DNA from: Frankia nepalensis
GTDB lineage: Bacteria > Actinomycetota > Actinomycetes > Frankiales > Frankiaceae
Reading direction: 5' to 3'
Assembly (NCBI RefSeq): GCF_016786325.1
Contig: NZ_JADWYU010000201.1
Span: forward strand, 1-64,000
Length of the DNA stretch: 64,000 nucleotides
The notes beneath the pieces were generated by a model, which had not been told where the DNA came from, ran no database searches, and worked only from the letters and a program-made list of their open reading frames with translations. Of the stretch, positions 1 through 64,000 are shown in pieces (within the stretch, counting starts at the first letter, position 1; each line of letters begins with the position of its first letter). Position numbers and translations under genes: made by a program.

Positions 1-187
1 GCTGGCCGCACCAGGCCGTTCCTCGTCAGGCTCGCCTGGGATGACAGCCAACCTGACAGACGAGCCCACGGACGACGACGGACCGCTGTGGACCTCGGTG
101 GACGCAAGGGCCGAGGTGGGCGGACCCAGTGGACGTCAGCGGACGTCAGCGGACGTCAGCGGACGCCCCTGGATGATCCAGATCAAA
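1..187. other. Intergenic stretch with a 10-bp tandem repeat
   Basis: No convincing gene is seen here. The short reading frames have no ribosome binding site and no recognisable protein. The main structure is three perfect tandem copies of GGACGTCAGC at 131-160, with degenerate GGACG-type copies on both sides. The stretch ends at the tRNA-like attachment-site remnant. Confidence 0.6.
131..160. repeat. 10-bp tandem repeat, three copies
   Basis: Three exact head-to-tail copies of GGACGTCAGC, followed by a partial fourth (GGACGC). It lies about 30 bp from the tRNA 3'-end remnant, so it may be part of an integration scar. Confidence 0.8.
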
Positions 188-229
188 CTACGGATCAAAA
201 GGTTGGGGGTTCGAGTCCCTCCGAGCCCG
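188..229 (+). other. tRNA-Arg 3'-half remnant, probable att site
   Basis: The stretch reads like the 3' half of an actinobacterial tRNA-Arg. CTACGGA (188-194) would be an anticodon loop with ACG. Then come a variable region, a 5-bp T stem (205-209 with 217-221) around the T loop TTCGAGT (210-216), and an acceptor 3' strand with discriminator (222-229). The 5' half is missing: no D arm and no matching acceptor strand lies upstream, so it is not a functional tRNA. A tRNA 3' segment without its 5' part is the usual product of tRNA-targeted integration. No integrase is visible in the window. The tRNA identity is inferred from the loop only. Confidence 0.6.
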
Positions 230-775
230 GTTCGCCGTCTCCCGGCCCTTGTCGTCAGCCGCCAGCATCTGCGCGCTGTCGAAGTTCCACGACTCCGGCA
301 GTTTCCCATCGCAGAGGGCGCAGACAAAGTCACCTTCACGCACGATGTTGCGCTCGCCGCACCGCGGGCAGCGGCGGAAGACGAACCCGTCGGTGAATTG
401 CCCGGGATGGGGCACACCCGCTCGGTCGAGAGCGTCAGCGACCGCCGGCCAGGAGGCGACCTCCGGGCAATAGCCCGTCGACTGGTTGGTCACCGCGACG
501 CATTCCCAACCCTCCGGCCCACGTGCGAAGGTGATCTCACCCGCGCTCAGAACCTGGCCGCCTCCCGCGCACGCCACGTGCTCGCTACGCCGCGGAGCCA
601 GGCGCAGAACACCGTCCACGCCGATGACGAAGGTGAACGGCTCCCGCGCCTCGGCGCCCTCGGAGCTGGTCAACCACGCCTCCAGATCGCCTCGTGACCT
701 GATCACCCGGCCAGCGGCGCCGTGCGCCGCGCTCGCCCGGACTTCAGCCGGACCGACATAGCGGTACGCCCACAT
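188..775 (-). CDS. Conserved hypothetical protein with C-terminal zinc ribbon
   Basis: Function unknown. The protein is about 195 residues from the start MWAYRYVG. A longer form starts at 808 with MTWSSRG, where ATG overlaps the stop of a small upstream frame (ATGA). The N-terminal two thirds looks like a compact globular domain. The C-terminal part has paired cysteines (CPRCG, then CALC 14 residues later), typical of a zinc ribbon. The last residues, SNPQPFDP, are the familiar reverse translation of a tRNA 3' end, because the frame runs into the tRNA-like att remnant. The natural C-terminus was therefore probably near ESWNF and has been replaced by integration. The gene resembles a family of uncharacterised actinobacterial proteins; no closer assignment is made. 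Confidence 0.7.
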   Translation of the reverse strand: MWAYRYVGPAEVRASAAHGAAGRVIRSRGDLEAWLTSSEGAEAREPFTFVIGVDGVLRLAPRRSEHVACAGGGQVLSAGEITFARGPEGWECVAVTNQSTGYCPEVASWPAVADALDRAGVPHPGQFTDGFVFRRCPRCGERNIVREGDFVCALCDGKLPESWNFDSAQMLAADDKGRETANRARRDSNPQPFDP

Positions 776-804
776 CCCGCCCGCCGCTCCGCGCGATGAC
801 CAGG

Positions 805-942
805 TCATCCGTCCGTCTGCTCCTCCGAGTCGAACCAGGCGTCGAGCTTCGAGGCCGCGGCGTGGCTGACGCCTTCGACCATGTCGACATAGATGTCCCC
901 CGCCATCGAACTGGCACCAGCGACCGCCTGCCCCGCCTCCAT
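805..942 (-). CDS. Small hypothetical ORF coupled to the zinc-ribbon gene
   Basis: A 45-codon frame beginning MEAGQAVAGA and ending EEQTDG. Its TGA overlaps the ATG at 808 of the next frame, which suggests translational coupling. In the same frame upstream, an in-frame TAG follows a plausible coding stretch (QQDLRNRASVRA), so this may be the tail of an older, interrupted gene rather than an intact one. The protein has no known motif and looks soluble. It is weakly supported and listed because of the overlap. Confidence 0.35.
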   Translation of the reverse strand: MEAGQAVAGASSMAGDIYVDMVEGVSHAAASKLDAWFDSEEQTDG

Positions 943-1147
943 GCCAGCGGGAGCGGCCGCGGCGCATCCGCCTGCGTCCGCGGACTATGCACGGACTGAC
1001 GCCCGGTTGCGCAGGTCCTGCTGAGCAGCATCGCCGATCAGGGCACCATCTCAGCCGTAATCTCAGCAGGCTTAAAATCTGCCGCCCGAGAGCGTGGGGG
1101 CTGTTTAGTCTCGACGCGGGCAGGTCTGGGTCTGCGATCCTGATTGG

Positions 1148-1540
1148 GTGGAGAGCGCAGACGCGGGTGGGCGGCTAAGCGACGCGGAGTTGCGGGAGTT
1201 GGCCCGGCTACTGGCACGGCTCGCCGAGCATGATCTAGATCAGTGGGAGAACTGGCGGCTCCAGACCTCGCAGGGTCCGGTCTACGTCCGAGTGAGCCGG
1301 GCGTTGGAGTCGGACTGGCCGGAGGATGCGTTCACCACGATCTGGCCGCCGATGGCGCAGATGAGCGACGGCCATCCCGGGGACGGCCGGCCGGGAGGCT
1401 GGACGGTATGGCGGCAGGACGACAACGGCAACCGGTACGTGGTGTCGCGGCACGACGCCCGGCCGGAGGCCGATCGGGTGGCCGAGACGATGGAGAGCCG
1501 CGGCCATAAGCAGACCTATTGGGTCACCCGGTCGGCGTGA
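1148..1540 (+). CDS. Hypothetical protein, about 130 aa
   Basis: Product not recognised. The frame starts at GTG 1148 with no strong Shine-Dalgarno. The protein is acidic and soluble. Its N-terminal half is helical (residues 10-35, rich in Leu, Ala and Glu). Its C-terminal half reads VWRQDDNGNRYVVSRHD and ends in a segment like SRGHKQTYWVTRS, a pattern often seen in small actinobacterial proteins with an SPOR-like or degenerate repeat end. It stands alone, with no operon partner within 300 bp on the same strand. Codon use is typical of the chromosome, which supports a real gene. Confidence 0.6.
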   Translation: MESADAGGRLSDAELRELARLLARLAEHDLDQWENWRLQTSQGPVYVRVSRALESDWPEDAFTTIWPPMAQMSDGHPGDGRPGGWTVWRQDDNGNRYVVSRHDARPEADRVAETMESRGHKQTYWVTRSA

Positions 1541-1574
1541 GCCCCGGACCCGGTCACGAGATCAAGCATCGAGC

Positions 1575-1617
1575 CGGTCGGTCGGTCGGTCGGTCGGTCG
1601 GTCGGTCGGTCGGTCGG
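1575..1617. repeat. CGGT tetranucleotide repeat, 10.75 units
   Basis: Nearly eleven perfect CGGT units between the 1148 gene and the lipoprotein gene. The tract is in no frame that seems to be translated, since the lipoprotein starts at 1873. Perfect tetramer tracts of this length are prone to slippage. Confidence 0.9.
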
Positions 1618-1872
1618 CGAAGGTTAGCGACGAATCCAGCCATGACCTGGCCGATCACGCGCGGATCCCACCGACGTCTCGCCGCCGCTCGAGTACATAG
1701 CCAGTGCCACCAAGGTCACCGGGAGACTCGCCGGAGCGCTTCCGGCGGTCCGCCCAATGGGTCGCAGACGAGGACCAAGGCGGCTAACAACGCAGGTCAG
1801 GTCAGGAGTACCCTTCTTGTCTGCCCGTCTGGCACAGGGGTGAGCCAGCGGACGTCGGTATCGGGGGCTCGC

Positions 1873-2457
1873 ATGGACCGTCCCGCAACCAGTCGGATCC
1901 GCGTCGCCGCTCGCGCGGGTCTGCCCGCGCTCGCGGTTCTCGTGGCCCTCGGCCTGTCCGGATGCGGCACCTCCGCTGACGATGACGCGGCGTCATCGCC
2001 GCCCAGGACAACACAGACCGGGGCGGCCACCGCGGGCACGGCTACCCCCGGTGCGTCGGTCACCGCCTCACCAGCGACCGGGCTTGTCGACGCCTCCGCG
2101 AATCCCTGTGGACTCGTGTCCCAGCAGGAGGCCGAGCGGCTCGCCGGAACGTCACTGGCCAGCCCGGTCGCGGTGGATGAGACGTGCACCTACACCGCGC
2201 CGCCCGCCGGGCCGACCGCCCAGGTCGAGGTCCGCGTCGGGCAGACGGCGCTGGACTTCTACACCGCCGAGCGCCAGTCCAACAGCAGGCTCCAGCCGCT
2301 CCCCGGAGTCGGCGACGACGCCTACGTCGGCGACTACACGGTCTTCATCGCCAAGAACGACTTCAACGTGTCCATCAACCTGGTACGCGGCAACGACCCA
2401 GCGGAGAACCGCGGCCCCCTCGAGAACCTGGCCCGCACCGTCGCCGGCCGGATCTGA
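1873..2457 (+). CDS. DUF3558-like lipoprotein
   Basis: Secreted lipoprotein of 194 residues. The chosen start MDRPATSRIR gives a classic signal: basic N-region, a hydrophobic core around residues 18-32, and lipobox LSGC followed by Gly. A Ser/Thr/Pro/Ala-rich linker comes next. The C-terminal domain (about residues 75-194) has the pattern of DUF3558-type actinobacterial lipoproteins: PCGLVSQQEAERLAG, a second cysteine in ETCTYTAP, and a conserved PGVGDDAYVG stretch. The frame is open 118 codons further upstream through the CGGT repeat, but that part has no coding character. Role unknown; family members sit on the outer face of the membrane. Confidence 0.8.
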   Translation: MDRPATSRIRVAARAGLPALAVLVALGLSGCGTSADDDAASSPPRTTQTGAATAGTATPGASVTASPATGLVDASANPCGLVSQQEAERLAGTSLASPVAVDETCTYTAPPAGPTAQVEVRVGQTALDFYTAERQSNSRLQPLPGVGDDAYVGDYTVFIAKNDFNVSINLVRGNDPAENRGPLENLARTVAGRI

Positions 2458-2637
2458 CCCGCGCCACGCCCGGCACCAACTCCGCGCGGCCGAAGGCCGA
2501 CGGCCAGCCGGGGCCGGCCCAGCAGGCCAGACCGCCGGGGCGAGGCAGGGTCCACCGGGCCGCGATGGACCCGACGCCCCACATCGACGAATCGGGAAGA
2601 CTCCGTGGCTCGTCGACGTCCATGGGACGATGCGTCG

Positions 2638-2985
2638 ATGACGGACGACGGGTGTCATATCCGCCATGCTGGCGCGAGCGACGAAGAACCCACTCCGGGC
2701 CGGCGTCGAAGACGGCGGACGCCTATTGCGTGGGTTCGCGATGATCTAACGAAGATAACAGGACCCCGCACTATGGTGCACACCATTCAAGATCACCCAG
2801 GTATCATATTGCGCTGGATTTCCTACCTCGTCATAGCAAACGGGCTGACCGCGCTTTCGTTTTGGCTTCTGGGAAAACTCGATCTTTTCGAGCGCTACTT
2901 CTTCGTCCCGACGGTTCTCGCCAGTGCGCTGATCGGACAGCGACTCCACGATCTCAAGGCTCAAGAAGAAGAGCGGCGTTCGTGA
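2638..2985 (+). CDS. Small membrane protein, unknown function
   Basis: Unrecognised protein of 115 residues from ATG 2638. A GTG at 2605 would add 11 residues, and an internal ATG at 2773 gives a 70-residue form that starts just before the hydrophobic part. Two probable membrane segments follow: ISYLVIANGLTALSFWLLG and YFFVPTVLASALIG. The tail is charged (LKAQEEERRS). The base composition from about 2740 on is lower in GC than the neighbours, a mild sign of foreign origin. The start is uncertain; the two-helix core is the solid part. Confidence 0.55.
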   Translation: MTDDGCHIRHAGASDEEPTPGRRRRRRTPIAWVRDDLTKITGPRTMVHTIQDHPGIILRWISYLVIANGLTALSFWLLGKLDLFERYFFVPTVLASALIGQRLHDLKAQEEERRS

Positions 2986-3334
2986 TGTCGCGAACGAAGC
3001 CAGAATCAGTGTTTCGTCCAGCCGTGGATGCGCGAATGGTGTGCCGGTATGCCTTGACAGCCGGATTGGCGGCCAGGCCGCCGCGCGACGGCAGACGAGC
3101 GTGGACGCCTGAAGTCGCCGCCGGTACGGGCCAGCTTCGCGGCGGCTGGGGACATCTCGACGGCGCCAGCCCGTACCGCTTCACCTTGATCGTCACTTTG
3201 TGTAGCCACCCGCATTTTACTCACCGTGTCATCTCAAGCGCGGATTGCGATCAGGGCGCGAGCGTTCCACCCTGGATCAGTGCGGCTCCGCCTCGGGGCC
3301 GCGCATCGAAGTCCATCCGCGCTTAGGAGGACAT
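2986..3334. other. Intergenic region upstream of the DUF397 gene
   Basis: About 350 bp. No frame here has a recognisable product. It includes a lower-GC patch near 3200-3235 that could hold the promoter of the DUF397 gene. The Shine-Dalgarno AGGAGG lies at its end (3325-3330). Confidence 0.5.
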
Positions 3335-3565
3335 ATGAGCAGAGACATGCGATCCATGCTCACCACCCTCGACCAGGACGAGCTTGCCTGGCACAAGAGC
3401 TCCGCCAGCCCCTACCGCCTCGACTGCGTCGAGGCGGCGCCCGTCGACGGCGGCATGCTGCTGCGTGACTCCACCGACCCGAAAGGCCCGATCCTCGCCT
3501 TCAGCGACTCCGAATGGAACGCGTTCCTCACCGGCGTCCGCAACGGCGAGTTCGACCCGAGCTGA
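3335..3565 (+). CDS. DUF397 domain protein
   Basis: Small protein of 76 residues with the DUF397 signature: AWHKSSAS, then CVEAAPVDGG, LLRDSTDPKGP, and the end EWNAFLTGVRNGEFD. The start at 3335 is fixed by a strong AGGAGG 5 bp upstream. In actinomycetes, DUF397 genes usually sit beside an XRE-type HTH gene of the whiJ/abaA-like group and are thought to act as its small partner. No such HTH gene is seen here, so this copy is an orphan. A strong terminator follows 15 bp after the stop. Confidence 0.88.
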   Translation: MSRDMRSMLTTLDQDELAWHKSSASPYRLDCVEAAPVDGGMLLRDSTDPKGPILAFSDSEWNAFLTGVRNGEFDPS

Positions 3566-3580
3566 CCCAGCAGCAGGACA

Positions 3581-3609
3581 GCCCCGAAGGCCACCTCGGC
3601 CTTCGGGGC
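3581..3609 (+). terminator. Terminator of the DUF397 gene
   Basis: A perfect 12-bp stem (GCCCCGAAGGCC with GGCCTTCGGGGC) around a 5-nt loop, 15 bp after the DUF397 stop. There is no U-run, as is common in high-GC actinomycetes. Confidence 0.85.
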
Positions 3610-3621
3610 ACCACCCGGTGC

Positions 3622-6897
<3,276 letters not shown>

Positions 6898-6909
6898 CCG
6901 TGTCCTCCG

Positions 6910-8118
6910 TCAGACGCGCTCGATGATGGTGGCGATGCCCATGCCCGCGCCGACGCACAGTGTCGCCAGGCCGCGGCGGCCGCCGGTGCGCTCGAGCTCG
7001 TCGAGCAGGGTGCCGAGGATCATGGCGCCGGTGGCGCCGAGCGGGTGCCCGAGCGCGATGGCCCCGCCGTTGACGTTGACCAACTCGGCGGGGACCTTGA
7101 GATCGCGCTGCCACTTCAGGACGACGGCGGCGAAGGCCTCGTTGAGCTCGAACAGATCGATGTCCTCGATCGTGCGGCCGGCCTTGGCGAGCGCCTTCTC
7201 GGTCGCCGGCGTGGGGCCGGTCAGCATGATCGTCGGGTCCGAGCCGGTGACGGCCGTCGCGACGACGCGAGCCCGCGGGGTGAGCCCGAGCCGCTCGCCC
7301 ACCGCGGCGTCGCCGATGACCATGAGCGACGCGCCGTCGACGATGCCGGAGCTGTTGCCCGCGTGGTGAACGTGCTCGATCTTCTCGAGGTGGTGGTACT
7401 TCTGGAGGGCGACCGCGTCGAAGCCGGCCTGTTCGCCGAGGGCGGCGAAGGACGCGGGCAGCTGGCCGAGGGCCTCGACGGTGGTGCCCGGCCGGCGGTG
7501 CTCGTCGGTGTCCAGGACGACCACGCCGTTCAGGTCGGTGACGGGGATGATCGACCGGGCGAACCGCCCCTCGCGCCACGCGGTGTCGGCGCGCTCCTGG
7601 GAACGGGCGGCGAAGGCGTCGACGTCCTCGCGGGAGAACCCCTCGAGCGTCGCGATGAGGTCGGCGCTGATTCCCTGCGGGACGACGTACGAGTCGTAGA
7701 CCGTGGTGGGGTCCTGCAGGTAGGCCCCGCCGTCGGAGCCGAGCGGCACCCGGGACATCGACTCGACCCCGCCGGCCAGCACGAGGCTTTCGAAACCCGA
7801 GCCGACCTTCTGCGCGGCGAGGTTGACCGCCTCCAGCCCGGAGGCGCAGAAGCGGTTGACCTGCACGCCGGCGACGGTCTCCGGCAGCCGCGCGACCATC
7901 GCCGCGGTCCGCGCGATGTCGCCGCCCTGCTCGCCGACCGGGGAGACGACGCCGAGGACGATGTCGTCGATCTGGCCCGGGTCCAGACCGGGGTTGCGCT
8001 CCTTCAGCGCGTGGATCAGGCCCACCACGAGGTCGACCGGCTTGGTGCCGTGCAGCGCCCCGCCCCGGTTCTTTCCACGGGGGGTGCGAACGGCGTCATA
8101 GATGAATGCCTCGGTCAC
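6910..8118 (-). CDS. Acetyl-CoA C-acyltransferase (thiolase)
   Basis: Degradative thiolase of 402 residues that cleaves 3-ketoacyl-CoA with CoA. The acylated cysteine is Cys91 in [12 protein letters not shown]. The catalytic His358 is in GHPLGATGA, and the second cysteine Cys388 is in [10 protein letters not shown]. Length and motifs are complete. It supplies the last beta-oxidation step in the operon, between the acyl-CoA dehydrogenase (30 bp upstream) and the hydratase/dehydrogenase (12 bp downstream), and probably forms a trifunctional-like complex with the latter. Expression probably follows the operator at 10008-10030. Confidence 0.95.
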
Positions 8119-8148
8119 GTGGTCCCCTTTCTCGCCTGGCCGTCCGCG

Positions 8149-9312
8149 TCACAGGCCCAGGTCACGGCCGACGATCTCCTTCATGATCTCCGTCGTGCCG
8201 CCGTAGATCGTGGTGATGCGCGCGTCGACGAAGTCGTGCGCGATGCGGTACTCGGCCATGTATCCGTAGCCGCCGTGCAACTGCAGGCAGCGGCCGACGA
8301 TGTCGACCAGCTGCTCGGTCGTCCAGAACTTGGCCGCGGCGGCCTCGGCCGCCGTCACCTCGCCGCGCGTGTGCCGCGCGATCAGGTCGTCGACGTAGAC
8401 CCGGCTGACCCGGGTGGCGGTGACCATCTCCGCCAGCTCGAACCGGGTGTTCTGGAACGAGCTGACGGGCTTGCCGAACGCCTTGCGCCCGGTCACGTAG
8501 GCGACGGTGCGTTCGAGGACACCCTCGGCCGCGGCGACGGCGCCGGCGGCGATCGTGAGCCGCTCCTGGGGAAGGTTTCGCATCAGCCCGGCGAAGCCGG
8601 AGCCCTCCTCGCCGAGGAGGTTCGTGACGGGCACCCGCAGGTCATCGAAGAACAGCTCGCTGGTGTCCTGGGCGTGCAGGCCGATCTTCTCCAGGTTGCG
8701 GCCGCGGCCGAACCCGGGGGTGTCGGCCTCGACGACCAGCAGGCTCAGGCCCCGGTGCGGGTCCTCGCCGGTCCGCACCGCGGTGACGACCAGGTCGGCG
8801 TTCTGCCCGTTCGAGATGAAGACCTTGCTGCCGTTGACGACGTAGTGCTCGCCGTGGCGCACCGCGCTCGTGCGGATGCCGGCCAGATCGCTGCCGGTAC
8901 CCGGCTCGGTCATCGCGACGGCGACCACCAGCTCGCCGCTGGCGATCCCGGGAAGCCAACGGGCCTTCTGCTCGTCGTCGGCGAGGTCGGTGAAGTACGG
9001 GATGACGATGTCGTTGGACAGCCCGATGCCGGCCAGGCCGTCCGACACCGGGTTACGGCCGAGCTCCTCGGTGACTATCGCGTTGAAACGGAAGTCCCGG
9101 GTACCCCCGCCCCCGTACTCCTCGGGGATGTTGAAACCGAGGATGCCCACGCCCGCGGCCTCCTCGAACAGCCATCGGTCGACCTTCCCCTCGGCGCGCC
9201 AGCGCTCGGCGTTGGGCTTGGCGTGCTTGTCGACGAAGGCACGGACGGTCGCTCGGAAATGCTCGTGCTCATCGTCGTAGAGGGCGCGGCGCGTCGCGAA
9301 GACGCTGCTCAT
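8149..9312 (-). CDS. Acyl-CoA dehydrogenase
   Basis: FAD flavoenzyme of 387 residues for the first beta-oxidation step. FAD and substrate motifs are clear: AMTEPGTGSDL near residue 133 and GSKVFISNGQ near 161. The usual C-terminal catalytic Glu is replaced by Gly (IYGGTTEIM). Glu250 in NLPQERLTIA is in the position used by long-chain and isovaleryl-type dehydrogenases, which points to a long-chain or branched substrate. The start ATG has GGAGA 7 bp upstream. It is the second gene of the leftward operon. Confidence 0.94.
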   Translation of the reverse strand: MSSVFATRRALYDDEHEHFRATVRAFVDKHAKPNAERWRAEGKVDRWLFEEAAGVGILGFNIPEEYGGGGTRDFRFNAIVTEELGRNPVSDGLAGIGLSNDIVIPYFTDLADDEQKARWLPGIASGELVVAVAMTEPGTGSDLAGIRTSAVRHGEHYVVNGSKVFISNGQNADLVVTAVRTGEDPHRGLSLLVVEADTPGFGRGRNLEKIGLHAQDTSELFFDDLRVPVTNLLGEEGSGFAGLMRNLPQERLTIAAGAVAAAEGVLERTVAYVTGRKAFGKPVSSFQNTRFELAEMVTATRVSRVYVDDLIARHTRGEVTAAEAAAAKFWTTEQLVDIVGRCLQLHGGYGYMAEYRIAHDFVDARITTIYGGTTEIMKEIVGRDLGL

Positions 9313-9363
9313 CGATTTCTCCGTTCAGCGTTTTCATGCCATGGCGGGCGGAAACGAAGGAGC

Positions 9364-9870
9364 TCAGTCGCGCTCCAGCCCGAAGTAGAAATGCCGCCCG
9401 CCGTCGAGAACCACGCTGGGCTTGCCGTTCATGATGCCCATCAGCGTGCGGTCGTCGAGCCTCTTGAAATGGTCCAGGACCGGCATCCCGTCGTAGACCA
9501 TCGTCGCGGTGACCTCCCCTCGGAACTCGACGTTCCACAGGCTCGCCTCGCCCCGGCCGGACTCGACGTCGGAGAACAGCTCGCCGTCCTCGCCGACACA
9601 CAGCAGCGGCCGCGCGTCGTCGAGCGCGACGAACCGCTTGCCGTACCAGCGGCTACGCCTCAGCACCCGTTCGATCCCGTGCCCGGTGGGGAAGGCGAAA
9701 CCGCGCCACTGACCGAGGATCTCGAGCGCGTCGACCGGCTCGAGCAGCGCCCACAGGGCATCCAGCTCGGCGGGCTCCACCGGCGCGCCGGACTCCCGCA
9801 GCGCCGCCCAGCGCGCGGTGACCGCGGGCGCCACGCCGGTGCTCGCCGTGAACTGAGAATTGCTGGTCAC
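9364..9870 (-). CDS. GXWXG/DUF4334 domain protein
   Basis: A 168-residue protein with the GXWXG motif as GQWRG (residues 53-57) in the context ILGQWRGFAFPTGH, followed by a C-terminal DUF4334-type domain (YDGMPVLDHFKRLDD, then MGIMNGK). The function of this family is unknown. It is common beside lipid or aromatic catabolic genes in actinomycetes. As the first gene of the operon it lies nearest the shared operator. No membrane segment or signal is present, so it is cytoplasmic. Confidence 0.85.
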   Translation of the reverse strand: MTSNSQFTASTGVAPAVTARWAALRESGAPVEPAELDALWALLEPVDALEILGQWRGFAFPTGHGIERVLRRSRWYGKRFVALDDARPLLCVGEDGELFSDVESGRGEASLWNVEFRGEVTATMVYDGMPVLDHFKRLDDRTLMGIMNGKPSVVLDGGRHFYFGLERD

Positions 9871-9997
9871 ACTGTCTCTCCATACAGCCGGAACATTCTT
9901 TGACGCGCCGACCGCCCATTACCCGGCGCTTCGGCCCGAGGAGAGGCAGGAGCTTCTCGCGCTCCTCCGCCCATCTTTCCCCTCTGTTCCAGACAAC

Positions 9998-10030
9998 ACC
10001 ATGCCATCTTGTTGGCAGTCTGTCAACAAG
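9998..10030 (-). promoter_or_regulatory. Operator and -35 region of the catabolic operon
   Basis: An inverted repeat with 10-bp arms CTTGTTGGCA and TGTCAACAAG (one mismatch) around a 3-nt spacer, at 10008-10030. On the minus strand the right arm contains TTGACA, a perfect -35 hexamer, with a weak -10 (CATGGT, 9998-10003) 17 bp away. The same inverted repeat lies before the GMC oxidoreductase. Its form is that of a TetR operator that blocks RNA polymerase. Confidence 0.7.
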
Positions 10031-10200
10031 GCCGGAAACCGTCCTGATCGAAGACGAACCGGCGGTCGGGAAAACCGGCCGGGATCCACCGTGAGGACCC
10101 TGGTGCCGCCTCAGGCAATGCCGGCCCGGTCGACGGCCCGGCAGCGCGGAACCCCCGTTACTCCCCTCCCTCGCCTCTCCCACGTCGAGGCGACATCCGA

Positions 10201-10297
10201 GGGATCCCGGACGTCCTGGCAGACACCAGGGTCACGAAACGGTGCCGGTCCTGGCTCTGGCGTCTGACACGATTCCCCGTGACGTCGGACAGGACGA
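10201..10297 (-). repeat. Dispersed about 90-bp palindromic element, copy A
   Basis: Read on the minus strand this begins TCCTGTCCGACGTCACGG, then AATCGTGTCAGACG. It continues through CGTTTCGTGACCC and ends GTCTGCCAGGACGTCC. It aligns along its whole length with copies B-E at 49.8-52.2 kb. It lies in the gap between the operon promoter and the 3' end of the GMC gene. Confidence 0.7.
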
Positions 10298-10344
10298 CCG
10301 CGCCTCCGCACGCTGGCCCAAGGCGAACGGTGCCGGGCATGGCA

Positions 10345-12297
10345 CTAGGTAAGCCTGGCGGCCAGGCGGCGCGCGTTCATGTAGGCAATCGCCTCGATCG
10401 AGATCATGGGATTGACTCCCGACGAGGTGGGGAAGCAGGACGCGTCCACGACCACGACGTTCGGCACCTCCCAGGTGGTGCCGTCCGGATCGGTCGCGCT
10501 CATGTCCTTGGAGCCACCCATCCGCGCCGTGCCCATGAGGTGCAGCGCGGCGATGGCGCACTGGCCGGGGCCGTAGCCGGCGGAGTGGCACGCGGCGACG
10601 AACTCCTCGTAGGAACCACGCCTCCCGGGCTCGTACGACGGTCCGGCCTGGTGCGCGGAGTAGATCCTGCGCGCGCCCGCGGCCTCGATGATCCTGGTCG
10701 CCCCCTCGACTCCCGCCCTCAGGTGCGCGGCGTCGTGGTCCGAGAGCCGGTAGCGCGGGACCGGCTCCCCGTCCCGCCCGACCCTGACCTCGCCGGAGTC
10801 ACGGTCACGGGTGATGATGCCGACGCCCCCGGTGTGCACGAGGTCCTTCATGGTGGCAAGGTGCGCCGCACCGCCCCGCCAGTTGAGGAAGCCCTGGAGG
10901 GCCGCCGGGTTGCCCGGGCCCGTCTCGTAGATCACGCCGTATCCGGCGCCGTCGAGATCGCTGTGCTCCCGGGAGTAGCGGGTCTGCAGGCCGCCCTCCC
11001 ACGGCCGGACCTTCTCGTCGTACACGCCCCAGACGGCGGTCGCCGGGTGCAGGCGCAGGTAGCGGCCGATGTTGGGGTTGGACAGGCCCGAACGGCGCAG
11101 CAGCGCGGGAGTCTGGATGGCGCCGGCGGCGACGACGACCGCTCGGGCGCGCACCGTCACGGCGTGGCCGTCCCGCGTGGTGCCCTGGACGCCGACGGCG
11201 TGGCCCCCACGCACGTCGACCCGGCGCACGTCGACGTTCACGACGAGCCGGGCTCCGTGGGCCTCCGCGTCCGCGAGCCAGGTCTTCGTGACCGACTGCT
11301 TGGCGCCGAGGCGACAGCCGTAGCCGCACCGGCCGCAGTCGGTTCCCATGTCGCAGTTGGTGACGTTGCGCGGCATCGCGTCGACATGCCAGCCAAGGGC
11401 GGCCAGGCCGCGTTCCATCACCACGTCACGCGCGGAGGCGACGCTGTGGTCGGCGTTGACCGAGAGCCGGCGGGACACCGCGTCCAGCGCGTCGGAGAAT
11501 TCCCGCTGGTCGAACTGCCCGGCCCCGAGGGCCGCCCACTCCGCGCGGATCCGCGGCGGGGTCGGGAACGAGGTGGTCCAGTTGACGACCGTCCCCCCGC
11601 CCAGGCAGGACCCGGCGACCAGGGCGACCTGCCCCTCGGCGGTCGTGGCCGGCCCCGCCGCGTACAGCCGGCTCAGGCCCGACAGCTCGCCGCCGTCGAA
11701 GTCCGCGTCGTCGTAGTAGCCGCCCCGTTCGAGCACGACGACGTCGAGACCGGCAGCGGCGAGTACGCCGGCCGCGGTGCCGCCACCGGCGCCCGAACCG
11801 ACGATCACGACGTCGCAGTCGTACGCGGTGTCCGAGGTCGGGGTCAGGGGGGCCAGCGGGGGCCGGGGGGCGTCCGGCAGCACGCCGAGCGGTCCGGGGT
11901 AGCCGATCGCCTCCCAGACCGGTGACGACCCGGTGGGTCCGGGCGCGGCGAAGTACGACGACGTCGCCAGACCACGCAGGGCCTGGAAGATCACCCGCTT
12001 CTGGGCCGACGACGAGGCTCCCAGCCGCAGGAGCGCGTCTTCTCGCGCAGTGGGCCCGAGCGAGGAGAACCGTTTCGGCCCCGCGCCGAGGAGCAGGCCC
12101 ATCAGCCGCGTGTCCCACAGCGAGAGCAGCGTCGAGAGCTGCCTGCGGTCGGCGGCCCGGGGCAGGCCCGCCGCCATGGCAGCGGCGATGTCGACCGCGC
12201 CGAGCGCGCTGGCGGACGGGATGTCCGCGCCGTCGCCGGGCGCGAAGGTGTCGCAGATAGCGGCGAGGGCCGCGAGCTGCTGGGGCTTGAGTGTCAT
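10345..12297 (-). CDS. GMC-family FAD oxidoreductase
   Basis: A 650-residue flavoprotein. The start MTLKPQQL is chosen because the coding pattern begins there. The first 140 residues form a helical domain (DTFAPGDGADIP) seen in long-chain alcohol oxidase-like members. The ADP-binding loop is VIVGSGAGGGTAAG, followed by VVVLERGG. A cysteine-rich insert, NCDMGTDCGRCGYGC, is typical of this subgroup. The C-terminal GMC domain has HLMGTARMG and FPTSSGVNPM. It would oxidise an alcohol or sterol-like substrate, which fits the beta-oxidation operon. Its promoter carries the same operator as that operon, so they are probably co-regulated. Confidence 0.92.
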   Translation of the reverse strand: MTLKPQQLAALAAICDTFAPGDGADIPSASALGAVDIAAAMAAGLPRAADRRQLSTLLSLWDTRLMGLLLGAGPKRFSSLGPTAREDALLRLGASSSAQKRVIFQALRGLATSSYFAAPGPTGSSPVWEAIGYPGPLGVLPDAPRPPLAPLTPTSDTAYDCDVVIVGSGAGGGTAAGVLAAAGLDVVVLERGGYYDDADFDGGELSGLSRLYAAGPATTAEGQVALVAGSCLGGGTVVNWTTSFPTPPRIRAEWAALGAGQFDQREFSDALDAVSRRLSVNADHSVASARDVVMERGLAALGWHVDAMPRNVTNCDMGTDCGRCGYGCRLGAKQSVTKTWLADAEAHGARLVVNVDVRRVDVRGGHAVGVQGTTRDGHAVTVRARAVVVAAGAIQTPALLRRSGLSNPNIGRYLRLHPATAVWGVYDEKVRPWEGGLQTRYSREHSDLDGAGYGVIYETGPGNPAALQGFLNWRGGAAHLATMKDLVHTGGVGIITRDRDSGEVRVGRDGEPVPRYRLSDHDAAHLRAGVEGATRIIEAAGARRIYSAHQAGPSYEPGRRGSYEEFVAACHSAGYGPGQCAIAALHLMGTARMGGSKDMSATDPDGTTWEVPNVVVVDASCFPTSSGVNPMISIEAIAYMNARRLAARLT

Positions 12298-12413
12298 AAG
12301 CACGCCCCAGGGCCTCGGCCGGGGACGTCGCGCCGGCTCTCGCCCGGTTCCCACTCGCTGGTGAGGTGCCGCGCCACAGGCGCGCACGTCCGGCGGTACG
12401 CGAGGCTCGCGAC

Positions 12414-12429
12414 TCCGATGATCATCGGA
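12414..12429. promoter_or_regulatory. 16-bp perfect palindrome upstream of the GMC gene
   Basis: TCCGATGATCATCGGA is a perfect palindrome 117 bp before the GMC start and inside the probable leader. It may be a second operator, or a small RNA hairpin. There is no direct evidence for a binding protein. Confidence 0.4.
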
Positions 12430-12489
12430 TCAGGTGACGGCGCCAAGGTGCACTCCCTGTCGAACCGGGCCGGCTGGACCCGGTGGGGC

Positions 12490-12533
12490 AAGCGTAAGCC
12501 GCTTGTTGGCACCATGACAACAAGTTGTTGGCG
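12490..12533 (-). promoter_or_regulatory. Operator and promoter of the GMC gene
   Basis: Arms CTTGTTGGCA (12502-12511) and TGACAACAAG (12515-12524) form the same 3-nt-spaced inverted repeat as at 10008-10030. A further TTGTTGGC half-site follows at 12525-12532, so two overlapping sites are possible. On the minus strand TTGTCA can act as a -35, with TACGCT 18 bp further as a -10. The layout matches the operon promoter. Confidence 0.7.
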
Positions 12534-12711
12534 CTGCGACAACGATCTGCCCAGGAGTCGCCCAGGGCCAGGAGGAGAAGACGACCAGGTCAGGCGAGAC
12601 GGGCGCGCCGCCGCCCACCCCGAGGGACAGTCGAAAGATCAATCAGATGTTCCGCGTCACGGGCGGCGCACTACGTCTGACTGATCTTGTCTTTACATAT
12701 GCGGCTGGCGG

Positions 12712-12725
12712 GGCGAACGTTCGCC
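12712..12725 (-). terminator. Possible hairpin after the TetR gene
   Basis: GGCGAACGTTCGCC is a perfect palindrome 19 bp after the TetR stop. It could form a 5-bp stem with a 4-nt loop. It is short, so it is a weak terminator candidate. Confidence 0.35.
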
Positions 12726-12744
12726 GAGGTGACACCGACCGCGT

Positions 12745-13374
12745 CTACCGCGCCGCCGACATACCCGGCAGGACGTCGCGGACGATGGACGTCAGTGCGT
12801 TGCTCAGCAGCAGATGAACGTCTTCCCGGGTGAGGGTTCCGCGTCTGATCCACTCGCGGATGGCCGCGCGCGCGAGGCCGCCGTACGCCCGAAGGACCGC
12901 GCGTTGCCGTTCGTCGTCGAGTTGCGCGGCGAACCCCACCGCCTCCAGCACCTTGCCCGCGGCAAGGTCGTCGGCCTCGTCGATGATCTGCTCCACCTCC
13001 GGGTCGTCCCCCACCCCGCCGGCACCGGTCACGGCGACGAAGGTCGGGCCGTAGGCGCTGACCGTGTCGAGGAACCACGTGACGCTGTGGTCGACCCGGC
13101 GCTTCAGCGGTCCGCGCATCGGCCCGATCGAATCGGCGTACGGAAGCATCACCATGCGGCGCACCACCTCGAGGTAGAGCTCCCGCTTGGTGCCGAAGTA
13201 GTGGTTCACGAGGCCTCTGGCCACGCCGGCCTCGCGCGCCACCTCCGTCATGGACACCTGCGCGTAGGGCCGCTCACCGAGCAGGCGCACCGCGCACTCG
13301 AGGATCTGCTCACGCCGTACGTCCGGCTCGAGGCGTCGCCAGCTCGCGCCGACGTCCTCGGAGGAGGTCGTCAT
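12745..13374 (-). CDS. TetR-family regulator, probable repressor of the catabolic regulon
   Basis: A 209-residue TetR protein. The N-terminal HTH (residues 20-66) reads RREQILECAVRLLGE, TEVAREAGVARGLVNHYFG, then TKRELYLEVV. The C-terminal ligand domain is helical. It lies next to the GMC gene in the same orientation and is the nearest regulator to the two shared operators, so it is the best candidate to bind them. A half-site CTTGTTGGCG occurs at 13587-13596, about 210 bp before its own start, possibly for autoregulation. The ligand would plausibly be an acyl-CoA; this is inference. Confidence 0.88.
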   Translation of the reverse strand: MTTSSEDVGASWRRLEPDVRREQILECAVRLLGERPYAQVSMTEVAREAGVARGLVNHYFGTKRELYLEVVRRMVMLPYADSIGPMRGPLKRRVDHSVTWFLDTVSAYGPTFVAVTGAGGVGDDPEVEQIIDEADDLAAGKVLEAVGFAAQLDDERQRAVLRAYGGLARAAIREWIRRGTLTREDVHLLLSNALTSIVRDVLPGMSAAR

Positions 13375-13781
13375 CGCGCCGCGGTCCCGTGACGCCGGGT
13401 CGTCGAGCGCCCAGGCCGCGCCCGCCCCGGCCCGCTCCCCACCGCGCGGGCACCCGCCGGACGACGGCGCCGTTCACGGACGGGGCGCGGCCACCGCTGG
13501 CCACCGGCGGACCGAGCACGCGCCGACGCGCCGCCGCCGAGGGCGGACGGGATCTCCAGGAAGCTCACCGACGGCAGGTTAACAGCCTTGTTGGCGGTCG
13601 GCTCACGAGTGCCATCTCCTGATCACGCTGTCCGGTGACCGTGAAGCGGGGCCGGCGCGGTGGCCGGCGCGGGCGTGCTGAAGCCACTCACGGTCGGGCA
13701 GTCGCACGGGCCGCCGTCGTGGTCCGCGTCGGTGGTCAGGGCATGATCGGAGAGGTTCACCCGCAGGTTCCCGGAGCCGGG
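13375..13781. other. Intergenic region between the TetR and FAD enzyme genes
   Basis: About 400 bp with no believable gene. It holds the TetR promoter side. A GTTAAC patch followed by CTTGTTGGCG at 13587-13596 resembles one half of the regulon operator. The rest is featureless high-GC sequence. Confidence 0.5.
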
Positions 13782-15119
13782 TCAGGCGCGGGCCGCGCCG
13801 GGGCGGAGCACGCGACGGGCGACGGCCGGGGCCAGCAGGCTCGCCGGCGGGGCGAGCAGGTTGGTGACCCGCAGGAACGCCCGCGCGACCTCCGGGTCTC
13901 GGGCGGCCACGCGTTGCAGCCGCCGGACGTAGCGCCCGACGGGTGTGTCGCCGCGGCGGACGTCGCCCTCGGCACCGGGCAGCCGCGAGACCGTTCCCTG
14001 GACCAGGGTCCAGGCGCCGTCGACGATCCGGGCGGCGCGGCGCGGGTAGGCGTCGCGGACCGCGGCGAGGCCGCCCGCCAGCTCCTCGGCGAGCGCGGCC
14101 GCCTCCAGCGCGGCGACGCTCATGCCCTGCCCGAACGTCGGGTCGAGGCTGCAGATCGCGTCCCCGACCGGCGCGTAGCCCAGCGGAAGGTCAGCGAGCA
14201 GCTCGAACCGGCGCCGGCGGGCGTCCGGGAACCGGTAGGTCAGGGGAACTCCCAGCGGCTCCCGGTCGGCCAGCAGCGTGGCCAGCTCGGGACCGACGAG
14301 CCCGGCCGCGAACCGGCGCATCCCATCCGGGTCGACCGGGATCGGCTCGTCGCCGTACCCGAACAGCGTGAGGCTCCAGGTCAGGTCCTCCTGCATGATC
14401 GCGATCCCGCCGCGCGGCACCGTCGGCGTCGCGCCCGACACGACGAGCCCCCATCCGACGAGGTCCGCGTCGAGGATCTTGACATGGGTCGTGACATAGC
14501 GGACGCCCACGTTGATCCGCTCCTCGGCCGGGGCGGAGGCGCCCACCGCGGGCAGCCAGCGGGCGGCCCGCCCGGACCGGCCCGAAGCATCGACGACGAG
14601 GTCGGCGGCGAACAGCCGGGGCGCGTCGTCACCGTTCCTGGCGCGCGTGTGTACGCCGGTGACGCGGCCGCCGTCGGCGCACAGCCCGGTGACGTCGACC
14701 TCGCCGAGCAGCTCCACGTTGGGGAGGTCGCGGATCCGCTCCCGCATCATGTGCTCGATCAGCGGACGGGAGGCCGCGAGTCCTTCCGCGCCCAGGTCGC
14801 AGCCGGCGATCAGATCGCCGCCGACCCACCACCGGCCCGACCTGCCCGTGTCGGCGCCGGAGAGCGCGCCCGCCTCGATCATCTGGGCCGTGAAACCGGG
14901 GAGCAGGGTCTCGACGGCCAGCCGGCCGCCGGCGAGCAGACCGTGGGAGTGCCGGGCCTGCGGGGTGCCCGGCCGGGGCTCGGGCCCCGAGGGCATCTGG
15001 TCGCGGTCGAGGACGACGACCCGGTCGGCGCTCGGGCTCGCGGCGGCGGCGGCGAGCAGACCGGCGACGCTGCCGCCGACGACCACGACGGTGTCGAGAC
15101 GGGCGGGGCTTTGGGGCAT
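13782..15119 (-). CDS. FAD-dependent monooxygenase/oxidoreductase
   Basis: A 445-residue flavoprotein. The N-terminal dinucleotide fold VVVVGGSVAGLLAA (residues 11-24) ends in VVVLDRDQMP. The central part includes DLVVDASGRSGRAARW. The second FAD motif is GDAICSLDPTFGQGMSVAA, where the Asp binds ribityl and the Asp-Pro-Thr-Phe-Gly-Gln-Gly run is typical of the geranylgeranyl-reductase/halogenase-like group. The length is normal for aromatic hydroxylase-like enzymes. The substrate is unknown. It has no same-strand neighbour within 200 bp except the ATPase gene upstream, 220 bp away. Confidence 0.88.
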   Translation of the reverse strand: MPQSPARLDTVVVVGGSVAGLLAAAAASPSADRVVVLDRDQMPSGPEPRPGTPQARHSHGLLAGGRLAVETLLPGFTAQMIEAGALSGADTGRSGRWWVGGDLIAGCDLGAEGLAASRPLIEHMMRERIRDLPNVELLGEVDVTGLCADGGRVTGVHTRARNGDDAPRLFAADLVVDASGRSGRAARWLPAVGASAPAEERINVGVRYVTTHVKILDADLVGWGLVVSGATPTVPRGGIAIMQEDLTWSLTLFGYGDEPIPVDPDGMRRFAAGLVGPELATLLADREPLGVPLTYRFPDARRRRFELLADLPLGYAPVGDAICSLDPTFGQGMSVAALEAAALAEELAGGLAAVRDAYPRRAARIVDGAWTLVQGTVSRLPGAEGDVRRGDTPVGRYVRRLQRVAARDPEVARAFLRVTNLLAPPASLLAPAVARRVLRPGAARA

Positions 15120-15339
15120 GCGGACCTCCTCGGTGTCGGGAGGCCCAGCGTCATGGGATCAGGTGCTCACTTCCCAGGCCAGTTCCTGCCCACTTTCCGA
15201 GGCCGTTCCTGCTCACGGGCCGCTCGCGCGGCCCGATTCCCCTCCCCCGCAGTTGGTCCCCCGCCCGTTCGCGGCCGGGTCGCGCGGCCGGGTCGTGCGG
15301 CCGGGTGCCGCGCGGGTCGTCCGCCGCGACGGCGCCCGG

Positions 15340-17388
15340 TCAGTCGTCCGGAGCTGGCGGGCCGTGCAGCTCCCAGTCCCACAGGAGCGCCTCGAGGCGC
15401 TCGACGCCGGTGGCGAGATGGCGGCGGTAGGTGCTGAACGGCAGCCCGAGCACCTCGGCGGCCTTCTCCTGGGAGCCCGCCGGGCGCAGGAACGTCCGGT
15501 CCAGGGCCCGCGTGGCCGGCTCCATCCGGGGCGCCTCGGCGAGCGCGGCGACCCCCTGGTGGACCCGCTCCGCGAGCCGCGCCGCCGGGTCGGGGCCGGG
15601 CACCGCCAGCCGCGAGTCGACCAGGGGGTTCGCCCGCAGCCGGACCGGGTCGCGCAGGTCCTTGAGCAGCCTGCGCACGGCGTCGCGGAAGTCGGCCCTG
15701 GCCAGCGCGACGGGCGCGGCGACCGGCGGTGACGCCGTGCCCGTCGCGTCGAGTTCGAAGTCGGCCATCGCGGCGAGCCACTCGGCATACGGGCCGCGCA
15801 GGAAGTCACGAGCCCACACGGCGACGTCGACGCCGTCGACGGCGCAGGCGCCGAGCCGCTCGAAGCCGGCGTAGGACCAGTGCGGCGCCCAGCTGGCCTC
15901 GTTGGCCGACGTCAGCACCACCCAGCCAAGCCCGTGGACCGCCCACTCGCGCAGGGACAGCGCGGCCACATGGTCGCTGACCACGCCGACGTGACCCGGG
16001 CCAGCGACGACGAGGCCGATCTGGTGCACCACCGCCTCCCCGGGCTGCACCGGGCGCCTCGCGGCCAGCTCCCGCAGCGCCCAGCCGGCGACCGGGTCGT
16101 GCTCCGCGGCGTCCGGCCCTGCCTGGTCGAGCCGCGCCACCATGCACGCGCCGGCGCGGTGGCCGCGGGCGTCCTCGAAGATGGTCCACGCCCGCGGCTG
16201 GGCCCGCAGCCAGTAGGCCGTGGCGGCGGGCCGGCGCTCGACGTCGCCGTACGCCTCGGTGACCCAGGCGAGCTCCTCGGGGTCGTCGGCGCGCAGCGGG
16301 CGGGCGAGCACCGCCCCCAGGTCCTCGAACGCGTACAGGTGCTGGGCCCGCGGGTTGCCTCGGTGCAGGTGCAGCAGGTCGGCGGCGTGGCGGACGTGCT
16401 CGGCGGCCGGGGCCCTGGTCATCCGGTCGACGACCACGGCGCGGACGCGGCCGTGTAGGGACGCGAAGGCCTCCCGGTCGCGCCAGCGCAGGTCCGCCTC
16501 GAGCGCGTCACGGACCACGTCGTGCAGCGTCAGCCCGTCGGGATGGGACTCGGCGTACGGGCGTTCCCGCAGCCAGTCGAGCAGCTCGTCCGCCCCCGCG
16601 TCGTCGAGGTCGAGGACCTCGCGCAGCAGGGCCCGGTCGACCCGCCGGGCATGGCCGCAGACGTGCAGCGCGGCGCGCCGCACGGGGGTGACGCCTTCCT
16701 CCAGGAACCGGCCGAGCAGCCGCGCGGCGACGTCGGGATGCTCCAGGAGCGCCCCCGTGCCCGTGCGCGAGCCCGCCGGCGCCGGCGCGTCGGTGGCGAT
16801 CACGATGGCGAGCGGATGCCCGCGGGTCGCGCGGACGAGGCTGGCCACCCGCTCGTCGTCCGCCACCCCGCGCGCCCGGACCAGCTCCCCGGCCGCGTCG
16901 GCGGGCAGGTTGCGCACGGGCAGCACCAGGCCGTGGTCCGCGAACGCCCGGTCCGCGCGCCACGACTCGTGCGGCGGCCGCCGCCCGGCCACCACGACCT
17001 TGACGTCGGCCGGCAGGGACGGCAGGAACGTCCGCCAGAACCACGGGGCGAGCGGCTCCAGCAGCTCGAACCGGTCCACCAGCAGGACGCCGTCGGCGGC
17101 GAGGGCGTCGCCCGGGCCGCCGAGCACCGCTTGGGCGAACGCGGCGGCGCCCGGCGGGAGATCCGCGCAGTCCAGTACCCGCGCCGGGCGGGCGAGGCCC
17201 GCCAACTCCCCCGCGACGGCGTCCAGCAGGGCCGACTTGCCCACGCCGCCCGGCCCGTGCAGGTAGGCCAGCACCCGGCCGTCGTCGTCGAGGAACCCGC
17301 GCAGGACCGCGAGCTCCTCGGCCCGCCCGACGAGGGATCGCCGGCGCGACCTGGCCAGCAGGTCCGCCACCGTCTCCACGGCGAACAT
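15340..17388 (-). CDS. AAA/NACHT-like ATPase with C-terminal HTH-like end
   Basis: Large ATPase of 682 residues. The start MFAVETVADLL is preferred over an upstream extension of low-complexity basic sequence. Walker A is GPGGVGKSALL (residues 45-55), and a Walker B-like LLVDRF follows. After the P-loop domain comes a winged-helix-like region (residues about 250-330, TLHDVVRDALE) and a long unassigned middle that looks GNAT-like. At the end, AAEVLGLPFSTYRRHLATG resembles a sigma-70 region 4/LuxR-like helix-turn-helix. Such proteins are probably signal-dependent regulators of unknown ligand. It is transcribed divergently from the cupin gene. Confidence 0.82.
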   Translation of the reverse strand: MFAVETVADLLARSRRRSLVGRAEELAVLRGFLDDDGRVLAYLHGPGGVGKSALLDAVAGELAGLARPARVLDCADLPPGAAAFAQAVLGGPGDALAADGVLLVDRFELLEPLAPWFWRTFLPSLPADVKVVVAGRRPPHESWRADRAFADHGLVLPVRNLPADAAGELVRARGVADDERVASLVRATRGHPLAIVIATDAPAPAGSRTGTGALLEHPDVAARLLGRFLEEGVTPVRRAALHVCGHARRVDRALLREVLDLDDAGADELLDWLRERPYAESHPDGLTLHDVVRDALEADLRWRDREAFASLHGRVRAVVVDRMTRAPAAEHVRHAADLLHLHRGNPRAQHLYAFEDLGAVLARPLRADDPEELAWVTEAYGDVERRPAATAYWLRAQPRAWTIFEDARGHRAGACMVARLDQAGPDAAEHDPVAGWALRELAARRPVQPGEAVVHQIGLVVAGPGHVGVVSDHVAALSLREWAVHGLGWVVLTSANEASWAPHWSYAGFERLGACAVDGVDVAVWARDFLRGPYAEWLAAMADFELDATGTASPPVAAPVALARADFRDAVRRLLKDLRDPVRLRANPLVDSRLAVPGPDPAARLAERVHQGVAALAEAPRMEPATRALDRTFLRPAGSQEKAAEVLGLPFSTYRRHLATGVERLEALLWDWELHGPPAPDD

Positions 17389-17509
17389 CGTCGCGTGCTT
17401 GGCGGGCGCCGTCCATCGCCCGCCGGCCAGGTGGAAGCGGGTGCGGCGCCGACGTCCCGGCTGTCCGGTCCAGACTGCGGGGACGAGCGTCGAGACGAGG
17501 GAGCTGGCG

Positions 17510-17959
17510 ATGACGGCGGGACTGGTTCGGCCCGGAGCGGGGACGCTGATCACCTACGCCAGCTCTCCGCTGGAGATACTCGCCGGCGGCGACGGGGAGG
17601 GCTCATGGGCCGCCGCCACCATCGAGATCCCGGCGTTCTTCCGCGGGCCCGTGCCGCACGTGCACGACACGTTCGACGAGGCGCTGTTCGTCGTCTCCGG
17701 GACGCTGCTCGTGACCACGGGCACCGCGGACCCCGAGGAGGCGCCGGCGGGCTCCTTCATCAACGCGCCGCGCGGAACGCGGCACACGTTCAGCAACCCG
17801 ACGGACACCCCGGTCCGGGTCCTGGGCCTGTGGTCGCCGCCCCGCGAGGGCCTCGACTTCATGCGTGCCGTCGGCGCCGTGCTGCCCGCCGCCGGCGCGC
17901 CCGACCCGGACGCGGTCCGGGCCGTCTACGAGGCTCACCACAGCCGCCTCGTTCCCTGA
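17510..17959 (+). CDS. Cupin domain protein
   Basis: A single-domain cupin of 149 residues. Motif 1 is PHVHDTFDEALFVVSG, with His-x-His-x(5)-Glu spacing for metal binding. Motif 2 lies near PRGTRHTFSNP. The start ATG 17510 follows a GAGGGAG ribosome site. The ATPase gene runs the other way from 17388, leaving about 120 bp for both promoters. The function cannot be set from sequence; small cupins of this type are often dioxygenase- or isomerase-like. Confidence 0.85.
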   Translation: MTAGLVRPGAGTLITYASSPLEILAGGDGEGSWAAATIEIPAFFRGPVPHVHDTFDEALFVVSGTLLVTTGTADPEEAPAGSFINAPRGTRHTFSNPTDTPVRVLGLWSPPREGLDFMRAVGAVLPAAGAPDPDAVRAVYEAHHSRLVP

Positions 17960-17961
17960 CG

Positions 17962-18000
17962 AGCCCTCCGGAGAAGCCCTCCGGAGAAGCCCTCCGGCCG
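17962..18000. repeat. 13-bp direct repeat after the cupin gene
   Basis: AGCCCTCCGGAGA occurs twice head to tail, followed by a partial copy AGCCCTCCGG. Each unit contains CCTCCGGAG, a small palindrome, so it may help to end transcription. Confidence 0.6.
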
Positions 18001-18023
18001 CGGCCCCACCGGGTTGACCCGCT

Positions 18024-18569
18024 TCAGCTCGGAGGCGGGTGGCCGGCGCCGGAGCGCAGGCCGTCGAGGAGCACCGTGGTCAGGTAGTCGTCGGCGCGCG
18101 CGCCCGGGCGGCACAGCATGACGTTGAGCAGACCGACGACCTCGGCGGGCGGCACGTCGGCGCGCAGCGAGCCCTCCCGCTGCGCCCTGGCCGCGATCTG
18201 CTCCAGCAGCGCGTTGAGCTCCTGGGTGAGTTCCCGCAGGTCGTCGCGCGGCGGCCGCCCACCCGCCAGCTCCTTGATCAGGGCCAGCGGCAGGCCCGCG
18301 CACCGCTCCACGAGCTGGAGCAGGAGCTGCCAGCCGGTCAGGCCCTGGGCCTGCTCGGTCCGGCCCGCCGCGAGCAACTGCCGGACGGCATCCGCCGCGA
18401 TGTCCTCCAGTAGCGTCTGCCGGTCCGGGAAGTGCCGATAGAGGGTCCCGACCCCCAGGCCGGCGGCACGCGCGATCTCCTCCATCGACACCGCGGCCCC
18501 GCGCCGCGTCAGCAGCGCGCTCGCGGTCGCGACGATGAGCCCGCGGTTGCGCAGGGCATCGGAGCGCAC
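18024..18569 (-). CDS. TetR-family regulator
   Basis: A 181-residue TetR protein. The HTH reads MEEIARAAGLGVGTLYRHF (residues 29-47), followed by PDRQTLLEDI. The C-terminal domain has VVGLLNVMLCRPG. It is divergent from the F420-type oxidoreductase with 92 bp between starts, the usual layout for a repressor that controls its neighbour and itself. Repeated GGAAC motifs lie in that gap. Confidence 0.9.
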   Translation of the reverse strand: MRSDALRNRGLIVATASALLTRRGAAVSMEEIARAAGLGVGTLYRHFPDRQTLLEDIAADAVRQLLAAGRTEQAQGLTGWQLLLQLVERCAGLPLALIKELAGGRPPRDDLRELTQELNALLEQIAARAQREGSLRADVPPAEVVGLLNVMLCRPGARADDYLTTVLLDGLRSGAGHPPPS

Positions 18570-18597
18570 GGAACGACCCCCTCGGCGAATCGGAACC

Positions 18598-18645
18598 CGA
18601 TCTTCATGTTACCGTCGCTCCAGAACAGGAACCGGAACATCCGAT
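18598..18645. promoter_or_regulatory. Candidate operator between the TetR and LLM genes
   Basis: In the 92-bp divergent gap there are spaced copies of GGAAC(A/C), at AGAACAGGAACCGGAACAT, and an upstream ATGTTACCG that partly mirrors CGGAACAT. The arrangement could be a TetR site, but the symmetry is imperfect. Confidence 0.4.
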
Positions 18646-18661
18646 TCATGTTGGAGGGATC

Positions 18662-19582
18662 ATGAAGATCGGCCTCTACGTCAGCAGCGCCGGGCCAAGC
18701 CCGGACGCGCTGATCGAGCAGGTCCAAGCCGCGGCGGCCGCCGGGCTCGACAGCGCCTACTTCAGCCAGCTCCTGTCCTGGGACGCGCTCACCGTCGCCG
18801 CGCTCAGCGCGCGCGCCGTGCCCGGCATCGAGCTCGGCACCGCCATCGTGCAGACCTACCCCCGCCACCCGATCGCGCTCGCCGGGCAGGCGCTGACCGT
18901 GCAGGCCGTGAGCGGGCAGCGCTTCACCCTCGGCGTCGGCCCGAGCCACCCGCAGATCATGGAGGAGCAGTTCGGCTACACATACGACCGGCCGGTCGGC
19001 CACACCCGCGAGTACCTCACGGCGCTGCGCCCGCTGCTTCGCGGGGAGCAGGTGGACCTACGGGGACAGACGCTCACGGCCGTCGGCGGGATCGACGCGC
19101 CGGGCATCGAGCCGCCGTCGGTGCTGCTGTCCGCCCTCGGGCCGAGGATGCTGCGGCTCGCCGGCGAGCTGGCCGACGGCACCGTCACGGTGTGGACCGG
19201 CCCCGAGCTGATCGGGGACTTCATCGCGCCGACCCTGACCCGCGCGGCCGCGGACGCGGGACGGCCGGCTCCCCGGATCGTGTCGACGGTCGTGGCGAGC
19301 GTGACCGCCGATCCCGACGCCACCCGCCGCTGGGTCGCCGAGCAGGTCGGCTTCGCCGCCCAGTTCCCCGGCTACCGGGCGGTGCTGGAGCGCCAGGGCC
19401 GGTCGGGGGTCGAGGAGACGGTCGTCGCCGGCGACGAGGAGACCGTGGCGCGGGCCGTCGCCGAATACGCCGCGGCCGGCGTCACGGAGCTCGTGGTCGG
19501 CCCGGTCGGCGACGAGCGCGCATGGGCGAGGACCCTCGAACTGCTCGCCAGCCTGCGCAAGGAGCTCGCCCCGGCGACGTGA
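18662..19582 (+). CDS. F420-dependent LLM-class oxidoreductase
   Basis: A 306-residue luciferase-like TIM-barrel protein. It starts MKIGLYVSSAG with GGAGG 5 bp upstream. The stretches TAIVQTYPRHPIALAGQALT and GQRFTLGVGPSHPQIMEEQFG match the actinobacterial F420-dependent LLM subfamily of about 300 residues. The C-terminus ends RTLELLASLRKEL. It would use reduced F420 or FMN on an unknown substrate. The divergent TetR gene probably represses it. Confidence 0.88.
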   Translation: MKIGLYVSSAGPSPDALIEQVQAAAAAGLDSAYFSQLLSWDALTVAALSARAVPGIELGTAIVQTYPRHPIALAGQALTVQAVSGQRFTLGVGPSHPQIMEEQFGYTYDRPVGHTREYLTALRPLLRGEQVDLRGQTLTAVGGIDAPGIEPPSVLLSALGPRMLRLAGELADGTVTVWTGPELIGDFIAPTLTRAAADAGRPAPRIVSTVVASVTADPDATRRWVAEQVGFAAQFPGYRAVLERQGRSGVEETVVAGDEETVARAVAEYAAAGVTELVVGPVGDERAWARTLELLASLRKELAPAT

Positions 19583-19713
19583 CCAGTGGCGCGCGGCGGT
19601 GCCGCGGACGAACGCGGCGGGCAGGCGTCCGGGACCTCCGGTGCCCGGTCGCGCGCGCTTGGGTCCGTCGCCAGCGGGAACGGTCCTCCGTTGAGGGAAG
19701 AGGGGGTCCCAAG

Positions 19714-20478
19714 TTGTCTGCTCCCGTTGTCGTCATCACGGGCGCGCTCACCGGCATCGGCCGCGCCACCGCGTGCGCATATGCCCGTCAGGGCGCGGAT
19801 CTTGTCGTCTCCGGCCGCCACCAGGACGTCGGCGACCAGCTCGCGGAGGAGTTGCGCGATCACGGCGCCCAGGCCGAGTTCGTCTGTGCCGACGTTCGCC
19901 GAGAACAGGATGTGCGGAATGTCGTCGACAAGGCCGTCGACCGGTTCGGCCGGCTCGACATCGCCTTCAACAACGCCGGCACCGAAGGAAAGATCGGCCC
20001 GGTCACCGAGGTGACCGACGAAGGTTACCAGTCGGTCTTCGATACGAACGTCAAGGGAACTCTGCTGTGCCTGAAGCACGAGTTCCGGGTCATGAAGGAG
20101 CAGGGTGGCGGCAGCATCGTCAACGTCAGTTCCATCTTCGGTCTGATGGGCTACCCCGACGCGACCGTGTACGCCGGCAGCAAGCACGCCGTCAGCGGCA
20201 TCACGAAGGCGGCCGCGCTCGAGGGCGCCGCTCATGGCATTCGGGTCAACGCCGTCGCCCCGGGCTACACTCGCACCGCGATGTACGAACGGGTCAACAG
20301 CGCCAAGGATCGAGACGCGATCGGCTCGGTGCTGCCCGTGCACCGGCCGGGCACCCCGGAGGAGATCGCCGAGGCCGTCCAGTACCTGGCCTCCGACAAG
20401 GCCGGTTACATCACCGGACAGGTTCTCACCGTCGACGGTGGCCTCATGGCGGGCTGGCCCCTCTTCCCAGAGTCATGA
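19714..20478 (+). CDS. SDR-family dehydrogenase (TTG start)
   Basis: Short-chain dehydrogenase of 254 residues. The start is TTG 19714, with AGAGGGGG 7-8 bp upstream; no ATG or GTG lies at the right place. NAD(P) binding is TGALTGIGRA, then NNAG, NVSS (catalytic Ser) and YAGSK (catalytic Tyr and Lys). The end SDKAGYITGQVLTVDGG is classical. The stop codon lies inside a 21-bp tandem duplication. No partner gene is seen. The substrate is unknown. Confidence 0.9.
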   Translation: MSAPVVVITGALTGIGRATACAYARQGADLVVSGRHQDVGDQLAEELRDHGAQAEFVCADVRREQDVRNVVDKAVDRFGRLDIAFNNAGTEGKIGPVTEVTDEGYQSVFDTNVKGTLLCLKHEFRVMKEQGGGSIVNVSSIFGLMGYPDATVYAGSKHAVSGITKAAALEGAAHGIRVNAVAPGYTRTAMYERVNSAKDRDAIGSVLPVHRPGTPEEIAEAVQYLASDKAGYITGQVLTVDGGLMAGWPLFPES

Positions 20479-20512
20479 ATCCAGAGGACGGAGTCATGAA
20501 TCCAGAGGACGG
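20471..20512. repeat. 21-bp perfect tandem duplication over the SDR stop
   Basis: Two exact copies of a 21-bp unit beginning AGTCATGAATCC. The first contains the TGA of the SDR. The second repeats it just after the gene, so the stop and its context are duplicated. Confidence 0.9.
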
Positions 20513-20559
20513 CGCACCGCGCCCGCGGCCATGGGCCGGGGCGCGGGCAACCGCCACCG

Positions 20560-20700
20560 AGGCAACCGTCCTTCGCTGGGACATCGGCCGTCCTTTGCTG
20601 AGGTAACCGTCGGGGCAACCGTCAACGTCGCCACCGTCAACGTCGAGGCAACCGTCAGTCGAGCGCGCGTCAGCCCGAACGTGTTTCAGTTCAGCCGAGC
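20560..20700. repeat. Degenerate AACCGTC repeats
   Basis: Five or more spaced copies of (G/C)AACCGTC and related CACCGTC, between the SDR gene and the GH15 gene, followed by two GTCAGCCGAGCG-like copies. No gene is seen in this gap. Confidence 0.5.
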
Positions 20701-20701
20701 G

Positions 20702-22528
20702 TCAGCCGAGCGCGCGGTCCAGGTTGAACGCCGCGCTGATGAGCCCCAGATGGGTGAAGGCCTGCGGGAAGTTGCCCTGCTGCTCGCCGGCGCGGCTGAT
20801 CTGCTCGGCGTACAGGCCCACGTGGTTCGCGTAGGTGAGCATCTTCTCGAAGGCGAGCCGCGCCTCATCGAGCCGCCCGGCCCGGGTGAGTGCCTCGACG
20901 TACCAGAACGAACAGATCGAGAAGGTGCCCTCCTCGCCGCGCACCCCGTCGGGGCTGACCGCGGGGTCGTAGCGGTACACCAGCGAGTCGGACACCAACT
21001 CCTCGCCGAGCGCGTCGAGGGTGGACAGCCACTTCGGGTCCGTGGGCGAGACGAACTTCGCCAGCGGCATCATCAGCACGGACGCGTCCAGGACGTCGCC
21101 GTCGAGGCGCTGGACGAACGCGCTCCGCCTCGCGGACCAGCCACGACGCATGATCTGGTGGTAGATCGCGTCCCGGCAGGTCCGCCAGCGCGGAATGTCG
21201 GCGGGCAGCCCCCGGTGGATCGCTATCCGCATGGCCCGTTCGACCGCGACCCAGCACATCAGGCGTGAGTACAGGAAGTTCTCGCGCCCGCCGCGGGTCT
21301 CCCAGACACCCTCGTCGGGCTGGTTCCAGTGCTCGCAGACCCAGTCCACCACGACGCCGATCTCGTCCCACAACCCGCTGGATATCGGCTCCCCCCACTT
21401 GTCGTAGAGATAGACGGAGTCGAGCAGCGCTCCGTAGATGTCCAACTGGAGCTGGTCGGCGGCGGCGTTGCCGATCCGTACCGGAACGGAGCCCTGATAC
21501 CCCGCGAGATGGTCCAGCTCGCGTTCCGGCAGCCCGCGGCGCCCGTCGATGCCATACATGATCTGGAGCGGGCCGCAGGAACTCTGGCCGCGCAGAGAGA
21601 AACGCTCGGACAGGAATTTCATGAAAGCCCGCGCCTCGTCGGTGAACCCCAGCCGCAGCAGCGCGTAGACGCAGAATCCGGCGTCACGGATCCATACATA
21701 CCGGTAGTCCCAGTTCCGCTCCCCGCCGAGTTGCTCGGGCAGGCTGGACGTCGGGGCCGCGACGATCGCCCCGGTCGGGGCGTAGGTCAGGAGCTTGAGG
21801 GTCAGCGCGGAGCGGTGCACCATCTCCCGCCACCGCCCCCGGTAGCGGGACGCGGCCAGCCACCGGCGCCAGAACGCCACCGTGGCGGCGAACTGCTCCT
21901 CGGCCTCGGCGTGCGGACAGTGGCGGGTCATGATGTCGCCGCCGACCCGGTCGAGCGCGAAGACCTCGGACTCCCCCTCGTGGAGCTTGAAACTCGCCCG
22001 CGCATCCGGGCCATCCTGGTCAATCGGCACCGTGGCGGTCAGCGCGAGGGAGAGTGACTCAGCCTCGAACAGCGTCGCGCGGTCCTCCACCCGGACGGTG
22101 TGCGGTTGCCGGGCGTAGTCGAACCGCGGAGCCACCCGCATTCGCATGGGGATCGATCCCCGCACGCATATGACGCGGCGGATCAGCCGGTGCCGGCCGA
22201 CCTCGGCGGCGTCACCGATGATCGGCATGAAGTCCTGGACCTCGCCCACGCCGTCGTCGGTGAAGAACCGGGTAATCAGCACGCTGGTGTCCGGAATGTA
22301 GAACTGCTTGGATCTCGCGGGCGCGTCGGCCGCCAGTTCGAAGCACCCTCCCCGGTCCGCGTCCAGGATCGAGGCGAAGACGCTAGGAGCATCGAAGGAC
22401 GGGCAGCAGTACCAGTCGATGGTCCCGTCGGTGCCGACCAGTGCCACGGTGCGCAGGTCGCCGATCAGCCCGTGGTCCGCGATCGGCAGGTAGCGCGAGG
22501 GCCCGGCCCACCAGTCCCGCCCGTCCAT
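20702..22528 (-). CDS. Glycoside hydrolase family 15 (trehalase/glucoamylase-like)
   Basis: A 608-residue GH15 enzyme. The start MDGRDWWAGPSRYLPIAD is chosen because GGAAGGA precedes it and family alignment starts there. The N-terminal beta domain begins DHGLIGDLRTVALVGTDGTI. The (alpha/alpha)6 domain has NWDYRYVWIRDAGF, with the general acid region, and ends AFTHLGLISAAFNLDRAL. No signal peptide is present, so it is cytoplasmic. Mycobacterial and actinomycete relatives act on trehalose, which makes trehalase the best guess; glucoamylase activity is the alternative. Confidence 0.9.
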   Translation of the reverse strand: MDGRDWWAGPSRYLPIADHGLIGDLRTVALVGTDGTIDWYCCPSFDAPSVFASILDADRGGCFELAADAPARSKQFYIPDTSVLITRFFTDDGVGEVQDFMPIIGDAAEVGRHRLIRRVICVRGSIPMRMRVAPRFDYARQPHTVRVEDRATLFEAESLSLALTATVPIDQDGPDARASFKLHEGESEVFALDRVGGDIMTRHCPHAEAEEQFAATVAFWRRWLAASRYRGRWREMVHRSALTLKLLTYAPTGAIVAAPTSSLPEQLGGERNWDYRYVWIRDAGFCVYALLRLGFTDEARAFMKFLSERFSLRGQSSCGPLQIMYGIDGRRGLPERELDHLAGYQGSVPVRIGNAAADQLQLDIYGALLDSVYLYDKWGEPISSGLWDEIGVVVDWVCEHWNQPDEGVWETRGGRENFLYSRLMCWVAVERAMRIAIHRGLPADIPRWRTCRDAIYHQIMRRGWSARRSAFVQRLDGDVLDASVLMMPLAKFVSPTDPKWLSTLDALGEELVSDSLVYRYDPAVSPDGVRGEEGTFSICSFWYVEALTRAGRLDEARLAFEKMLTYANHVGLYAEQISRAGEQQGNFPQAFTHLGLISAAFNLDRALG

Positions 22529-22902
22529 AGGGACGTCCTTCCCGACGCGGAGCACCCATAACGAGCGTCCCCGTCCGCGGGTCGTCCGCCGCGTCCGGCG
22601 GCGTGACACGGAGGGCGCCGGCCGGGCCACGACGACGCTTCCCATCGATCATGTTCCGCGGCCCAGGACCGCCTTGGCGATCTGCGCATACAACGAGCGA
22701 TCACCGACCCGCCCCGACCCGGTCTCCCCGGAAGATCACTGCCAGATCTGTACGAGATCCAGGAACAAAACGGACAGAGACCACCGAACAGCGCACACAT
22801 CTGGCGATCAAGGAAGTCGCCAGGCTCCCGGCGGGCCGGTGATCATCGGATGTGTACGCGGATCGGCGATCGAGCGGCCCCGGCAAGCGCCTACGGGAAG
22901 AC
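22529..22902. other. Intergenic region before the GH15 gene
   Basis: About 370 bp. No gene is seen; the short frames lack start signals. It should contain the promoter of the leftward GH15 gene. GATC-rich patches near 22835-22875 have no clear symmetry. Confidence 0.5.
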
Positions 22903-23604
22903 CTAGGGGACCAGTTCCGGGTACAGGCCGGCCGGGTCACCCGCGAGGCCGGCCTTGACCTGTCGGGTGATCTCGTCCGCCAGCACCTCGAACGCGCCCG
23001 CCTCGACGCCGTCGAGGGCGAGTTCGGCGACCTCGCGCGGGTCGGCCTTTTCGGCGTCGACGGCGGCCGCCATGTCGGTGTCGATGTAGCCCACGTGCAG
23101 GCTGGTGACGCCGATGCCGCGCGGGTGTAGCTCGACGCGCAACGAGTTGGTCAGTGACCACAGCGCCGCCTTCGACGCCGCGTACGACCCGCCGAGCGCG
23201 AACCATGACAGCACCGAGGCGACGTTGAGGACGTGTCCGCCGCCGTTCGCCGCGATGACGGGCGCGAACGCCTGGGTCAGCCGGAGTGGCCCGTAGAAGT
23301 TGGTCTCGAACTCCTGGCGGACGGCCTCGACGTCACCACCGAGAAAGGGAGTACCGATGTACCCACCAGCATTGTTGATCAGGACGGTCACGTCGTGCGC
23401 GACCCCTGCCGCCGACGTCACCGCAGCCGGGTCGGTGACCTCCAACGCCAGAGGCACGGCGCCCGGGTGAGTGATGGTGCGCGGGTCGCGGGCCGTGGCG
23501 TAGATCTTCTTCGCCCCGCGCGCATACGCCGCGTCGACGAACGCCCGCCCCAGCCCGCGGCTGCCCCCGGTGACCAGCACGACTGCACCCTCGATCGCGA
23601 CCAT
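22903..23604 (-). CDS. SDR-family oxidoreductase
   Basis: Short-chain dehydrogenase of 233 residues from start MVAIEGAVVLVTGG. An upstream extension would cross the operator and is rejected. Motifs are TGGSRGLG for cofactor binding, NNAGGYIG, NVASV (catalytic Ser region) and YAASKAA (Tyr, Lys). The divergent TetR gene starts 103 bp away and two palindromic operators lie between, so it is surely under that repressor. The substrate is unknown. Confidence 0.9.
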   Translation of the reverse strand: MVAIEGAVVLVTGGSRGLGRAFVDAAYARGAKKIYATARDPRTITHPGAVPLALEVTDPAAVTSAAGVAHDVTVLINNAGGYIGTPFLGGDVEAVRQEFETNFYGPLRLTQAFAPVIAANGGGHVLNVASVLSWFALGGSYAASKAALWSLTNSLRVELHPRGIGVTSLHVGYIDTDMAAAVDAEKADPREVAELALDGVEAGAFEVLADEITRQVKAGLAGDPAGLYPELVP

Positions 23605-23624
23605 CGTCAGCTCCCTCGACCACA

Positions 23625-23676
23625 TGGAAACCGATCGGTTTCCAACTAGTCGACGACAGTAAACCGATCGGTTTCC
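23625..23676. promoter_or_regulatory. Twin palindromic TetR operators
   Basis: Two copies of the same palindrome lie in the divergent gap. The first (23625-23644) is the perfect 20-mer TGGAAACCGATCGGTTTCCA. The second (23661-23674, extended on one side to 23676) has the core AAACCGATCGGTTT. They are 35 bp apart centre to centre. This is the classic site form for a TetR dimer. Confidence 0.88.
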
Positions 23677-23707
23677 GTTCACAAGCCCCGAGGTCTACCC
23701 TTGGTTC

Positions 23708-24415
23708 GTGAGCAGCGCCACGTCCCCTGAGGCTCGCCCAGCCGCCCCGGTGACCACGCCCGTTCCGGCACCGGCGGCGACGGCCACGCCCACGGGCACC
23801 CGAGAAAGGCTGCTGGACACGGCGGCGCCGCTGTTCTACCGGGAGGGCGTGGGAATCGGCGTCGAGGCGCTGTGCCGGGCGGCGGGTGTCTCCAAGCGGT
23901 CGATGTACCAGCTCTTCGCGAGCAAGGACGCGCTGATCGCCGCGAGCCTGGACCGATGGGCGCAGGCCCTGCGGGCCCGGCTGTTCCCGGCCGCCGACGA
24001 CCTACGCCCGCCGCGGGAACGGATACTCGACGTCTTCGAGCGGCTCGCGGACGCCAGCGCCGATCCCGACTTCCGGGGCTGCCCGTTCGTCGGCACGGCG
24101 GTCGAGGTCAAGGACCCCGCGCATCCCGCCGCCGCCGTCGCCCGCCGGCACAAGCAGGCCCTCACCGACTTCTTCGCGGCCGAGGCCGGCCGCGCGGGGG
24201 CCCAGGACCCGGCGCTCCTCGCCGAACGCCTCACCCTGATCTACGACGGCGCCAGCGCCCGGGCCGTGGTCCGGGCCGAGCCCCTCGGCGACCTCGCGAT
24301 CACCACCGCGGCCCTCCTCCTCGACACCGCGGGCGTCCCCGCCGCCGGCGGCGAGGGCATCCACCAGGGTGCCGGCCCCGCCAAGGGGTTCGCCCCGCCT
24401 CGACGCCCGACATGA
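23708..24415 (+). CDS. TetR-family regulator of the divergent SDR
   Basis: A 235-residue TetR protein from GTG 23708. An Ala/Pro/Thr-rich N-terminal tail of about 30 residues precedes the HTH: RERLLDTAAPLFYREG, VEALCRAAGVSKRSMYQLF, then SKDALIAASL. The ligand domain has the pattern FRGCPFVGTAVE common in regulators of SDR and efflux genes. It almost certainly binds the two GATCGG-centred palindromes just upstream, repressing both itself and the SDR. The C-terminus is also low-complexity. Confidence 0.9.
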   Translation: MSSATSPEARPAAPVTTPVPAPAATATPTGTRERLLDTAAPLFYREGVGIGVEALCRAAGVSKRSMYQLFASKDALIAASLDRWAQALRARLFPAADDLRPPRERILDVFERLADASADPDFRGCPFVGTAVEVKDPAHPAAAVARRHKQALTDFFAAEAGRAGAQDPALLAERLTLIYDGASARAVVRAEPLGDLAITTAALLLDTAGVPAAGGEGIHQGAGPAKGFAPPRRPT

Positions 24416-24444
24416 TCGCCGTTTGTGCCCTCTGAAGGTCGTGA

Positions 24445-24717
24445 CCTGGCCTGAAGGACGCCGGCGAGGGCGCCGTCGTCGTGCTCGGCAGCGGCGCGCT
24501 GGTGCGGCGGCTGGTCGCCGAGGGTCTGGTCGACGCCTACACCCTCTTCCTGCACCCGCTGCTTCTCGGCACCGGCACCCGGCTGTTCGGCGAGACCGCC
24601 AAGCCGCTCCCGCTGGAGCTGCGCGACGTCACCAGGACCAGCACCGGCGTCCTGATCCTCAGCTACGCGGCCAACCGCCCGGCAGGCCGGGCCGTCACGG
24701 CGGACCAGGGCTCATAG
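24445..24717 (+). pseudogene. RibD C-terminal/DHFR-like fragment
   Basis: The frame reads GLKDAGEGAVVVLGSGALV, then LFLHPLLLGTGTRLFG, the typical C-terminal half of RibD_C-type dihydrofolate reductase-like proteins. In-frame stops at 24433 and 24442 and the lack of a start show that the N-terminal half is gone. A GTG at 24481 could start a 78-residue product, but it would lack half of the fold. Confidence 0.75.
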
Positions 24718-24723
24718 CGCGAA

Positions 24724-24739
24724 GACGGCCCGTGCCGTC
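24724..24739. terminator. Hairpin between convergent genes
   Basis: GACGGC and GCCGTC (6-bp stem, 4-nt loop) lie between the DHFR-like remnant and the Lrp-type gene, which point at each other. Confidence 0.45.
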
Positions 24740-24744
24740 GGGTG

Positions 24745-25023
24745 TCAGTCGACACCAAGGTCGAAGACCGCGTCGAGGTCGTGACGCGAGTAGGCGCGGA
24801 ACGCGACGTGGGTCTCGCTGTGCTCCACGCCGTCCACCTTGCCGATCCTGCCGGGTATCACGTCGCCCAGCTGATCGTGTTCTCGCACCCTGACGACCGC
24901 GATGAGGTCGTATTCGCCGGTGACGGAGTAGACCTCGCTGACACCGTCGATTCCCGCGAGCTTTTCCGCCACCTCGGGCACCTGGTCGACCCTGGTCTTG
25001 ATCAACACGATCGCGGTAATCAT
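24745..25023 (-). CDS. Stand-alone Lrp/AsnC ligand-binding (RAM) protein
   Basis: A 92-residue protein with only the RAM/ligand domain of Lrp/AsnC regulators: MITAIVLIKTRVDQVPEVAE, GVSEVYSVTGEYDLIAVVRV and a C-terminal beta strand. There is no DNA-binding HTH, so it must act with another protein or as an amino-acid sensor. Such short forms are conserved in actinomycetes in the genomic neighbourhood of the cytochrome bcc genes and trpD, which are also in this window. A longer start at 25086 would add 21 residues without coding character. Confidence 0.88.
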   Translation of the reverse strand: MITAIVLIKTRVDQVPEVAEKLAGIDGVSEVYSVTGEYDLIAVVRVREHDQLGDVIPGRIGKVDGVEHSETHVAFRAYSRHDLDAVFDLGVD

Positions 25024-25273
25024 CCTGTCCTCCGTTCGATCGTCAGCCGGGGATGCGGCCATCGCGAGCGCCGCCCCACCCAGCACCCGTCACGGGACCG
25101 GACGCCCACTGAGCAACCCTAACGATCGCCGGCAGTGACGGTACCCAGCGCGGCGTCCCCTAGCCGACCGCGACGACCGGGGCGACCACGACGAACGCGA
25201 CGACCGGGGCGAGCGCGGCCCGGCAGGCGCGGGCGGGCGGGCGGGCAGGCAGGCGCGGGCTCGGCGGTCGGCC

Positions 25274-26227
25274 TCAGCGGCGAGCGGCGTAGATGCGACG
25301 CACGACGTCCTCGATGTCGGGTTCCTCGACGGTGAAGTCGACGACCTCGGCCCGTTCGGCGACCGCCGCGAACACCCGGGCGGCGGTGGTGGACTCGGCG
25401 TCGAACGCGAGCCGCTGGCGCAGGCCGTTCGCCTCGCTGGACAGGTGGCGGGCCGCCGGGATCCCGGTCAGGTCCGCCGACGGCGCCGTCAGGTCGACGG
25501 TGAGCACCCGTTCGGCGCCGGCGGTCCGCGAGAGGCCGGCCAGGTCGCCGTCGTAGACGAGCCGGCCGTGGTCGATGAGCAGGACCCGGTCGCACAGGCG
25601 CTCGACGTCCCCCATGTCGTGGGTGGTCAGCAGCAGCGTCGTGCCATGGGCGCGGCGCTCGGCGACCAGGAACTCCCGCAGCCGCTGCTTGGAAAGGACG
25701 TCGAGGCCGATGGTGGGCTCGTCGAGGATCACCAGCCGGGGGCTGTGCAGCAGCGCGGCCGCGACCTCGGCGCGCATCCGCTGGCCCAGGGACAGCTGGC
25801 GGACCGGGACGGCGAGGAAGCCGGCCAGCTCGAGCCGCTCGACGAGTTCCTCGGTGCGGGCGCGCTCCGCCGCGGCGGACAGCGTGTGGATGGCGGCCAG
25901 GATCCGGAACGACTCGCGCACCGGCAGGTCCCACCACAGCTGCGAGCGCTGCCCGAACACGACGCCGACCTCGCGGGCGAGCCGGCGCCGGTCCTTGACC
26001 GGGCGCAGCCCACAGGTGGTCACCGTGCCGCTGGTCGGCACGAGGATGCCGGTCAGCATCTTGATCGTGGTGGACTTGCCGGCCCCGTTGGCGCCGATGT
26101 AGCCGACCGCCTCGCCGGCCGAGATCCGCGTGGTCAGGTCGTCGACGGCCAGCACCCGCCGCCGGCGCGCCCCGTCGCGCACGGTGAACTGCCGGGTCAG
26201 CCCCTCGGCCTCCACGATCGCGCTCAT
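25274..26227 (-). CDS. ABC transporter ATP-binding protein
   Basis: ATPase of 317 residues. Walker A is GANGAGKSTT, the signature is LSLGQRMRAE, and Walker B is RLVILDEPTIGLDV, followed by the switch His in LLTTHDMGDVERL. The C-terminal 90 residues are an added regulatory part seen in COG4586-type ATPases. The two ABC-2 permease genes follow upstream on the same strand with 33-bp and overlapping junctions, so the three form one exporter. The substrate is unknown; relatives are annotated as antibiotic or viologen exporters. Confidence 0.92.
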   Translation of the reverse strand: MSAIVEAEGLTRQFTVRDGARRRRVLAVDDLTTRISAGEAVGYIGANGAGKSTTIKMLTGILVPTSGTVTTCGLRPVKDRRRLAREVGVVFGQRSQLWWDLPVRESFRILAAIHTLSAAAERARTEELVERLELAGFLAVPVRQLSLGQRMRAEVAAALLHSPRLVILDEPTIGLDVLSKQRLREFLVAERRAHGTTLLLTTHDMGDVERLCDRVLLIDHGRLVYDGDLAGLSRTAGAERVLTVDLTAPSADLTGIPAARHLSSEANGLRQRLAFDAESTTAARVFAAVAERAEVVDFTVEEPDIEDVVRRIYAARR

Positions 26228-26260
26228 CCGTCCTCGCCTTTCCTCATCCGCCGCCCTCCC

Positions 26261-27082
26261 TCATCCGCCGCCACCGCGGTAGTGCCGGACTCCCCAGCGC
26301 CAGCACAGCAGCGCCATCGCCCACGCCCAGAGCGCGGCGAGCGGTCCACACCAGCCCAGCCAGGCCGGCAGCCACGCCGGCGCCGGCAGGTCGAGCAGGA
26401 CCACCGCCGGAAGGAAGCCGGTGAAGGCCATCGGGAAGAAGTAGCCGAACACCACCTTGAGCGGGCGCGACCAGACCGAGGCCGGCTGGGTGGCGGCGTA
26501 ACGGCCGCCGTAGACGAAGGCGTTGGTCATCTCCTCGCCCTCGACGAGGAAGAACTGCAGGCCGCCCGCCCAGACGAACATCGCCGCGAACGTCGCGATG
26601 CCGCTGACCAGCGAGATCACCAGCAGCGCGACGGTGCCGACGTTCCACGTGATGTCACCCGCGGCCAGCCCGGCGACGAGCGCCACCAGGCCGACGGCCG
26701 CGCGCGACAGCCGCCGCAGGCTGATGTCGCTGGTGACCAGTTGCAGCAGCAGCGGCTGCGGCCGCAGGTAGAAGATGTCGAGAGTGCCGGCCCGCAGATA
26801 GGTGGGCAGCCTGTCGCAGTGCCCGAAGAGCATGTTGGCGAGCGAGAAGGCCAGGTCGGCCATGCCGAACACCAGCAGGATCTGGCCGAAGTCCAACCCG
26901 CCGAGCCGGGTCACCGCGTGGAACAGCACCCAGACCTCGGCCAGCTCGACCAACCCGGACAGCAGCGAGCTGACCAGGTCGAGGGCGAAGTTCGCGCGGT
27001 AGGAGGTCTGGGACCTGGCCCGGGAGGCGAGCACCACCGCGTAGGGCCGCAGCCGGGCGCGCAGGGCGATCCCGTCAGCCAC
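26261..27082 (-). CDS. ABC-2 type permease
   Basis: A 273-residue integral membrane protein with about six hydrophobic segments (for example LLVFGMADLAFSLANMLFG, then GLVALVAGLAAGDI). It belongs to the COG3694-like ABC-2 permeases that pair with COG4586 ATPases. It overlaps the next permease gene by 8 bp, so their translation is coupled. The exporter would work as ATPase dimer plus this subunit and its partner. Confidence 0.88.
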   Translation of the reverse strand: MADGIALRARLRPYAVVLASRARSQTSYRANFALDLVSSLLSGLVELAEVWVLFHAVTRLGGLDFGQILLVFGMADLAFSLANMLFGHCDRLPTYLRAGTLDIFYLRPQPLLLQLVTSDISLRRLSRAAVGLVALVAGLAAGDITWNVGTVALLVISLVSGIATFAAMFVWAGGLQFFLVEGEEMTNAFVYGGRYAATQPASVWSRPLKVVFGYFFPMAFTGFLPAVVLLDLPAPAWLPAWLGWCGPLAALWAWAMALLCWRWGVRHYRGGGG

Positions 27083-27878
27083 CCTGCACCTCCAGGTGGC
27101 GCCGGCCGGCGCGGGTCAGTGCCTGGCCGAGCCCGCCGACGCCGGCGAGCCAGGCGAGCTGCGCCCCGAGCAGCGCGAGCGCGCCGGCGAGGCCGACGCG
27201 ACCCGAGAGGATCTCGATCGGGTACATCATCATCGACGGGAACGGGGACGCGTGGGCCACGAGCAACAGCCAGCGCGGGAACAGCTGGATCGGCACGAAC
27301 AGCCCGGCCAGGAACCCCGAGACCACCATGTAGCAGACCTGCAGGCCGCGGGTCTCCACCAGCCAGAAGCCGGCGACCCCGACCAGGTACGCGGTCGCGG
27401 AGGAGATCACGATCCCGAGCAGCACGCTCAGCACGCCAAGCGGGTACGCCGCCGCGGACTCGGGCGCGGCCATCCCGACGACCGCGCCGATCGCGATCAT
27501 CGGGAGCCCGCGCGGGATCAGCGCGAACAGCGACCGCCCGACCTCCGTCGTGATCTCCGCGGCCTGCACGTCCAGCGGGCGCAGGAAGTCGACCGCGACC
27601 CGTCCGTCCTTGATCCGCTCGGCGATGTCGGTCCGGCCATGGAGGTTGACCGAGCCGAGCATCGCCTGGGAAATCCAGACGTAGGTGCCCATCCGCCCGA
27701 CGTCGTAGCCGGCGAGGCTGCCGCCCGCGGCCCGCACCGTCGCGAACAGCACCGCCACCTTGAGCAGTCCGAAGGTCGTGTTCGCGACCAGGCCACCCAG
27801 CGCCGCCAGCCGATACGCCGACTGGCGCTGGAACCCCGCCCGAAGCAGGCGCCAGTAGACCCGGACCGTTGTACGCAT
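27075..27878 (-). CDS. ABC-2 type permease (second subunit)
   Basis: A 267-residue membrane protein of the COG4587-like type. It starts MRTTVRVYWRLLRAGFQRQ, an amphipathic N-terminus seen in the family, followed by six membrane segments including SVLLGIVISSATAYLVGVAG. It is the first gene of the three-gene exporter operon, with an AGGAG-like site close to the start. It is divergent from the CoA-transferase gene, with 109 bp between. Confidence 0.88.
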   Translation of the reverse strand: MRTTVRVYWRLLRAGFQRQSAYRLAALGGLVANTTFGLLKVAVLFATVRAAGGSLAGYDVGRMGTYVWISQAMLGSVNLHGRTDIAERIKDGRVAVDFLRPLDVQAAEITTEVGRSLFALIPRGLPMIAIGAVVGMAAPESAAAYPLGVLSVLLGIVISSATAYLVGVAGFWLVETRGLQVCYMVVSGFLAGLFVPIQLFPRWLLLVAHASPFPSMMMYPIEILSGRVGLAGALALLGAQLAWLAGVGGLGQALTRAGRRHLEVQGG

Positions 27879-27987
27879 AGGAGGCTAAAGGCTATGTTCC
27901 GACACTATCTTGCGCAAATAGCACAAAACGGCGATGGACGGTCACGGTACTCATGCCTGTGGGCCTGGATCGGCAGAGAATTCCGCC

Positions 27988-29205
27988 ATGACAGCGGTGA
28001 TGCAGGGCGTACGCGTCCTTGAGGTAGCAGAGCACACGTTCGTACCCGCGGCGTCCGCGCTGCTGGCCGACTGGGGCGCGGACGTCGTCAAGATCGAGCA
28101 TGTCGAACGGGGCGACGCGATGCGTGCCCTGGGGTCCACCGGCGTGGCCACCATCCCGTCCGACGTTCACGTGCTGTTAGAGCACTCCAACCGGGGCAAG
28201 CGCAGCCTGGGGCTGGACCTCACGTCGCCCGAGGGCCTGGACATCCTCTACAAGCTGGCGGCGCAGTCGGACGTGTTCCTGACCAACAAGCTGCCGGGCG
28301 TCCGCACCAAGCTGAAGATCGACCTCGAGGAGATCCGCGCGGCGAATCCCGACATCATCTACGTGCGAGGGACCGGCCAGGGCGAGCGGGGCCCGGACGC
28401 GGACAAGGGCGCCTATGACTCGCTGGCGTTCTGGTCGCGCGCCGGCGTCGCCGCCGGCACCATGCAGCCGGAGCACGGCCATGTGCCGGTTCCCCCCGGG
28501 CCGGCGTTCGGGGACTCGCTTGGCGCGATGACGATCGCCGGCGGCATCATGGGCGCGCTGTACCACCGGGAGCGGACCGGGGAGACCAGCGTCGTGGACG
28601 TCTCCCTGCTGGGTACCGGCCTGTGGGCGATAGGGGCCGGCATCGCCCTGTCGATGCAGCTGAACTTCCCGTGGAGCCCGCCCCCGCTGGACGCGGTCCG
28701 GGCCAACCCGCTCGCCGACAACTACCGGACCAAGGACGGGCGCTGGGTGGCGCTGTGTTGCCTGCAGGCCGGGAAGTACTGGCCGCCGCTGTGCGAGGCC
28801 CTCGGGCGGCCGGAACTGGCGACCGACCCGCGGTTCGCCGACCATTCGACGCTGATGGCCAACTCCGGCGCGGCGGCCGAGATCCTGCGCGAGGTCTTCG
28901 CCAGCCACACCGTGGACGAGTGCCGGGGCATGCTGGCCGACTTCGTCGGCCAGTGGACCGTCGTCCAGGACACCCTGGAAGCCGTCGCCGACCCGCAGAC
29001 GGTCGCGAACGGCTACATCCAGGACTGTGAGAACGCGGCCGGGGCGCCGTTTCGGCTGGTCGCCGCGCCCGTCCAGTACAACGAGCAGCCGGCCGCGCCG
29101 AAGCGGTGCCCGGAGTTCAACGAGCATGGCGACGACATCCTCGCGGGCCTCGGCCTCGACTGGGACGCCGTCGTCGATCTCAAGGTCCGCGGCATCGTCG
29201 CCTGA
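27988..29205 (+). CDS. Class III CoA-transferase (CaiB/BaiF family)
   Basis: A 405-residue CoA-transferase. The start MTAVMQGVRVLEVAEHTFV gives the usual N-terminus; the track upstream is another reading. The family features are ALLADWGADVVKIEHVERGD and, after the linker, DKGAYDSLAFWSRAG, with the Asp in the position of the active-site aspartate that carries the acyl group. The swapped C-terminal half has ANPLADNYRTKDGRWVALCC. It moves CoA between carboxylic acids; the exact acids are unknown. It could serve lipid or aromatic-acid catabolism elsewhere. Confidence 0.9.
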   Translation: MTAVMQGVRVLEVAEHTFVPAASALLADWGADVVKIEHVERGDAMRALGSTGVATIPSDVHVLLEHSNRGKRSLGLDLTSPEGLDILYKLAAQSDVFLTNKLPGVRTKLKIDLEEIRAANPDIIYVRGTGQGERGPDADKGAYDSLAFWSRAGVAAGTMQPEHGHVPVPPGPAFGDSLGAMTIAGGIMGALYHRERTGETSVVDVSLLGTGLWAIGAGIALSMQLNFPWSPPPLDAVRANPLADNYRTKDGRWVALCCLQAGKYWPPLCEALGRPELATDPRFADHSTLMANSGAAAEILREVFASHTVDECRGMLADFVGQWTVVQDTLEAVADPQTVANGYIQDCENAAGAPFRLVAAPVQYNEQPAAPKRCPEFNEHGDDILAGLGLDWDAVVDLKVRGIVA

Positions 29206-29431
29206 CGGCGATCCGGTCCGGGCTGGCACGCGCACCCAGGGCCGGACCCGGTGCCGACCCGCCGATCCGCCGGGCCGCGGCGCGGCCCCCCGGCGGGGGG
29301 GGCGCGCGCGCCGCCTGGCCGCCGGCCGGCTCCCCCGGGGAACAGCCGGCGCCGGCGGCCGCTCCCCCACGAGAACCAGCCACACATCGGGCCCGGCCGG
29401 CACGCGACCGGGTGCAGAGGATCGACATCCA

Positions 29432-30478
29432 GTGAGCAGCACGGCCAAACCAGGCAACAGACCCGACGCGCCCGTCGCCCTGACGGACGCCCCGCCCGCG
29501 GCCGGGCACGGCCTCGCGATCGGGGTCGACGTCGGTGGGACGAAGGTCGCGGCGGGCGTGGTGGACCGGCACGGCCGGATCCTCGGATCGGCGCGCAGGC
29601 CGACCCCGGGTCACGAGCCCGCGCTGGTGGCGGACACGATCGCCGAGGTCGTCGGCGAGCTGCGCGCCGCCCACGCGGTCGGCCTGGAGGCCCCGATCGG
29701 CATCGGCGCCGCCGGCTGGCTCGACCGCCGCGGGGCGCGGGTGATGTTCGCGCCGAACCTCGCCGGCTGGCGGGACGAGCCGCTGCGCGACATCATCAGC
29801 GCCCGGCTGGGGCGGCCGGTGGTCGTGGACAACGACGCGAACACGATGGCCTGGGCCGAGTACCGGTTCGGCGCCGGGCGCGGCTGCGCCGAGCTGGTCT
29901 GCGTCACGGTCGGGACCGGGATCGGCAGCGGGCTGGTGCTCGACGGGAAGGTGCGCCACGGCGCGTTCGGCGTCGGCGCCGAGTACGGGCACATGCAGGT
30001 GGTGCCGGCGGGGCTGCCGTGCGGCTGCGGCAGCCAGGGCTGCTGGGAGCAGTACGCCAGCGGGCGGGCGCTCGTCCGGGCGGCCCGGGAGGCCGCGAGC
30101 GGCTCGCCGCAGGCGGGCCGGCGGCTGGCCGGGCTCGCCGGCGGCGATCTGGCGACGCTGACCGGCCCGGACGTGACGACGGCCGCGCGCGAGGGAGATC
30201 CGGCCGCCGTCAAGTGCTTCGAGGAGGTCGGCTACTGGCTCGGCCAGGGCCTGGCGAGCCTCGCCGCGGTGCTCGACCCGGCGAAGTTCGTCATCGGCGG
30301 GGGCGTCTCGGACGCGGGCGAGCTGTTGCTCGGCCCGGCCAGGGCCCAGTTCCACGCGGCGCTCCCAGGACGCGGCCACCGGCCCGAGGCCGAGATCGTC
30401 CTCGCCGAGCTCGGTCCCGACGCGGGGTTCGTCGGCGCGGCCGACCTGGCCCGCGCCGGCATCCTCGGCCGCGCCTGA
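29432..30478 (+). CDS. glk: ROK-family glucokinase
   Basis: A 348-residue ROK kinase. GTG 29432 is the best start; longer forms cross a GC-rich non-coding stretch. The N-terminal ATP-binding loop is IGVDVGGTKVAAG. The catalytic DNDANTMAWAEY contains the general base Asp, and the zinc-binding signature is GLPCGCGSQGCWEQ. The predicted reaction is glucose plus ATP to glucose 6-phosphate. It is convergent with the pimB-like gene. In actinomycetes this kinase is near the same set of conserved genes, which supports the glucokinase call over other sugars. Confidence 0.88.
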   Translation: MSSTAKPGNRPDAPVALTDAPPAAGHGLAIGVDVGGTKVAAGVVDRHGRILGSARRPTPGHEPALVADTIAEVVGELRAAHAVGLEAPIGIGAAGWLDRRGARVMFAPNLAGWRDEPLRDIISARLGRPVVVDNDANTMAWAEYRFGAGRGCAELVCVTVGTGIGSGLVLDGKVRHGAFGVGAEYGHMQVVPAGLPCGCGSQGCWEQYASGRALVRAAREAASGSPQAGRRLAGLAGGDLATLTGPDVTTAAREGDPAAVKCFEEVGYWLGQGLASLAAVLDPAKFVIGGGVSDAGELLLGPARAQFHAALPGRGHRPEAEIVLAELGPDAGFVGAADLARAGILGRA

Positions 30479-30506
30479 CCGGCGGCCGCCCGGAGCCCGG
30501 TCAGGC
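30473..30506. terminator. Bidirectional terminator between glk and pimB
   Basis: A perfect 10-bp inverted repeat (GCCTGACCGG with CCGGTCAGGC) that spans both stop codons of two convergent genes, with a 14-nt loop that is itself GC-rich. Confidence 0.75.
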
Positions 30507-31640
30507 CCCGGGCGCGGGGCCGGGAGTGAGAAGCTCGACCAGGTCCTTGGTCAGCAGGTCCCAGCGCCAGGTCAGCTCGACCCAGGCGCGGCCGGCCGCG
30601 CCCATCGAGCGGCATCGGGCCGGGTCGTCGAGCAGTTCGCCGACGGCCGAGGCGACGTCGTCGAGGCGGCGGCCGTCGACGACGAGGCCGGTCCGGCCGT
30701 CGAGCACGGCGTCGGGCGCGCCGCCGCTGTCGCCGGCGACGACGGGCAGCCCGGCCGCGGACGCCTCCAGGTAGACGATCCCCAGGCCCTCGACCTCCAG
30801 GCCCCCGAGCCGGGAGCGGCAGGGCATGGCGAACACGTCTCCGGCCGCGTAGTGCGCCGGCAGCTCCTCCCAGGGGACCGAGCCGGTGAACACGACGTGC
30901 TCGGAGACGTCGTGCTCCCGGGCGAGGCGGGCCAGGTCGGCGCGGTAGGGACCGCCGCCGACCAGCAGCAACGCCGTGTCGGGGTAGCGGCGTCGCCAGC
31001 GGGGCAGGGCGCGGACCAGCATGTCCTGCCCCTTGCGCGGGACCAGGCGGCTGACGCAGACGACCACCCGTCGCCCGGCCAGGCCGTGCCGGGCGCGGAT
31101 CTCGTCCCGGCCGGTACCGGGTCGGAACAGCTCGGCGTCGACGCCGCTGGGCAGCCGTTCCAGCCGCGGGTGCGGCCCGAAGGCCGAGCCGATCCGGCGG
31201 CGGGTGTAATCGCCCAGGTAGGTGATCACGTCGGTCGTCGCGCCGATGCGGCGCAGCGTCTGCCGGGCGCCGGGAAGTGAGGCCCAGCCGACCTCGTGCC
31301 CATGGGTGCTCGCGACCACCCGCTCGATCCCGGTCGCGCGGCGCAGCCGGCCGCCGAGCAGACCGAGCGGCGCCGCGGCGCCGAACCAGAGCGCGTCGCA
31401 CCGCTCGGCGCGGGCGATCTCGCGGGCGCGGCGCAGAACAGCCGGTGTCGGCAGCATGAGCGACGTCGGGTGCCGCACGACCTGGAAGCTCTGCGCCGCG
31501 TCGAACACGGCCGCGCCCCGCCAGGCGGGTGCGTAGACGACGACGTCGGCGGCGGGCAGCCGGCTCGCGAAGTTGTGCACGAAGGACTGGATGCCGCCCG
31601 GCCGGGGCGGAAAATCGTTGGTCACCACGAGCACCCGCAT
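30501..31640 (-). CDS. pimB: GT4 mannosyltransferase (PimB-like)
   Basis: A 379-residue GT-B glycosyltransferase. It starts MRVLVVTNDFPPRPGGIQSF, the family-typical acceptor loop. The donor site is CVSRLVPRKGQD followed by EVEGLGIVYLEASAAGLP, with the conserved Glu that contacts the GDP-mannose. In mycobacteria and relatives, PimB' adds the second mannose to phosphatidylinositol monomannoside at the inner membrane face. The protein is full length. Alternative GT4 sugars cannot be excluded, but the neighbourhood fits pimB. Confidence 0.85.
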   Translation of the reverse strand: MRVLVVTNDFPPRPGGIQSFVHNFASRLPAADVVVYAPAWRGAAVFDAAQSFQVVRHPTSLMLPTPAVLRRAREIARAERCDALWFGAAAPLGLLGGRLRRATGIERVVASTHGHEVGWASLPGARQTLRRIGATTDVITYLGDYTRRRIGSAFGPHPRLERLPSGVDAELFRPGTGRDEIRARHGLAGRRVVVCVSRLVPRKGQDMLVRALPRWRRRYPDTALLLVGGGPYRADLARLAREHDVSEHVVFTGSVPWEELPAHYAAGDVFAMPCRSRLGGLEVEGLGIVYLEASAAGLPVVAGDSGGAPDAVLDGRTGLVVDGRRLDDVASAVGELLDDPARCRSMGAAGRAWVELTWRWDLLTKDLVELLTPGPAPGA

Positions 31641-31717
31641 GCCCCCATGGTCCCGCACCCGCGACCCGCCGCTGTCCCCTCCCCCACTCGGCCTCGTCCG
31701 GCCTTGTTCGGCCTCGC

Positions 31718-32068
31718 TCAGCCGGCGCGCCGGCCGCGCCGGCCCGGACCGCCCGCGTCGGGGCGCCGGGCCGGCCGGGTGCGCTGACGAGGGCCGCCCG
31801 CGAACGGCTCGGGCAGCGGGATCATCGGCTGGGCGGGCGGCAACGGAGCCGTCGGCACGACCGGATCCGCCGCGCCCTCGGTGGGGACGACGTCCAGCGG
31901 GGTCACGAGCCGTAGCCGGGGCAGCAGGCCGGCGTCGGCGAGCAGCGCGAGCGCGCGCCGCTCGTCCTCGTCCCACTCGACGACCGGCGGCGGCGCCAGC
32001 AGCACCGATACCACGCAGTCCGCGCAGCCGTCGCCACGAACCGCGCAGGAGTCGCAGTCGATCAGCAT
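31718..32068 (-). CDS. Cys-rich N-terminal hypothetical protein
   Basis: A 116-residue protein conserved in actinomycetes near NYN genes. The start MLIDCDSCAVRGDGCADC carries four closely spaced cysteines, likely a metal or Fe-S site. A short hydrophobic strand VVSVLL follows. The C-terminal half is Pro/Gly/Arg-rich and disordered. The function is unknown. The cysteines should be the functional part; the tail is weakly conserved in character. Confidence 0.75.
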   Translation of the reverse strand: MLIDCDSCAVRGDGCADCVVSVLLAPPPVVEWDEDERRALALLADAGLLPRLRLVTPLDVVPTEGAADPVVPTAPLPPAQPMIPLPEPFAGGPRQRTRPARRPDAGGPGRRGRRAG

Positions 32069-32281
32069 CGTGCTCACCCTCTGTCGTCCGTCAGTCGTCT
32101 CGTGTCCGTACCTCTCGTCGCGGACAGTAGACGCGCGGTCCGACAGTTTTCGGCGCTCGGCCACCCCGCCGACTCGCGGGCCGCCCGTCCGGCGCGGGTC
32201 GGTCCGGGCAACGGCGGCCAGGCACGGGCCGGCACGGGCCGGGCACGACCCAGGCGCGGCCGGCCGGGCGGGAACGAGGCG

Positions 32282-33592
32282 CTAGCGTTCGAGGCGGGAC
32301 AGCAGCGCGGCGGAGGGGACGGCGCGGGCGCCGGCGGACGCGCAGGCCTCGGCCACCTCGCGGTCGGAGGTCACGACCACGATCGGCCGGCCGGGCGGCT
32401 CGGCCCGTACCAGCCGGACGATCTCCTCGTCGGCGAGCTCCCCCAGCCGGCTGAACAGCACCCGCACCCCACGCGGCGCGGTGACGCCGACCGGCCGGCT
32501 GGCGACCGCCGTGGCGTCGAACACGACCGTGATCTCGGCCTCGAGCGCCCGGCCTGCGAGCGGGCCGAGGCCGGAGAGCAGCCGCACCCGCTGGGCCTGC
32601 AGAGTCAGCCCGCCGTAGCCGCGCTTGGTGACGTTGTAGCCGTCGATGAGCAGGTGGACGCCCGGGATGGCGAGGACCTCGTCGATGACCGTGGGATCGT
32701 CCTCCGGCCGGCCGCGGGCGCCGACCGCGGAGAACGGGTCGCCCGTCCGGGCGTCCGCCGACGCCAGCAGGTCGGCCGGCCGCGACACCGTGCTGGGCAG
32801 GCCGAGCTCCCGGCGGACGCCGTTGGCGGCGCCCATCAGCGTGTCCAGCAACACCCGCAGCCGGGCGTCGTCGAGGCTGCGGGCGTCGCGCCCCTCCCGC
32901 CGGGCGGCGGCGAGCGCGGCCTCCAGGTCGCCGACGCGGCCGCGCAGCCGGCGGACCTCGGTCTCGGCGGCGCGGGTCGCGGCCCGGGCCGCGTCCCGGT
33001 CGGCCACCGCCGCGGCCACCTCCTCCTGGGCCACCTGCTCGGCGCGCCGCACGCGCTCCGACGTGCCCCGCATCCGCCGGCGCAGCTCGTCGGCCTCCTG
33101 CCGGCTCGAGGCCAGCTGCTCACGCAGCTGCTCGCGCTCGGCGCGAACGGCCTCACGCTGGGCCACCAGCGCCTCGGAGAGCCGGTCGACCTCCCGCGCG
33201 GCCTCGTCGGCCCGCGCCGAGAGGGCGTCCTGCGCCGACAGGCTGGCGGCGGCGGCGAGCAGCTCCTCCCAGCCGGACGGGCGCAGCACGAAGGCGACCG
33301 CGGCCACCTCGGCGGGGGGCGCGGCGGCCGGCGGGCCGTCGGCCGCCGTCACCGCCTCGGCGAGACCAGGATGGGTCCGCCGGATCCAGTCGGCCACGCG
33401 GCCCCGGAACATCGCGTCGTGCTCGACCGCCGCCGCGAGCGGCACGGCGCCCTGCTTGGCCCTGCGGGCGGGGGTGAACCTGCGCACGGCGACCAGACTC
33501 GCCGGCACCTCGGCGTCCTCGAGGTCGGCGAGCGTGTCAGCGGCGAAGGCGACGACCTGGGTGCGCACCTCAGCCGGCAGCGGCTCACTCAC
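32282..33592 (-). CDS. NYN/PIN-like domain protein with coiled coil
   Basis: A 436-residue protein. The GTG 33592 start gives VSEPLPAEVRTQ. The N-terminal 120 residues are helical. Residues about 130-235 are a long Glu/Arg-rich coiled coil (EAADELRRRMRG type). The C-terminal 160 residues are the NYN domain, a PIN-like RNase fold: VHLLIDGYNVTKRGYG (metal-binding Asp), then VVFDATAV, then EIVRLV and VVVTSDREVAE with further acidic residues. It probably cuts or binds RNA. It is conserved in actinomycetes at this place. No antitoxin is beside it. Confidence 0.88.
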   Translation of the reverse strand: MSEPLPAEVRTQVVAFAADTLADLEDAEVPASLVAVRRFTPARRAKQGAVPLAAAVEHDAMFRGRVADWIRRTHPGLAEAVTAADGPPAAAPPAEVAAVAFVLRPSGWEELLAAAASLSAQDALSARADEAAREVDRLSEALVAQREAVRAEREQLREQLASSRQEADELRRRMRGTSERVRRAEQVAQEEVAAAVADRDAARAATRAAETEVRRLRGRVGDLEAALAAARREGRDARSLDDARLRVLLDTLMGAANGVRRELGLPSTVSRPADLLASADARTGDPFSAVGARGRPEDDPTVIDEVLAIPGVHLLIDGYNVTKRGYGGLTLQAQRVRLLSGLGPLAGRALEAEITVVFDATAVASRPVGVTAPRGVRVLFSRLGELADEEIVRLVRAEPPGRPIVVVTSDREVAEACASAGARAVPSAALLSRLER

Positions 33593-33692
33593 CCGGCACC
33601 GGGCGGCGGCAGGTCGACGGGCACGATACGGACTCCCCTGCGCAGGAACGGACGGCGATACTCCAGCGTAGTCCGGGCCAACAGCGATCACC

Positions 33693-34006
33693 GTCCGTCA
33701 TGAGCATTCGCCAACAGCGGGCGCACAGGCGGTCCGCCGGCCCGCCCGCGGCCGGTGAGTACGCCCCCGCCGGCCCGCCCGCCGGTGCCCCCGGCCGGGC
33801 TGGCACGACGGACGACTAATGCGCGGCCAACAATGCCTACCCGCCAACAATGCCCACGCCTGGAGCCCCCGGAGAGGTTGTCTCCGCAACCGAGCAGGCG
33901 GCCGGCCAGGGCTTTTCCATTGGGGATTTCCGACTTCTGTAATGTCGCCCTGTCCATCCTCATTGCTCCGTTTCTGGCAGCGGGGTGTAGGCCCGAGAGG
34001 AACATC
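33693..34006. other. Promoter region of the DUF4352-like membrane protein
   Basis: About 310 bp without a gene. A lower-GC patch (33910-33950) contains TAATGT at 33940-33945, a possible -10, about 60 bp before the start. The related sequence CCAACAATGCC occurs twice near 33827-33855. GAGAGGA is the ribosome site at the end. Confidence 0.45.
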
Positions 34007-35173
34007 GTGAGCGACCAGTACCCCCACAACCCGCCGGACGGCGGTGGCGGCTGGCCGCCAGCCACCCCGGCACCTGACTGGCAGGCGTCGCCGGGTGGTC
34101 ACGACCCGGCTGGCCACACCCCCCACCCGACACCCCCCGGTCAGGCGCCGCCTCCCCCCGGGCAGGGCTGGCCGGGCTCCGCGCCGGACGGAGGGCAGTG
34201 GCCACCCGCCGGCCACGGCCAGCCCGGCTACCCGCAGGGCGCGCAGGGCACGCCCCCGCCCGGTGGCTACCCGTATCCCCCGGCCGGCGGCTACCAGCAG
34301 CCGGGGACCCCGCCCCCCGGCGCCTACCAGCCGACCACGCCCTACCCGCAGGCCGGCTACCCCCAGGGCCAGCCCGGTTACCAGGACGCGGGGTTCCAGC
34401 AGGGCGGCTACCCGCCGGCCGGCGGCACGCCGGCGCCCTGGGCCGGCGGGCCGGGACAGCCGCCCGGCCAGCCGCCGCGTCGGTCGAACCGCAACGGGAT
34501 CATCCTGATCGTCTCGCTCGCCGTGGTGGCGGCCATCGTCCTCGGTGTCGTCATCGCGCTCGCGGTGAATGGCGACGACGAGAAGAAGCCAGTCACCGTC
34601 CAGCCCACCCTGCCGGCGGTGACGAACCTTCCTCCCCAGGGCGGGCAGAGCACCGCGCCGCAGGGATCCGCGCCGCCGGCGACCACGGCCCAGGGCGCTC
34701 CGGCCACGGCGGTGCCGGGCGCGCCCGCGGACTGCAAGCAGGTCGGCGTGCCCGCCGGCGCTCCGCCTGCGGGTGTCCTCGACATCGGCCAGACGGGCAC
34801 CGTCGAGGGTGAGGACTACAGCGACGAGGTCATCTACAAGGCGCAGATCACGCTGCACGGCATATGCACGACGACCTCGGCGGTCCGCAGCTACGGCGAC
34901 CCGCCGGAGAACGGCCTCTTCGTCATCGCGAACTTCACGGTCCAGATGATCTCGGGCCAGGCGAACGTGTTCGGGATCCATTTCTTCGGGCTGGCCGAGG
35001 ACGGCAGCCGGTACGACGCGACGTACACCGAGGTCGGGTCGATGCTGAACGCCGATGATCTGAAGGCCGGCCAGAAGGTGCGCGGCAACATCGTCTTCGA
35101 CGTTCCGCAGGACGTCCACCTGGTCTACTGGGAACCGCTGTTCGCCACGTCGCAGGTGACCTTCCGCTACTGA
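34007..35173 (+). CDS. Pro/Gly-rich membrane protein with DUF4352-like domain
   Basis: A 388-residue membrane-anchored protein from GTG 34007. Residues 1-160 are a Gly/Pro/Tyr/Gln-rich tail with PGYPQ and GYP repeats, probably cytoplasmic. One membrane span lies at about 162-188 (NGIILIVSLAVVAAIVLG). Outside is a Thr/Pro linker, then a beta-rich domain from about residue 245 (LDIGQTGTVEGEDYSD, NGLFVIANFTVQ) similar to DUF4352/immunoglobulin-like protease inhibitor-type domains. It is probably a cell-envelope protein. It is convergent with the HIT gene through a strong terminator. Confidence 0.82.
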   Translation: MSDQYPHNPPDGGGGWPPATPAPDWQASPGGHDPAGHTPHPTPPGQAPPPPGQGWPGSAPDGGQWPPAGHGQPGYPQGAQGTPPPGGYPYPPAGGYQQPGTPPPGAYQPTTPYPQAGYPQGQPGYQDAGFQQGGYPPAGGTPAPWAGGPGQPPGQPPRRSNRNGIILIVSLAVVAAIVLGVVIALAVNGDDEKKPVTVQPTLPAVTNLPPQGGQSTAPQGSAPPATTAQGAPATAVPGAPADCKQVGVPAGAPPAGVLDIGQTGTVEGEDYSDEVIYKAQITLHGICTTTSAVRSYGDPPENGLFVIANFTVQMISGQANVFGIHFFGLAEDGSRYDATYTEVGSMLNADDLKAGQKVRGNIVFDVPQDVHLVYWEPLFATSQVTFRY

Positions 35174-35231
35174 CGGGCTTTGCTCGCCGGGTCCCGAGCT
35201 CGGGACCTGCCCCGCCCAAGCTCTCCTCGGC

Positions 35232-35264
35232 CCACCGCGGCCGGCCCAGGGCCGGCCGCGGTGG
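35232..35264. terminator. Strong bidirectional terminator
   Basis: Two perfect 16-bp arms (CCACCGCGGCCGGCCC and its complement) around a single A. In RNA this would be a 14-bp stem with a 5-nt loop. It lies between the convergent membrane-protein and HIT genes. Confidence 0.85.
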
Positions 35265-35329
35265 CGGCGCCACTCGGCGCCGCCCCGCCTCCGGCCTCCC
35301 GCCGAGCCTCGGCCGGCCCGGCGGCGCCG

Positions 35330-35725
35330 TCAGGCCAGCGCGGACCGGATCCGCTCAGCCACCTCGTCCAGCTCGTCCGACGCCGGGTTCGGGTCGGCCA
35401 GCGCGAAGTCGAGCTGCTTCTCGCTCTCGATCGGGATCAGGTGGACGTGGGTGTGCGGCACCTCCAGCCCGGCGATGATCGCAGCTACCCGCCGCGGCTG
35501 GAACGCCTCCTGGATCGCCCGGCCGACCTTCGCCGCCGCGCTCCACAGCTCACGCTGCTCCGCGTCGGGCAGGTCGATCCAGTGATCGACCTCGAGGCGC
35601 GGCACCACCAACGTGTGCCCCGGCCGGATCGGGGAGATGGTCAGGAACGCCACCGTGTGCTCGTCCTCGTAGACGAACCGGCCCGGCAGCTCCCGGTTGA
35701 TGATCCGGGTGAAGATAGTCGGCAT
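35330..35725 (-). CDS. HIT-family hydrolase
   Basis: A 131-residue histidine-triad protein. The active site is HTHVHLIP (residues 91-98), with the His that takes the nucleotidyl group. The N-terminus IFTRIINRELPGRFVYED is typical of HinT-like enzymes that hydrolyse nucleoside phosphoramidates or dinucleotides. It is a stand-alone gene with a canonical length. Confidence 0.93.
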   Translation of the reverse strand: MPTIFTRIINRELPGRFVYEDEHTVAFLTISPIRPGHTLVVPRLEVDHWIDLPDAEQRELWSAAAKVGRAIQEAFQPRRVAAIIAGLEVPHTHVHLIPIESEKQLDFALADPNPASDELDEVAERIRSALA

Positions 35726-35877
35726 GGCTGGGACCCTACCGAGCCCGCCACCTCGGCGGATCTACCGGACGCGCCCGCGCGAGAGCCCAGTTCCCGGGCT
35801 TGAGGACTCCCGGCCCGCCCCGGGAACGGACGCCCGATTCACAACACGCCGACCACCTGTGAGCCAAGGCTCCCGCA

Positions 35878-36300
35878 ATGCGGCATCATGCGCGAGTGGC
35901 CGGGTTTGAGACGCACGGGCTGAGGGTAGCCAGGGTCGGCGTCGACTGCGTGGACGTCGACCGCATGATCCGCTTCTGGTCGCGGGCACTCGGGTACGAG
36001 GTGGCCCGCCGCGGCGGTGACACAGCGGAGCTGCGCCACCCCGCGAGCGCCGGCCCGAAGCTGCTCCTGCGCCAGGTCCGCAAGCTGAGCCCTGCCCGCA
36101 ACCGCCTGCAGCTCGACCTGTACGCGGTCGACGCCGAACGGGTCGCCGGCTGGCTCGCCACCCTGGGCGCGAAACGGGTCCGCCGCCTCGAGTCCAACGG
36201 CGCCTCCACCGAGGCCGGCTACCTGCTCGCCGACCCCGAGGGCAACGAGTTCCGCGTCATCACCGCCGGCCCCGCCGCCTTCACCCGCCCGTTCGTGTGA
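35878..36300 (+). CDS. VOC-family (glyoxalase-like) protein
   Basis: A 140-residue protein of the vicinal-oxygen-chelate fold: one long beta-alpha-beta repeat beginning RVARVGVDCVDVDRMIRFWS, then YLLADPEGNEFRVI. The DPEGNEF end is the typical motif of this family, with Glu in the metal position. The first ATG 35878 has no good ribosome site; GTG 35896 is an alternative start. The substrate is unknown. Confidence 0.82.
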   Translation: MRHHARVAGFETHGLRVARVGVDCVDVDRMIRFWSRALGYEVARRGGDTAELRHPASAGPKLLLRQVRKLSPARNRLQLDLYAVDAERVAGWLATLGAKRVRRLESNGASTEAGYLLADPEGNEFRVITAGPAAFTRPFV

Positions 36301-36536
36301 ACCGGCAGGCGACCGCCATCCAGGGTGTCAGCCAGGATTCGGCGGGTTCAGGTCTGCCGGGTAACGCGGAGCCGAATGGGCGACGGCGCCGGTCCTGAAA
36401 CAGCTCCAGACCGGTCCGGGCCCTGACGGGCTTGGCGTGGCCACAGATCCGGTAGCGGAGCGGTCTCGACGCCGAGTCTGGTCGATGATCAGGTGTGCCA
36501 TCAACCGAAACGCGCCCGCACGCCCGCCACGGCGCC
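36301..36536. other. Gap before the immunity gene
   Basis: About 235 bp. Overlapping frames on the minus strand (up to 96 codons) have no recognisable product or start signal. No clear repeat or terminator is seen. Confidence 0.45.
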
Positions 36537-37031
36537 TTACAACGGGCGCTCCACCCTCTCGTCGCCGCCACATCTGCGCTTTAGGTCAAGCATGAGAGGG
36601 TGCGCCAGTAGCGCGGGGTATTCGCGCCCCAGATCCTCGATCTCGCGGCGGGCAAAGAGGCGCACTCCACTCGAGAACTCATCCAACGGGATCGTCAGCA
36701 CATTCGTCGAGAAACTGGTCTCGATACGAACGTCGCCGCCCCTTCTTTGAAAACTGATGCTCTGGTCAGCCTCGGTGAAGTCGTACGAGTAGCGGGAGCC
36801 GGTACCGGAGGCCAGCTCGTCCCGGGCTCCGACCATCGCGGCGACGAAGTGGAGAGCCGGTACAGATCCGACCTCGGAAGCCAGGGACGTGCCATGGGAG
36901 AGTATTTCAACGTCCCCCGGGAAGAAGTACCAGAGCAATTCGGCACTGGTGGCCTGGTCCGGGGTGCCGAATCGCTCCCATCCCACAGTGCCGGACGACG
37001 CACTTCGCCGGTGGTTGATCTCCAGTGACAC
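36537..37031 (-). CDS. Probable immunity protein of the RHS toxin
   Basis: A 164-residue soluble protein from GTG 37031, with a GAGGGGTGAG ribosome site. A longer form from 37124 would overlap the toxin gene. It starts 17 bp after the toxin stop on the same strand, the usual place for a cognate immunity gene. The base composition is clearly lower in GC than the flanks. The sequence (ELLWYFFPGDVEILSHG, then RRGGDVRIETSFSTNVLTI) is mostly beta and acidic. I do not recognise the family. The function is inferred from position: it should bind the C-terminal toxin. Confidence 0.65.
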   Translation of the reverse strand: MSLEINHRRSASSGTVGWERFGTPDQATSAELLWYFFPGDVEILSHGTSLASEVGSVPALHFVAAMVGARDELASGTGSRYSYDFTEADQSISFQRRGGDVRIETSFSTNVLTIPLDEFSSGVRLFARREIEDLGREYPALLAHPLMLDLKRRCGGDERVERPL

Positions 37032-37047
37032 GGCCTCACCCCTCTGC

Positions 37048-40000
37048 CTATAGCGGGTGCATGGAGACGACATTACCATTCGGGTCAACCCAGACGCGCA
37101 TCCTTGTACTTCCGTTCTCGCCAATCACTCTTCCAGGACCAAAATCGAAGTCATGCGCATGGTTGCCGGTCACGGAGTCGACGCGACTTGGCACCGGCGA
37201 CCCGCTTACCGCCTCGTTAGCGAGGGCCCCGAAATTGTCCGGATCGACACTTTCATCGAACTTTGTACCTACAGACGGAGAGCCCGGGCCGTGCCGAGGA
37301 AGGATATGCGTGTCAATTACGTCATCCGAGAGATGGACAGGACCACCGCAGTTGTGGACGAGTACCGGCGTCTCGCCCGCGAGCACGTAGTACGTGGGAA
37401 GGGTGTCGACGGTCAGGTTGTAGACGGTCTGGGTGTTGTATCTCGCGAGTGCGCCGGCGGCGCCGACCGTCTGGCCGCTGGGTGTGCGGAGCCGGTCCTC
37501 GGGGGTGAGTGCGCCGGCGTTGACCCACTCGCCGTCCGACTGGTCCCAGATGGGGTGGCTGGTGGTGGCCGTGATGGTGGCGGGGCCGTCGGGGGTCTGG
37601 ACGGTGATATCGACGAGGGGTTTGTCGCCGGTGCTAATGATGAGGCGGGTGACGGTGCGCGCTTCGGTTCGGCCGGTTTCGGGGTCGGTGGCGAGGACCC
37701 GGTCGCCGGGGCGGATGTCGCGGATGGGCTTGGAGGTGCCATCGGCGAGGAGGACACGCGTGTCGCCGTCGAAGCTGCTGGCGCATCGCGCGGCGAGCCT
37801 TCCGGGTGCCCCAAAGCCTCTCATGAACCGACCAAAGAACCCGAGCTTCGGCCCCGGAATCAGCAGTTCAGGAACGGACGCGACCGCGCACTCGCCCACC
37901 CCGTGGCAATCCTGCGCACCCGAGTCCTGCCACATGCGGTAGTACCTGTCAAAATGCTCGGGGTCATGGTCCATACAATCTATCGTTTCGCCGTTTTCCT
38001 GGCAGTCGCCCCATGCCTCCTCGAAGAGCGCCGCCGGCCCCTCCCACTCCAGCACACACCGTTCGATTCCAGTCGCCGAGAAATTGCATACCTGGCGATC
38101 ACCCGAGCCACCCCCGCCGCCACCGCTCCCGATCGGGACGATGCGGTAGCCGGAATCGGAGGAGCCGGACTGGGGGAAGAAGGCAGAAACGACCCGTGGC
38201 TTCGCCGCCGCCTTTGGGACGGCAGAGGGGGGCTTCGGCTTCACGCTGCTGGCCGGCGTCTTGATCCGGGGTGCCGCCGCGGGCTTCGAGATCGGCGTCG
38301 GCTTTGCGTGCTGCTTGACCGGGGCCGTTCGAGGCTTGACTACCTGCTTGACCGGGGCCTTCTGCTTGACCGCCTGCTTGACCGGGCCGCTCAGAGGCTT
38401 GACCACCTGCTTGACCGGCGCCTTCTGCTTCACCGCCTGCTTGACCGGCGCCTTCTGCTTCACCGCCTGCTTGACCGGCGCCTTCTGCTTGGCCTTGGCG
38501 GCCGCCTGGAAGGCCAGGTACGCCCGCACCCCGGCCCAGAACGCCTCCTGGAAGGCCAGGTACGCCCGCACGCCTGCCCAGAACGCCGCGTCCTGGACCG
38601 GGCCCGAGGACTTGACCGGCTTTGACGCCGACTTGATGGGGGTGTACGCCGACTTGGTTTTGACGGCGGACTTGGTCTTGGTGTTGGCGGTTGATTTGTT
38701 GGCAAATCCGGTCGGGTCGTTGTAGGTGAGGGGGTTGCCCGCGGCGTAGGTGTAACGGTTGCTCGCGGCGGTGCCGGTGATGGGGAGGTTGGCGGTGTCG
38801 CGGCTGATGAACGTGCCGGTGCCGGGGGTGTACCAGCGGGCCTGGGCGTTGACCTTGTCGGTGGCGGGGTCGGTCCAACTGCCCTGGTAGCCGACGTGCA
38901 GGTTGGGGTTGCCGGCGGCGACGGGTTCGCCGAAGGGGGTATAGGAACGGCTGTCGGTGAGGACACCGGCGGTGGTGAACGCGGCGACCAGGTCGCCGTG
39001 GGTGTCGGTGAGGGTGGCCCAGTTGCCGGCGGGGCTGCCGATGGCGACGAGGTCGCCGTCGGGGTCGCGGGAGAACGAGGAACTGAAGTCTGTGGCGGGT
39101 TCCTTCTCCAGGCCGGCGTAGACGAACGGGGCGCCGTTGCGGGTGGCGAGGCGGTCGAGGCCGTCGTAGGTGTAGGTCTGGAGGGTGCCGCCGGTGTTGT
39201 CGCCGAGGAGACGGTCGAAGGCGTCGAAGCTGGTGGTGGTGACGGTGGCGCCTTCGGTGCGGGTGTTGAGGGTGCCGCGGGCGGTGTAGGTGTAGGTGGA
39301 CGTGCCGTCGGAGGTCAGCCGGTTGCGGGCGTCGTAGGTCGAGACGACCGCGTTCTGGCTGGTGCGGTTGCCGGCGGCGTCCCAGCCGTAGGTGGTGACG
39401 ACGCTTGCGGGGTCGGTCCAGGAGGTGAGGCGGTTGGCCCAGTCGTAGGTGTAGGTCTGGGTGCCGGCGCCGGCGACGCCGAGTGGGCCGGTGGTGGTGC
39501 TGAGTCGGTTGTCGTTGTTGTCGTAGGTGTAGGACTGGCCGCGTAGCGCGGTGGCGCCGGCGGTGAGGGTGTCGGCGATGGTGCGGCCGAGGTTGTCGTA
39601 GGCGAAGGTGCGGGTCGCGCCGGGGTAGGTGACCGACGTGAGCTGGCCGGCGTCGTCGTAGGCGAGCGTTCGGGTGCCGCCGGTGACGGTGCCCGTGATG
39701 GTGGCCAGTTCGCTGCGGGGGGTGTAGGTGAAACTGGTGGTGCTGCCGGGGTCGGTGCGTCCGGTCATCCGGCCGGTGGAGTCGTAGGTGAAGCTGCTGG
39801 TACCGCCGGCACCGGACGCGCCGGTGAGCAGACCGCGGTCGTTGTAGGTGAACGACTGCGTGCCGCCGGGGTGGTTGACGGCGGTGAGCTGGCCGGCCAG
39901 GTCGTAGGACAGGGTCCGCGAGGCCGTGGGAACGCCGACGCCGGTGCCGTTCTCCGCGGTGAGACGGCCCAGCGCGTCGTAGGTGGCGGTACGGGTGACC

Positions 40001-43000
40001 CCGCCTGGGGCGACGACGGTGACGGGCAGGCCGCCAGCGTCGTAAGTGGTCGTCCAGGTCCGGTCCGCGGCCGCCGGGAACGCCGGCGTCGAGGGCTCCA
40101 CCACGGACTCGACGAGCCCAAGGCTGTTGTACTTCGTGATGGTGGCGTTGCCGCGGCCATCGGTGATGCGGGTGACGTTGCCGGCCAGGTCGTAGCCGAC
40201 CGAGGTGGTGATCGTGGTGGAGCCGTTCACGGGAACCGTGATGGTCCGTAGCTGGCTCAGCGCGTCCAGGGTGGACGTGGCGGTGTGGCCGTTCGGGTCG
40301 GTAGTGGAGGTGACATTGCCCGCCGCGTCATAGCCGGTCGACGTGCTCCGGAGCAGGACGTCGGTGGGCGAGTACTCGGCCACGGCGGTCTCGCGACCGG
40401 CGCGGTCGTAGGTATAGCGGGTCTCCCGGCCGAGCGGGTCGGTGACCGAGATGACGCGGCCAGCCAGATCGTAGGTGTAGGTGGTCGTCTTGCCGAGCTC
40501 GTCGTGGGTGGCGGTCACGTCGCCGGCGCCGTTGTAGTCCGAGATCGTCGACGCGCCGGTGGCGACGTTGGCGGGCAGCAACTCCCGGATCACGTCGCCG
40601 GCATCGTTGTAAACCGTGTAGGTCGTGAACGTCTGGGTCAGCCACTGCTCGGTGACCGTCGTCGCCCACACCCGGTCAAGGTCGTCGTAGGCGTAGAACG
40701 TCCACGCGCCGACCTGGTCAACCTCGGTGACGAGGTTGTCGACGTCGTCGTAGACCATCCGGGTAACGCCCGCCGCCGGCGCGCCAGACACCTGCGGGTC
40801 GGTGACGGCGACCGGCCGGTCGCGCTTGTCGTAGACCGTGGTGGTCGTCTTGCCGCGGGTGTCGGTGTGGCTGACGGTGTTGCCGTTGTCGTCGTACGAC
40901 CAGGCCTCGGTCGGGACGATCGCGCTACCGCCGCCGGGCGGCGTGTAGGACGGGTGAGTCACCTGCGTGACCTGACCAAGATGGTTGTAGCCGATGACCT
41001 TCACCTTGTTGCGGGCATCCCGCACATGCGTCGGCTCACCGAACGTGTTGTAGCCGATCTCCTCCGACGGCCGGTCGGTAACCGCCGCGGCGCCGTTCTC
41101 CTCGACCTGCACCGGCGGGTGGATCTCCTGGACGGTGTTGCCGTGGGCGTCGGTGACCTGATCGGTCACATAGGCCGAGTTCGGCGCGCCGCCCGGGACG
41201 TAGCCACGCGGGTCGACCGAACTAGTCACCTCGCCACGCTGGTCATAGGTGACCGCGCTGGTGAACCGTTCCACCCCGTTGCCGAACACCGTGGTCGACG
41301 TCGGCCGGGAGGCGTTGTCATAGCCGTACTCGATGCGTTCGGTCGTCGCCGTGCCCGCCGCGGACAGCTGAGCGGCGGTGACGTTGTCACCGGCGTCGTA
41401 GGTGACATCTGTCCGGCGGGCGACACCCTGGGGGTCGACGATGGTCGCGATCGTCTTGCCGTCGGCGTCGTACTCGGTCGAGACCTTGGAAAGGCCACCA
41501 CCCGCGATGGTCGTGATCTCGTTGCCGGCACCGTCATAGGCGTACTCGGCGGAAATGATGTCGCGGGCAGCCGGACCGGACAGCACACCGTTGACCAGGT
41601 CCGGCGGCCGGTACCCCTCGAGAGTTTCCCGGAACGGCAGATCATCGAGCCAGTACTGGTAGCTGACCGTCCGGCCCTCGGCATCGGTGACGGACGCGAC
41701 CCGGCCCGCCGGGTCGTAGGCCCGCGACTCTAGAACGACGTCGCGGGGCGAGGAGCCGGCGACCGGGTCGTCGACGAAGTCCTCCAGCGTCGTCGTCGCC
41801 ACCTGGTCGTGGGCCGTGTAGGTGTAAGAGGTCACCGTCCCCGCAGGGTCCGTCGTGGTCGCGACATTGCCGTTCGGGTCGTAGGTCGTCGCGTACGTCG
41901 CCCATGGGAAACTCCCCGCGCCGACGGTCCGGTGGGTCTGCCGGTCGGCGTCGTCGTAGGCGTAGGTGGTCGTGCGGGCGGTGTCCCCACCGGTCGCGTC
42001 GGACACGGTGACCTGGGTCAGGTTTCCGTTGGCGTCATAGGTGTTCGTCGTGACCGGGGTGTGCACCACCGATGTGATCAGGTTGGCGGCTCCCGGAGAG
42101 GTGACCTGCGCGACCTGCCCGAGCTTCGTGTAGGCGTAGCTGGTGGTCAGGCCGGCGGGGAAGGTGTCGGAGATCTCCTTCGACGTCAGCTGGCGGCCCA
42201 GCTCGTCGTAGGTGTACTCGTGCACCAGCCCGGCCGGGTCCTGGTCGCGGCGCAGGTCCCCCTTGGCGTCGTAGCCATAGGTCGTGGTCTTGCCCCCCAG
42301 GTCGGTATGGGAGAGCAGCAGCTCGCGCGGGATCGTCCCGCCCCCGGCCACCGCCGCCTCGCTCCCGGTGGAGAAGGCCCACGACTCGGCACGGCCAAAG
42401 GGGAAGCCCGTCGTCGCCGGGGTTATCCGCGAGACCAGGTCGCCGAACGCGTTGTAGTTGTAGAAGGTCGCGAAGGTGTTGTCCGACGACGACGCCGACC
42501 GGCCGTCTCGGTAGATGGTGACCAGGTCGTTGCGTGGGTCACCCGGCGCTCCGACGTAGTAGCCGTAGTACTCGGTGTTGACGAACAGCGTCCCGTTCCA
42601 ATACGAGCGGGCCTGCGAGCGGGCAAGAACGTTGCCACGGGTGTCGGTCTCGGTCTGGACGATGTTGCCGTTCTCGTCGATGACCTGGCGCAGGAATCCC
42701 CGGTCGTTGTAGACGAACTGCCGGTTCCCTATGTTGTCCCGCTGCGAGATCAGCTGGCCATCGTGGTACTCGTGCTCGGTTTCGTGGTCACGGGGGTCCG
42801 TCACTCGGATGATCGTGTTCGGGTTGGTAGCCAGCACCTCGTACTCGGTGCGGTTGCCCTCCCCGTCCTCGCGCCACTGCACGGTGCCGTCGAGGTTGTA
42901 ACCGATGACCGTGTCGACGTTTCCCTCAGGCAGCGTGATCGTCCCGATCTTGCCGTTGAACGCGTAGCCATAGGTCGTCGGGCTGGTCGAGCCCGGGGCG

Positions 43001-46000
43001 GTGACCGAGGCAAGATTGTCACCGCTGTAGGCATAGGTCCACGTCAGTGAGCCGGCGTGGGCGGCGACGTTCTGGGTGGACACGGAGGTGACGTGGGCGC
43101 CGGTCCACGTCAGCGACAGCGTCCGCAGCGTGGTCAGGTTCACCACCGAGGTCAGCTGCGCGTTGCTGTTGTAGTTCAGCTCCAGCTGCCGACCGGTCAC
43201 GTCGGTGATCTTCACCAGCCGGCCGTCGGACCGGAACGTGTGCGCGATCCCGGTCTTGTCGGTGAGCGTGGCGGCCGCGGTCGCGGTGAAGTCGTCGATC
43301 CGCCCCGCGCCGGCTGCCTCCGCGAACGGGCCGGCCCGGCTCCCGTAGAACACCGCCGGGTCGTTCGTCGACAGGATCTGCGCGCCGTTGCGCAGCACGG
43401 AGATCGCCGGCCCGTTCGTCACCACCGTCAACGTGTCCGCCGCCGTGCAGCACAACCCGCCGCTCGACGTCGCGACGACCGTCTCCACACCGTCGTCACG
43501 TTTGACCAGTTGCCAGGTGCCCGACGACGGCTGCGCCACCACCCGCCAGTAGTTGTTCACGTCCGCGAACCGGAACGCCAGTCCCAGGCCGGCCTGTGCC
43601 ACCGGCATCTTGAACGAGAACGCCCCATCCGCCGCCGCCGATACCGTCGCCATGTTCCGGTTCCCGGACGCGGCCGCCAGGTAGGCGGCGTTCCCGGAAA
43701 TACCCCAGGTGCCGTTGCCCAGCCCCGGCAGCGGCTGCACCTGCCACTGCTCACCGTTGTCCGTCATTCCCAGGGTGGTCGCCGAGTTGGCCCGGGTGAA
43801 GCTGTCGCGGTGCTGGTCGTCGACGATCGTGACCGACCCGACCCGCCCGGCACCGGTGTTGAGCGCGTACAGGCCAGCCCTGGTCGCGGTCGAGAACTGC
43901 GAGTCGGTCACCGACCCGACCACCCGGTCGTTGCGGTACACCGTCAGCACCGAGCCCGCCATCCGCACCGCGTAGACGTCGGCCGCCGCGCAGCACGCGC
44001 CGGCGTACGTAGCGACCGTCGTCACCACCCCGCCGACCCGCTTCGCCAGGATCAGCGCGTTACTCCCCGGCTCCGTCGTCAGCGTCCATAGGTTGCCGGC
44101 GTCCTGCACCCGAAACGCCACCCCCAGATGGTTCTGCGCCACCGGCGCCGTGAACCGGACCATCCCGTCCGACGGAGCGGGCATCACCGCCACCCCGGCC
44201 GACCCCGACACCAGATACGCGTTGTTCCCGTTGACCCCCCACGTCCCCGACAACACCTGCCACGACTCACCCGTATCCGCCACACCCAACGAACTCGCCG
44301 AGTTCGCCCCGGTGAACGACGCCACCTTCGGACTCGGCGCCTGCATCAACGAGAAATAACCATCCTGCGGCGTGAACGTGCCGTCCCAGTTCCGCCCGAA
44401 CCGGCTGTCCCGCCCGTCCGGATACCGCACCACCAGGTTGCCCTCACCCGAGTCGTCGACCCGGACGTTCGTGTCCCACTGCGACGACCACCCCGCCCCG
44501 AACAGCCCCACGTTCGGGTCCCGGCTGTTGTAGGTCCGCGTCAGCTCCAGGCCCGGTCCCACCCCGGCCACCGAGATGTCCGTCGTCGACGACGCGTAGT
44601 TCCCGATCAGCGGCGTCACCGACCCCACCGACGGCGCATACGGATCCCCACCGAAATGCCCACTCGTCGCCGGCGACGGCACCTGCGCGATGATCGTCAT
44701 CGGCTGGGTCCACGCGCTCGTGGTTCCGCCGGCCTTCACCCGCCCCCGCCAGTAGTACGGCCAGCCCCAGCTCATCCCACCCGCCGGCACCCGCCACGAC
44801 GAGCTCGCGATGAACCCACCCGACGACACGCAGAAACCACTGGCCGCGTCCGGGTTCGAGCACAGCTGGAACTCGTACGTCAAACTCGGCTGGTTCCCCG
44901 ACAGCGACAGCACCGGACGCAGCGTGTCGACCCGCTCGGCGTCCAACGGCGTCGACCCGGTCACCTGCACCCCGGCCGCCGGCGGCGCCACCAGCGCCAC
45001 CGGCAGCATCGGCACACTGTGCGTGGAGAAGAACGCCCCGCCCGACCCGGTGTCCTGCATGTCGAACTTGACGATGTAACTACCCGCCGGCGGCGGGCTC
45101 ACGATCGCCGTCACATCCACCGACTGGCCCCGGCCCACAGCCACCGGCAGATTCGTCTTGTACCCCTGAGCCACGATCTCCGTGGTCCCGGTGGCGTCAT
45201 ACACGTGATACGACAGCTTGTAGGCACCGTTCGCCGGCCACGTGAACTTACCCCGGTTCGTCACCCGAACCTTGATCTTCCCCGACTGCGTCGCGGTCAA
45301 CGCCTGGTCCCACACCGGCGACCCCGTCGGCCAGGAATACACCGCGTCATACGGCGACCAGGTGATACTCATCTTCGGCCGATGGTCCCCCGCCGTCCCC
45401 GGCGCAGTGCAGGCACAGTTCTGCGACTCGAACTCTTTGTAATGGTTCGCATCCACCGCCGACGCCCGCACCGACAGGCCATGGTTCGCCGTCGTACCGT
45501 CGTTCCAGTCCTCCACCAGCTCCGTCAGCCGCGAATCAGAGAACGTCTCCCACCCCGCCGGGCAGCCGCCGTTCCCGCTCTGATGCGAGAACGTGCTCTG
45601 AGCAACCTCACCACTGATGGACGCGCCGGGCCAGGTCAGCGTGGTGCCGTTCCACGACCCCGTTACCTGGTACAACGACACCGGATGCGCCGTGCACGCG
45701 TGGTGCGACGCCGTGTTGAACAACGACACCGTCGCCGACAGGATGTTCGCGTTCGCCAACGCCGAGTTGTTCGGGAAATGCAGATAGCCCCGGTTCTCGT
45801 CCCCCGCCGCCTGCAACCCCACCCGCAACGACCCGTCCGACCCGTGCGCCGTTCCCGGCGTCGCCGACGACACATAGGTGTCATCCGTACCGGCCCCGAC
45901 CTGGGTGACCGTCGGGTCGACCCGCACCGGAAACACCCGCTCCGGCGCCCCCAACCACGCCGCGTCCAGATCCACCCGCAACGCGACCTGACCCGTACTG

Positions 46001-47082
46001 TCCGCCTCCACCAGGCTGTAGGTCACACCCTCAGACGTCGCCCGGCCCGGCGACGAGTCCTCCATCCACCCCCGCGGAATCACCGCCACCGCCGCGCCCG
46101 ACCCGTCGGCAAGCACCACCTGGCCCCGCTCGTCCAGGCTCGCGGTCAGCCCCGCCAACGCCAGCGGGAACGTCCAGCTCGTCGGAGCGTCCGACGACCG
46201 CAGGACGATGACCTCCTTGAGCCCCGACGCCGTCGCCGACAGCTCCAGATCCGCCTGCTCGTGCACGTCGGTGAACGTCACCGACTCCCCGTCAGCCGCC
46301 CCCTCAGCGGCCGCCGCACCCTCCAACGCGAACCCGGCCGACAGCCCCTCGCCCAGCTCGATCCGCGCCAGCTCCGGGGCATCCGCCGCGCCGGCGATCT
46401 CCACCGGCGACGCCACCGACCGAGCCTCAAACCCACCGCCCTGCTCCTCCAGGCCGGTGTCGACCTCCACCCACCGGCCCTGGTCGTCCTTAAACCGCAC
46501 CGGCTCCGTCGACAACTCCGTCGTGTAGGTGCCGTCCGGGTTCCGGAACACCGTCGCGGTGTCCGTCCGGGCCGCCTCGACCTCCACCCGACCCGACTGC
46601 GGTACCTCTGGATCTTTAGCCCCCGCCGCCAGGTCCTCGTCCGCGGGCGCCTCGGCACCGGCCGGCACCTCCGGAAGGATCACCTCGCCCGCCGGCGCAT
46701 CCGGGCCCGTCGGGTACACCACCTCCCGGGGCTCCACCTCCGGAGACGCCGGCACCGCGCCCTCGACCGTGCCGACCCGGGCCGCCACCTCCGCCAGATC
46801 CGGCGCGACGTCGCGTGAGGTCAGCTCCGTCGGGACCACATGGTCCCGCCCCTCCGCGCTGCCATCTGACGACTCGGGCAACTTCACGTCCCGAAACGGG
46901 TTCTGCTCCGAGATCGGCACCAGACCCGGGTTTGTCACCCGGTCCACCACCAGCACCACGACACCCGACAGCAGCAACACCGTGACCAGCGCAAGCGCGA
47001 CGCGGCGTGCCCGGGAACGGCGGCGCCACACCTTCCGGCCAAACGACGAGAGACGACGCGCGGGCACAGGCCAGCCGATCAT
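37048..47082 (-). CDS. RHS/YD-repeat polymorphic toxin with Hint and C-terminal RNase-like toxin
   Basis: A 3344-residue protein. An N-terminal membrane anchor (about 26-46) is followed by a Pro/Glu-rich outer region. A DNRLRE-like beta domain (395-560) follows. Two LamG-like domains of about 170 residues (about 918-1271) sit inside the DUF6531-type start of the shell. YD repeats (TYDANGN type) run to the RHS core end WYTPGTGTFISRD (about 2749). Next is a Lys/Gln/Pro repeat linker (about 2815-2930) and then a Hint domain (3100-3245, starting CASSFDGDTRV, ending VLVHNC). The toxin (3246-3344) has THILPRHG and ends GSTRMRVWVDPNGNVVSMHP, like BECR/EndoU-type RNases. It would be released by self-cleavage and delivered to neighbouring cells. 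Confidence 0.9.
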   Translation of the reverse strand: MIGWPVPARRLSSFGRKVWRRRSRARRVALALVTVLLLSGVVVLVVDRVTNPGLVPISEQNPFRDVKLPESSDGSAEGRDHVVPTELTSRDVAPDLAEVAARVGTVEGAVPASPEVEPREVVYPTGPDAPAGEVILPEVPAGAEAPADEDLAAGAKDPEVPQSGRVEVEAARTDTATVFRNPDGTYTTELSTEPVRFKDDQGRWVEVDTGLEEQGGGFEARSVASPVEIAGAADAPELARIELGEGLSAGFALEGAAAAEGAADGESVTFTDVHEQADLELSATASGLKEVIVLRSSDAPTSWTFPLALAGLTASLDERGQVVLADGSGAAVAVIPRGWMEDSSPGRATSEGVTYSLVEADSTGQVALRVDLDAAWLGAPERVFPVRVDPTVTQVGAGTDDTYVSSATPGTAHGSDGSLRVGLQAAGDENRGYLHFPNNSALANANILSATVSLFNTASHHACTAHPVSLYQVTGSWNGTTLTWPGASISGEVAQSTFSHQSGNGGCPAGWETFSDSRLTELVEDWNDGTTANHGLSVRASAVDANHYKEFESQNCACTAPGTAGDHRPKMSITWSPYDAVYSWPTGSPVWDQALTATQSGKIKVRVTNRGKFTWPANGAYKLSYHVYDATGTTEIVAQGYKTNLPVAVGRGQSVDVTAIVSPPPAGSYIVKFDMQDTGSGGAFFSTHSVPMLPVALVAPPAAGVQVTGSTPLDAERVDTLRPVLSLSGNQPSLTYEFQLCSNPDAASGFCVSSGGFIASSSWRVPAGGMSWGWPYYWRGRVKAGGTTSAWTQPMTIIAQVPSPATSGHFGGDPYAPSVGSVTPLIGNYASSTTDISVAGVGPGLELTRTYNSRDPNVGLFGAGWSSQWDTNVRVDDSGEGNLVVRYPDGRDSRFGRNWDGTFTPQDGYFSLMQAPSPKVASFTGANSASSLGVADTGESWQVLSGTWGVNGNNAYLVSGSAGVAVMPAPSDGMVRFTAPVAQNHLGVAFRVQDAGNLWTLTTEPGSNALILAKRVGGVVTTVATYAGACCAAADVYAVRMAGSVLTVYRNDRVVGSVTDSQFSTATRAGLYALNTGAGRVGSVTIVDDQHRDSFTRANSATTLGMTDNGEQWQVQPLPGLGNGTWGISGNAAYLAAASGNRNMATVSAAADGAFSFKMPVAQAGLGLAFRFADVNNYWRVVAQPSSGTWQLVKRDDGVETVVATSSGGLCCTAADTLTVVTNGPAISVLRNGAQILSTNDPAVFYGSRAGPFAEAAGAGRIDDFTATAAATLTDKTGIAHTFRSDGRLVKITDVTGRQLELNYNSNAQLTSVVNLTTLRTLSLTWTGAHVTSVSTQNVAAHAGSLTWTYAYSGDNLASVTAPGSTSPTTYGYAFNGKIGTITLPEGNVDTVIGYNLDGTVQWREDGEGNRTEYEVLATNPNTIIRVTDPRDHETEHEYHDGQLISQRDNIGNRQFVYNDRGFLRQVIDENGNIVQTETDTRGNVLARSQARSYWNGTLFVNTEYYGYYVGAPGDPRNDLVTIYRDGRSASSSDNTFATFYNYNAFGDLVSRITPATTGFPFGRAESWAFSTGSEAAVAGGGTIPRELLLSHTDLGGKTTTYGYDAKGDLRRDQDPAGLVHEYTYDELGRQLTSKEISDTFPAGLTTSYAYTKLGQVAQVTSPGAANLITSVVHTPVTTNTYDANGNLTQVTVSDATGGDTARTTTYAYDDADRQTHRTVGAGSFPWATYATTYDPNGNVATTTDPAGTVTSYTYTAHDQVATTTLEDFVDDPVAGSSPRDVVLESRAYDPAGRVASVTDAEGRTVSYQYWLDDLPFRETLEGYRPPDLVNGVLSGPAARDIISAEYAYDGAGNEITTIAGGGLSKVSTEYDADGKTIATIVDPQGVARRTDVTYDAGDNVTAAQLSAAGTATTERIEYGYDNASRPTSTTVFGNGVERFTSAVTYDQRGEVTSSVDPRGYVPGGAPNSAYVTDQVTDAHGNTVQEIHPPVQVEENGAAAVTDRPSEEIGYNTFGEPTHVRDARNKVKVIGYNHLGQVTQVTHPSYTPPGGGSAIVPTEAWSYDDNGNTVSHTDTRGKTTTTVYDKRDRPVAVTDPQVSGAPAAGVTRMVYDDVDNLVTEVDQVGAWTFYAYDDLDRVWATTVTEQWLTQTFTTYTVYNDAGDVIRELLPANVATGASTISDYNGAGDVTATHDELGKTTTYTYDLAGRVISVTDPLGRETRYTYDRAGRETAVAEYSPTDVLLRSTSTGYDAAGNVTSTTDPNGHTATSTLDALSQLRTITVPVNGSTTITTSVGYDLAGNVTRITDGRGNATITKYNSLGLVESVVEPSTPAFPAAADRTWTTTYDAGGLPVTVVAPGGVTRTATYDALGRLTAENGTGVGVPTASRTLSYDLAGQLTAVNHPGGTQSFTYNDRGLLTGASGAGGTSSFTYDSTGRMTGRTDPGSTTSFTYTPRSELATITGTVTGGTRTLAYDDAGQLTSVTYPGATRTFAYDNLGRTIADTLTAGATALRGQSYTYDNNDNRLSTTTGPLGVAGAGTQTYTYDWANRLTSWTDPASVVTTYGWDAAGNRTSQNAVVSTYDARNRLTSDGTSTYTYTARGTLNTRTEGATVTTTSFDAFDRLLGDNTGGTLQTYTYDGLDRLATRNGAPFVYAGLEKEPATDFSSSFSRDPDGDLVAIGSPAGNWATLTDTHGDLVAAFTTAGVLTDSRSYTPFGEPVAAGNPNLHVGYQGSWTDPATDKVNAQARWYTPGTGTFISRDTANLPITGTAASNRYTYAAGNPLTYNDPTGFANKSTANTKTKSAVKTKSAYTPIKSASKPVKSSGPVQDAAFWAGVRAYLAFQEAFWAGVRAYLAFQAAAKAKQKAPVKQAVKQKAPVKQAVKQKAPVKQVVKPLSGPVKQAVKQKAPVKQVVKPRTAPVKQHAKPTPISKPAAAPRIKTPASSVKPKPPSAVPKAAAKPRVVSAFFPQSGSSDSGYRIVPIGSGGGGGGSGDRQVCNFSATGIERCVLEWEGPAALFEEAWGDCQENGETIDCMDHDPEHFDRYYRMWQDSGAQDCHGVGECAVASVPELLIPGPKLGFFGRFMRGFGAPGRLAARCASSFDGDTRVLLADGTSKPIRDIRPGDRVLATDPETGRTEARTVTRLIISTGDKPLVDITVQTPDGPATITATTSHPIWDQSDGEWVNAGALTPEDRLRTPSGQTVGAAGALARYNTQTVYNLTVDTLPTYYVLAGETPVLVHNCGGPVHLSDDVIDTHILPRHGPGSPSVGTKFDESVDPDNFGALANEAVSGSPVPSRVDSVTGNHAHDFDFGPGRVIGENGSTRMRVWVDPNGNVVSMHPL
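38351..38500. repeat. 30-bp coding repeats in the toxin linker
   Basis: A 30-bp unit (TTGACCGGCGCCTTCTGCTT plus 10 bp) occurs at 38411, 38441 and 38471, with a variant at 38351. It encodes the 10-residue KQKAPVKQAV type repeat of the linker. Confidence 0.85.
38505..38588. repeat. 42-bp duplication in the toxin linker
   Basis: A 42-bp duplication offset by exactly 14 codons. It encodes two copies of the stretch FWAGVRAYLAFQ, an amphipathic aromatic segment. Confidence 0.8.
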
Positions 47083-47771
47083 GAAGCCGCTCCGGGCAGG
47101 TCAGGGGAACCGACGGAACCAGCACCGACCACCCAGAACGCGGAATCCACCACCCATCCCAGCGCACGACAAAGAAGGGCGGGAGGTGGAAACCATCGGC
47201 GCGCGAAAAAGGCCGCGCGCAACTATCTCGACGAAGCCCGGGAAGGCTAACGAAAGCTATGGCCTCCTGACCCACGAACCACCGAGAGGCGCGCGGGCGG
47301 CAACGCTGAGCAGAAGCGCTCCAAGGAATCGGAGAGTACGCCCCGAACACGTCATCGTGTCGGTGAGATCACCCGCAGACGCGGGCCAGAGAACCCGGCG
47401 ACTTCTACAGATGCGTAGGACCAGAGGCGAGCGGAGCCAAATATCCCGTACGGACAACCAGCCCGTCAAGCGGTTCACACACAGTCAACCAGAAGCCATG
47501 TCAAGCCGACGGTCAGCCCACGTGAGCAACAAACAGGCGGTAACGAGCGCCAGTACAGCCGCCGAGTGATCCGGACACCGATGGGCGTGGCGGCGGACCC
47601 CGGCGGCCGTCAGGCGCGGACGAGGGTGCCCGCGAGGCCCTCGGGTTGGGGCCTCGCCTTGTCGCCGATCCGCGGCCGCCGGACCGCCCTGGGACGGATC
47701 TGTCCCGGCCAGCGGCGCGGGCCGGGCAGGCCAGGCACAGGAGTGTCGGACCTGGTCACTAGGTTCCGGGT
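47083..47771. other. Promoter region between the toxin gene and the nuclease gene
   Basis: About 690 bp between divergent genes. No gene is supported. A 73-codon minus frame at 47257-47478 has a signal-like stretch (LRFLGALLLSVAA), but no ribosome site and an odd tail. A modestly lower-GC part, 47400-47570, could carry the toxin promoter. Confidence 0.5.
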
Positions 47772-49535
47772 GTGCCTCCTGTCCCTCCCCGCCCCCGGCA
47801 GGGCAGCCTCGACGAGCTGGGGCGGCCGCTGCGCGACGTGACGTTCGTGGTCTTCGACCTGGAGACGACGGGCACCGGGCCGAGCACGGCCGAGATCACC
47901 GAGTTCGGCGCGGTCAAGGTCCACGGCGGCGAGGTCGTCGCCGAGTTCGCCACCCTGGTCCGCACTACCGACGGGGTCCCGCCGCTCATCACGGTGCTGA
48001 CGGGGATCACGGACGCGATGCTCGCCGAGGCACCGCCGCTGGCCGAGGTGCTGCCGGCCTTCCTGGAGTTCATCCGCGGGTCGGTGCTGGTCGCCCACAA
48101 CGCCGGCTTCGACCTGAGCTTCCTCAAGGCCGCCTGCGAACGGGTGGGCTACCCCGTCCCCACCTGGGAGCACCTCGACACCGCGAAGCTGGCCCGCCGG
48201 GTGGTGACCCGCGACGAGAGCCCGGACAACAAGCTCTCCTCGCTCGCCCGGCTGTTCCGCGCCCGCACCGAGCCGTGCCACCGGGCGCTGGCCGACGCCC
48301 GCGCCACGGTCGACGTCCTGCACGGCCTGTTCGAGCGGCTCGGCAACCTCGGCGTGACGACGCTGGAGGACGTCCACGAGTACAGCGCCCGGGTCTCGCC
48401 CGCCCAGCGCCGCAAGCGGACCCTCGCCGACGACCTGCCCACCGGCCCAGGCGTCTACCTGTTCCGGGACGGCTCCGGCCGGGTCCTCTACGTCGGCAAG
48501 TCGGCCTCGGTGCGCACCCGGGTCCGCACCTACTTCACCGCGAGCGAGACCCGCACCCGGATGGCCGAGATGGTCGCCGCGGCCGAGCGGGTCGACGCGA
48601 TCTCCTGCGCGCACGCGCTCGAGGCCGAGGTCCGCGAGCTGCGGCTGATCGCCGAGCACAAGCCGCCCTACAACCGCCGCTCCCGCTTCCCCGAGCGCGT
48701 GGTGTTCCTCCGCCTCACCGACGAGCCGTTCCCCCGGCTGTCGATGGTGCGCGCCGTCCGCGCGGACGGCGCCACCTACCTCGGCCCGTTCCGCGACGTG
48801 AACGGCGCGGAGCTGGCCGCCGAAGCGCTGTTGGAGGCCGTGGCGCTGCGCCGCTGCGGCGGGCGGCTCTCGCCACGCCGACCGAGCCCCGCCTGCGCGC
48901 TGGCGGATCTCGGCAAGTGCGGCGCCCCCTGCGACGGGCGGCAGTCCGTCGACGAGTACGCCGTCCTCGTGGCCGCCGCCCGCGAGGCCATCACCGGGGC
49001 CCCGGACATCGTCGTCGCCGCCGCGCACCGCCGGATGCGCTCGCTGGCCGAGCAGGAGCGATACGAGGAGGCGGCGCTCACCCGGGACCGGATGGCCGGG
49101 TTCGTGCGGGCCGCGGCCCGTCAGCAGCGGCTGGCCGCGCTCGGCGCCATCGCCGAGCTGGTGGGCGCGGTGCCCACCGCCGAGCGCGGCTGGGACCTGG
49201 CCGTCGTCCGCCACGGCCGACTGGCCGCCGCGGCGACGGTGGCCCGCGGCGTCGACCCGCGCCCCTGGGTGGACGCCGTCGTCGCCACCGCCGAGACGGT
49301 GCGCCCCGGCCCTGGCCCGACCCCGGCGGCCTCCGCCGCCGAGATGGAGCGGATCGAGCGCTGGCTGTCCTCCCCCGGCGCCCGCCTGGTCCAGCTCACC
49401 GGCACCTGGGCCTGGCCCGCCGCCGGCTCCGCCCGCGCCGCCGCCGAGCTCCCCGCCCCGCCACCGGCGGACCCCCGGACGAGCCACCGCACCACCCACC
49501 AGCCCGGCGAGCCCCGCCGGCCGCTCCATCGGTGA
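47772..49535 (+). CDS. DEDDh exonuclease/GIY-YIG endonuclease fusion
   Basis: A 587-residue protein joining two nucleases. The N-terminal DEDDh domain (residues 20-190, DnaQ-like) has FVVFDLETTGTG (Asp29, Glu31), LVAHNAGFDLSFL and HRALADARATVDVL. The GIY-YIG domain (about 223-300) begins GPGVYLFRDGSGRVLYVGKS, as in UvrC and Cho. The rest has UvrC-like regions with CGAPCDGRQS. This fusion is known in actinomycetes near the cytochrome bcc genes. The start GTG 47772 lies close to the ORF 5' end. It is likely a repair enzyme. Confidence 0.9.
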   Translation: MPPVPPRPRQGSLDELGRPLRDVTFVVFDLETTGTGPSTAEITEFGAVKVHGGEVVAEFATLVRTTDGVPPLITVLTGITDAMLAEAPPLAEVLPAFLEFIRGSVLVAHNAGFDLSFLKAACERVGYPVPTWEHLDTAKLARRVVTRDESPDNKLSSLARLFRARTEPCHRALADARATVDVLHGLFERLGNLGVTTLEDVHEYSARVSPAQRRKRTLADDLPTGPGVYLFRDGSGRVLYVGKSASVRTRVRTYFTASETRTRMAEMVAAAERVDAISCAHALEAEVRELRLIAEHKPPYNRRSRFPERVVFLRLTDEPFPRLSMVRAVRADGATYLGPFRDVNGAELAAEALLEAVALRRCGGRLSPRRPSPACALADLGKCGAPCDGRQSVDEYAVLVAAAREAITGAPDIVVAAAHRRMRSLAEQERYEEAALTRDRMAGFVRAAARQQRLAALGAIAELVGAVPTAERGWDLAVVRHGRLAAAATVARGVDPRPWVDAVVATAETVRPGPGPTPAASAAEMERIERWLSSPGARLVQLTGTWAWPAAGSARAAAELPAPPPADPRTSHRTTHQPGEPRRPLHR

Positions 49536-49588
49536 TCAGGGCTGGCCTCGGCCGACCACACGGAGCGACATAGGAGCTGGCCATCGGC

Positions 49589-49630
49589 CCGGCACCCGGC
49601 ACCCGGCACCCGGCACCCGGCACCCGGCAC
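49589..49630. repeat. Heptamer tandem repeat CCGGCAC, six copies
   Basis: Six perfect head-to-tail copies, 53 bp after the nuclease stop. It is not in a coding frame. It lies at the edge of the repeat-rich island. Confidence 0.9.
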
Positions 49631-49765
49631 CATGATCGCGAAGACGCCCGCGTGACTGTCACCCTGCCCCAGGGTCACGCGGTCCTCGGGCCCGCGCTCG
49701 ATGGCGCCTTTCCCACTGGCGCCGCTCCAGCGACGTCGGCCGCCGTGGACGCGCACTCCACCTGC

Positions 49766-49860
49766 TCGTCCTGTCCGATGTCAGGGGCGATTCTGTCCGA
49801 CGTCAGGGCTCCAACGGGCGTCGTTTCGCGCCCCTCGCGCCTGACAGGATTCACCGTGGT
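49766..49860 (+). repeat. Dispersed palindromic element, copy B
   Basis: Begins TCCTGTCCGATGTCAGGGGC, then ATTCTGTCCGACGTCAGGG. It continues through CGTCGTTTCGCGCCCC and ends GCCTGACAGGA. It matches copies A and C-E over about 90 bp. Confidence 0.7.
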
Positions 49861-49974
49861 GTCGGACCGGTTTGCGTCCACACTCGCGCCGTATCCCGGA
49901 AGGCTCGCCCGGCCGATGATCCGGCGCGGGCCCCGATTCCGGGCATGGCCACGTTCCACCCCCCCGCGCAGGGA

Positions 49975-50066
49975 TCTTGGATGTCCTGTCCGATGCCAGG
50001 GGTACGAAACGCCGTCCACCAGCCCCCCATGTCGGACGGGACCGCCCCTCATGTCGGACAGGATGA
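49975..50066 (-). repeat. Dispersed palindromic element, copy C
   Basis: On the minus strand this begins TCCTGTCCGACATGAGGGGC, then GTCCGACATGG. It has GGCGTTTCGTACCCC and ends CATCGGACAGGACATCC. It is the closest match to copy A in its right half. Confidence 0.7.
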
Positions 50067-50198
50067 CGACACGGTGCCGCTGGCGCGGGCCAACGTAGCC
50101 GGAAACAGCACTGGCCGCGCGAAAGCGCGACGGATCGTGGCACGGGGCGGCCAGAGGTTCCGCGCCGACGGCTCAACACGGCTCCGAAGCGAGGTCCG

Positions 50199-50469
50199 TC
50201 CCGCTGGACGCGGCCAGCCTTCTCCCCGCTGGGTACGGGCCAGCCTTCTCCCCGCTGGGTACGGACCGGCCCTCTCCCCGCTGGACGTGGCCAGCCCTCT
50301 CCCCGCTGGACGCGGCCAGCCCTCTCCCCGCTGGGTACGGACCGGCCCTCTCCCCGCTGGACGCGGCCAGCCCTCTCCCCGCTGGGTACGGACCGGCCCT
50401 CTCCCCGCTGGACGTGGCCAGCCCTCTCCCCGCTGGGTGCGGGCCGGCCCTCTCCCCGCTGGACGCGGA
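50199..50469. repeat. VNTR of about 11 units of 25/26 bp
   Basis: About eleven head-to-tail units with core CTCTCCCCGCTGG. Two types alternate: a 25-bp form with GGACG(C/T)GGCCAGCC and a 26-bp form with GGGTACGGACCGGCC. A pair is 51 bp, exactly 17 codons, so the open frame that runs into the next gene is never broken. No spacer variation of CRISPR type is present. Confidence 0.9.
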
Positions 50470-50589
50470 TGTGTCCCTGTGGATGACGGCCGGCTGTCCC
50501 CAGGGCCGCGGGACGGCGTGGACAGAACGACCGAACGACCCGATCGTCCTGATGTGCCCAGAAGATCGCCTCGTCCAGTCTCGGAGGCG

Positions 50590-51609
50590 ATGCTGCTTGT
50601 CGGGCGGGTGGCCCGTGGCCAGAGCGGAATGATTACTTACGCCCAGGCGATCGAAGCCGGGCTGACCCGGCAGGAGATCCGGACATTCGTCCGGCGGGGC
50701 TGGTGGGAGCGCCCGGTACGCGGCGCCTACATCATCAGATCGATCGCGGACCGGCTCGCCCCGCCCGACCATCCCGACCAGCGCGCCCGGCTGCGCCCGC
50801 GGGTGCTGGCCGCCCTCGCCACCCATCCGGACGCCGTCGTCTGCGGGATCACGGCGGCCCGGCTGCTCGGTTTCGGCTCGGTCGTGGAGGCGGCCGACGA
50901 CGAGCCGGTGCACCTGCTGATCGCTGACCGGGGCAGTCGGCGGTCGGCGCGCGGCGTGGTGCTCGTGCCCCGCCGTGAAGCGCCGCCACCCGACAGCGTC
51001 GTCGTCCTCTCCGACATCACCATGACCTCGGCAGCCCTGACACTCGCGGACCTCGTCCTGACAGCCGGCAGTCGGGAGCACGCCGTGAGCCTCATGGACG
51101 CCGCTCTGCGGTCCGGCACGTTAGCCGACCTGGCAGCGGCCCGCGCCGCCAGCGCGTGGCGTCCCGGATGTCGGCGTGTCGCCCCGTGGTGGGTCCTGGC
51201 CGATGGACGGTCGGAATCTGTGTTGGAGACACGCACCCGCCTCCTGTTGCTCGATCACGACCTTACGCCCGAGGAGCTCCAGTGGACCGTCCACGATGAC
51301 GACGCCGGGTTTGTGGCTCGGGTGGATCTCGCTTATCCGAGCCGCCGGGTCGCCGTGGAAGCGGACGGGGCCCGATTCCACGGCGCCAGCGCGAGGGTTC
51401 GCCTGACCGAATCGGGCTCACGCCCTTCCAGAACGACGGCGGGCGGTCATTCCGAGGTCCCTGACCCGCTCTTCCGGGACCGCCGCCGTCAGAACGCGCT
51501 CACGAGGCTCGGTTGGAAGATCGTGCGTGTCACCTGGGATGACGTGACAGACCGACCGCTCCAGGTGGTTGACGACATCCGAGGCACCCTGCGGCCGCAT
51601 CGTTCCTGA
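50590..51609 (+). CDS. AbiEi-like HTH fused to a PD-(D/E)XK-type nuclease domain
   Basis: A 339-residue protein from ATG 50590. The frame is open for 215 codons further upstream through the VNTR, but that part lacks coding character. The N-terminal segment GMITYAQAIEAGLTRQEIR, then RRGWWERPVRGAYII, is the winged HTH of AbiEi-like type IV antitoxins. The C-terminal 120 residues look like a DUF559/Vsr-type domain: ESVLETRTRLLLLDHDL, FVARVDLAYPSRRVAVEADG and LTRLGWKIVRVTWDDV. The catalytic Lys is not where expected (EAD rather than ExK). It stands alone, flanked by dispersed repeats. Confidence 0.82.
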   Translation: MLLVGRVARGQSGMITYAQAIEAGLTRQEIRTFVRRGWWERPVRGAYIIRSIADRLAPPDHPDQRARLRPRVLAALATHPDAVVCGITAARLLGFGSVVEAADDEPVHLLIADRGSRRSARGVVLVPRREAPPPDSVVVLSDITMTSAALTLADLVLTAGSREHAVSLMDAALRSGTLADLAAARAASAWRPGCRRVAPWWVLADGRSESVLETRTRLLLLDHDLTPEELQWTVHDDDAGFVARVDLAYPSRRVAVEADGARFHGASARVRLTESGSRPSRTTAGGHSEVPDPLFRDRRRQNALTRLGWKIVRVTWDDVTDRPLQVVDDIRGTLRPHRS

Positions 51610-51851
51610 AACAGGCCGCGCCCGGCCATGCAGGTGCGCCGCGGCCGGCAGGGCGTGCTCCGTCCGGCGTGACTGCCAATCCCGTCAGACCCAGCGCCAA
51701 GAACGGATCGCCTACCGCCGGCGCCTGGCAGGGGCAGGACTACTCCGCCACGACATTCGCTAGGAGCCGAGAGCCCAGGACCCGAGGCCGCGGGCGGATG
51801 CTCCCCGGCCAGCGGCTCCGACCGCGCAGAGGGGGCCGAGGCAAGGCCACC

Positions 51852-51955
51852 CGGTGGGCTCGTCGTCCTGTCCGACGCCGCGGTGGATCGTGTCCGACGT
51901 CAGGGGCATAGGACAGCGCCCGCCGTCCCGCTGACGTCTGACAGAACCAGGATTC
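51852..51955 (+). repeat. Dispersed palindromic element, copy D
   Basis: Begins TCCTGTCCGACGCCGCGG, then GATCGTGTCCGACGTCAGGG. It ends CGTCCCGCTGACGTCTGACAG. It is very close to copy E, 210 bp away in the same direction, with a related spacer between them. Confidence 0.75.
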
Positions 51956-52068
51956 CTCTGGCAAGAGGTCCGTGAGGAGCCGAGGGCCGCGAGCGGGTGG
52001 TCCCTGGCCCGCGGTTCCGCCGGCGCGGACGAGGCCCGAGGCGGGGCCACCCGGCGGACTCCCCATCC

Positions 52069-52155
52069 TGTCCGACGCTACGGCGAATCGTGTCCGACGT
52101 CAGGGGCACGAGACGACCCCCGCCGTCCCACTGACGTATGACGGGATCCGGAAGG
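52069..52155 (+). repeat. Dispersed palindromic element, copy E
   Basis: Begins TCCTGTCCGACGCTACGG, then GAATCGTGTCCGACGTCAGG. It ends CGTCCCACTGACGTATGACG. D and E with the DNA around them (GGCCACCCGG repeated) look like a duplicated block. Confidence 0.75.
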
Positions 52156-52240
52156 GGCGGTCAGGGCCTTCGGCTGGGCCCGTCGGGGCGGTCCTCCTGG
52201 AGACGCGGCGGCGTGAAGCGGCCCGCGGCGCGCCGCGGGC

Positions 52241-52289
52241 CGGGCGCCGGGCGCCGGGCGCCGGGCGCCGGGCGCCGGGCGCCGGGCGC
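52241..52289. repeat. Heptamer tandem repeat CGGGCGC, seven copies
   Basis: Seven perfect copies. It differs in sequence from the 49589 heptamer but has the same period. It lies in a gene-free stretch between the nuclease-like gene and qcrB. Confidence 0.9.
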
Positions 52290-52378
52290 CGTTCAAGGTA
52301 CGAGGAAGTCGTCGGGCATGGCACCATGCCCGAGGTCGAGAGGCTGCCCGCGAGCCCCGACCTCCAGAGACGCCGCAA

Positions 52379-52404
52379 GGGGCGCGCTCGGGTGAGCACG
52401 CCCC
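52379..52404 (-). terminator. Terminator of the qcr operon
   Basis: An 11-bp stem (GGGGCGCGCTC with GAGCACGCCCC, one mismatch) with a 4-nt loop, 46 bp after the qcrB stop. Confidence 0.85.
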
Positions 52405-52449
52405 CTGCGGGGTGGACCAGCTGACGCGTCCGGAGGCTGGTGCGTCCGG

Positions 52450-54066
52450 TCAGTGGCGGGCGCCGCTGACCGGTTCCTCGCCGCCCTCGGCCTTCTCCTC
52501 GGTGAAGAAGCCGGTGACGGCCTTGCGGGCGCGGGTCGCCACGCCGGTCTTGCCGTGGCCGTTGCCGTGCTCGCCGGGCGGCGACAGCTCGAACCGGTGT
52601 GTCGGCACCACTGGGTGGTCCGGTACGGGGTCCGGCTTGGGCCGGTGGTCCTCGACGAACTCGCCCGACGGCAGCTGCCGGATGATGCCGGTCTCGATGC
52701 CGTGGTGCGCGATCTCGTGGTCCCGGGCGTTGAGCGCGATACACAGCTTCTTGGTCACGACATAGGCGATCGGCGGCAGGATGATGATCCCGACTCGGCC
52801 CGCCCAGGTCATCGCGTTCAGCGAGATGCTGAACGTCTTCGCGATGACGTCGTTGCCACCGGAGATCCACAGCACGACGTAGAAGGTGATCGACATCGCG
52901 CCGATGGCGGTGCGGGTCGGCGCCTCTCGCGGCCGCTGCAGCAGGTTGTGCGACTCGCGGTCCCCGGTGAACTTCGACTCGAGCCACGGGTACAGCGCGA
53001 GCAGCGTGAACAGGATGCCGGGCAGGATCACCGTCGGCCAGAACACCGCGGCGACGGTATGCCCGAGCCCGCGGAACTCCCAGGGCGGCATCAGGCGGGT
53101 CGAGCCGTCCAGGAAGCCGATGTAGAAGTCGGGCTGGGACGCCGAGCTGACCTTCGACGGGTCGTACGGGCCGAACAGCCAGATCGGGTTGATCTGCGCG
53201 AGGCCGCCGAGCAGCGCCAGCATCGCGAAGACCATCATGAAGAACCCGCCGGACTTCACGGCGAACACCGGGAACACCCGGTGCCCGACGACGTTGTCCT
53301 CGGTCTTGCCCGGGCCCGGGAAGTCGGTGTGCTTCTGGAACCAGAGGATGCCCATGTGCGCGCCGATGAGGGCCAGCAGGAGGCCGGGTATCAGCAGGAT
53401 GTGGGCGACGTAGAGCCGGGGTAGGAAGTTCGTGCCCGGCCACTCCCCGTTGAAGACGAGGAACGACGCCCAGGTGCCCACCACCGGGATCGATTGCGCG
53501 ATCGACGAGGCGATCCGCAGACCGGTGCCGGAGAGCAGGTCGTCCGGCAGCGAGTAGCCCGCGAAGCCCTCGAAGATGCCCATCACCAGCAGACCGACGC
53601 CGATCAGCCAGTTGATCTCGCGAGGCTTGCGGTAGGCGCCGGTGAAGAACACCCGGAACAGGTGGACGATGATCGCCGCGACGAACAGCAGTGCCGCCCA
53701 GTGGTGGATCTGGCGGAAGACCAGCCCGGCCCGGGTGTCGAAGCTGATGTCGAGCGTCGAGGCGTACGCCCGGCTCATCTCCACGCCCTTGAGCGGGACG
53801 TACGAGCCGTCGTAGATGATCTCCGTGTTGCTCGGGTCGAAGAACAGGGTCAGGTAGATCCCGGTCAGCAACAGGATGACGAAGCTGTAGAGCGCGATCT
53901 CACCGATCATGAACGACCAGTGGTCCGGGAAGACCTTGTTCAGGTTCTCCCGCAGGGACCGCTGAGTGTGGAACCGCTCGTCGACCGCCCGGTTCATCTT
54001 GCGGACCGGGCTCGGCCGCTTCGCGAGCTTCGGGGCCGGGGCGCCTGGCCCGCTCGTCGTCGTCAT
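52450..54066 (-). CDS. qcrB: Cytochrome bc1 complex cytochrome b subunit
   Basis: A 538-residue membrane subunit of the menaquinol oxidase. The start ATG overlaps the qcrA stop (ATGA). Heme ligands are His121/His135 and His222/His237. The 14/15 spacing is that of the b6-type found in actinobacteria. The quinol site PPW is seen as MPPWEFRG. There are about eight or nine membrane segments. A C-terminal extension of about 120 residues, hydrophilic and with [11 protein letters not shown], is typical of actinobacterial QcrB. It passes electrons from menaquinol to the Rieske and diheme subunits in the bcc-aa3 supercomplex. Confidence 0.96.
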
Positions 54067-55193
54067 GAGCGCTCCCAGAACGCGGGCCCGATGGGCTCGG
54101 TGTAGTCGCCGTCCCGAGCGATGAGGTAGCCCTCGTCGTCGACGCCGAGCGCGAGCTGCGGCAGCGAGCGGCTGGCCGGGCCGAAGATGGCGCGGCAGCC
54201 GTCCGGCACGTCGAACACCGACTGGTGGCACGGGCAGAGCAGGTGGTGGGTCTGCTGCTCGTAGAGGCTGACCGGGCAGCCGGCGTGCGAGCAGATCTTC
54301 GAGTAGGCGACCAGGCCGTCGACGTCCCAGCCATCCCGGCCCTGCCGGGGCTTGTTGATCCCCGGCTCGAGGCGGACCAGGATCGTCGCGCTGTCGGCCT
54401 TGGCGTGCAGGTCGAGCAGCGGCTCGAACTCGGTCTCGCCGCTGGCGTTGGTGATCGGCACCGCGGGGAAGACGGTCTCGATGCCGCCGATGGCGATCTC
54501 GCCGAGCTTGACGAAGCGGCCCTCGCCGGTGACCATCCGGGCGCCCTTCACCCAGTGGGTGTGGTCGAGCTTCTTGCCCGGCTTGGCGTTGGTGAGGTTG
54601 AGCAGCGGCACGACGGTCAGGCCGCCGAGCACCGCGCCGGCGCCGAGCAGGCTGCGGCGCAGCAGCTTGTGCCTGCCGAGGCCCATGTCGTGGAATCCGA
54701 GCGCCACCTCCTCCTCGAACACCGCGGTCTCCTCGTCGGTGCTCTTGAACGAGTGGCGCTCCTGCACGGCCTGCTCGTGCGGCATCAGCCGCTTCGCCCA
54801 CAGGATCATCCCGATGCCGAGCCCGCCGACGGCGAGGCCGAGCGCCGTGCCCAGCACCGGGGTGTAGTACGCCTTGTGCTTGTCGCCGACGAAGTTGGCG
54901 ACGATGAAGCCGAGCGTGCCGATCACCGAGGCGGTGAACCAGAAGGCGATCAGCCGCTCGGCCCGCCGCTCGGCGCGCCGGTCGACGTCCTCGGCCCGCG
55001 GGGCCCGGTGCGCGACCCCGGCGTGCCGCCAGGCGGTGTGCTCCTCCAGCTGGGTGGAGTCGGTCGGGGCCGGCGGGGTGCCGAGCACCTCCGGACCGCC
55101 GCTCCCCCCGTCCGAGCCGCCGCCGGCCGGGCGCTTCACCCGGTCGAAGACGCTCCCGCCGCCGCCGGCGGGAGTCTCGTCCTGCTCGCTCAT
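54063..55193 (-). CDS. qcrA: Rieske iron-sulfur subunit
   Basis: A 376-residue protein with three membrane helices in the middle (about 75-100, 113-136, 190-208), the actinobacterial form, and a C-terminal Rieske domain. Cluster ligands are in CSHAGCP (about residue 300) and CPCHQS (about 320), with the disulfide cysteines beside them. The start [11 protein letters not shown] overlaps the qcrC stop by 4 bp. The longer start at 55223 is rejected because it would extend into qcrC. It carries the 2Fe-2S centre that oxidises menaquinol. Confidence 0.95.
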
Positions 55194-56116
55194 ACCTTCT
55201 GCCTCGCTCCGATCCACAGGCACACGCCGAGCAGGCCGCCGATGCCGACGAGCCAGGCGAGCAGGCCCTCGGGCACGGGGCCGTAGGAGCCCAGCTTGTG
55301 ACCACCGGGGCTCGGGGTGTCGCGCATGTGCAGGATGTACGCCGCGACCGCCGTGGCGCCCTCTTCGTCGATCTGGCTCTCGGCGAACACCGGCATCGAC
55401 TCGGGGCCGACGCGCATGGCCTCGACGATCTGCTCCGGCGTGGCGTTGGTCAGCGCCGGGGCGTACTTGCCGTAGGTCAGCGGAGCGCCCTCACCCGCGG
55501 CCTGGTGGCACTGCGCGCAGTTCGCGCGGTACAGCTCGCCGCCGAACATCAGGTCGGCGTCGGCGAGCGCCTCCTCGCTGACTTCCGGCTTCTCGATGCC
55601 GCCGCCGAGGGTCTGGATGTAGGCGGCGATCTGGTCGATCTGCACCTGGGAGTAGCTCGGCTCCTTGCGCTCCGCCTGGGCGCCCGGCTTGGCGAGCGGC
55701 ATGCGCCCGGTCGACATCTGGAAGTCGACCGCGGCCTCGCCGACGCCGATCAGGCTCGGGCCGGAGACCGTGCCGGCCGCGTTGAGGCCGTGGCACGTCG
55801 AGCAGCCCTGCAGGTAGAGCGCGCGGCCCTCCCGGACCGCCGCGCTGTCGGCCGCGCTGTCCTGGGCGCTGCCGCTCGGCGCGAGCACCGTCCACAGCAC
55901 GCCCGTGGCCATGAGGGCGAGCGACAGGACGAGCGTGGACGAGCGGCGCCGCCGGCGCGCGCTGGCCGGGCGGGACCTGCGCGCGGTCGCGGAGACCAGC
56001 CGCCCGCGTACGCTCGCGGGCCGCGCCACGGCCGGCTCGGCGGCCGGGTCGGCCGCCTCCGGGGCGTCGGGGGACGCGGTCATGTCGGAGTCCGTCGATG
56101 CAGTCATGTCGCTCAC
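55190..56116 (-). CDS. qcrC: Diheme cytochrome c subunit
   Basis: A 308-residue protein with two c-type heme sites: CSTCH (Cys105, His109) and CAQCH (Cys200, His204). An N-terminal signal/anchor (about 61-82) and a C-terminal anchor ([15 protein letters not shown]) hold it outside the membrane. GTG 56116 overlaps the ctaE stop (GTGA) and is preferred; an ATG 9 bp further in is possible. It replaces soluble cytochrome c by linking bcc to aa3 directly. Confidence 0.95.
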
Positions 56117-56751
56117 TGGAGGAGGTAGATGGTCGCGAACAGGGCGATCCAGACGACGTCGACGAAGTGCCAGTAGTACGACACGACGATCGCCGACGTG
56201 GCCTTCTCCGGCGTGTACCGCCCGTAGGTCGACCTGGCCAGGACCATGATGAAGGCGATCAGACCACCGATCACGTGCAGTCCGTGGAAGCCGCTGGTCA
56301 GGTAGTACACCGAGCCATAGGCGTGCGAGTTGAGGCCGAACTCGTTCTCGGCGAAGAACTCCCACGCCTGGCCACCGATGAAGATCGCACCCATGATCAG
56401 CGAGATCGTGTACCAGCGGCGCAGGCCGAACACGTCGCCCCGCTCCGCGGCGAACACGCCGAGCTGGCAGGTCACACTGGACAGCACCAGGATGATCGTG
56501 AAGACCAGCGCGTAGGCGACATGCAGGTGCACCGGACCGATCTCGGAACCTGCGGGGTCACCGGTCGTGGGCGGCCAGTTGCCGCTGTTGACCGAACGGA
56601 TCGTGTAGAACATCGCGAACAGCGCCGCGAAGAACATCAGCTCCGACGACAGCCACACCACGGTGCCAACCGAGACCATCGACGGGCGGTTAGCCAAGGG
56701 GTGTGGCGGCGGAGCCTTCTCGAGAACGGGTGCCGTGGCCACGCCGGTCAT
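56113..56751 (-). CDS. ctaE: Cytochrome c oxidase subunit III
   Basis: A 212-residue membrane protein with the five helices of the actinobacterial subunit [21 protein letters not shown], then [33 protein letters not shown], and the C-terminal [19 protein letters not shown] with the typical WHFVDVVW. The start [12 protein letters not shown] gives a normal N-terminus. First gene of ctaE-qcrC-qcrA-qcrB, all joined by 4-bp overlaps, so they are one transcript. Confidence 0.95.
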
Positions 56752-57211
56752 TCTGGCACGCGCCCGCGCAAGCGCCACCGAAGGTTCGACGTTCGGTAGG
56801 ACTACGACCGGTCGAGGACCGGTCGACCCACCTCCTACAGCCCGTAGAAGACCCCCGGACACCCGCCGAACGCCCCTTGACAGCCCACCACGCCCACATG
56901 GCGACCATCACCTCAGCACCACCGCGACGCCGACACAAACCTGAGAACCCCTGGTCAGCAGGGGTTTCCGCGCCGCCACGCCAGTCGCGCCCGAACAGGA
57001 GCAACCACCCGGCCACCGTCCGCGCCCGCCGCGCACCGATGTGCCAAGACTCACGACCCGCGGCGGCCGGGACAGACGGCGGCCGGGCCGTCACCGACAC
57101 GGCGGCGGTGGCGACCGGCCGGCCGGTTCTCGCGGTGGAGCCACCCACGAGGCGCGTGGCCGCCGGCCAGGGCGATTCGGTCAGGCGGGCACGCGGTCAG
57201 CCGCGCGGCGG
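56752..57211. other. Gap between ctaE and the DUF3501 gene
   Basis: About 460 bp with no gene. It contains the ctaE promoter and the hairpin at 56946-56966. Long overlapping frames on both strands here are shadows with no start signals. Confidence 0.5.
56946..56966 (-). terminator. Hairpin between the DUF3501 and ctaE genes
   Basis: AACCCCTG and CAGGGGTT form a perfect 8-bp stem with a 5-nt loop. It lies 245 bp after the DUF3501 stop and 195 bp before ctaE, so it could end the upstream transcript. Confidence 0.6.
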
Positions 57212-57808
57212 TCAGGCGCGCAGCGTGAGGTCGGCGATGAGGCTTCGCCGGGTGCCGCCCTCGATGGGGGTGGAGTCGCTGTAGGCCTCGTGGTCGACGG
57301 CGAGCTCGACGGGCACCGCCGGGTCACGGAACTTGTCGCGCTGCTCGTCGGTGAGCGGGAAGCGGAACATGTGCACCGACACGGTCTCGCTCGGCACGTT
57401 CGGGTCTTCGTCGATGCCCCGGATCTCCTCGGCGGGCACGACCTCGCCGTCGATCTCCAGCGAGATGGCGTCGTGCAGCCCGGCCAGCTTGACCAGCTCC
57501 TCGCGGACCGACTCGGAGGACTTCAGCTCGATGAACATCGTGGCCGTCAGGGCATGACTGGAGGGCATCAGCCGGCCGTACACCGCGACCTCGTGCGCGA
57601 CCTCGGCCGGGTCGGTGAGCCGCTCGGTGTAGACCATTTCCTGCACCTGGTAGCGCAGCGTCTGGGCGTTCTCGAACTCGAAGACGAGAATGTCGCCGAC
57701 GCGAACCCGCCGCTCGGCGCGTACCGGGATCATGTGCTTACGGGCCTGGGCCCGGGTGGCCGCGTACGCCTCGTGGTCGGTGGTGATGTCCTGGACGGTC
57801 AGCGTCAT
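57212..57808 (-). CDS. DUF3501 family protein
   Basis: A 198-residue protein starting [20 protein letters not shown]. The stretches [20 protein letters not shown] and [11 protein letters not shown], then [19 protein letters not shown], match DUF3501. In many bacteria this gene goes with rubrerythrin and a heterodisulfide-reductase-like Fe-S protein. Here rubrerythrin is upstream, but the Fe-S gene is missing and a 550-bp gene-free gap takes its place. The function is unknown, probably linked to oxidative stress. Confidence 0.88.
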
Positions 57809-58364
57809 CGGTAACCCCCTGGTGGTCAGGGGCCCGCGTGAGGGCGGATGTCGCCGCGCCTCCCGAGGCCACAGCTGGGATGCCCGCCGCTGGTCTGGCC
57901 ACCCTGCGTGGCCGGCGCCGGCCCGCGGCGTATTCGGTGAGTCTCTTCCATCCTCCCCGGGGGCAGGACCCGGGATCCGCCCGCCCGGGTGAGGCCTCGG
58001 CGTTCGGGAGGGTTCGTCGCGCGGGGCCCACGGCCCCGGACCGTGACTGTCCGGCCGCGCCGGCCGGGTCCGGCCGCGCCGGCCGGACGAGCGGACCGGC
58101 GCACAGGCGTCGGGGCGGGGGCCCGGCCCCGGCCGACCCCCCCCCCCCCGGGGCCCCGCCCCCCCGGGGGGGCCCGCCGGCGCGGGCGGGACGTGGGGCC
58201 CGGCGCACCGGCGGGGGGCCGGGGCCCGGGCCGGCGAGAACCGCCGAGCCCGGGTACCCCGGCCCAGATGTTGCTCCCTGCCGCCGCCCGCTACCAGGTC
58301 ACGCCCCTGGGCGTGCGGCGGCGGCACCGACGGCGGCCTCGAACGACGACGTCGTCCGATGTTC
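57809..58364. other. Gene-free gap between rubrerythrin and DUF3501
   Basis: About 555 bp of very GC-rich sequence with no plausible gene, including the C13/G7 homopolymer tract at 58137-58182. The related gene group normally has an Fe-S protein gene here, so sequence could be lost or badly assembled. Confidence 0.55.
58137..58182. other. G/C homopolymer tract
   Basis: A run of 13 C, then G4, C4, G, C7, G7 and C3. Each part pairs with the next, so it is either a very strong hairpin or a base-calling/assembly artefact. Compare the larger tract at 61840-61911. Confidence 0.7.
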
Positions 58365-58799
58365 TTAGGCGTTCTCCTCGGCCAGGACGGCGTCGAGGGC
58401 CTTCTGGAAACGACCGGCGTGGGTCTTCTCGGCCCGGGCCAGCGTCGCGAACCAGTCGGCGATCTCCTCGAAGCCCTCCTCGCGGGCCTCCTTGGCGAAG
58501 CCCGGGTACATCGCGGTGAACTCGTAGGTCTCACCGGCGACGGCGGAGGCCAGGTTCTTCGGGGTGTCGCCGACCGGCTGGTCGGTCGCCGGGTCGCCGA
58601 CCTCGGCCAGGAAGTCCATGTGGCCGAACGCGTGCCCGGTCTCGCCCTCCGCGGTGTCGCGGAACAGCGAGGCGGCGTCGGTCAGGCCCTCGATGTCGGC
58701 GCGACGCGCGAAGTACAGGTAACGGCGGTTGGCCTGGCTCTCGCCAGCGAACGCCTCCTTGAGGTTCGCGTGCGTCTTGGTGCCTTCGAGCTTCGGCAT
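58365..58799 (-). CDS. Rubrerythrin-family protein
   Basis: A 144-residue diiron protein. The conserved [49 protein letters not shown] and [11 protein letters not shown] carry the two ExxH-type pairs that bind the iron centre. The usual C-terminal rubredoxin-like domain is absent. It would act as a peroxidase or iron-handling protein against oxidative stress. It lies after the fur/perR-like gene on the same strand, 66 bp away, so it is probably controlled by it. Confidence 0.93.
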
Positions 58800-58865
58800 G
58801 CGTACTCCTTCATCGGGTTGAGGTGCGTTCGTCGGCGCCCTCGGCCCAGCGCGTCCGCGCGGGTC

Positions 58866-59366
58866 TCAGGTGTCCTCGGGCGCACCAGGGTCCGTACCAG
58901 CCATGTCGGCTGGAGGGACGCGAGCCACGCGAGGCTTCGTCATCGCCGCGCGGCCCGCTTGGCCGGTCGTCGCCGCGCAGTCCGGGCACAGGCCGCGGAA
59001 CTGCAGGTCGTAGCCGGTGATGGAGAAGCCCGAGTTCCGAGCGATCTCCGCCACCATCCCCGCGGGGATGGGGTGGTCGATGTCGACCGCGCGCCCGCAC
59101 CGCTCACAGACCGCGTGGTCATGGCGGTCGATGTTGGCGTCGTAGCGGGCGGCGGACCCGCCGCCCAGGTTGAGCTCCAGGGCGTGGCCGGTGGCGACCA
59201 GCAGGGCGAGCGACCGGTAGACGGTCGCGCTGCCGATGCCGGGCGACACCGCGCGCACACGCTCGTAGACCTCGGCCGCGGTCGGGTGGTCGTGCGCCGA
59301 CCGCAGCACCGCCAGCACGGCGGCGCGTTGCGGAGTCAGCCGAAGATCGGACTGCTGTTCCGGCAC
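58866..59366 (-). CDS. Fur/PerR-family metal-dependent regulator
   Basis: A 166-residue Fur protein. It starts at GTG 59366 after a near-perfect AAGGAGGTGA. The DNA-binding helix is in PGIGSATVYRSLALLVATG. The metal-binding/dimer part has DRHDHAVCERCG, with His and Cys ligands, and a C-terminal CPDC zinc pair. This pattern fits PerR or FurA-like proteins that sense iron or peroxide. A clear Fur-type inverted repeat lies 75 bp upstream, and a rubrerythrin gene follows, so PerR is the best guess. Confidence 0.88.
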   Translation of the reverse strand: MPEQQSDLRLTPQRAAVLAVLRSAHDHPTAAEVYERVRAVSPGIGSATVYRSLALLVATGHALELNLGGGSAARYDANIDRHDHAVCERCGRAVDIDHPIPAGMVAEIARNSGFSITGYDLQFRGLCPDCAATTGQAGRAAMTKPRVARVPPADMAGTDPGAPEDT

Positions 59367-59441
59367 GCGTCACCTCCTTCGGCGCCATGGCGAGCGGTCG
59401 GGTCCCCACAGGGGCGCCCCACCGGACTCATCCTAGTACAG

Positions 59442-59460
59442 ACTGAGAACGATTCTCAGT
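59442..59460. promoter_or_regulatory. Fur/PerR-type box
   Basis: ACTGAGAA and TTCTCAGT are perfect arms with a 3-nt spacer (CGA). The core TGAGAANNNTTCTCA is the standard 7-1-7-like form of Fur-family sites. It lies 75 bp before the fur/perR-like start, so autoregulation is likely. Confidence 0.85.
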
Positions 59461-59794
59461 ATCGCTTCCGCAACATGCATGTGACAAGGATGTTGATCGG
59501 AAGGATGATGGTGACCGGTGAGAAGAACGGCGTCGCCCGCGTCGCGACGGGGCCGACGGCCGGGCTGGGCAGACCGTACCGCGCCTGGTCCGATACCCTC
59601 GCACCGGATTCACCGTCGTCGTGGCGCTCGCGACGCCGCCCTGGGCCCGCGCGCGAGACCGACCGATCCGGGCCTGCCAGGCCGGACCCTCCGGTCGGCG
59701 GGGCCGGCCGGAGGGCCGTCGCCTGGTCATGGCGCGCGGGCGCGTCCCCGCCGCCCACCGCGGCGGTACCTCGGAGCGAAAGGAAGCCCAGGGC
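59461..59794. other. Leader region of the receiver-like gene
   Basis: About 330 bp with no supported gene. A frame starting near 59475 (MHVTRMLIGRMM) runs to 59798 and overlaps the next start, but its tail is low-complexity. The region holds the promoter of the receiver/trpD pair. Confidence 0.4.
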
Positions 59795-60232
59795 ATGAGC
59801 ACCGTCCTGGTGTATGCAGACCGGGCTGACATACGCGAGCGCGTCAAGGCGGCCATCGGCAACCTTCCCGACCCTCGGCTCGATGAGCTGGAGCTCGTCG
59901 ACGTGACCGACGGCCGCGAGCTCGTGACCGCCGTCGACAAGGGCGAGGCCGACCTGGTCGTCCTCGACGCCGAGGCGACTCCCGAGGGCGGGATGGGCCT
60001 GTCCCGCCAGCTCAAGAACGAGATCGCCGACTGCCCGCCGACCGTCCTGCTCGTCGCGCGTCGGGACGACCGGTGGCTCGCCACCTGGTCGCTCGCGGAC
60101 GCGGTGGTGACCCACCCGGTCGACCCGGACGAGCTGACGGAGGCCGTCGTCGGCCTGCTGCTGGCGAGGGCCTCCGGCGCGCCCGTCCGCCGCCCGGTCA
60201 CCTACGCCGCGCACGGCCCCACGACGCGATGA
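59795..60232 (+). CDS. Receiver-like (response regulator) domain protein
   Basis: A 145-residue single-domain protein. The ATG 59795 has AAAGGAAG upstream. It has the receiver-like fold: STVLVYADRADIRER, then ADLVVLDAEATPEGGMG, where the Asp in VVLDAE lies at the phospho-acceptor place, and a final HPVDPDELTEAVV in place of the usual KP motif. No output domain and no kinase partner are seen. Its stop overlaps the trpD start (ATGA). This pair is known in actinomycetes. It may be a pseudo-receiver. Confidence 0.82.
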   Translation: MSTVLVYADRADIRERVKAAIGNLPDPRLDELELVDVTDGRELVTAVDKGEADLVVLDAEATPEGGMGLSRQLKNEIADCPPTVLLVARRDDRWLATWSLADAVVTHPVDPDELTEAVVGLLLARASGAPVRRPVTYAAHGPTTR

Positions 60233-61296
60233 GCGGCCCGGCCGGGCACACCTGGTCCGACCTGCTGGTCACGCTGCTGGCCGGCGAGGCGCTCGCCGCC
60301 GAGGCGACCAGCTGGGCGATGAACGAGATCATGTCCGGCATGGCCACCAACGCCCAGATCGCCGCGTTCGTCACGGCGCTGCGCGCGAAGGGCGAGACAC
60401 CGGCCGAGATCGGCGGCCTGGTCGCGGCGATGCTCGACTTCGCCCTGCCGGTGCGCGCCGACGCCGAACTGCTCGCCGCGGCCGTCGACACCTGCGGCAC
60501 CGGCGGCGACCGGTCGCACACCGTGAACCTCTCGACGATGGCGGCGGTCGCCGTCGCGGCGCTCGGCGTCCCGGTCGTCAAGCACGGGAACCGGGCGTCG
60601 TCCTCGTCCTGCGGCTCCGCGGACCTGCTGGAGGAGCTGGGCGTCGTCATCGACCTGCCGCCGGACGGCGTCGCGGCGACCCTGGCCGAGGCCGGGATCG
60701 CGTTCTGCTTCGCGCGCTCGTTCCACCCAGCGATGCGCCACGTCGCGGCGGTCCGCTCCGAGCTCGCCGTGCCGACGGTGTTCAACATCCTCGGCCCGCT
60801 GGCCAACCCGGCCCGGCCCGGCGCCCAGTCCATCGGGGTCGCCGACGCCCGGCTCGCGCCGGTGATCGCCCAGGTGCTCGTCGACCGGGGCACCCGGGCG
60901 CTGGTCTTCCGCGGCGACGACGGCCTGGACGAGCTGAGCCCGTCGGCACCGTCGACGATCTGGGTCGCCGCCGAGGGGACGCTGCGCACCGAGCGCTTCG
61001 ACCCGCGGGACGTGGGCATCGACGTGGCGGACAGGCAGGCGTTGCGCGGCGCCGACGCCCGCTTCAACGCCGGGGTCGCCCGCGCGGTGTTCGCGGGCAA
61101 GCCGGGCCCGGTGCGCGACGCCGTGCTGCTCGCCGCCGCCGCCGCGCTCGTCGCCGCCGAGGGCCCCACCGCGGCGCCGGTCACCGAGCAGATCAGGGCC
61201 CAGCTGGAGCGTGTCGCCACCGCCCTAGACTCGGGCGCCGCCGCGGCCCTCCTCGACCGCTGGGTCACCTCGAGCCGCGCCGCCGCGGCCTCCTGA
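60229..61296 (+). CDS. trpD: Anthranilate phosphoribosyltransferase
   Basis: A 355-residue enzyme of tryptophan synthesis that joins anthranilate and PRPP. It has the PRPP-binding loop DTCGTGGDRSHTVNLST, the conserved KHGNRASSSSCGSADLLEELG region (glycine-rich PRPP site, Lys-His), and HPAMRHVAAVRSELAV. The start ATG overlaps the stop of the receiver-like gene. It stands apart from other trp genes, as in Streptomyces. Confidence 0.95.
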   Translation: MSGPAGHTWSDLLVTLLAGEALAAEATSWAMNEIMSGMATNAQIAAFVTALRAKGETPAEIGGLVAAMLDFALPVRADAELLAAAVDTCGTGGDRSHTVNLSTMAAVAVAALGVPVVKHGNRASSSSCGSADLLEELGVVIDLPPDGVAATLAEAGIAFCFARSFHPAMRHVAAVRSELAVPTVFNILGPLANPARPGAQSIGVADARLAPVIAQVLVDRGTRALVFRGDDGLDELSPSAPSTIWVAAEGTLRTERFDPRDVGIDVADRQALRGADARFNAGVARAVFAGKPGPVRDAVLLAAAAALVAAEGPTAAPVTEQIRAQLERVATALDSGAAAALLDRWVTSSRAAAAS

Positions 61297-61404
61297 CGCC
61301 TCCCGTAGGCGCGCCTTCCGTCGGCGCCTGGTCGAAAAGCGCCGCTCTCGACGCCGTCGGGTACCGGGCGCGGCACGCGCCTGGCTCGCTAATACGCTCG
61401 TGTC

Positions 61405-61797
61405 GTGATCGATGAAGAAGATCAGTTCATCTACCTGCCCGAACGGGACGGGGAGCCGGATCCCGGCGAGGTCGTCTGGGCATGGGTGCCCTACGAGGAC
61501 GACCCGCGCCAGGGCAAGGACCGGCCGGTGCTGCTGATCGGGACTCGCGGCGACCGCTACCTCGGGCTGATGCTCACCAGCAAGGACCATGACCGGGACG
61601 CCGCGCAGGAGGCGCGTTACGGCCGCCACTGGATGGACATCGGCACCGGCGGCTGGGACCGCGAGCGCCGGCCGAGCGAGGTCCGGCTCGACCGGCTGCT
61701 GGTGCTCGATCCCGAGGGGGTGCGCCGGGAGGGCGCCGCGCTGCGCGAGGGCATCTTCGACCGGGTGGTGGCGGCCGCCCAGCCCTTCATGGACTGA
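61405..61797 (+). CDS. PemK/MazF-family protein (solitary)
   Basis: A 130-residue protein from GTG 61405. The first part reads PDPGEVVWAWVPYEDDPRQG, followed by KDRPVLLIGTRGDRYLGLML, which is the MazF beta-barrel core. It has family-typical Arg/Asp positions for RNA cutting. No antitoxin gene overlaps it: trpD is 108 bp before and ctaF lies in the other direction. It is a conserved chromosomal form in this cluster in actinomycetes and may not be a toxin. Confidence 0.82.
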   Translation: MIDEEDQFIYLPERDGEPDPGEVVWAWVPYEDDPRQGKDRPVLLIGTRGDRYLGLMLTSKDHDRDAAQEARYGRHWMDIGTGGWDRERRPSEVRLDRLLVLDPEGVRREGAALREGIFDRVVAAAQPFMD

Positions 61798-61824
61798 CCG
61801 GGCGGACCAGGCGCCGAGAGCGTC

Positions 61825-61919
61825 GAAACGGGTGTGGGCGGGGGGGGGGGCCCCCCCCCCCCCCCCCCCCCCCCGGGGGGGGGGGGGGGCCCCCCCCCCC
61901 CCCCCCCCCCCAACACCCG
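61825..61919. terminator. Convergent terminator with extreme G/C tract
   Basis: ACGGGTGT (61828-61835) and ACACCCGT (61913-61920) are inverted arms that flank G11-C24-G15-C22 (61840-61911). It lies between two convergent genes, so a strong bidirectional terminator is likely. The homopolymer lengths are improbable and may be polishing errors. Confidence 0.6.
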
Positions 61920-61952
61920 TCTGTGCTTGGCCCTTTGGTCTTTGGTTTTTGC

Positions 61953-62354
61953 TCAGTCCTCCGGGACCGGCGGGTGCCAGAAGTTCTCGAAGACCAGGCA
62001 GGTCACGAAGAACAGGGTCATCAGGCCGCCGATGAGGGCCAGCCAGATGCCGAAGATGAAGCCCGAGACGCCGAGGGTGGCGCTGGCGGCGATGAAGAAC
62101 GGGTAGTAGCTGCCCGGGGTGAAATGCCCGAGCTCACCCGCGCCGTCGGCGATTTCGGCGTCTGGCAGGTCCTGCGGGCGCATCCCGACCCGGCGGCCGG
62201 TGAACAGCAGGTAGGTGCCCACCAGGAACCCCATGCCGGCGGTCAACGCCAGCGCGGCGGTGCCCGTCGGGTCCTTCGAGTAGATCCAGTAGATGATGTC
62301 AACGATCACGGCAAAGATGCCGATGATGTTGAAGATGTACCCTTCTACCTTCAT
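61953..62354 (-). CDS. ctaF: Cytochrome c oxidase subunit IV (actinobacterial type)
   Basis: A 133-residue membrane protein with four helices: IFNIIGIFAVIVDIIYWIYS, ALALTAGMGFLVGTYLLFTG, a loop FTPGSYYPFF, and GLMTLFFVTCLVFENF. This is the small subunit IV found only in actinobacterial aa3 oxidases. The gene lies 12 bp after ctaD on the same strand. No catalytic role; it stabilises the complex. Confidence 0.93.
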   Translation of the reverse strand: MKVEGYIFNIIGIFAVIVDIIYWIYSKDPTGTAALALTAGMGFLVGTYLLFTGRRVGMRPQDLPDAEIADGAGELGHFTPGSYYPFFIAASATLGVSGFIFGIWLALIGGLMTLFFVTCLVFENFWHPPVPED

Positions 62355-62366
62355 CCCACGGCCGCC

Positions 62367-64000
62367 TTAGCTGCTCAGTTCCGGGGTGGCGCGGTGCTCG
62401 ATCGCCCCGCCCGCCGCGATCGCCGGGTAGTGCAGGTCGAACGCGGGACGCTCGGAGCGGATCCGCGGCAGCGACAGGAAGTTGTGTCGCGGCGGCGGGC
62501 AGGACGTCGCCCACTCCAGCGAGTTGCTGAAGCCCCATGGGTCGTCGACCCTGGTGATCTTGCCCTTCTTGTACGAATGCCACAGGTTGTACATGAACGG
62601 CAGCGTCGACAGCGCCAGGAAGAACGCCCCAGCCGTGGAGACGGTGTTCAGGGTGGTGAAACCGTCGCCCGGGCCGTAGTCGGCGTACCGACGCGGCATG
62701 CCCTTGATGCCCAGCCAGTGCTGCACCAGGAAGGTCAGGTGGAAGCCGAAGAACAGCGTCCAGAAGTGAATCTTGCCGATCCGCTCGTCCATCAGCCGCC
62801 CGGTGACCTTCGGGAACCAGAAGTAGACGCCGGCGTAGGCGGCGAACACGACGGACCCGAACACCACGTAGTGGAAGTGGGCGACGACGAAGTAGCTGTC
62901 GGAGACGTGGAAGTCGATCGGCGGGCTGGCCAGCAGCACGCCGGTCAGGCCGCCGAACAGGAACGTCACCAGGAAGCCGAGACTGAACAGCATCGGCGTC
63001 TCGAAGGTGAGCGACCCCCGCCACAGCGTGCCGATCCAGTTGAAGAACTTGACCCCGGTGGGCACCGCGATCAGGAACGACAGGAAGGCGAAGAACGGCA
63101 GCAGCACGGCGCCGGTGACGAACATGTGGTGCGCCCACACCGAGATCGACAGCGCCCCGATGCCGATCGTCGCGAAGACGAGTCCCTTGTAACCGAACAA
63201 CGGCTTGCGGGAGAACACCGGCAGTACTTCGGTGATGATGCCGAAGAACGGCAGGGCGATGATGTACACCTCGGGATGCCCGAAGAACCAGAACAGGTGC
63301 TGCCAGAGCAGCGCCCCGCCGTTGGCCGCCTCGAAGATGTGCGCGCCGAACCGGCGGTCGGCTTCCAGCGCCAGCAGCGCGGCCGCCAGCGGCGGGAAGG
63401 CGACGAGCACCAGGATCGACGTGACCAGGAAGTTCCAGCAGAAGATCGGCATCCGGAACATCGTCATGCCGGGGGCCCGCAGGCACAGCAGCGTGGTGAT
63501 CATGTTCACCGCGCCCAGGATGGTGCCCATACCGGAGGTCGCCAGGCCCAGCACCCACAGGTCGCCGCCGACGCCGGGCGAATAGGTGGCGTTCGACAGC
63601 GGCGCGTAGGCAAACCAGCCGAACGAGGCGGCGCCGTCGGGCGTCAGGAAGCCGGCGATGACCGTGAGGCTGCCGAACAGGAACAGCCAGTACGACAGCG
63701 CGTTCAGCCGCGGGAACGCGACGTCCGGCGAGCCGATCTGCAGCGGGATCAGGTAGTTCGCGAACGCGAAGGCCAGCGGCGTCGCGAACATCAGCAGCAT
63801 CAGCGTGCCGTGCATCGTGAACAGCTGGTTGAACTGCTCGTTCGAGACGACCTGCAGGCCCGGCCGGGCCAGCTCGGCCCGCATGAACATCGCCAGGATG
63901 CCGGCGAAGGCGAAGAACGCGAACGAGGTGAGGAAGTACATGAGGGCGATGTCCTTGTGAGACGTCGTCCGCAGGTATTCCAGCAGGGTCTTGATGGCCT
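62367..64000 (-). CDS. ctaD: Cytochrome c oxidase subunit I (partial, N-terminus off the right edge)
   Basis: The C-terminal 545 or so residues are in the window. In-frame coding continues upstream of the first internal ATG (63941) to the edge (reads [17 protein letters not shown]), so the true start lies outside. Heme-copper motifs: [18 protein letters not shown] with the CuB His and the His-Tyr cross-link pair, WAHHMFVTG for CuB ligands, and [11 protein letters not shown] with the heme a3/a histidines. It is the proton-pumping, oxygen-reducing core of aa3. Confidence 0.96.

Follow-up and report, generated by a model that had tools for sequence, protein, structure and literature searches.

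A tRNA-Arg half at a Frankia nepalensis contig end as a probable attachment junction within a family of arms with anticodon-loop cores

The lone 3′ half of a tRNA-Arg gene near the left end of a Frankia nepalensis contig leads to a family of attachment arms, and bases 1–229 around it are best explained as the right attachment junction of an AICE-derived element or a small cassette. Related units are proposed to have been moved in trans and to have come to lie in tandem. We assign this reading a probability of about 0.75. It builds on the observed sequence and anatomy of the arms, on their family, orientation and core identity, on the content of the cassettes and on some homologous blocks that end at a core. 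The window, i.e. the whole stretch of DNA analysed here, comprises bases 1–64,000 of contig C188. Its source genome (G000) is 10.7 Mb in 398 contigs. Other G numbers designate the genomes of relatives, and C numbers designate contigs.

The tRNA-Arg(ACG) 3′ half lies at 188–229 on the plus strand. Window bases 187–229 match the intact tRNA-Arg(ACG) gene of the source genome (G000:C333:51997–52070, minus strand) at 42 of 43 positions (97.7% identity), and no tRNA 5′ half is present beside it. ARAGORN predicted no tRNA in the window and an Rfam scan of bases 1–4000 with E values up to 1 gave no tRNA match, so that neither search found a complete tRNA on another strand. With the near-identical gene on C333 and the blank ARAGORN result, the initial annotation was right that the half stands alone, and the intact counterpart it had called for in the same genome is present. 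When 28 bases of the half were used as a search pattern that allowed up to 3 mismatches, four places in the whole genome matched, namely the window, a second lone half (C333:35706), the intact gene (C333:52000), and a further tRNA region that differs at 3 positions. The reversed control gave none, which indicates that the half is real and not a chance match. That the resemblance is a coincidence, that the fragment functions as a tRNA piece in its own right or that the other strand encodes a whole tRNA is very improbable in view of the 42/43 identity to the host gene and the two empty tRNA searches; the arm family beside the half also speaks against it.

The gene to the right of the half has a hybrid end. 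This zinc-ribbon protein gene (188–808, minus strand; Pfam zinc-ribbon matches below the cut-off) encodes 206 residues from an ATG at 808, and a longer form of the same open reading frame spans 188–967 with a start at 967. The C-terminus of the longer form is RARRDSNPQPFDP, and its last 13 codons and stop codon are the antisense of 188–229. Fifteen homologues stop 0–13 residues past the aligned part, while the window protein extends 30 residues. Since the homologues do not have the extension, the hybrid end is real, and the earlier proposal that this C-terminus is a reverse reading of the tRNA half holds for 13 residues and the stop. ARAGORN found no tRNA in the stretches of the 15 homologues. 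A search against 40 relatives found the gene in 1 of 41 genomes, the source genome itself, and at class level it was present in 21 of 393 genomes including the source, with 15 of the other 20 belonging to one genus of another family. The zinc-ribbon gene would have been joined to the core, so that its stop codon is now supplied by core-side sequence. A match of C188 191–817 to the C333 integrase query was rejected as an artefact because the query also contained the zinc-ribbon protein.

The sequence to the left of the half (18–187, plus strand) is an attachment arm of a family of about 150 bp, as identified by profile matches and the family alignment. We read it as the right-hand end of an element or cassette, the body of which would be situated to the left of the contig start. 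The arm contains paired 8-bp direct repeats, TGACAGCC at 42–49 and TGACAGAC at 54–61 (plus strand), which belong to the class-specific part of the arm and are probably arm-type integrase sites. Nine GGAC motifs on the plus strand follow within 70–164, starting at 70, 80, 90, 100, 122, 131, 141, 151, and 161. Most of them are 10 bp apart, the peak spacing throughout the family. At 131–160, three 10-bp units follow one another in tandem, a run that is not seen in any other arm of the alignment, and the corresponding 10-bp direct repeat family (D1) spans 127–165. The 10-bp repeats that had been described as lying beside the half are thus real, and they are part of the GGAC run of the attachment arm. 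A core-proximal motif, GATCCAGATCAAACTACGGA (175–194, plus strand), is conserved across the arms of the family. Its end is the 7-bp core CTACGGA (188–194, plus strand), which is identical to the anticodon loop (positions 32–38) of tRNA-Arg(ACG) and is the proposed crossover region.

The window opens at the first base of its contig, and the ends of C188 and C210 share exactly 77 identical arm bases before they diverge (79% identity over 230 bases). The break at base 1 was probably caused by the repetition of the arm in the genome. Contig ends that coincide in this way typically result from k-mer breaks at repeats, and the same left neighbour may exist twice.

A complete element of the kind that would leave such a junction is present on C333 of the same genome. 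In order, C333 contains the intact tRNA-Arg gene, a tyrosine integrase (PF00589, E = 7e-21), a RepSA-type replication protein (PF20199, E = 4e-103), an FtsK-like transfer protein (PF01580, E = 3e-8), an arm, and, 16 kb from the gene, a lone half. Judged by these parts, the 16-kb element is an AICE. Bases 35494–35745 and 51788–52039 of C333 form a 252-bp perfect direct repeat that extends 209 bases beyond the tRNA half, which suggests a recent insertion or gene conversion. Both copies of the tRNA 3′ end are present on C333, and the window has a single copy before the contig break. An integrase C-terminal remnant lies past the lone half of C333. It is 38% identical to the C333 integrase over 118 residues, and 84% and 88% identical over 98 residues to the integrases of two relatives. 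A large gene for an EAD1/NB-ARC/TPR (STAND-type) protein (C333:38356–41181) adjoins an arm. A long repeat-rich open reading frame that is partly similar to it and includes a run of unknown bases (C144:54758–59323) lies beside the arm array of C144.

A similar arrangement continues to the right of the half in the window. A tyrosine integrase C-terminal remnant (811–939, minus strand) shares 56% identity with the AICE integrase of C333 over 45 residues (E = 4e-6) and points toward the half, with the zinc-ribbon gene in between. The integrase that the initial annotation had suggested looking for is therefore represented twice, by the intact AICE on C333 and by the remnant beside the half. The order of arm, half and integrase remnant is the same as on C333; the window half is accordingly taken to mark the joint of two units, a left one off the contig and a decayed right one. 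A small open reading frame for 126 residues (2605–2985, plus strand) has a homologue immediately ahead of an arm in G006 (40% over 85 residues, E = 9e-18), and at the DNA level the corresponding stretch of G006 matches, at 79%, a segment that precedes another arm in G005. The frame in the window also precedes an arm, a weak and decayed one without a visible core (3054–3163, plus strand, E = 7.7e-6). A second profile placed this arm at 3046–3156 (E = 8e-5), in the same orientation as the first arm, and a third profile at E = 1e-4 did not recover it. The small set of open reading frames scanned from bases 1–2460 gave no match to a replication initiator or an FtsK-type protein. The decayed second unit to the right of the half would thus consist of the zinc-ribbon gene, the truncated integrase, cargo open reading frames and the weak arm. 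A GGTC tetranucleotide tandem repeat was noted at 1575–1617, ahead of a lipoprotein-like open reading frame. Conserved chromosome starts to the right of the array (3748–9326; 87% identity to G004:C100:1737–7378).

The window array appears to be located away from the tRNA-Arg gene. Among the tRNA loci taken from the source genome, ARAGORN found Arg(ACG) on C333 only, and the part of C333 that lies upstream of this gene shows synteny with G001, G002, and G003. In its right flank the window shows synteny with G004:C100, starting at 3748, and partly with contig C2 of G006. ARAGORN predicted no tRNA in either of these stretches, of which that of G004 includes a flank of only 1.7 kb. In G006 the tRNA-Arg gene is on contig C1, and the parts syntenic with the window are on C2. 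Because the sole tRNA-Arg gene found is on C333 and the syntenic stretches have no tRNA, the array is placed elsewhere. An integration or deletion at a tRNA, as the initial annotation had it, is therefore supported as regards an integrase-type junction with a tRNA half, and not supported as regards the place, the one tRNA-Arg(ACG) gene found being on another contig. Likewise, its idea of an old integration site fits the AICE-type junction and the integrase remnant, but the half belongs to a family of arms with cores, many of which lack any tRNA half.

The locus might instead once have held a second tRNA-Arg gene of which the half remained after a deletion, as a real tRNA half with an integrase remnant nearby would allow. 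We consider this improbable. Six of the seven same-genus relatives have the tRNA-Arg sequence, each with one intact tRNA-Arg(ACG) gene, as was found in the source, and five of the six have one or two lone halves in addition. The arm left of the half is common to many other places, and the syntenic stretches just described have no tRNA. The view that C188 is the far end of the tRNA-Arg island was rejected, since C333 itself continues into sequence with matches in G006 and G002 that lie some 50 kb downstream of the tRNA-Arg genes there. A short match of C188 2458–2982 to G006 764355–764816 was read as a shared cassette gene. Contig C357 of the source genome contains 27 tRNA genes within 3.3 kb (10141–13487), which seems unusual for an actinomycete chromosome and is possibly of mobile origin.

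The arm is not specific to the window. Elsewhere in the source genome, the sequence to the left of the half is found again both with and without a tRNA half. In whole-genome counts, GATCCAGATCAAACTACGGA with up to 2 mismatches was present in 18 of the 35 family genomes, at 36 sites in all (reversed control: 0). A profile built from 58 aligned arms matched in 7 of the 8 genomes of the genus, with 122 matches in total and 27 in the source genome; one arm may yield two of these matches, as that of the window does. In a stricter class-wide search, likewise by whole genome, matches were found in at least 44 of 393 genomes and in at least 31 of the 35 genomes of the family. Outside the family, at least 13 of 358 class genomes gave weak matches, none better than 4.8e-10 among the matches listed. 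Further counts come from a set of regions totalling 1.39 Mb that were mostly chosen for their arms or halves, and these counts differ in kind from whole-genome rates. Arms contain 5.07 GGAC motifs per 140 bases, mostly spaced by 10 bp, compared with 0.84 in control stretches, and they carry a pair of 8-bp direct repeats of variable class. In this set, an arm was found at 23 of 29 lone Arg halves, and at 4 of 9 lone halves that had been located by the tRNA sequence alone. The left flanks of the other 6 of the 29 halves were unmatched by the arm profile. Five lone halves (L044, L050, L051, L052, and L055, from G004, G003, G001, and G005) have a different, mutually similar left flank without GGAC repeats, which we interpret as another arm type on the same core. 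The window arm had no match in phages and one in plasmids, a stretch of 40 bases in OV884288.1 (4728–4767; 92.5% identity to window 170–209) that covers the core motif and part of the tRNA. The record is a 4.8-kb Corynebacterium diphtheriae plasmid with no annotation.

The cores of the arms correspond to tRNA anticodon loops. Of 150 arm matches in the fetched regions, 23 stop short of the core and 127 were counted; arms with CTACGGA were among those used to build the profile, which favours the placing of this core, though not of cores with other anticodons. The pattern YTNNNRA was found at the predicted core position in 113 of the 127 arms. Shifts of 1 and 3–7 bases in either direction gave 0 and a shift of −2 gave 1, with a maximum of 8 anywhere within −10 to +15. 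In 94 arms the core is identical to an anticodon loop of the host (54 distinct loops), compared with 0–2 at 11 shifted positions, and the remaining 33 cores differ from every tRNA loop of the source genome. The commonest cores are CTACGGA (49), CTCTTAA (15), CTCATAA (14), TTTGCAA (5), CTCATGA (5), and CTTGTAA (4). They are the loops of Arg(ACG), Lys(CTT), Met(CAT), Ala(TGC), and Thr(TGT), except for CTCATGA, which is no loop here. The 85 distinct tRNA sequences of the comparison are affected by stray letters past the 3′ end in the ARAGORN-parsed tRNAs and are not a gene count; such letters may also touch the last few of the 38 compared bases.

The lone halves of the genus match the tRNA only from CTACGGA, or from one base earlier, onward. 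Among the Arg, Lys, and Met arms, 26 of 78 keep the tRNA half and 52 are without a full half. These 52 arms are 69% identical to the cognate tRNA in the 10 bases past the core and 30% identical further on. The drop in identity suggests a short right-hand core site.

The class of the paired repeats tends to go with the class of the core. Arms with TGACAGCC (n = 39) have the Arg core in 29 cases, the Lys core in 1, and other cores in 9. The Arg core is also found in 17 of the 18 arms with GTACTGCA, the Ala core in 5 of the 6 with GTGTAGC, and the Lys core in 4 of the 6 with GTGTACCC. The TGGCAGCC arms (n = 33) comprise 6 Lys, 17 Met (4 of them the CTCATGA variant), 1 Arg, 1 Thr-CGT, and 8 other cores. 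In the GTACAGCC class, which follows the core poorly, only 3 of 10 arms have the Thr-TGT core, and 15 of the 127 arms show no recognised repeat class. Each repeat class may be served by its own integrase, for which the trend is roughly as expected.

The arms are arranged in arrays of uniform orientation. Within 3 kb, 82 pairs of neighbouring arms have the same orientation, and the two opposite pairs are reverse-strand matches that lie on forward or reverse arms already counted. Neither the interval list nor the array sizes include the reverse matches in G003:C217 and G005:C11 or the second piece of the split arm of the window. The arms fall into 35 groups with at least two members, and 28 stand singly. 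Among the 82 intervals of up to 4 kb, lengths range from 38 to 3950 bp, with a median of 884 bp. In 45 of them 75 open reading frames were called, 60 of which are at least 300 bp long; 43 run against the arm and 32 with it. Pfam matches in the intervals include helix-turn-helix genes with Gp49 neighbours and DUF5615 genes with DUF433 neighbours, pairs that we read as toxin–antitoxin-like. Further matches are to PIN, HepT-like, GIY-YIG, DUF1877, DUF3885, the SUKH-3 immunity family, and transposases, and the intervals also carry genes of unknown kind. PADLOC gave few matches, in 14 families. Among the 25 families listed of the 72 in the Pfam tally of the 75 frames, no phage-type integrase was found; integrase remnants are present in some intervals, as detected with two AICE integrases as queries.

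Two origins of these arrays were weighed, and both contain the junction reading of the window. They differ on how the arrays arose, and our confidences in them overlap. In the first, which we prefer, AICE tyrosine integrases would bind the class-specific arm repeats and recombine at the 7-bp core in the anticodon loop. Small units with an arm and a core and without an integrase would be moved in trans by these enzymes and would accumulate head to tail. In the second, full-size AICEs were stacked in tandem at tRNA genes, their bodies were lost by internal deletion, and the leftovers were shuffled by homologous recombination between arms of similar sequence, with no mobility of cassettes. We regard this second origin as a serious possibility with somewhat less than an even chance. 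Tandem AICEs in a Frankia tRNA gene and their joint excision are described in PMC3218068 (section 11), and integrase C-terminal remnants beside the halves of C188 and C333 agree with such stacking. So do the many arms that keep part of a half or none, and the exactly 77 arm bases over which C188 and C210 are identical before diverging. In addition, 27 of the 30 arrays with at least two readable cores contain different cores, some of them merely single-base variants. Repeated insertion by one integrase would not explain this, which counts against the preferred origin. The stacking of full-size elements is opposed by the shortness of the intervals, with their median of 884 bp and few genes in place of AICE bodies, and by the recurrence of one unit next to different neighbours.

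This recurrence was found twice. A unit of G006 (762665–764192) is 96.5% identical over 1573 bp to a unit of G005:C69, to the left of which stands an arm with a different core. Three units that are adjacent in G021:C34 are distributed over two contigs in G024. The edges of homologous blocks were compared in 11 pairs that were picked by hand, several of which share a unit, with no test against chance. A block edge lies within 3 bp of the core in 5 of the 11 pairs, at both ends in one case, and in the other 6 no edge of the main block does. The case with both ends is a pair of copies in G021 and G017, whose shared block starts on the first base of one core and stops 2 bases beyond the next; a block extending from core to core is a further point against the leftover origin. 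The block shared by G021 and G024:C147 begins at the first base of both cores, and the block shared by C347 and G006 ends 2 bases past both cores. In two of the five positive pairs, G006/G005 and one of G021/G024, the edge fits in one sequence only.

On a wider view of the moved units, AICE attachment sites would have given rise to an integron-like system of gene capture in Frankiaceae, with arrays served by several integrases at once, each working through its own tRNA code word. Circular cassettes with a double-stranded arm of about 150 bp and a 7-bp core would be inserted and excised by resident AICE integrases, and such exchange may still be active. This proposal is tentative, and on balance we lean slightly against it.

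Several known systems resemble the arrays in part. AICEs in tRNA genes, tandem AICEs and their joint excision in Frankia are reported by Ghinet et al. (2011; PMC3218068), and according to PMC4117964 tRNA repeats are few at the ends of variable gene clusters. The C333 element is AICE-like (pSAM2 type) in its tyrosine integrase, RepSA-type protein, FtsK-like protein, insertion in a tRNA and duplicated 3′ half. The arrays differ from AICEs by combining cores of several tRNAs with few genes between them, an arrangement not described in the available part of PMC3218068. They also differ in that the readable part of the window and most intervals have no AICE body.

CIMEs are units flanked by att sites without an integrase of their own, occur in tandem and are thought to be moved by the enzymes of a relative. 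Set beside CIMEs, the units here are in tandem and may share the flanking att sites and the missing integrase, but their intervals have a median of 0.9 kb with none to few open reading frames and mixed core specificities. Integrons are similar in having same-oriented recombination sites, arrays, and short intervals with toxin–antitoxin-like and immunity-like genes. Unlike integrons, whose attC sites fold as single strands, the arms that were folded have no common hairpin. An attC-like hairpin was sought in 8 folded arms, and a strong fold was seen in the C333 arm only (z of −4.3 to 1.2 for the 8 on the arm strand, and −4.9 to −0.1 for 4 on the other strand). In addition, interval open reading frames face both ways here (43 versus 32), whereas integron cassettes mostly have one direction, and the cores here are tRNA anticodon loops. 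The tycheposons of marine bacteria are tRNA-linked elements with partial tRNAs that are larger and have their own recombinase; compared by description, they share the tRNA linkage and partial tRNAs and differ in size and recombinase. A search of the open-licence literature, with most subscription papers outside its coverage, found no description of arrays of arms with anticodon-loop cores.

By itself, the window half appears to be an ordinary tRNA half left by an AICE-type element, and its interest is in the arm family to which it leads. Frankia and its relatives have plastic genomes and few genetic tools. If the cassettes move, they would provide a route other than integrons to stockpile toxin–antitoxin-like, immunity-like and accessory genes in ordered arrays. 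The anticodon-loop core would serve as a sequence key that predicts the tRNA, and perhaps the integrase, of each unit. Even if the arrays are mere remains, the arm family would locate the ends of AICE-derived islands in Frankia-related genomes.
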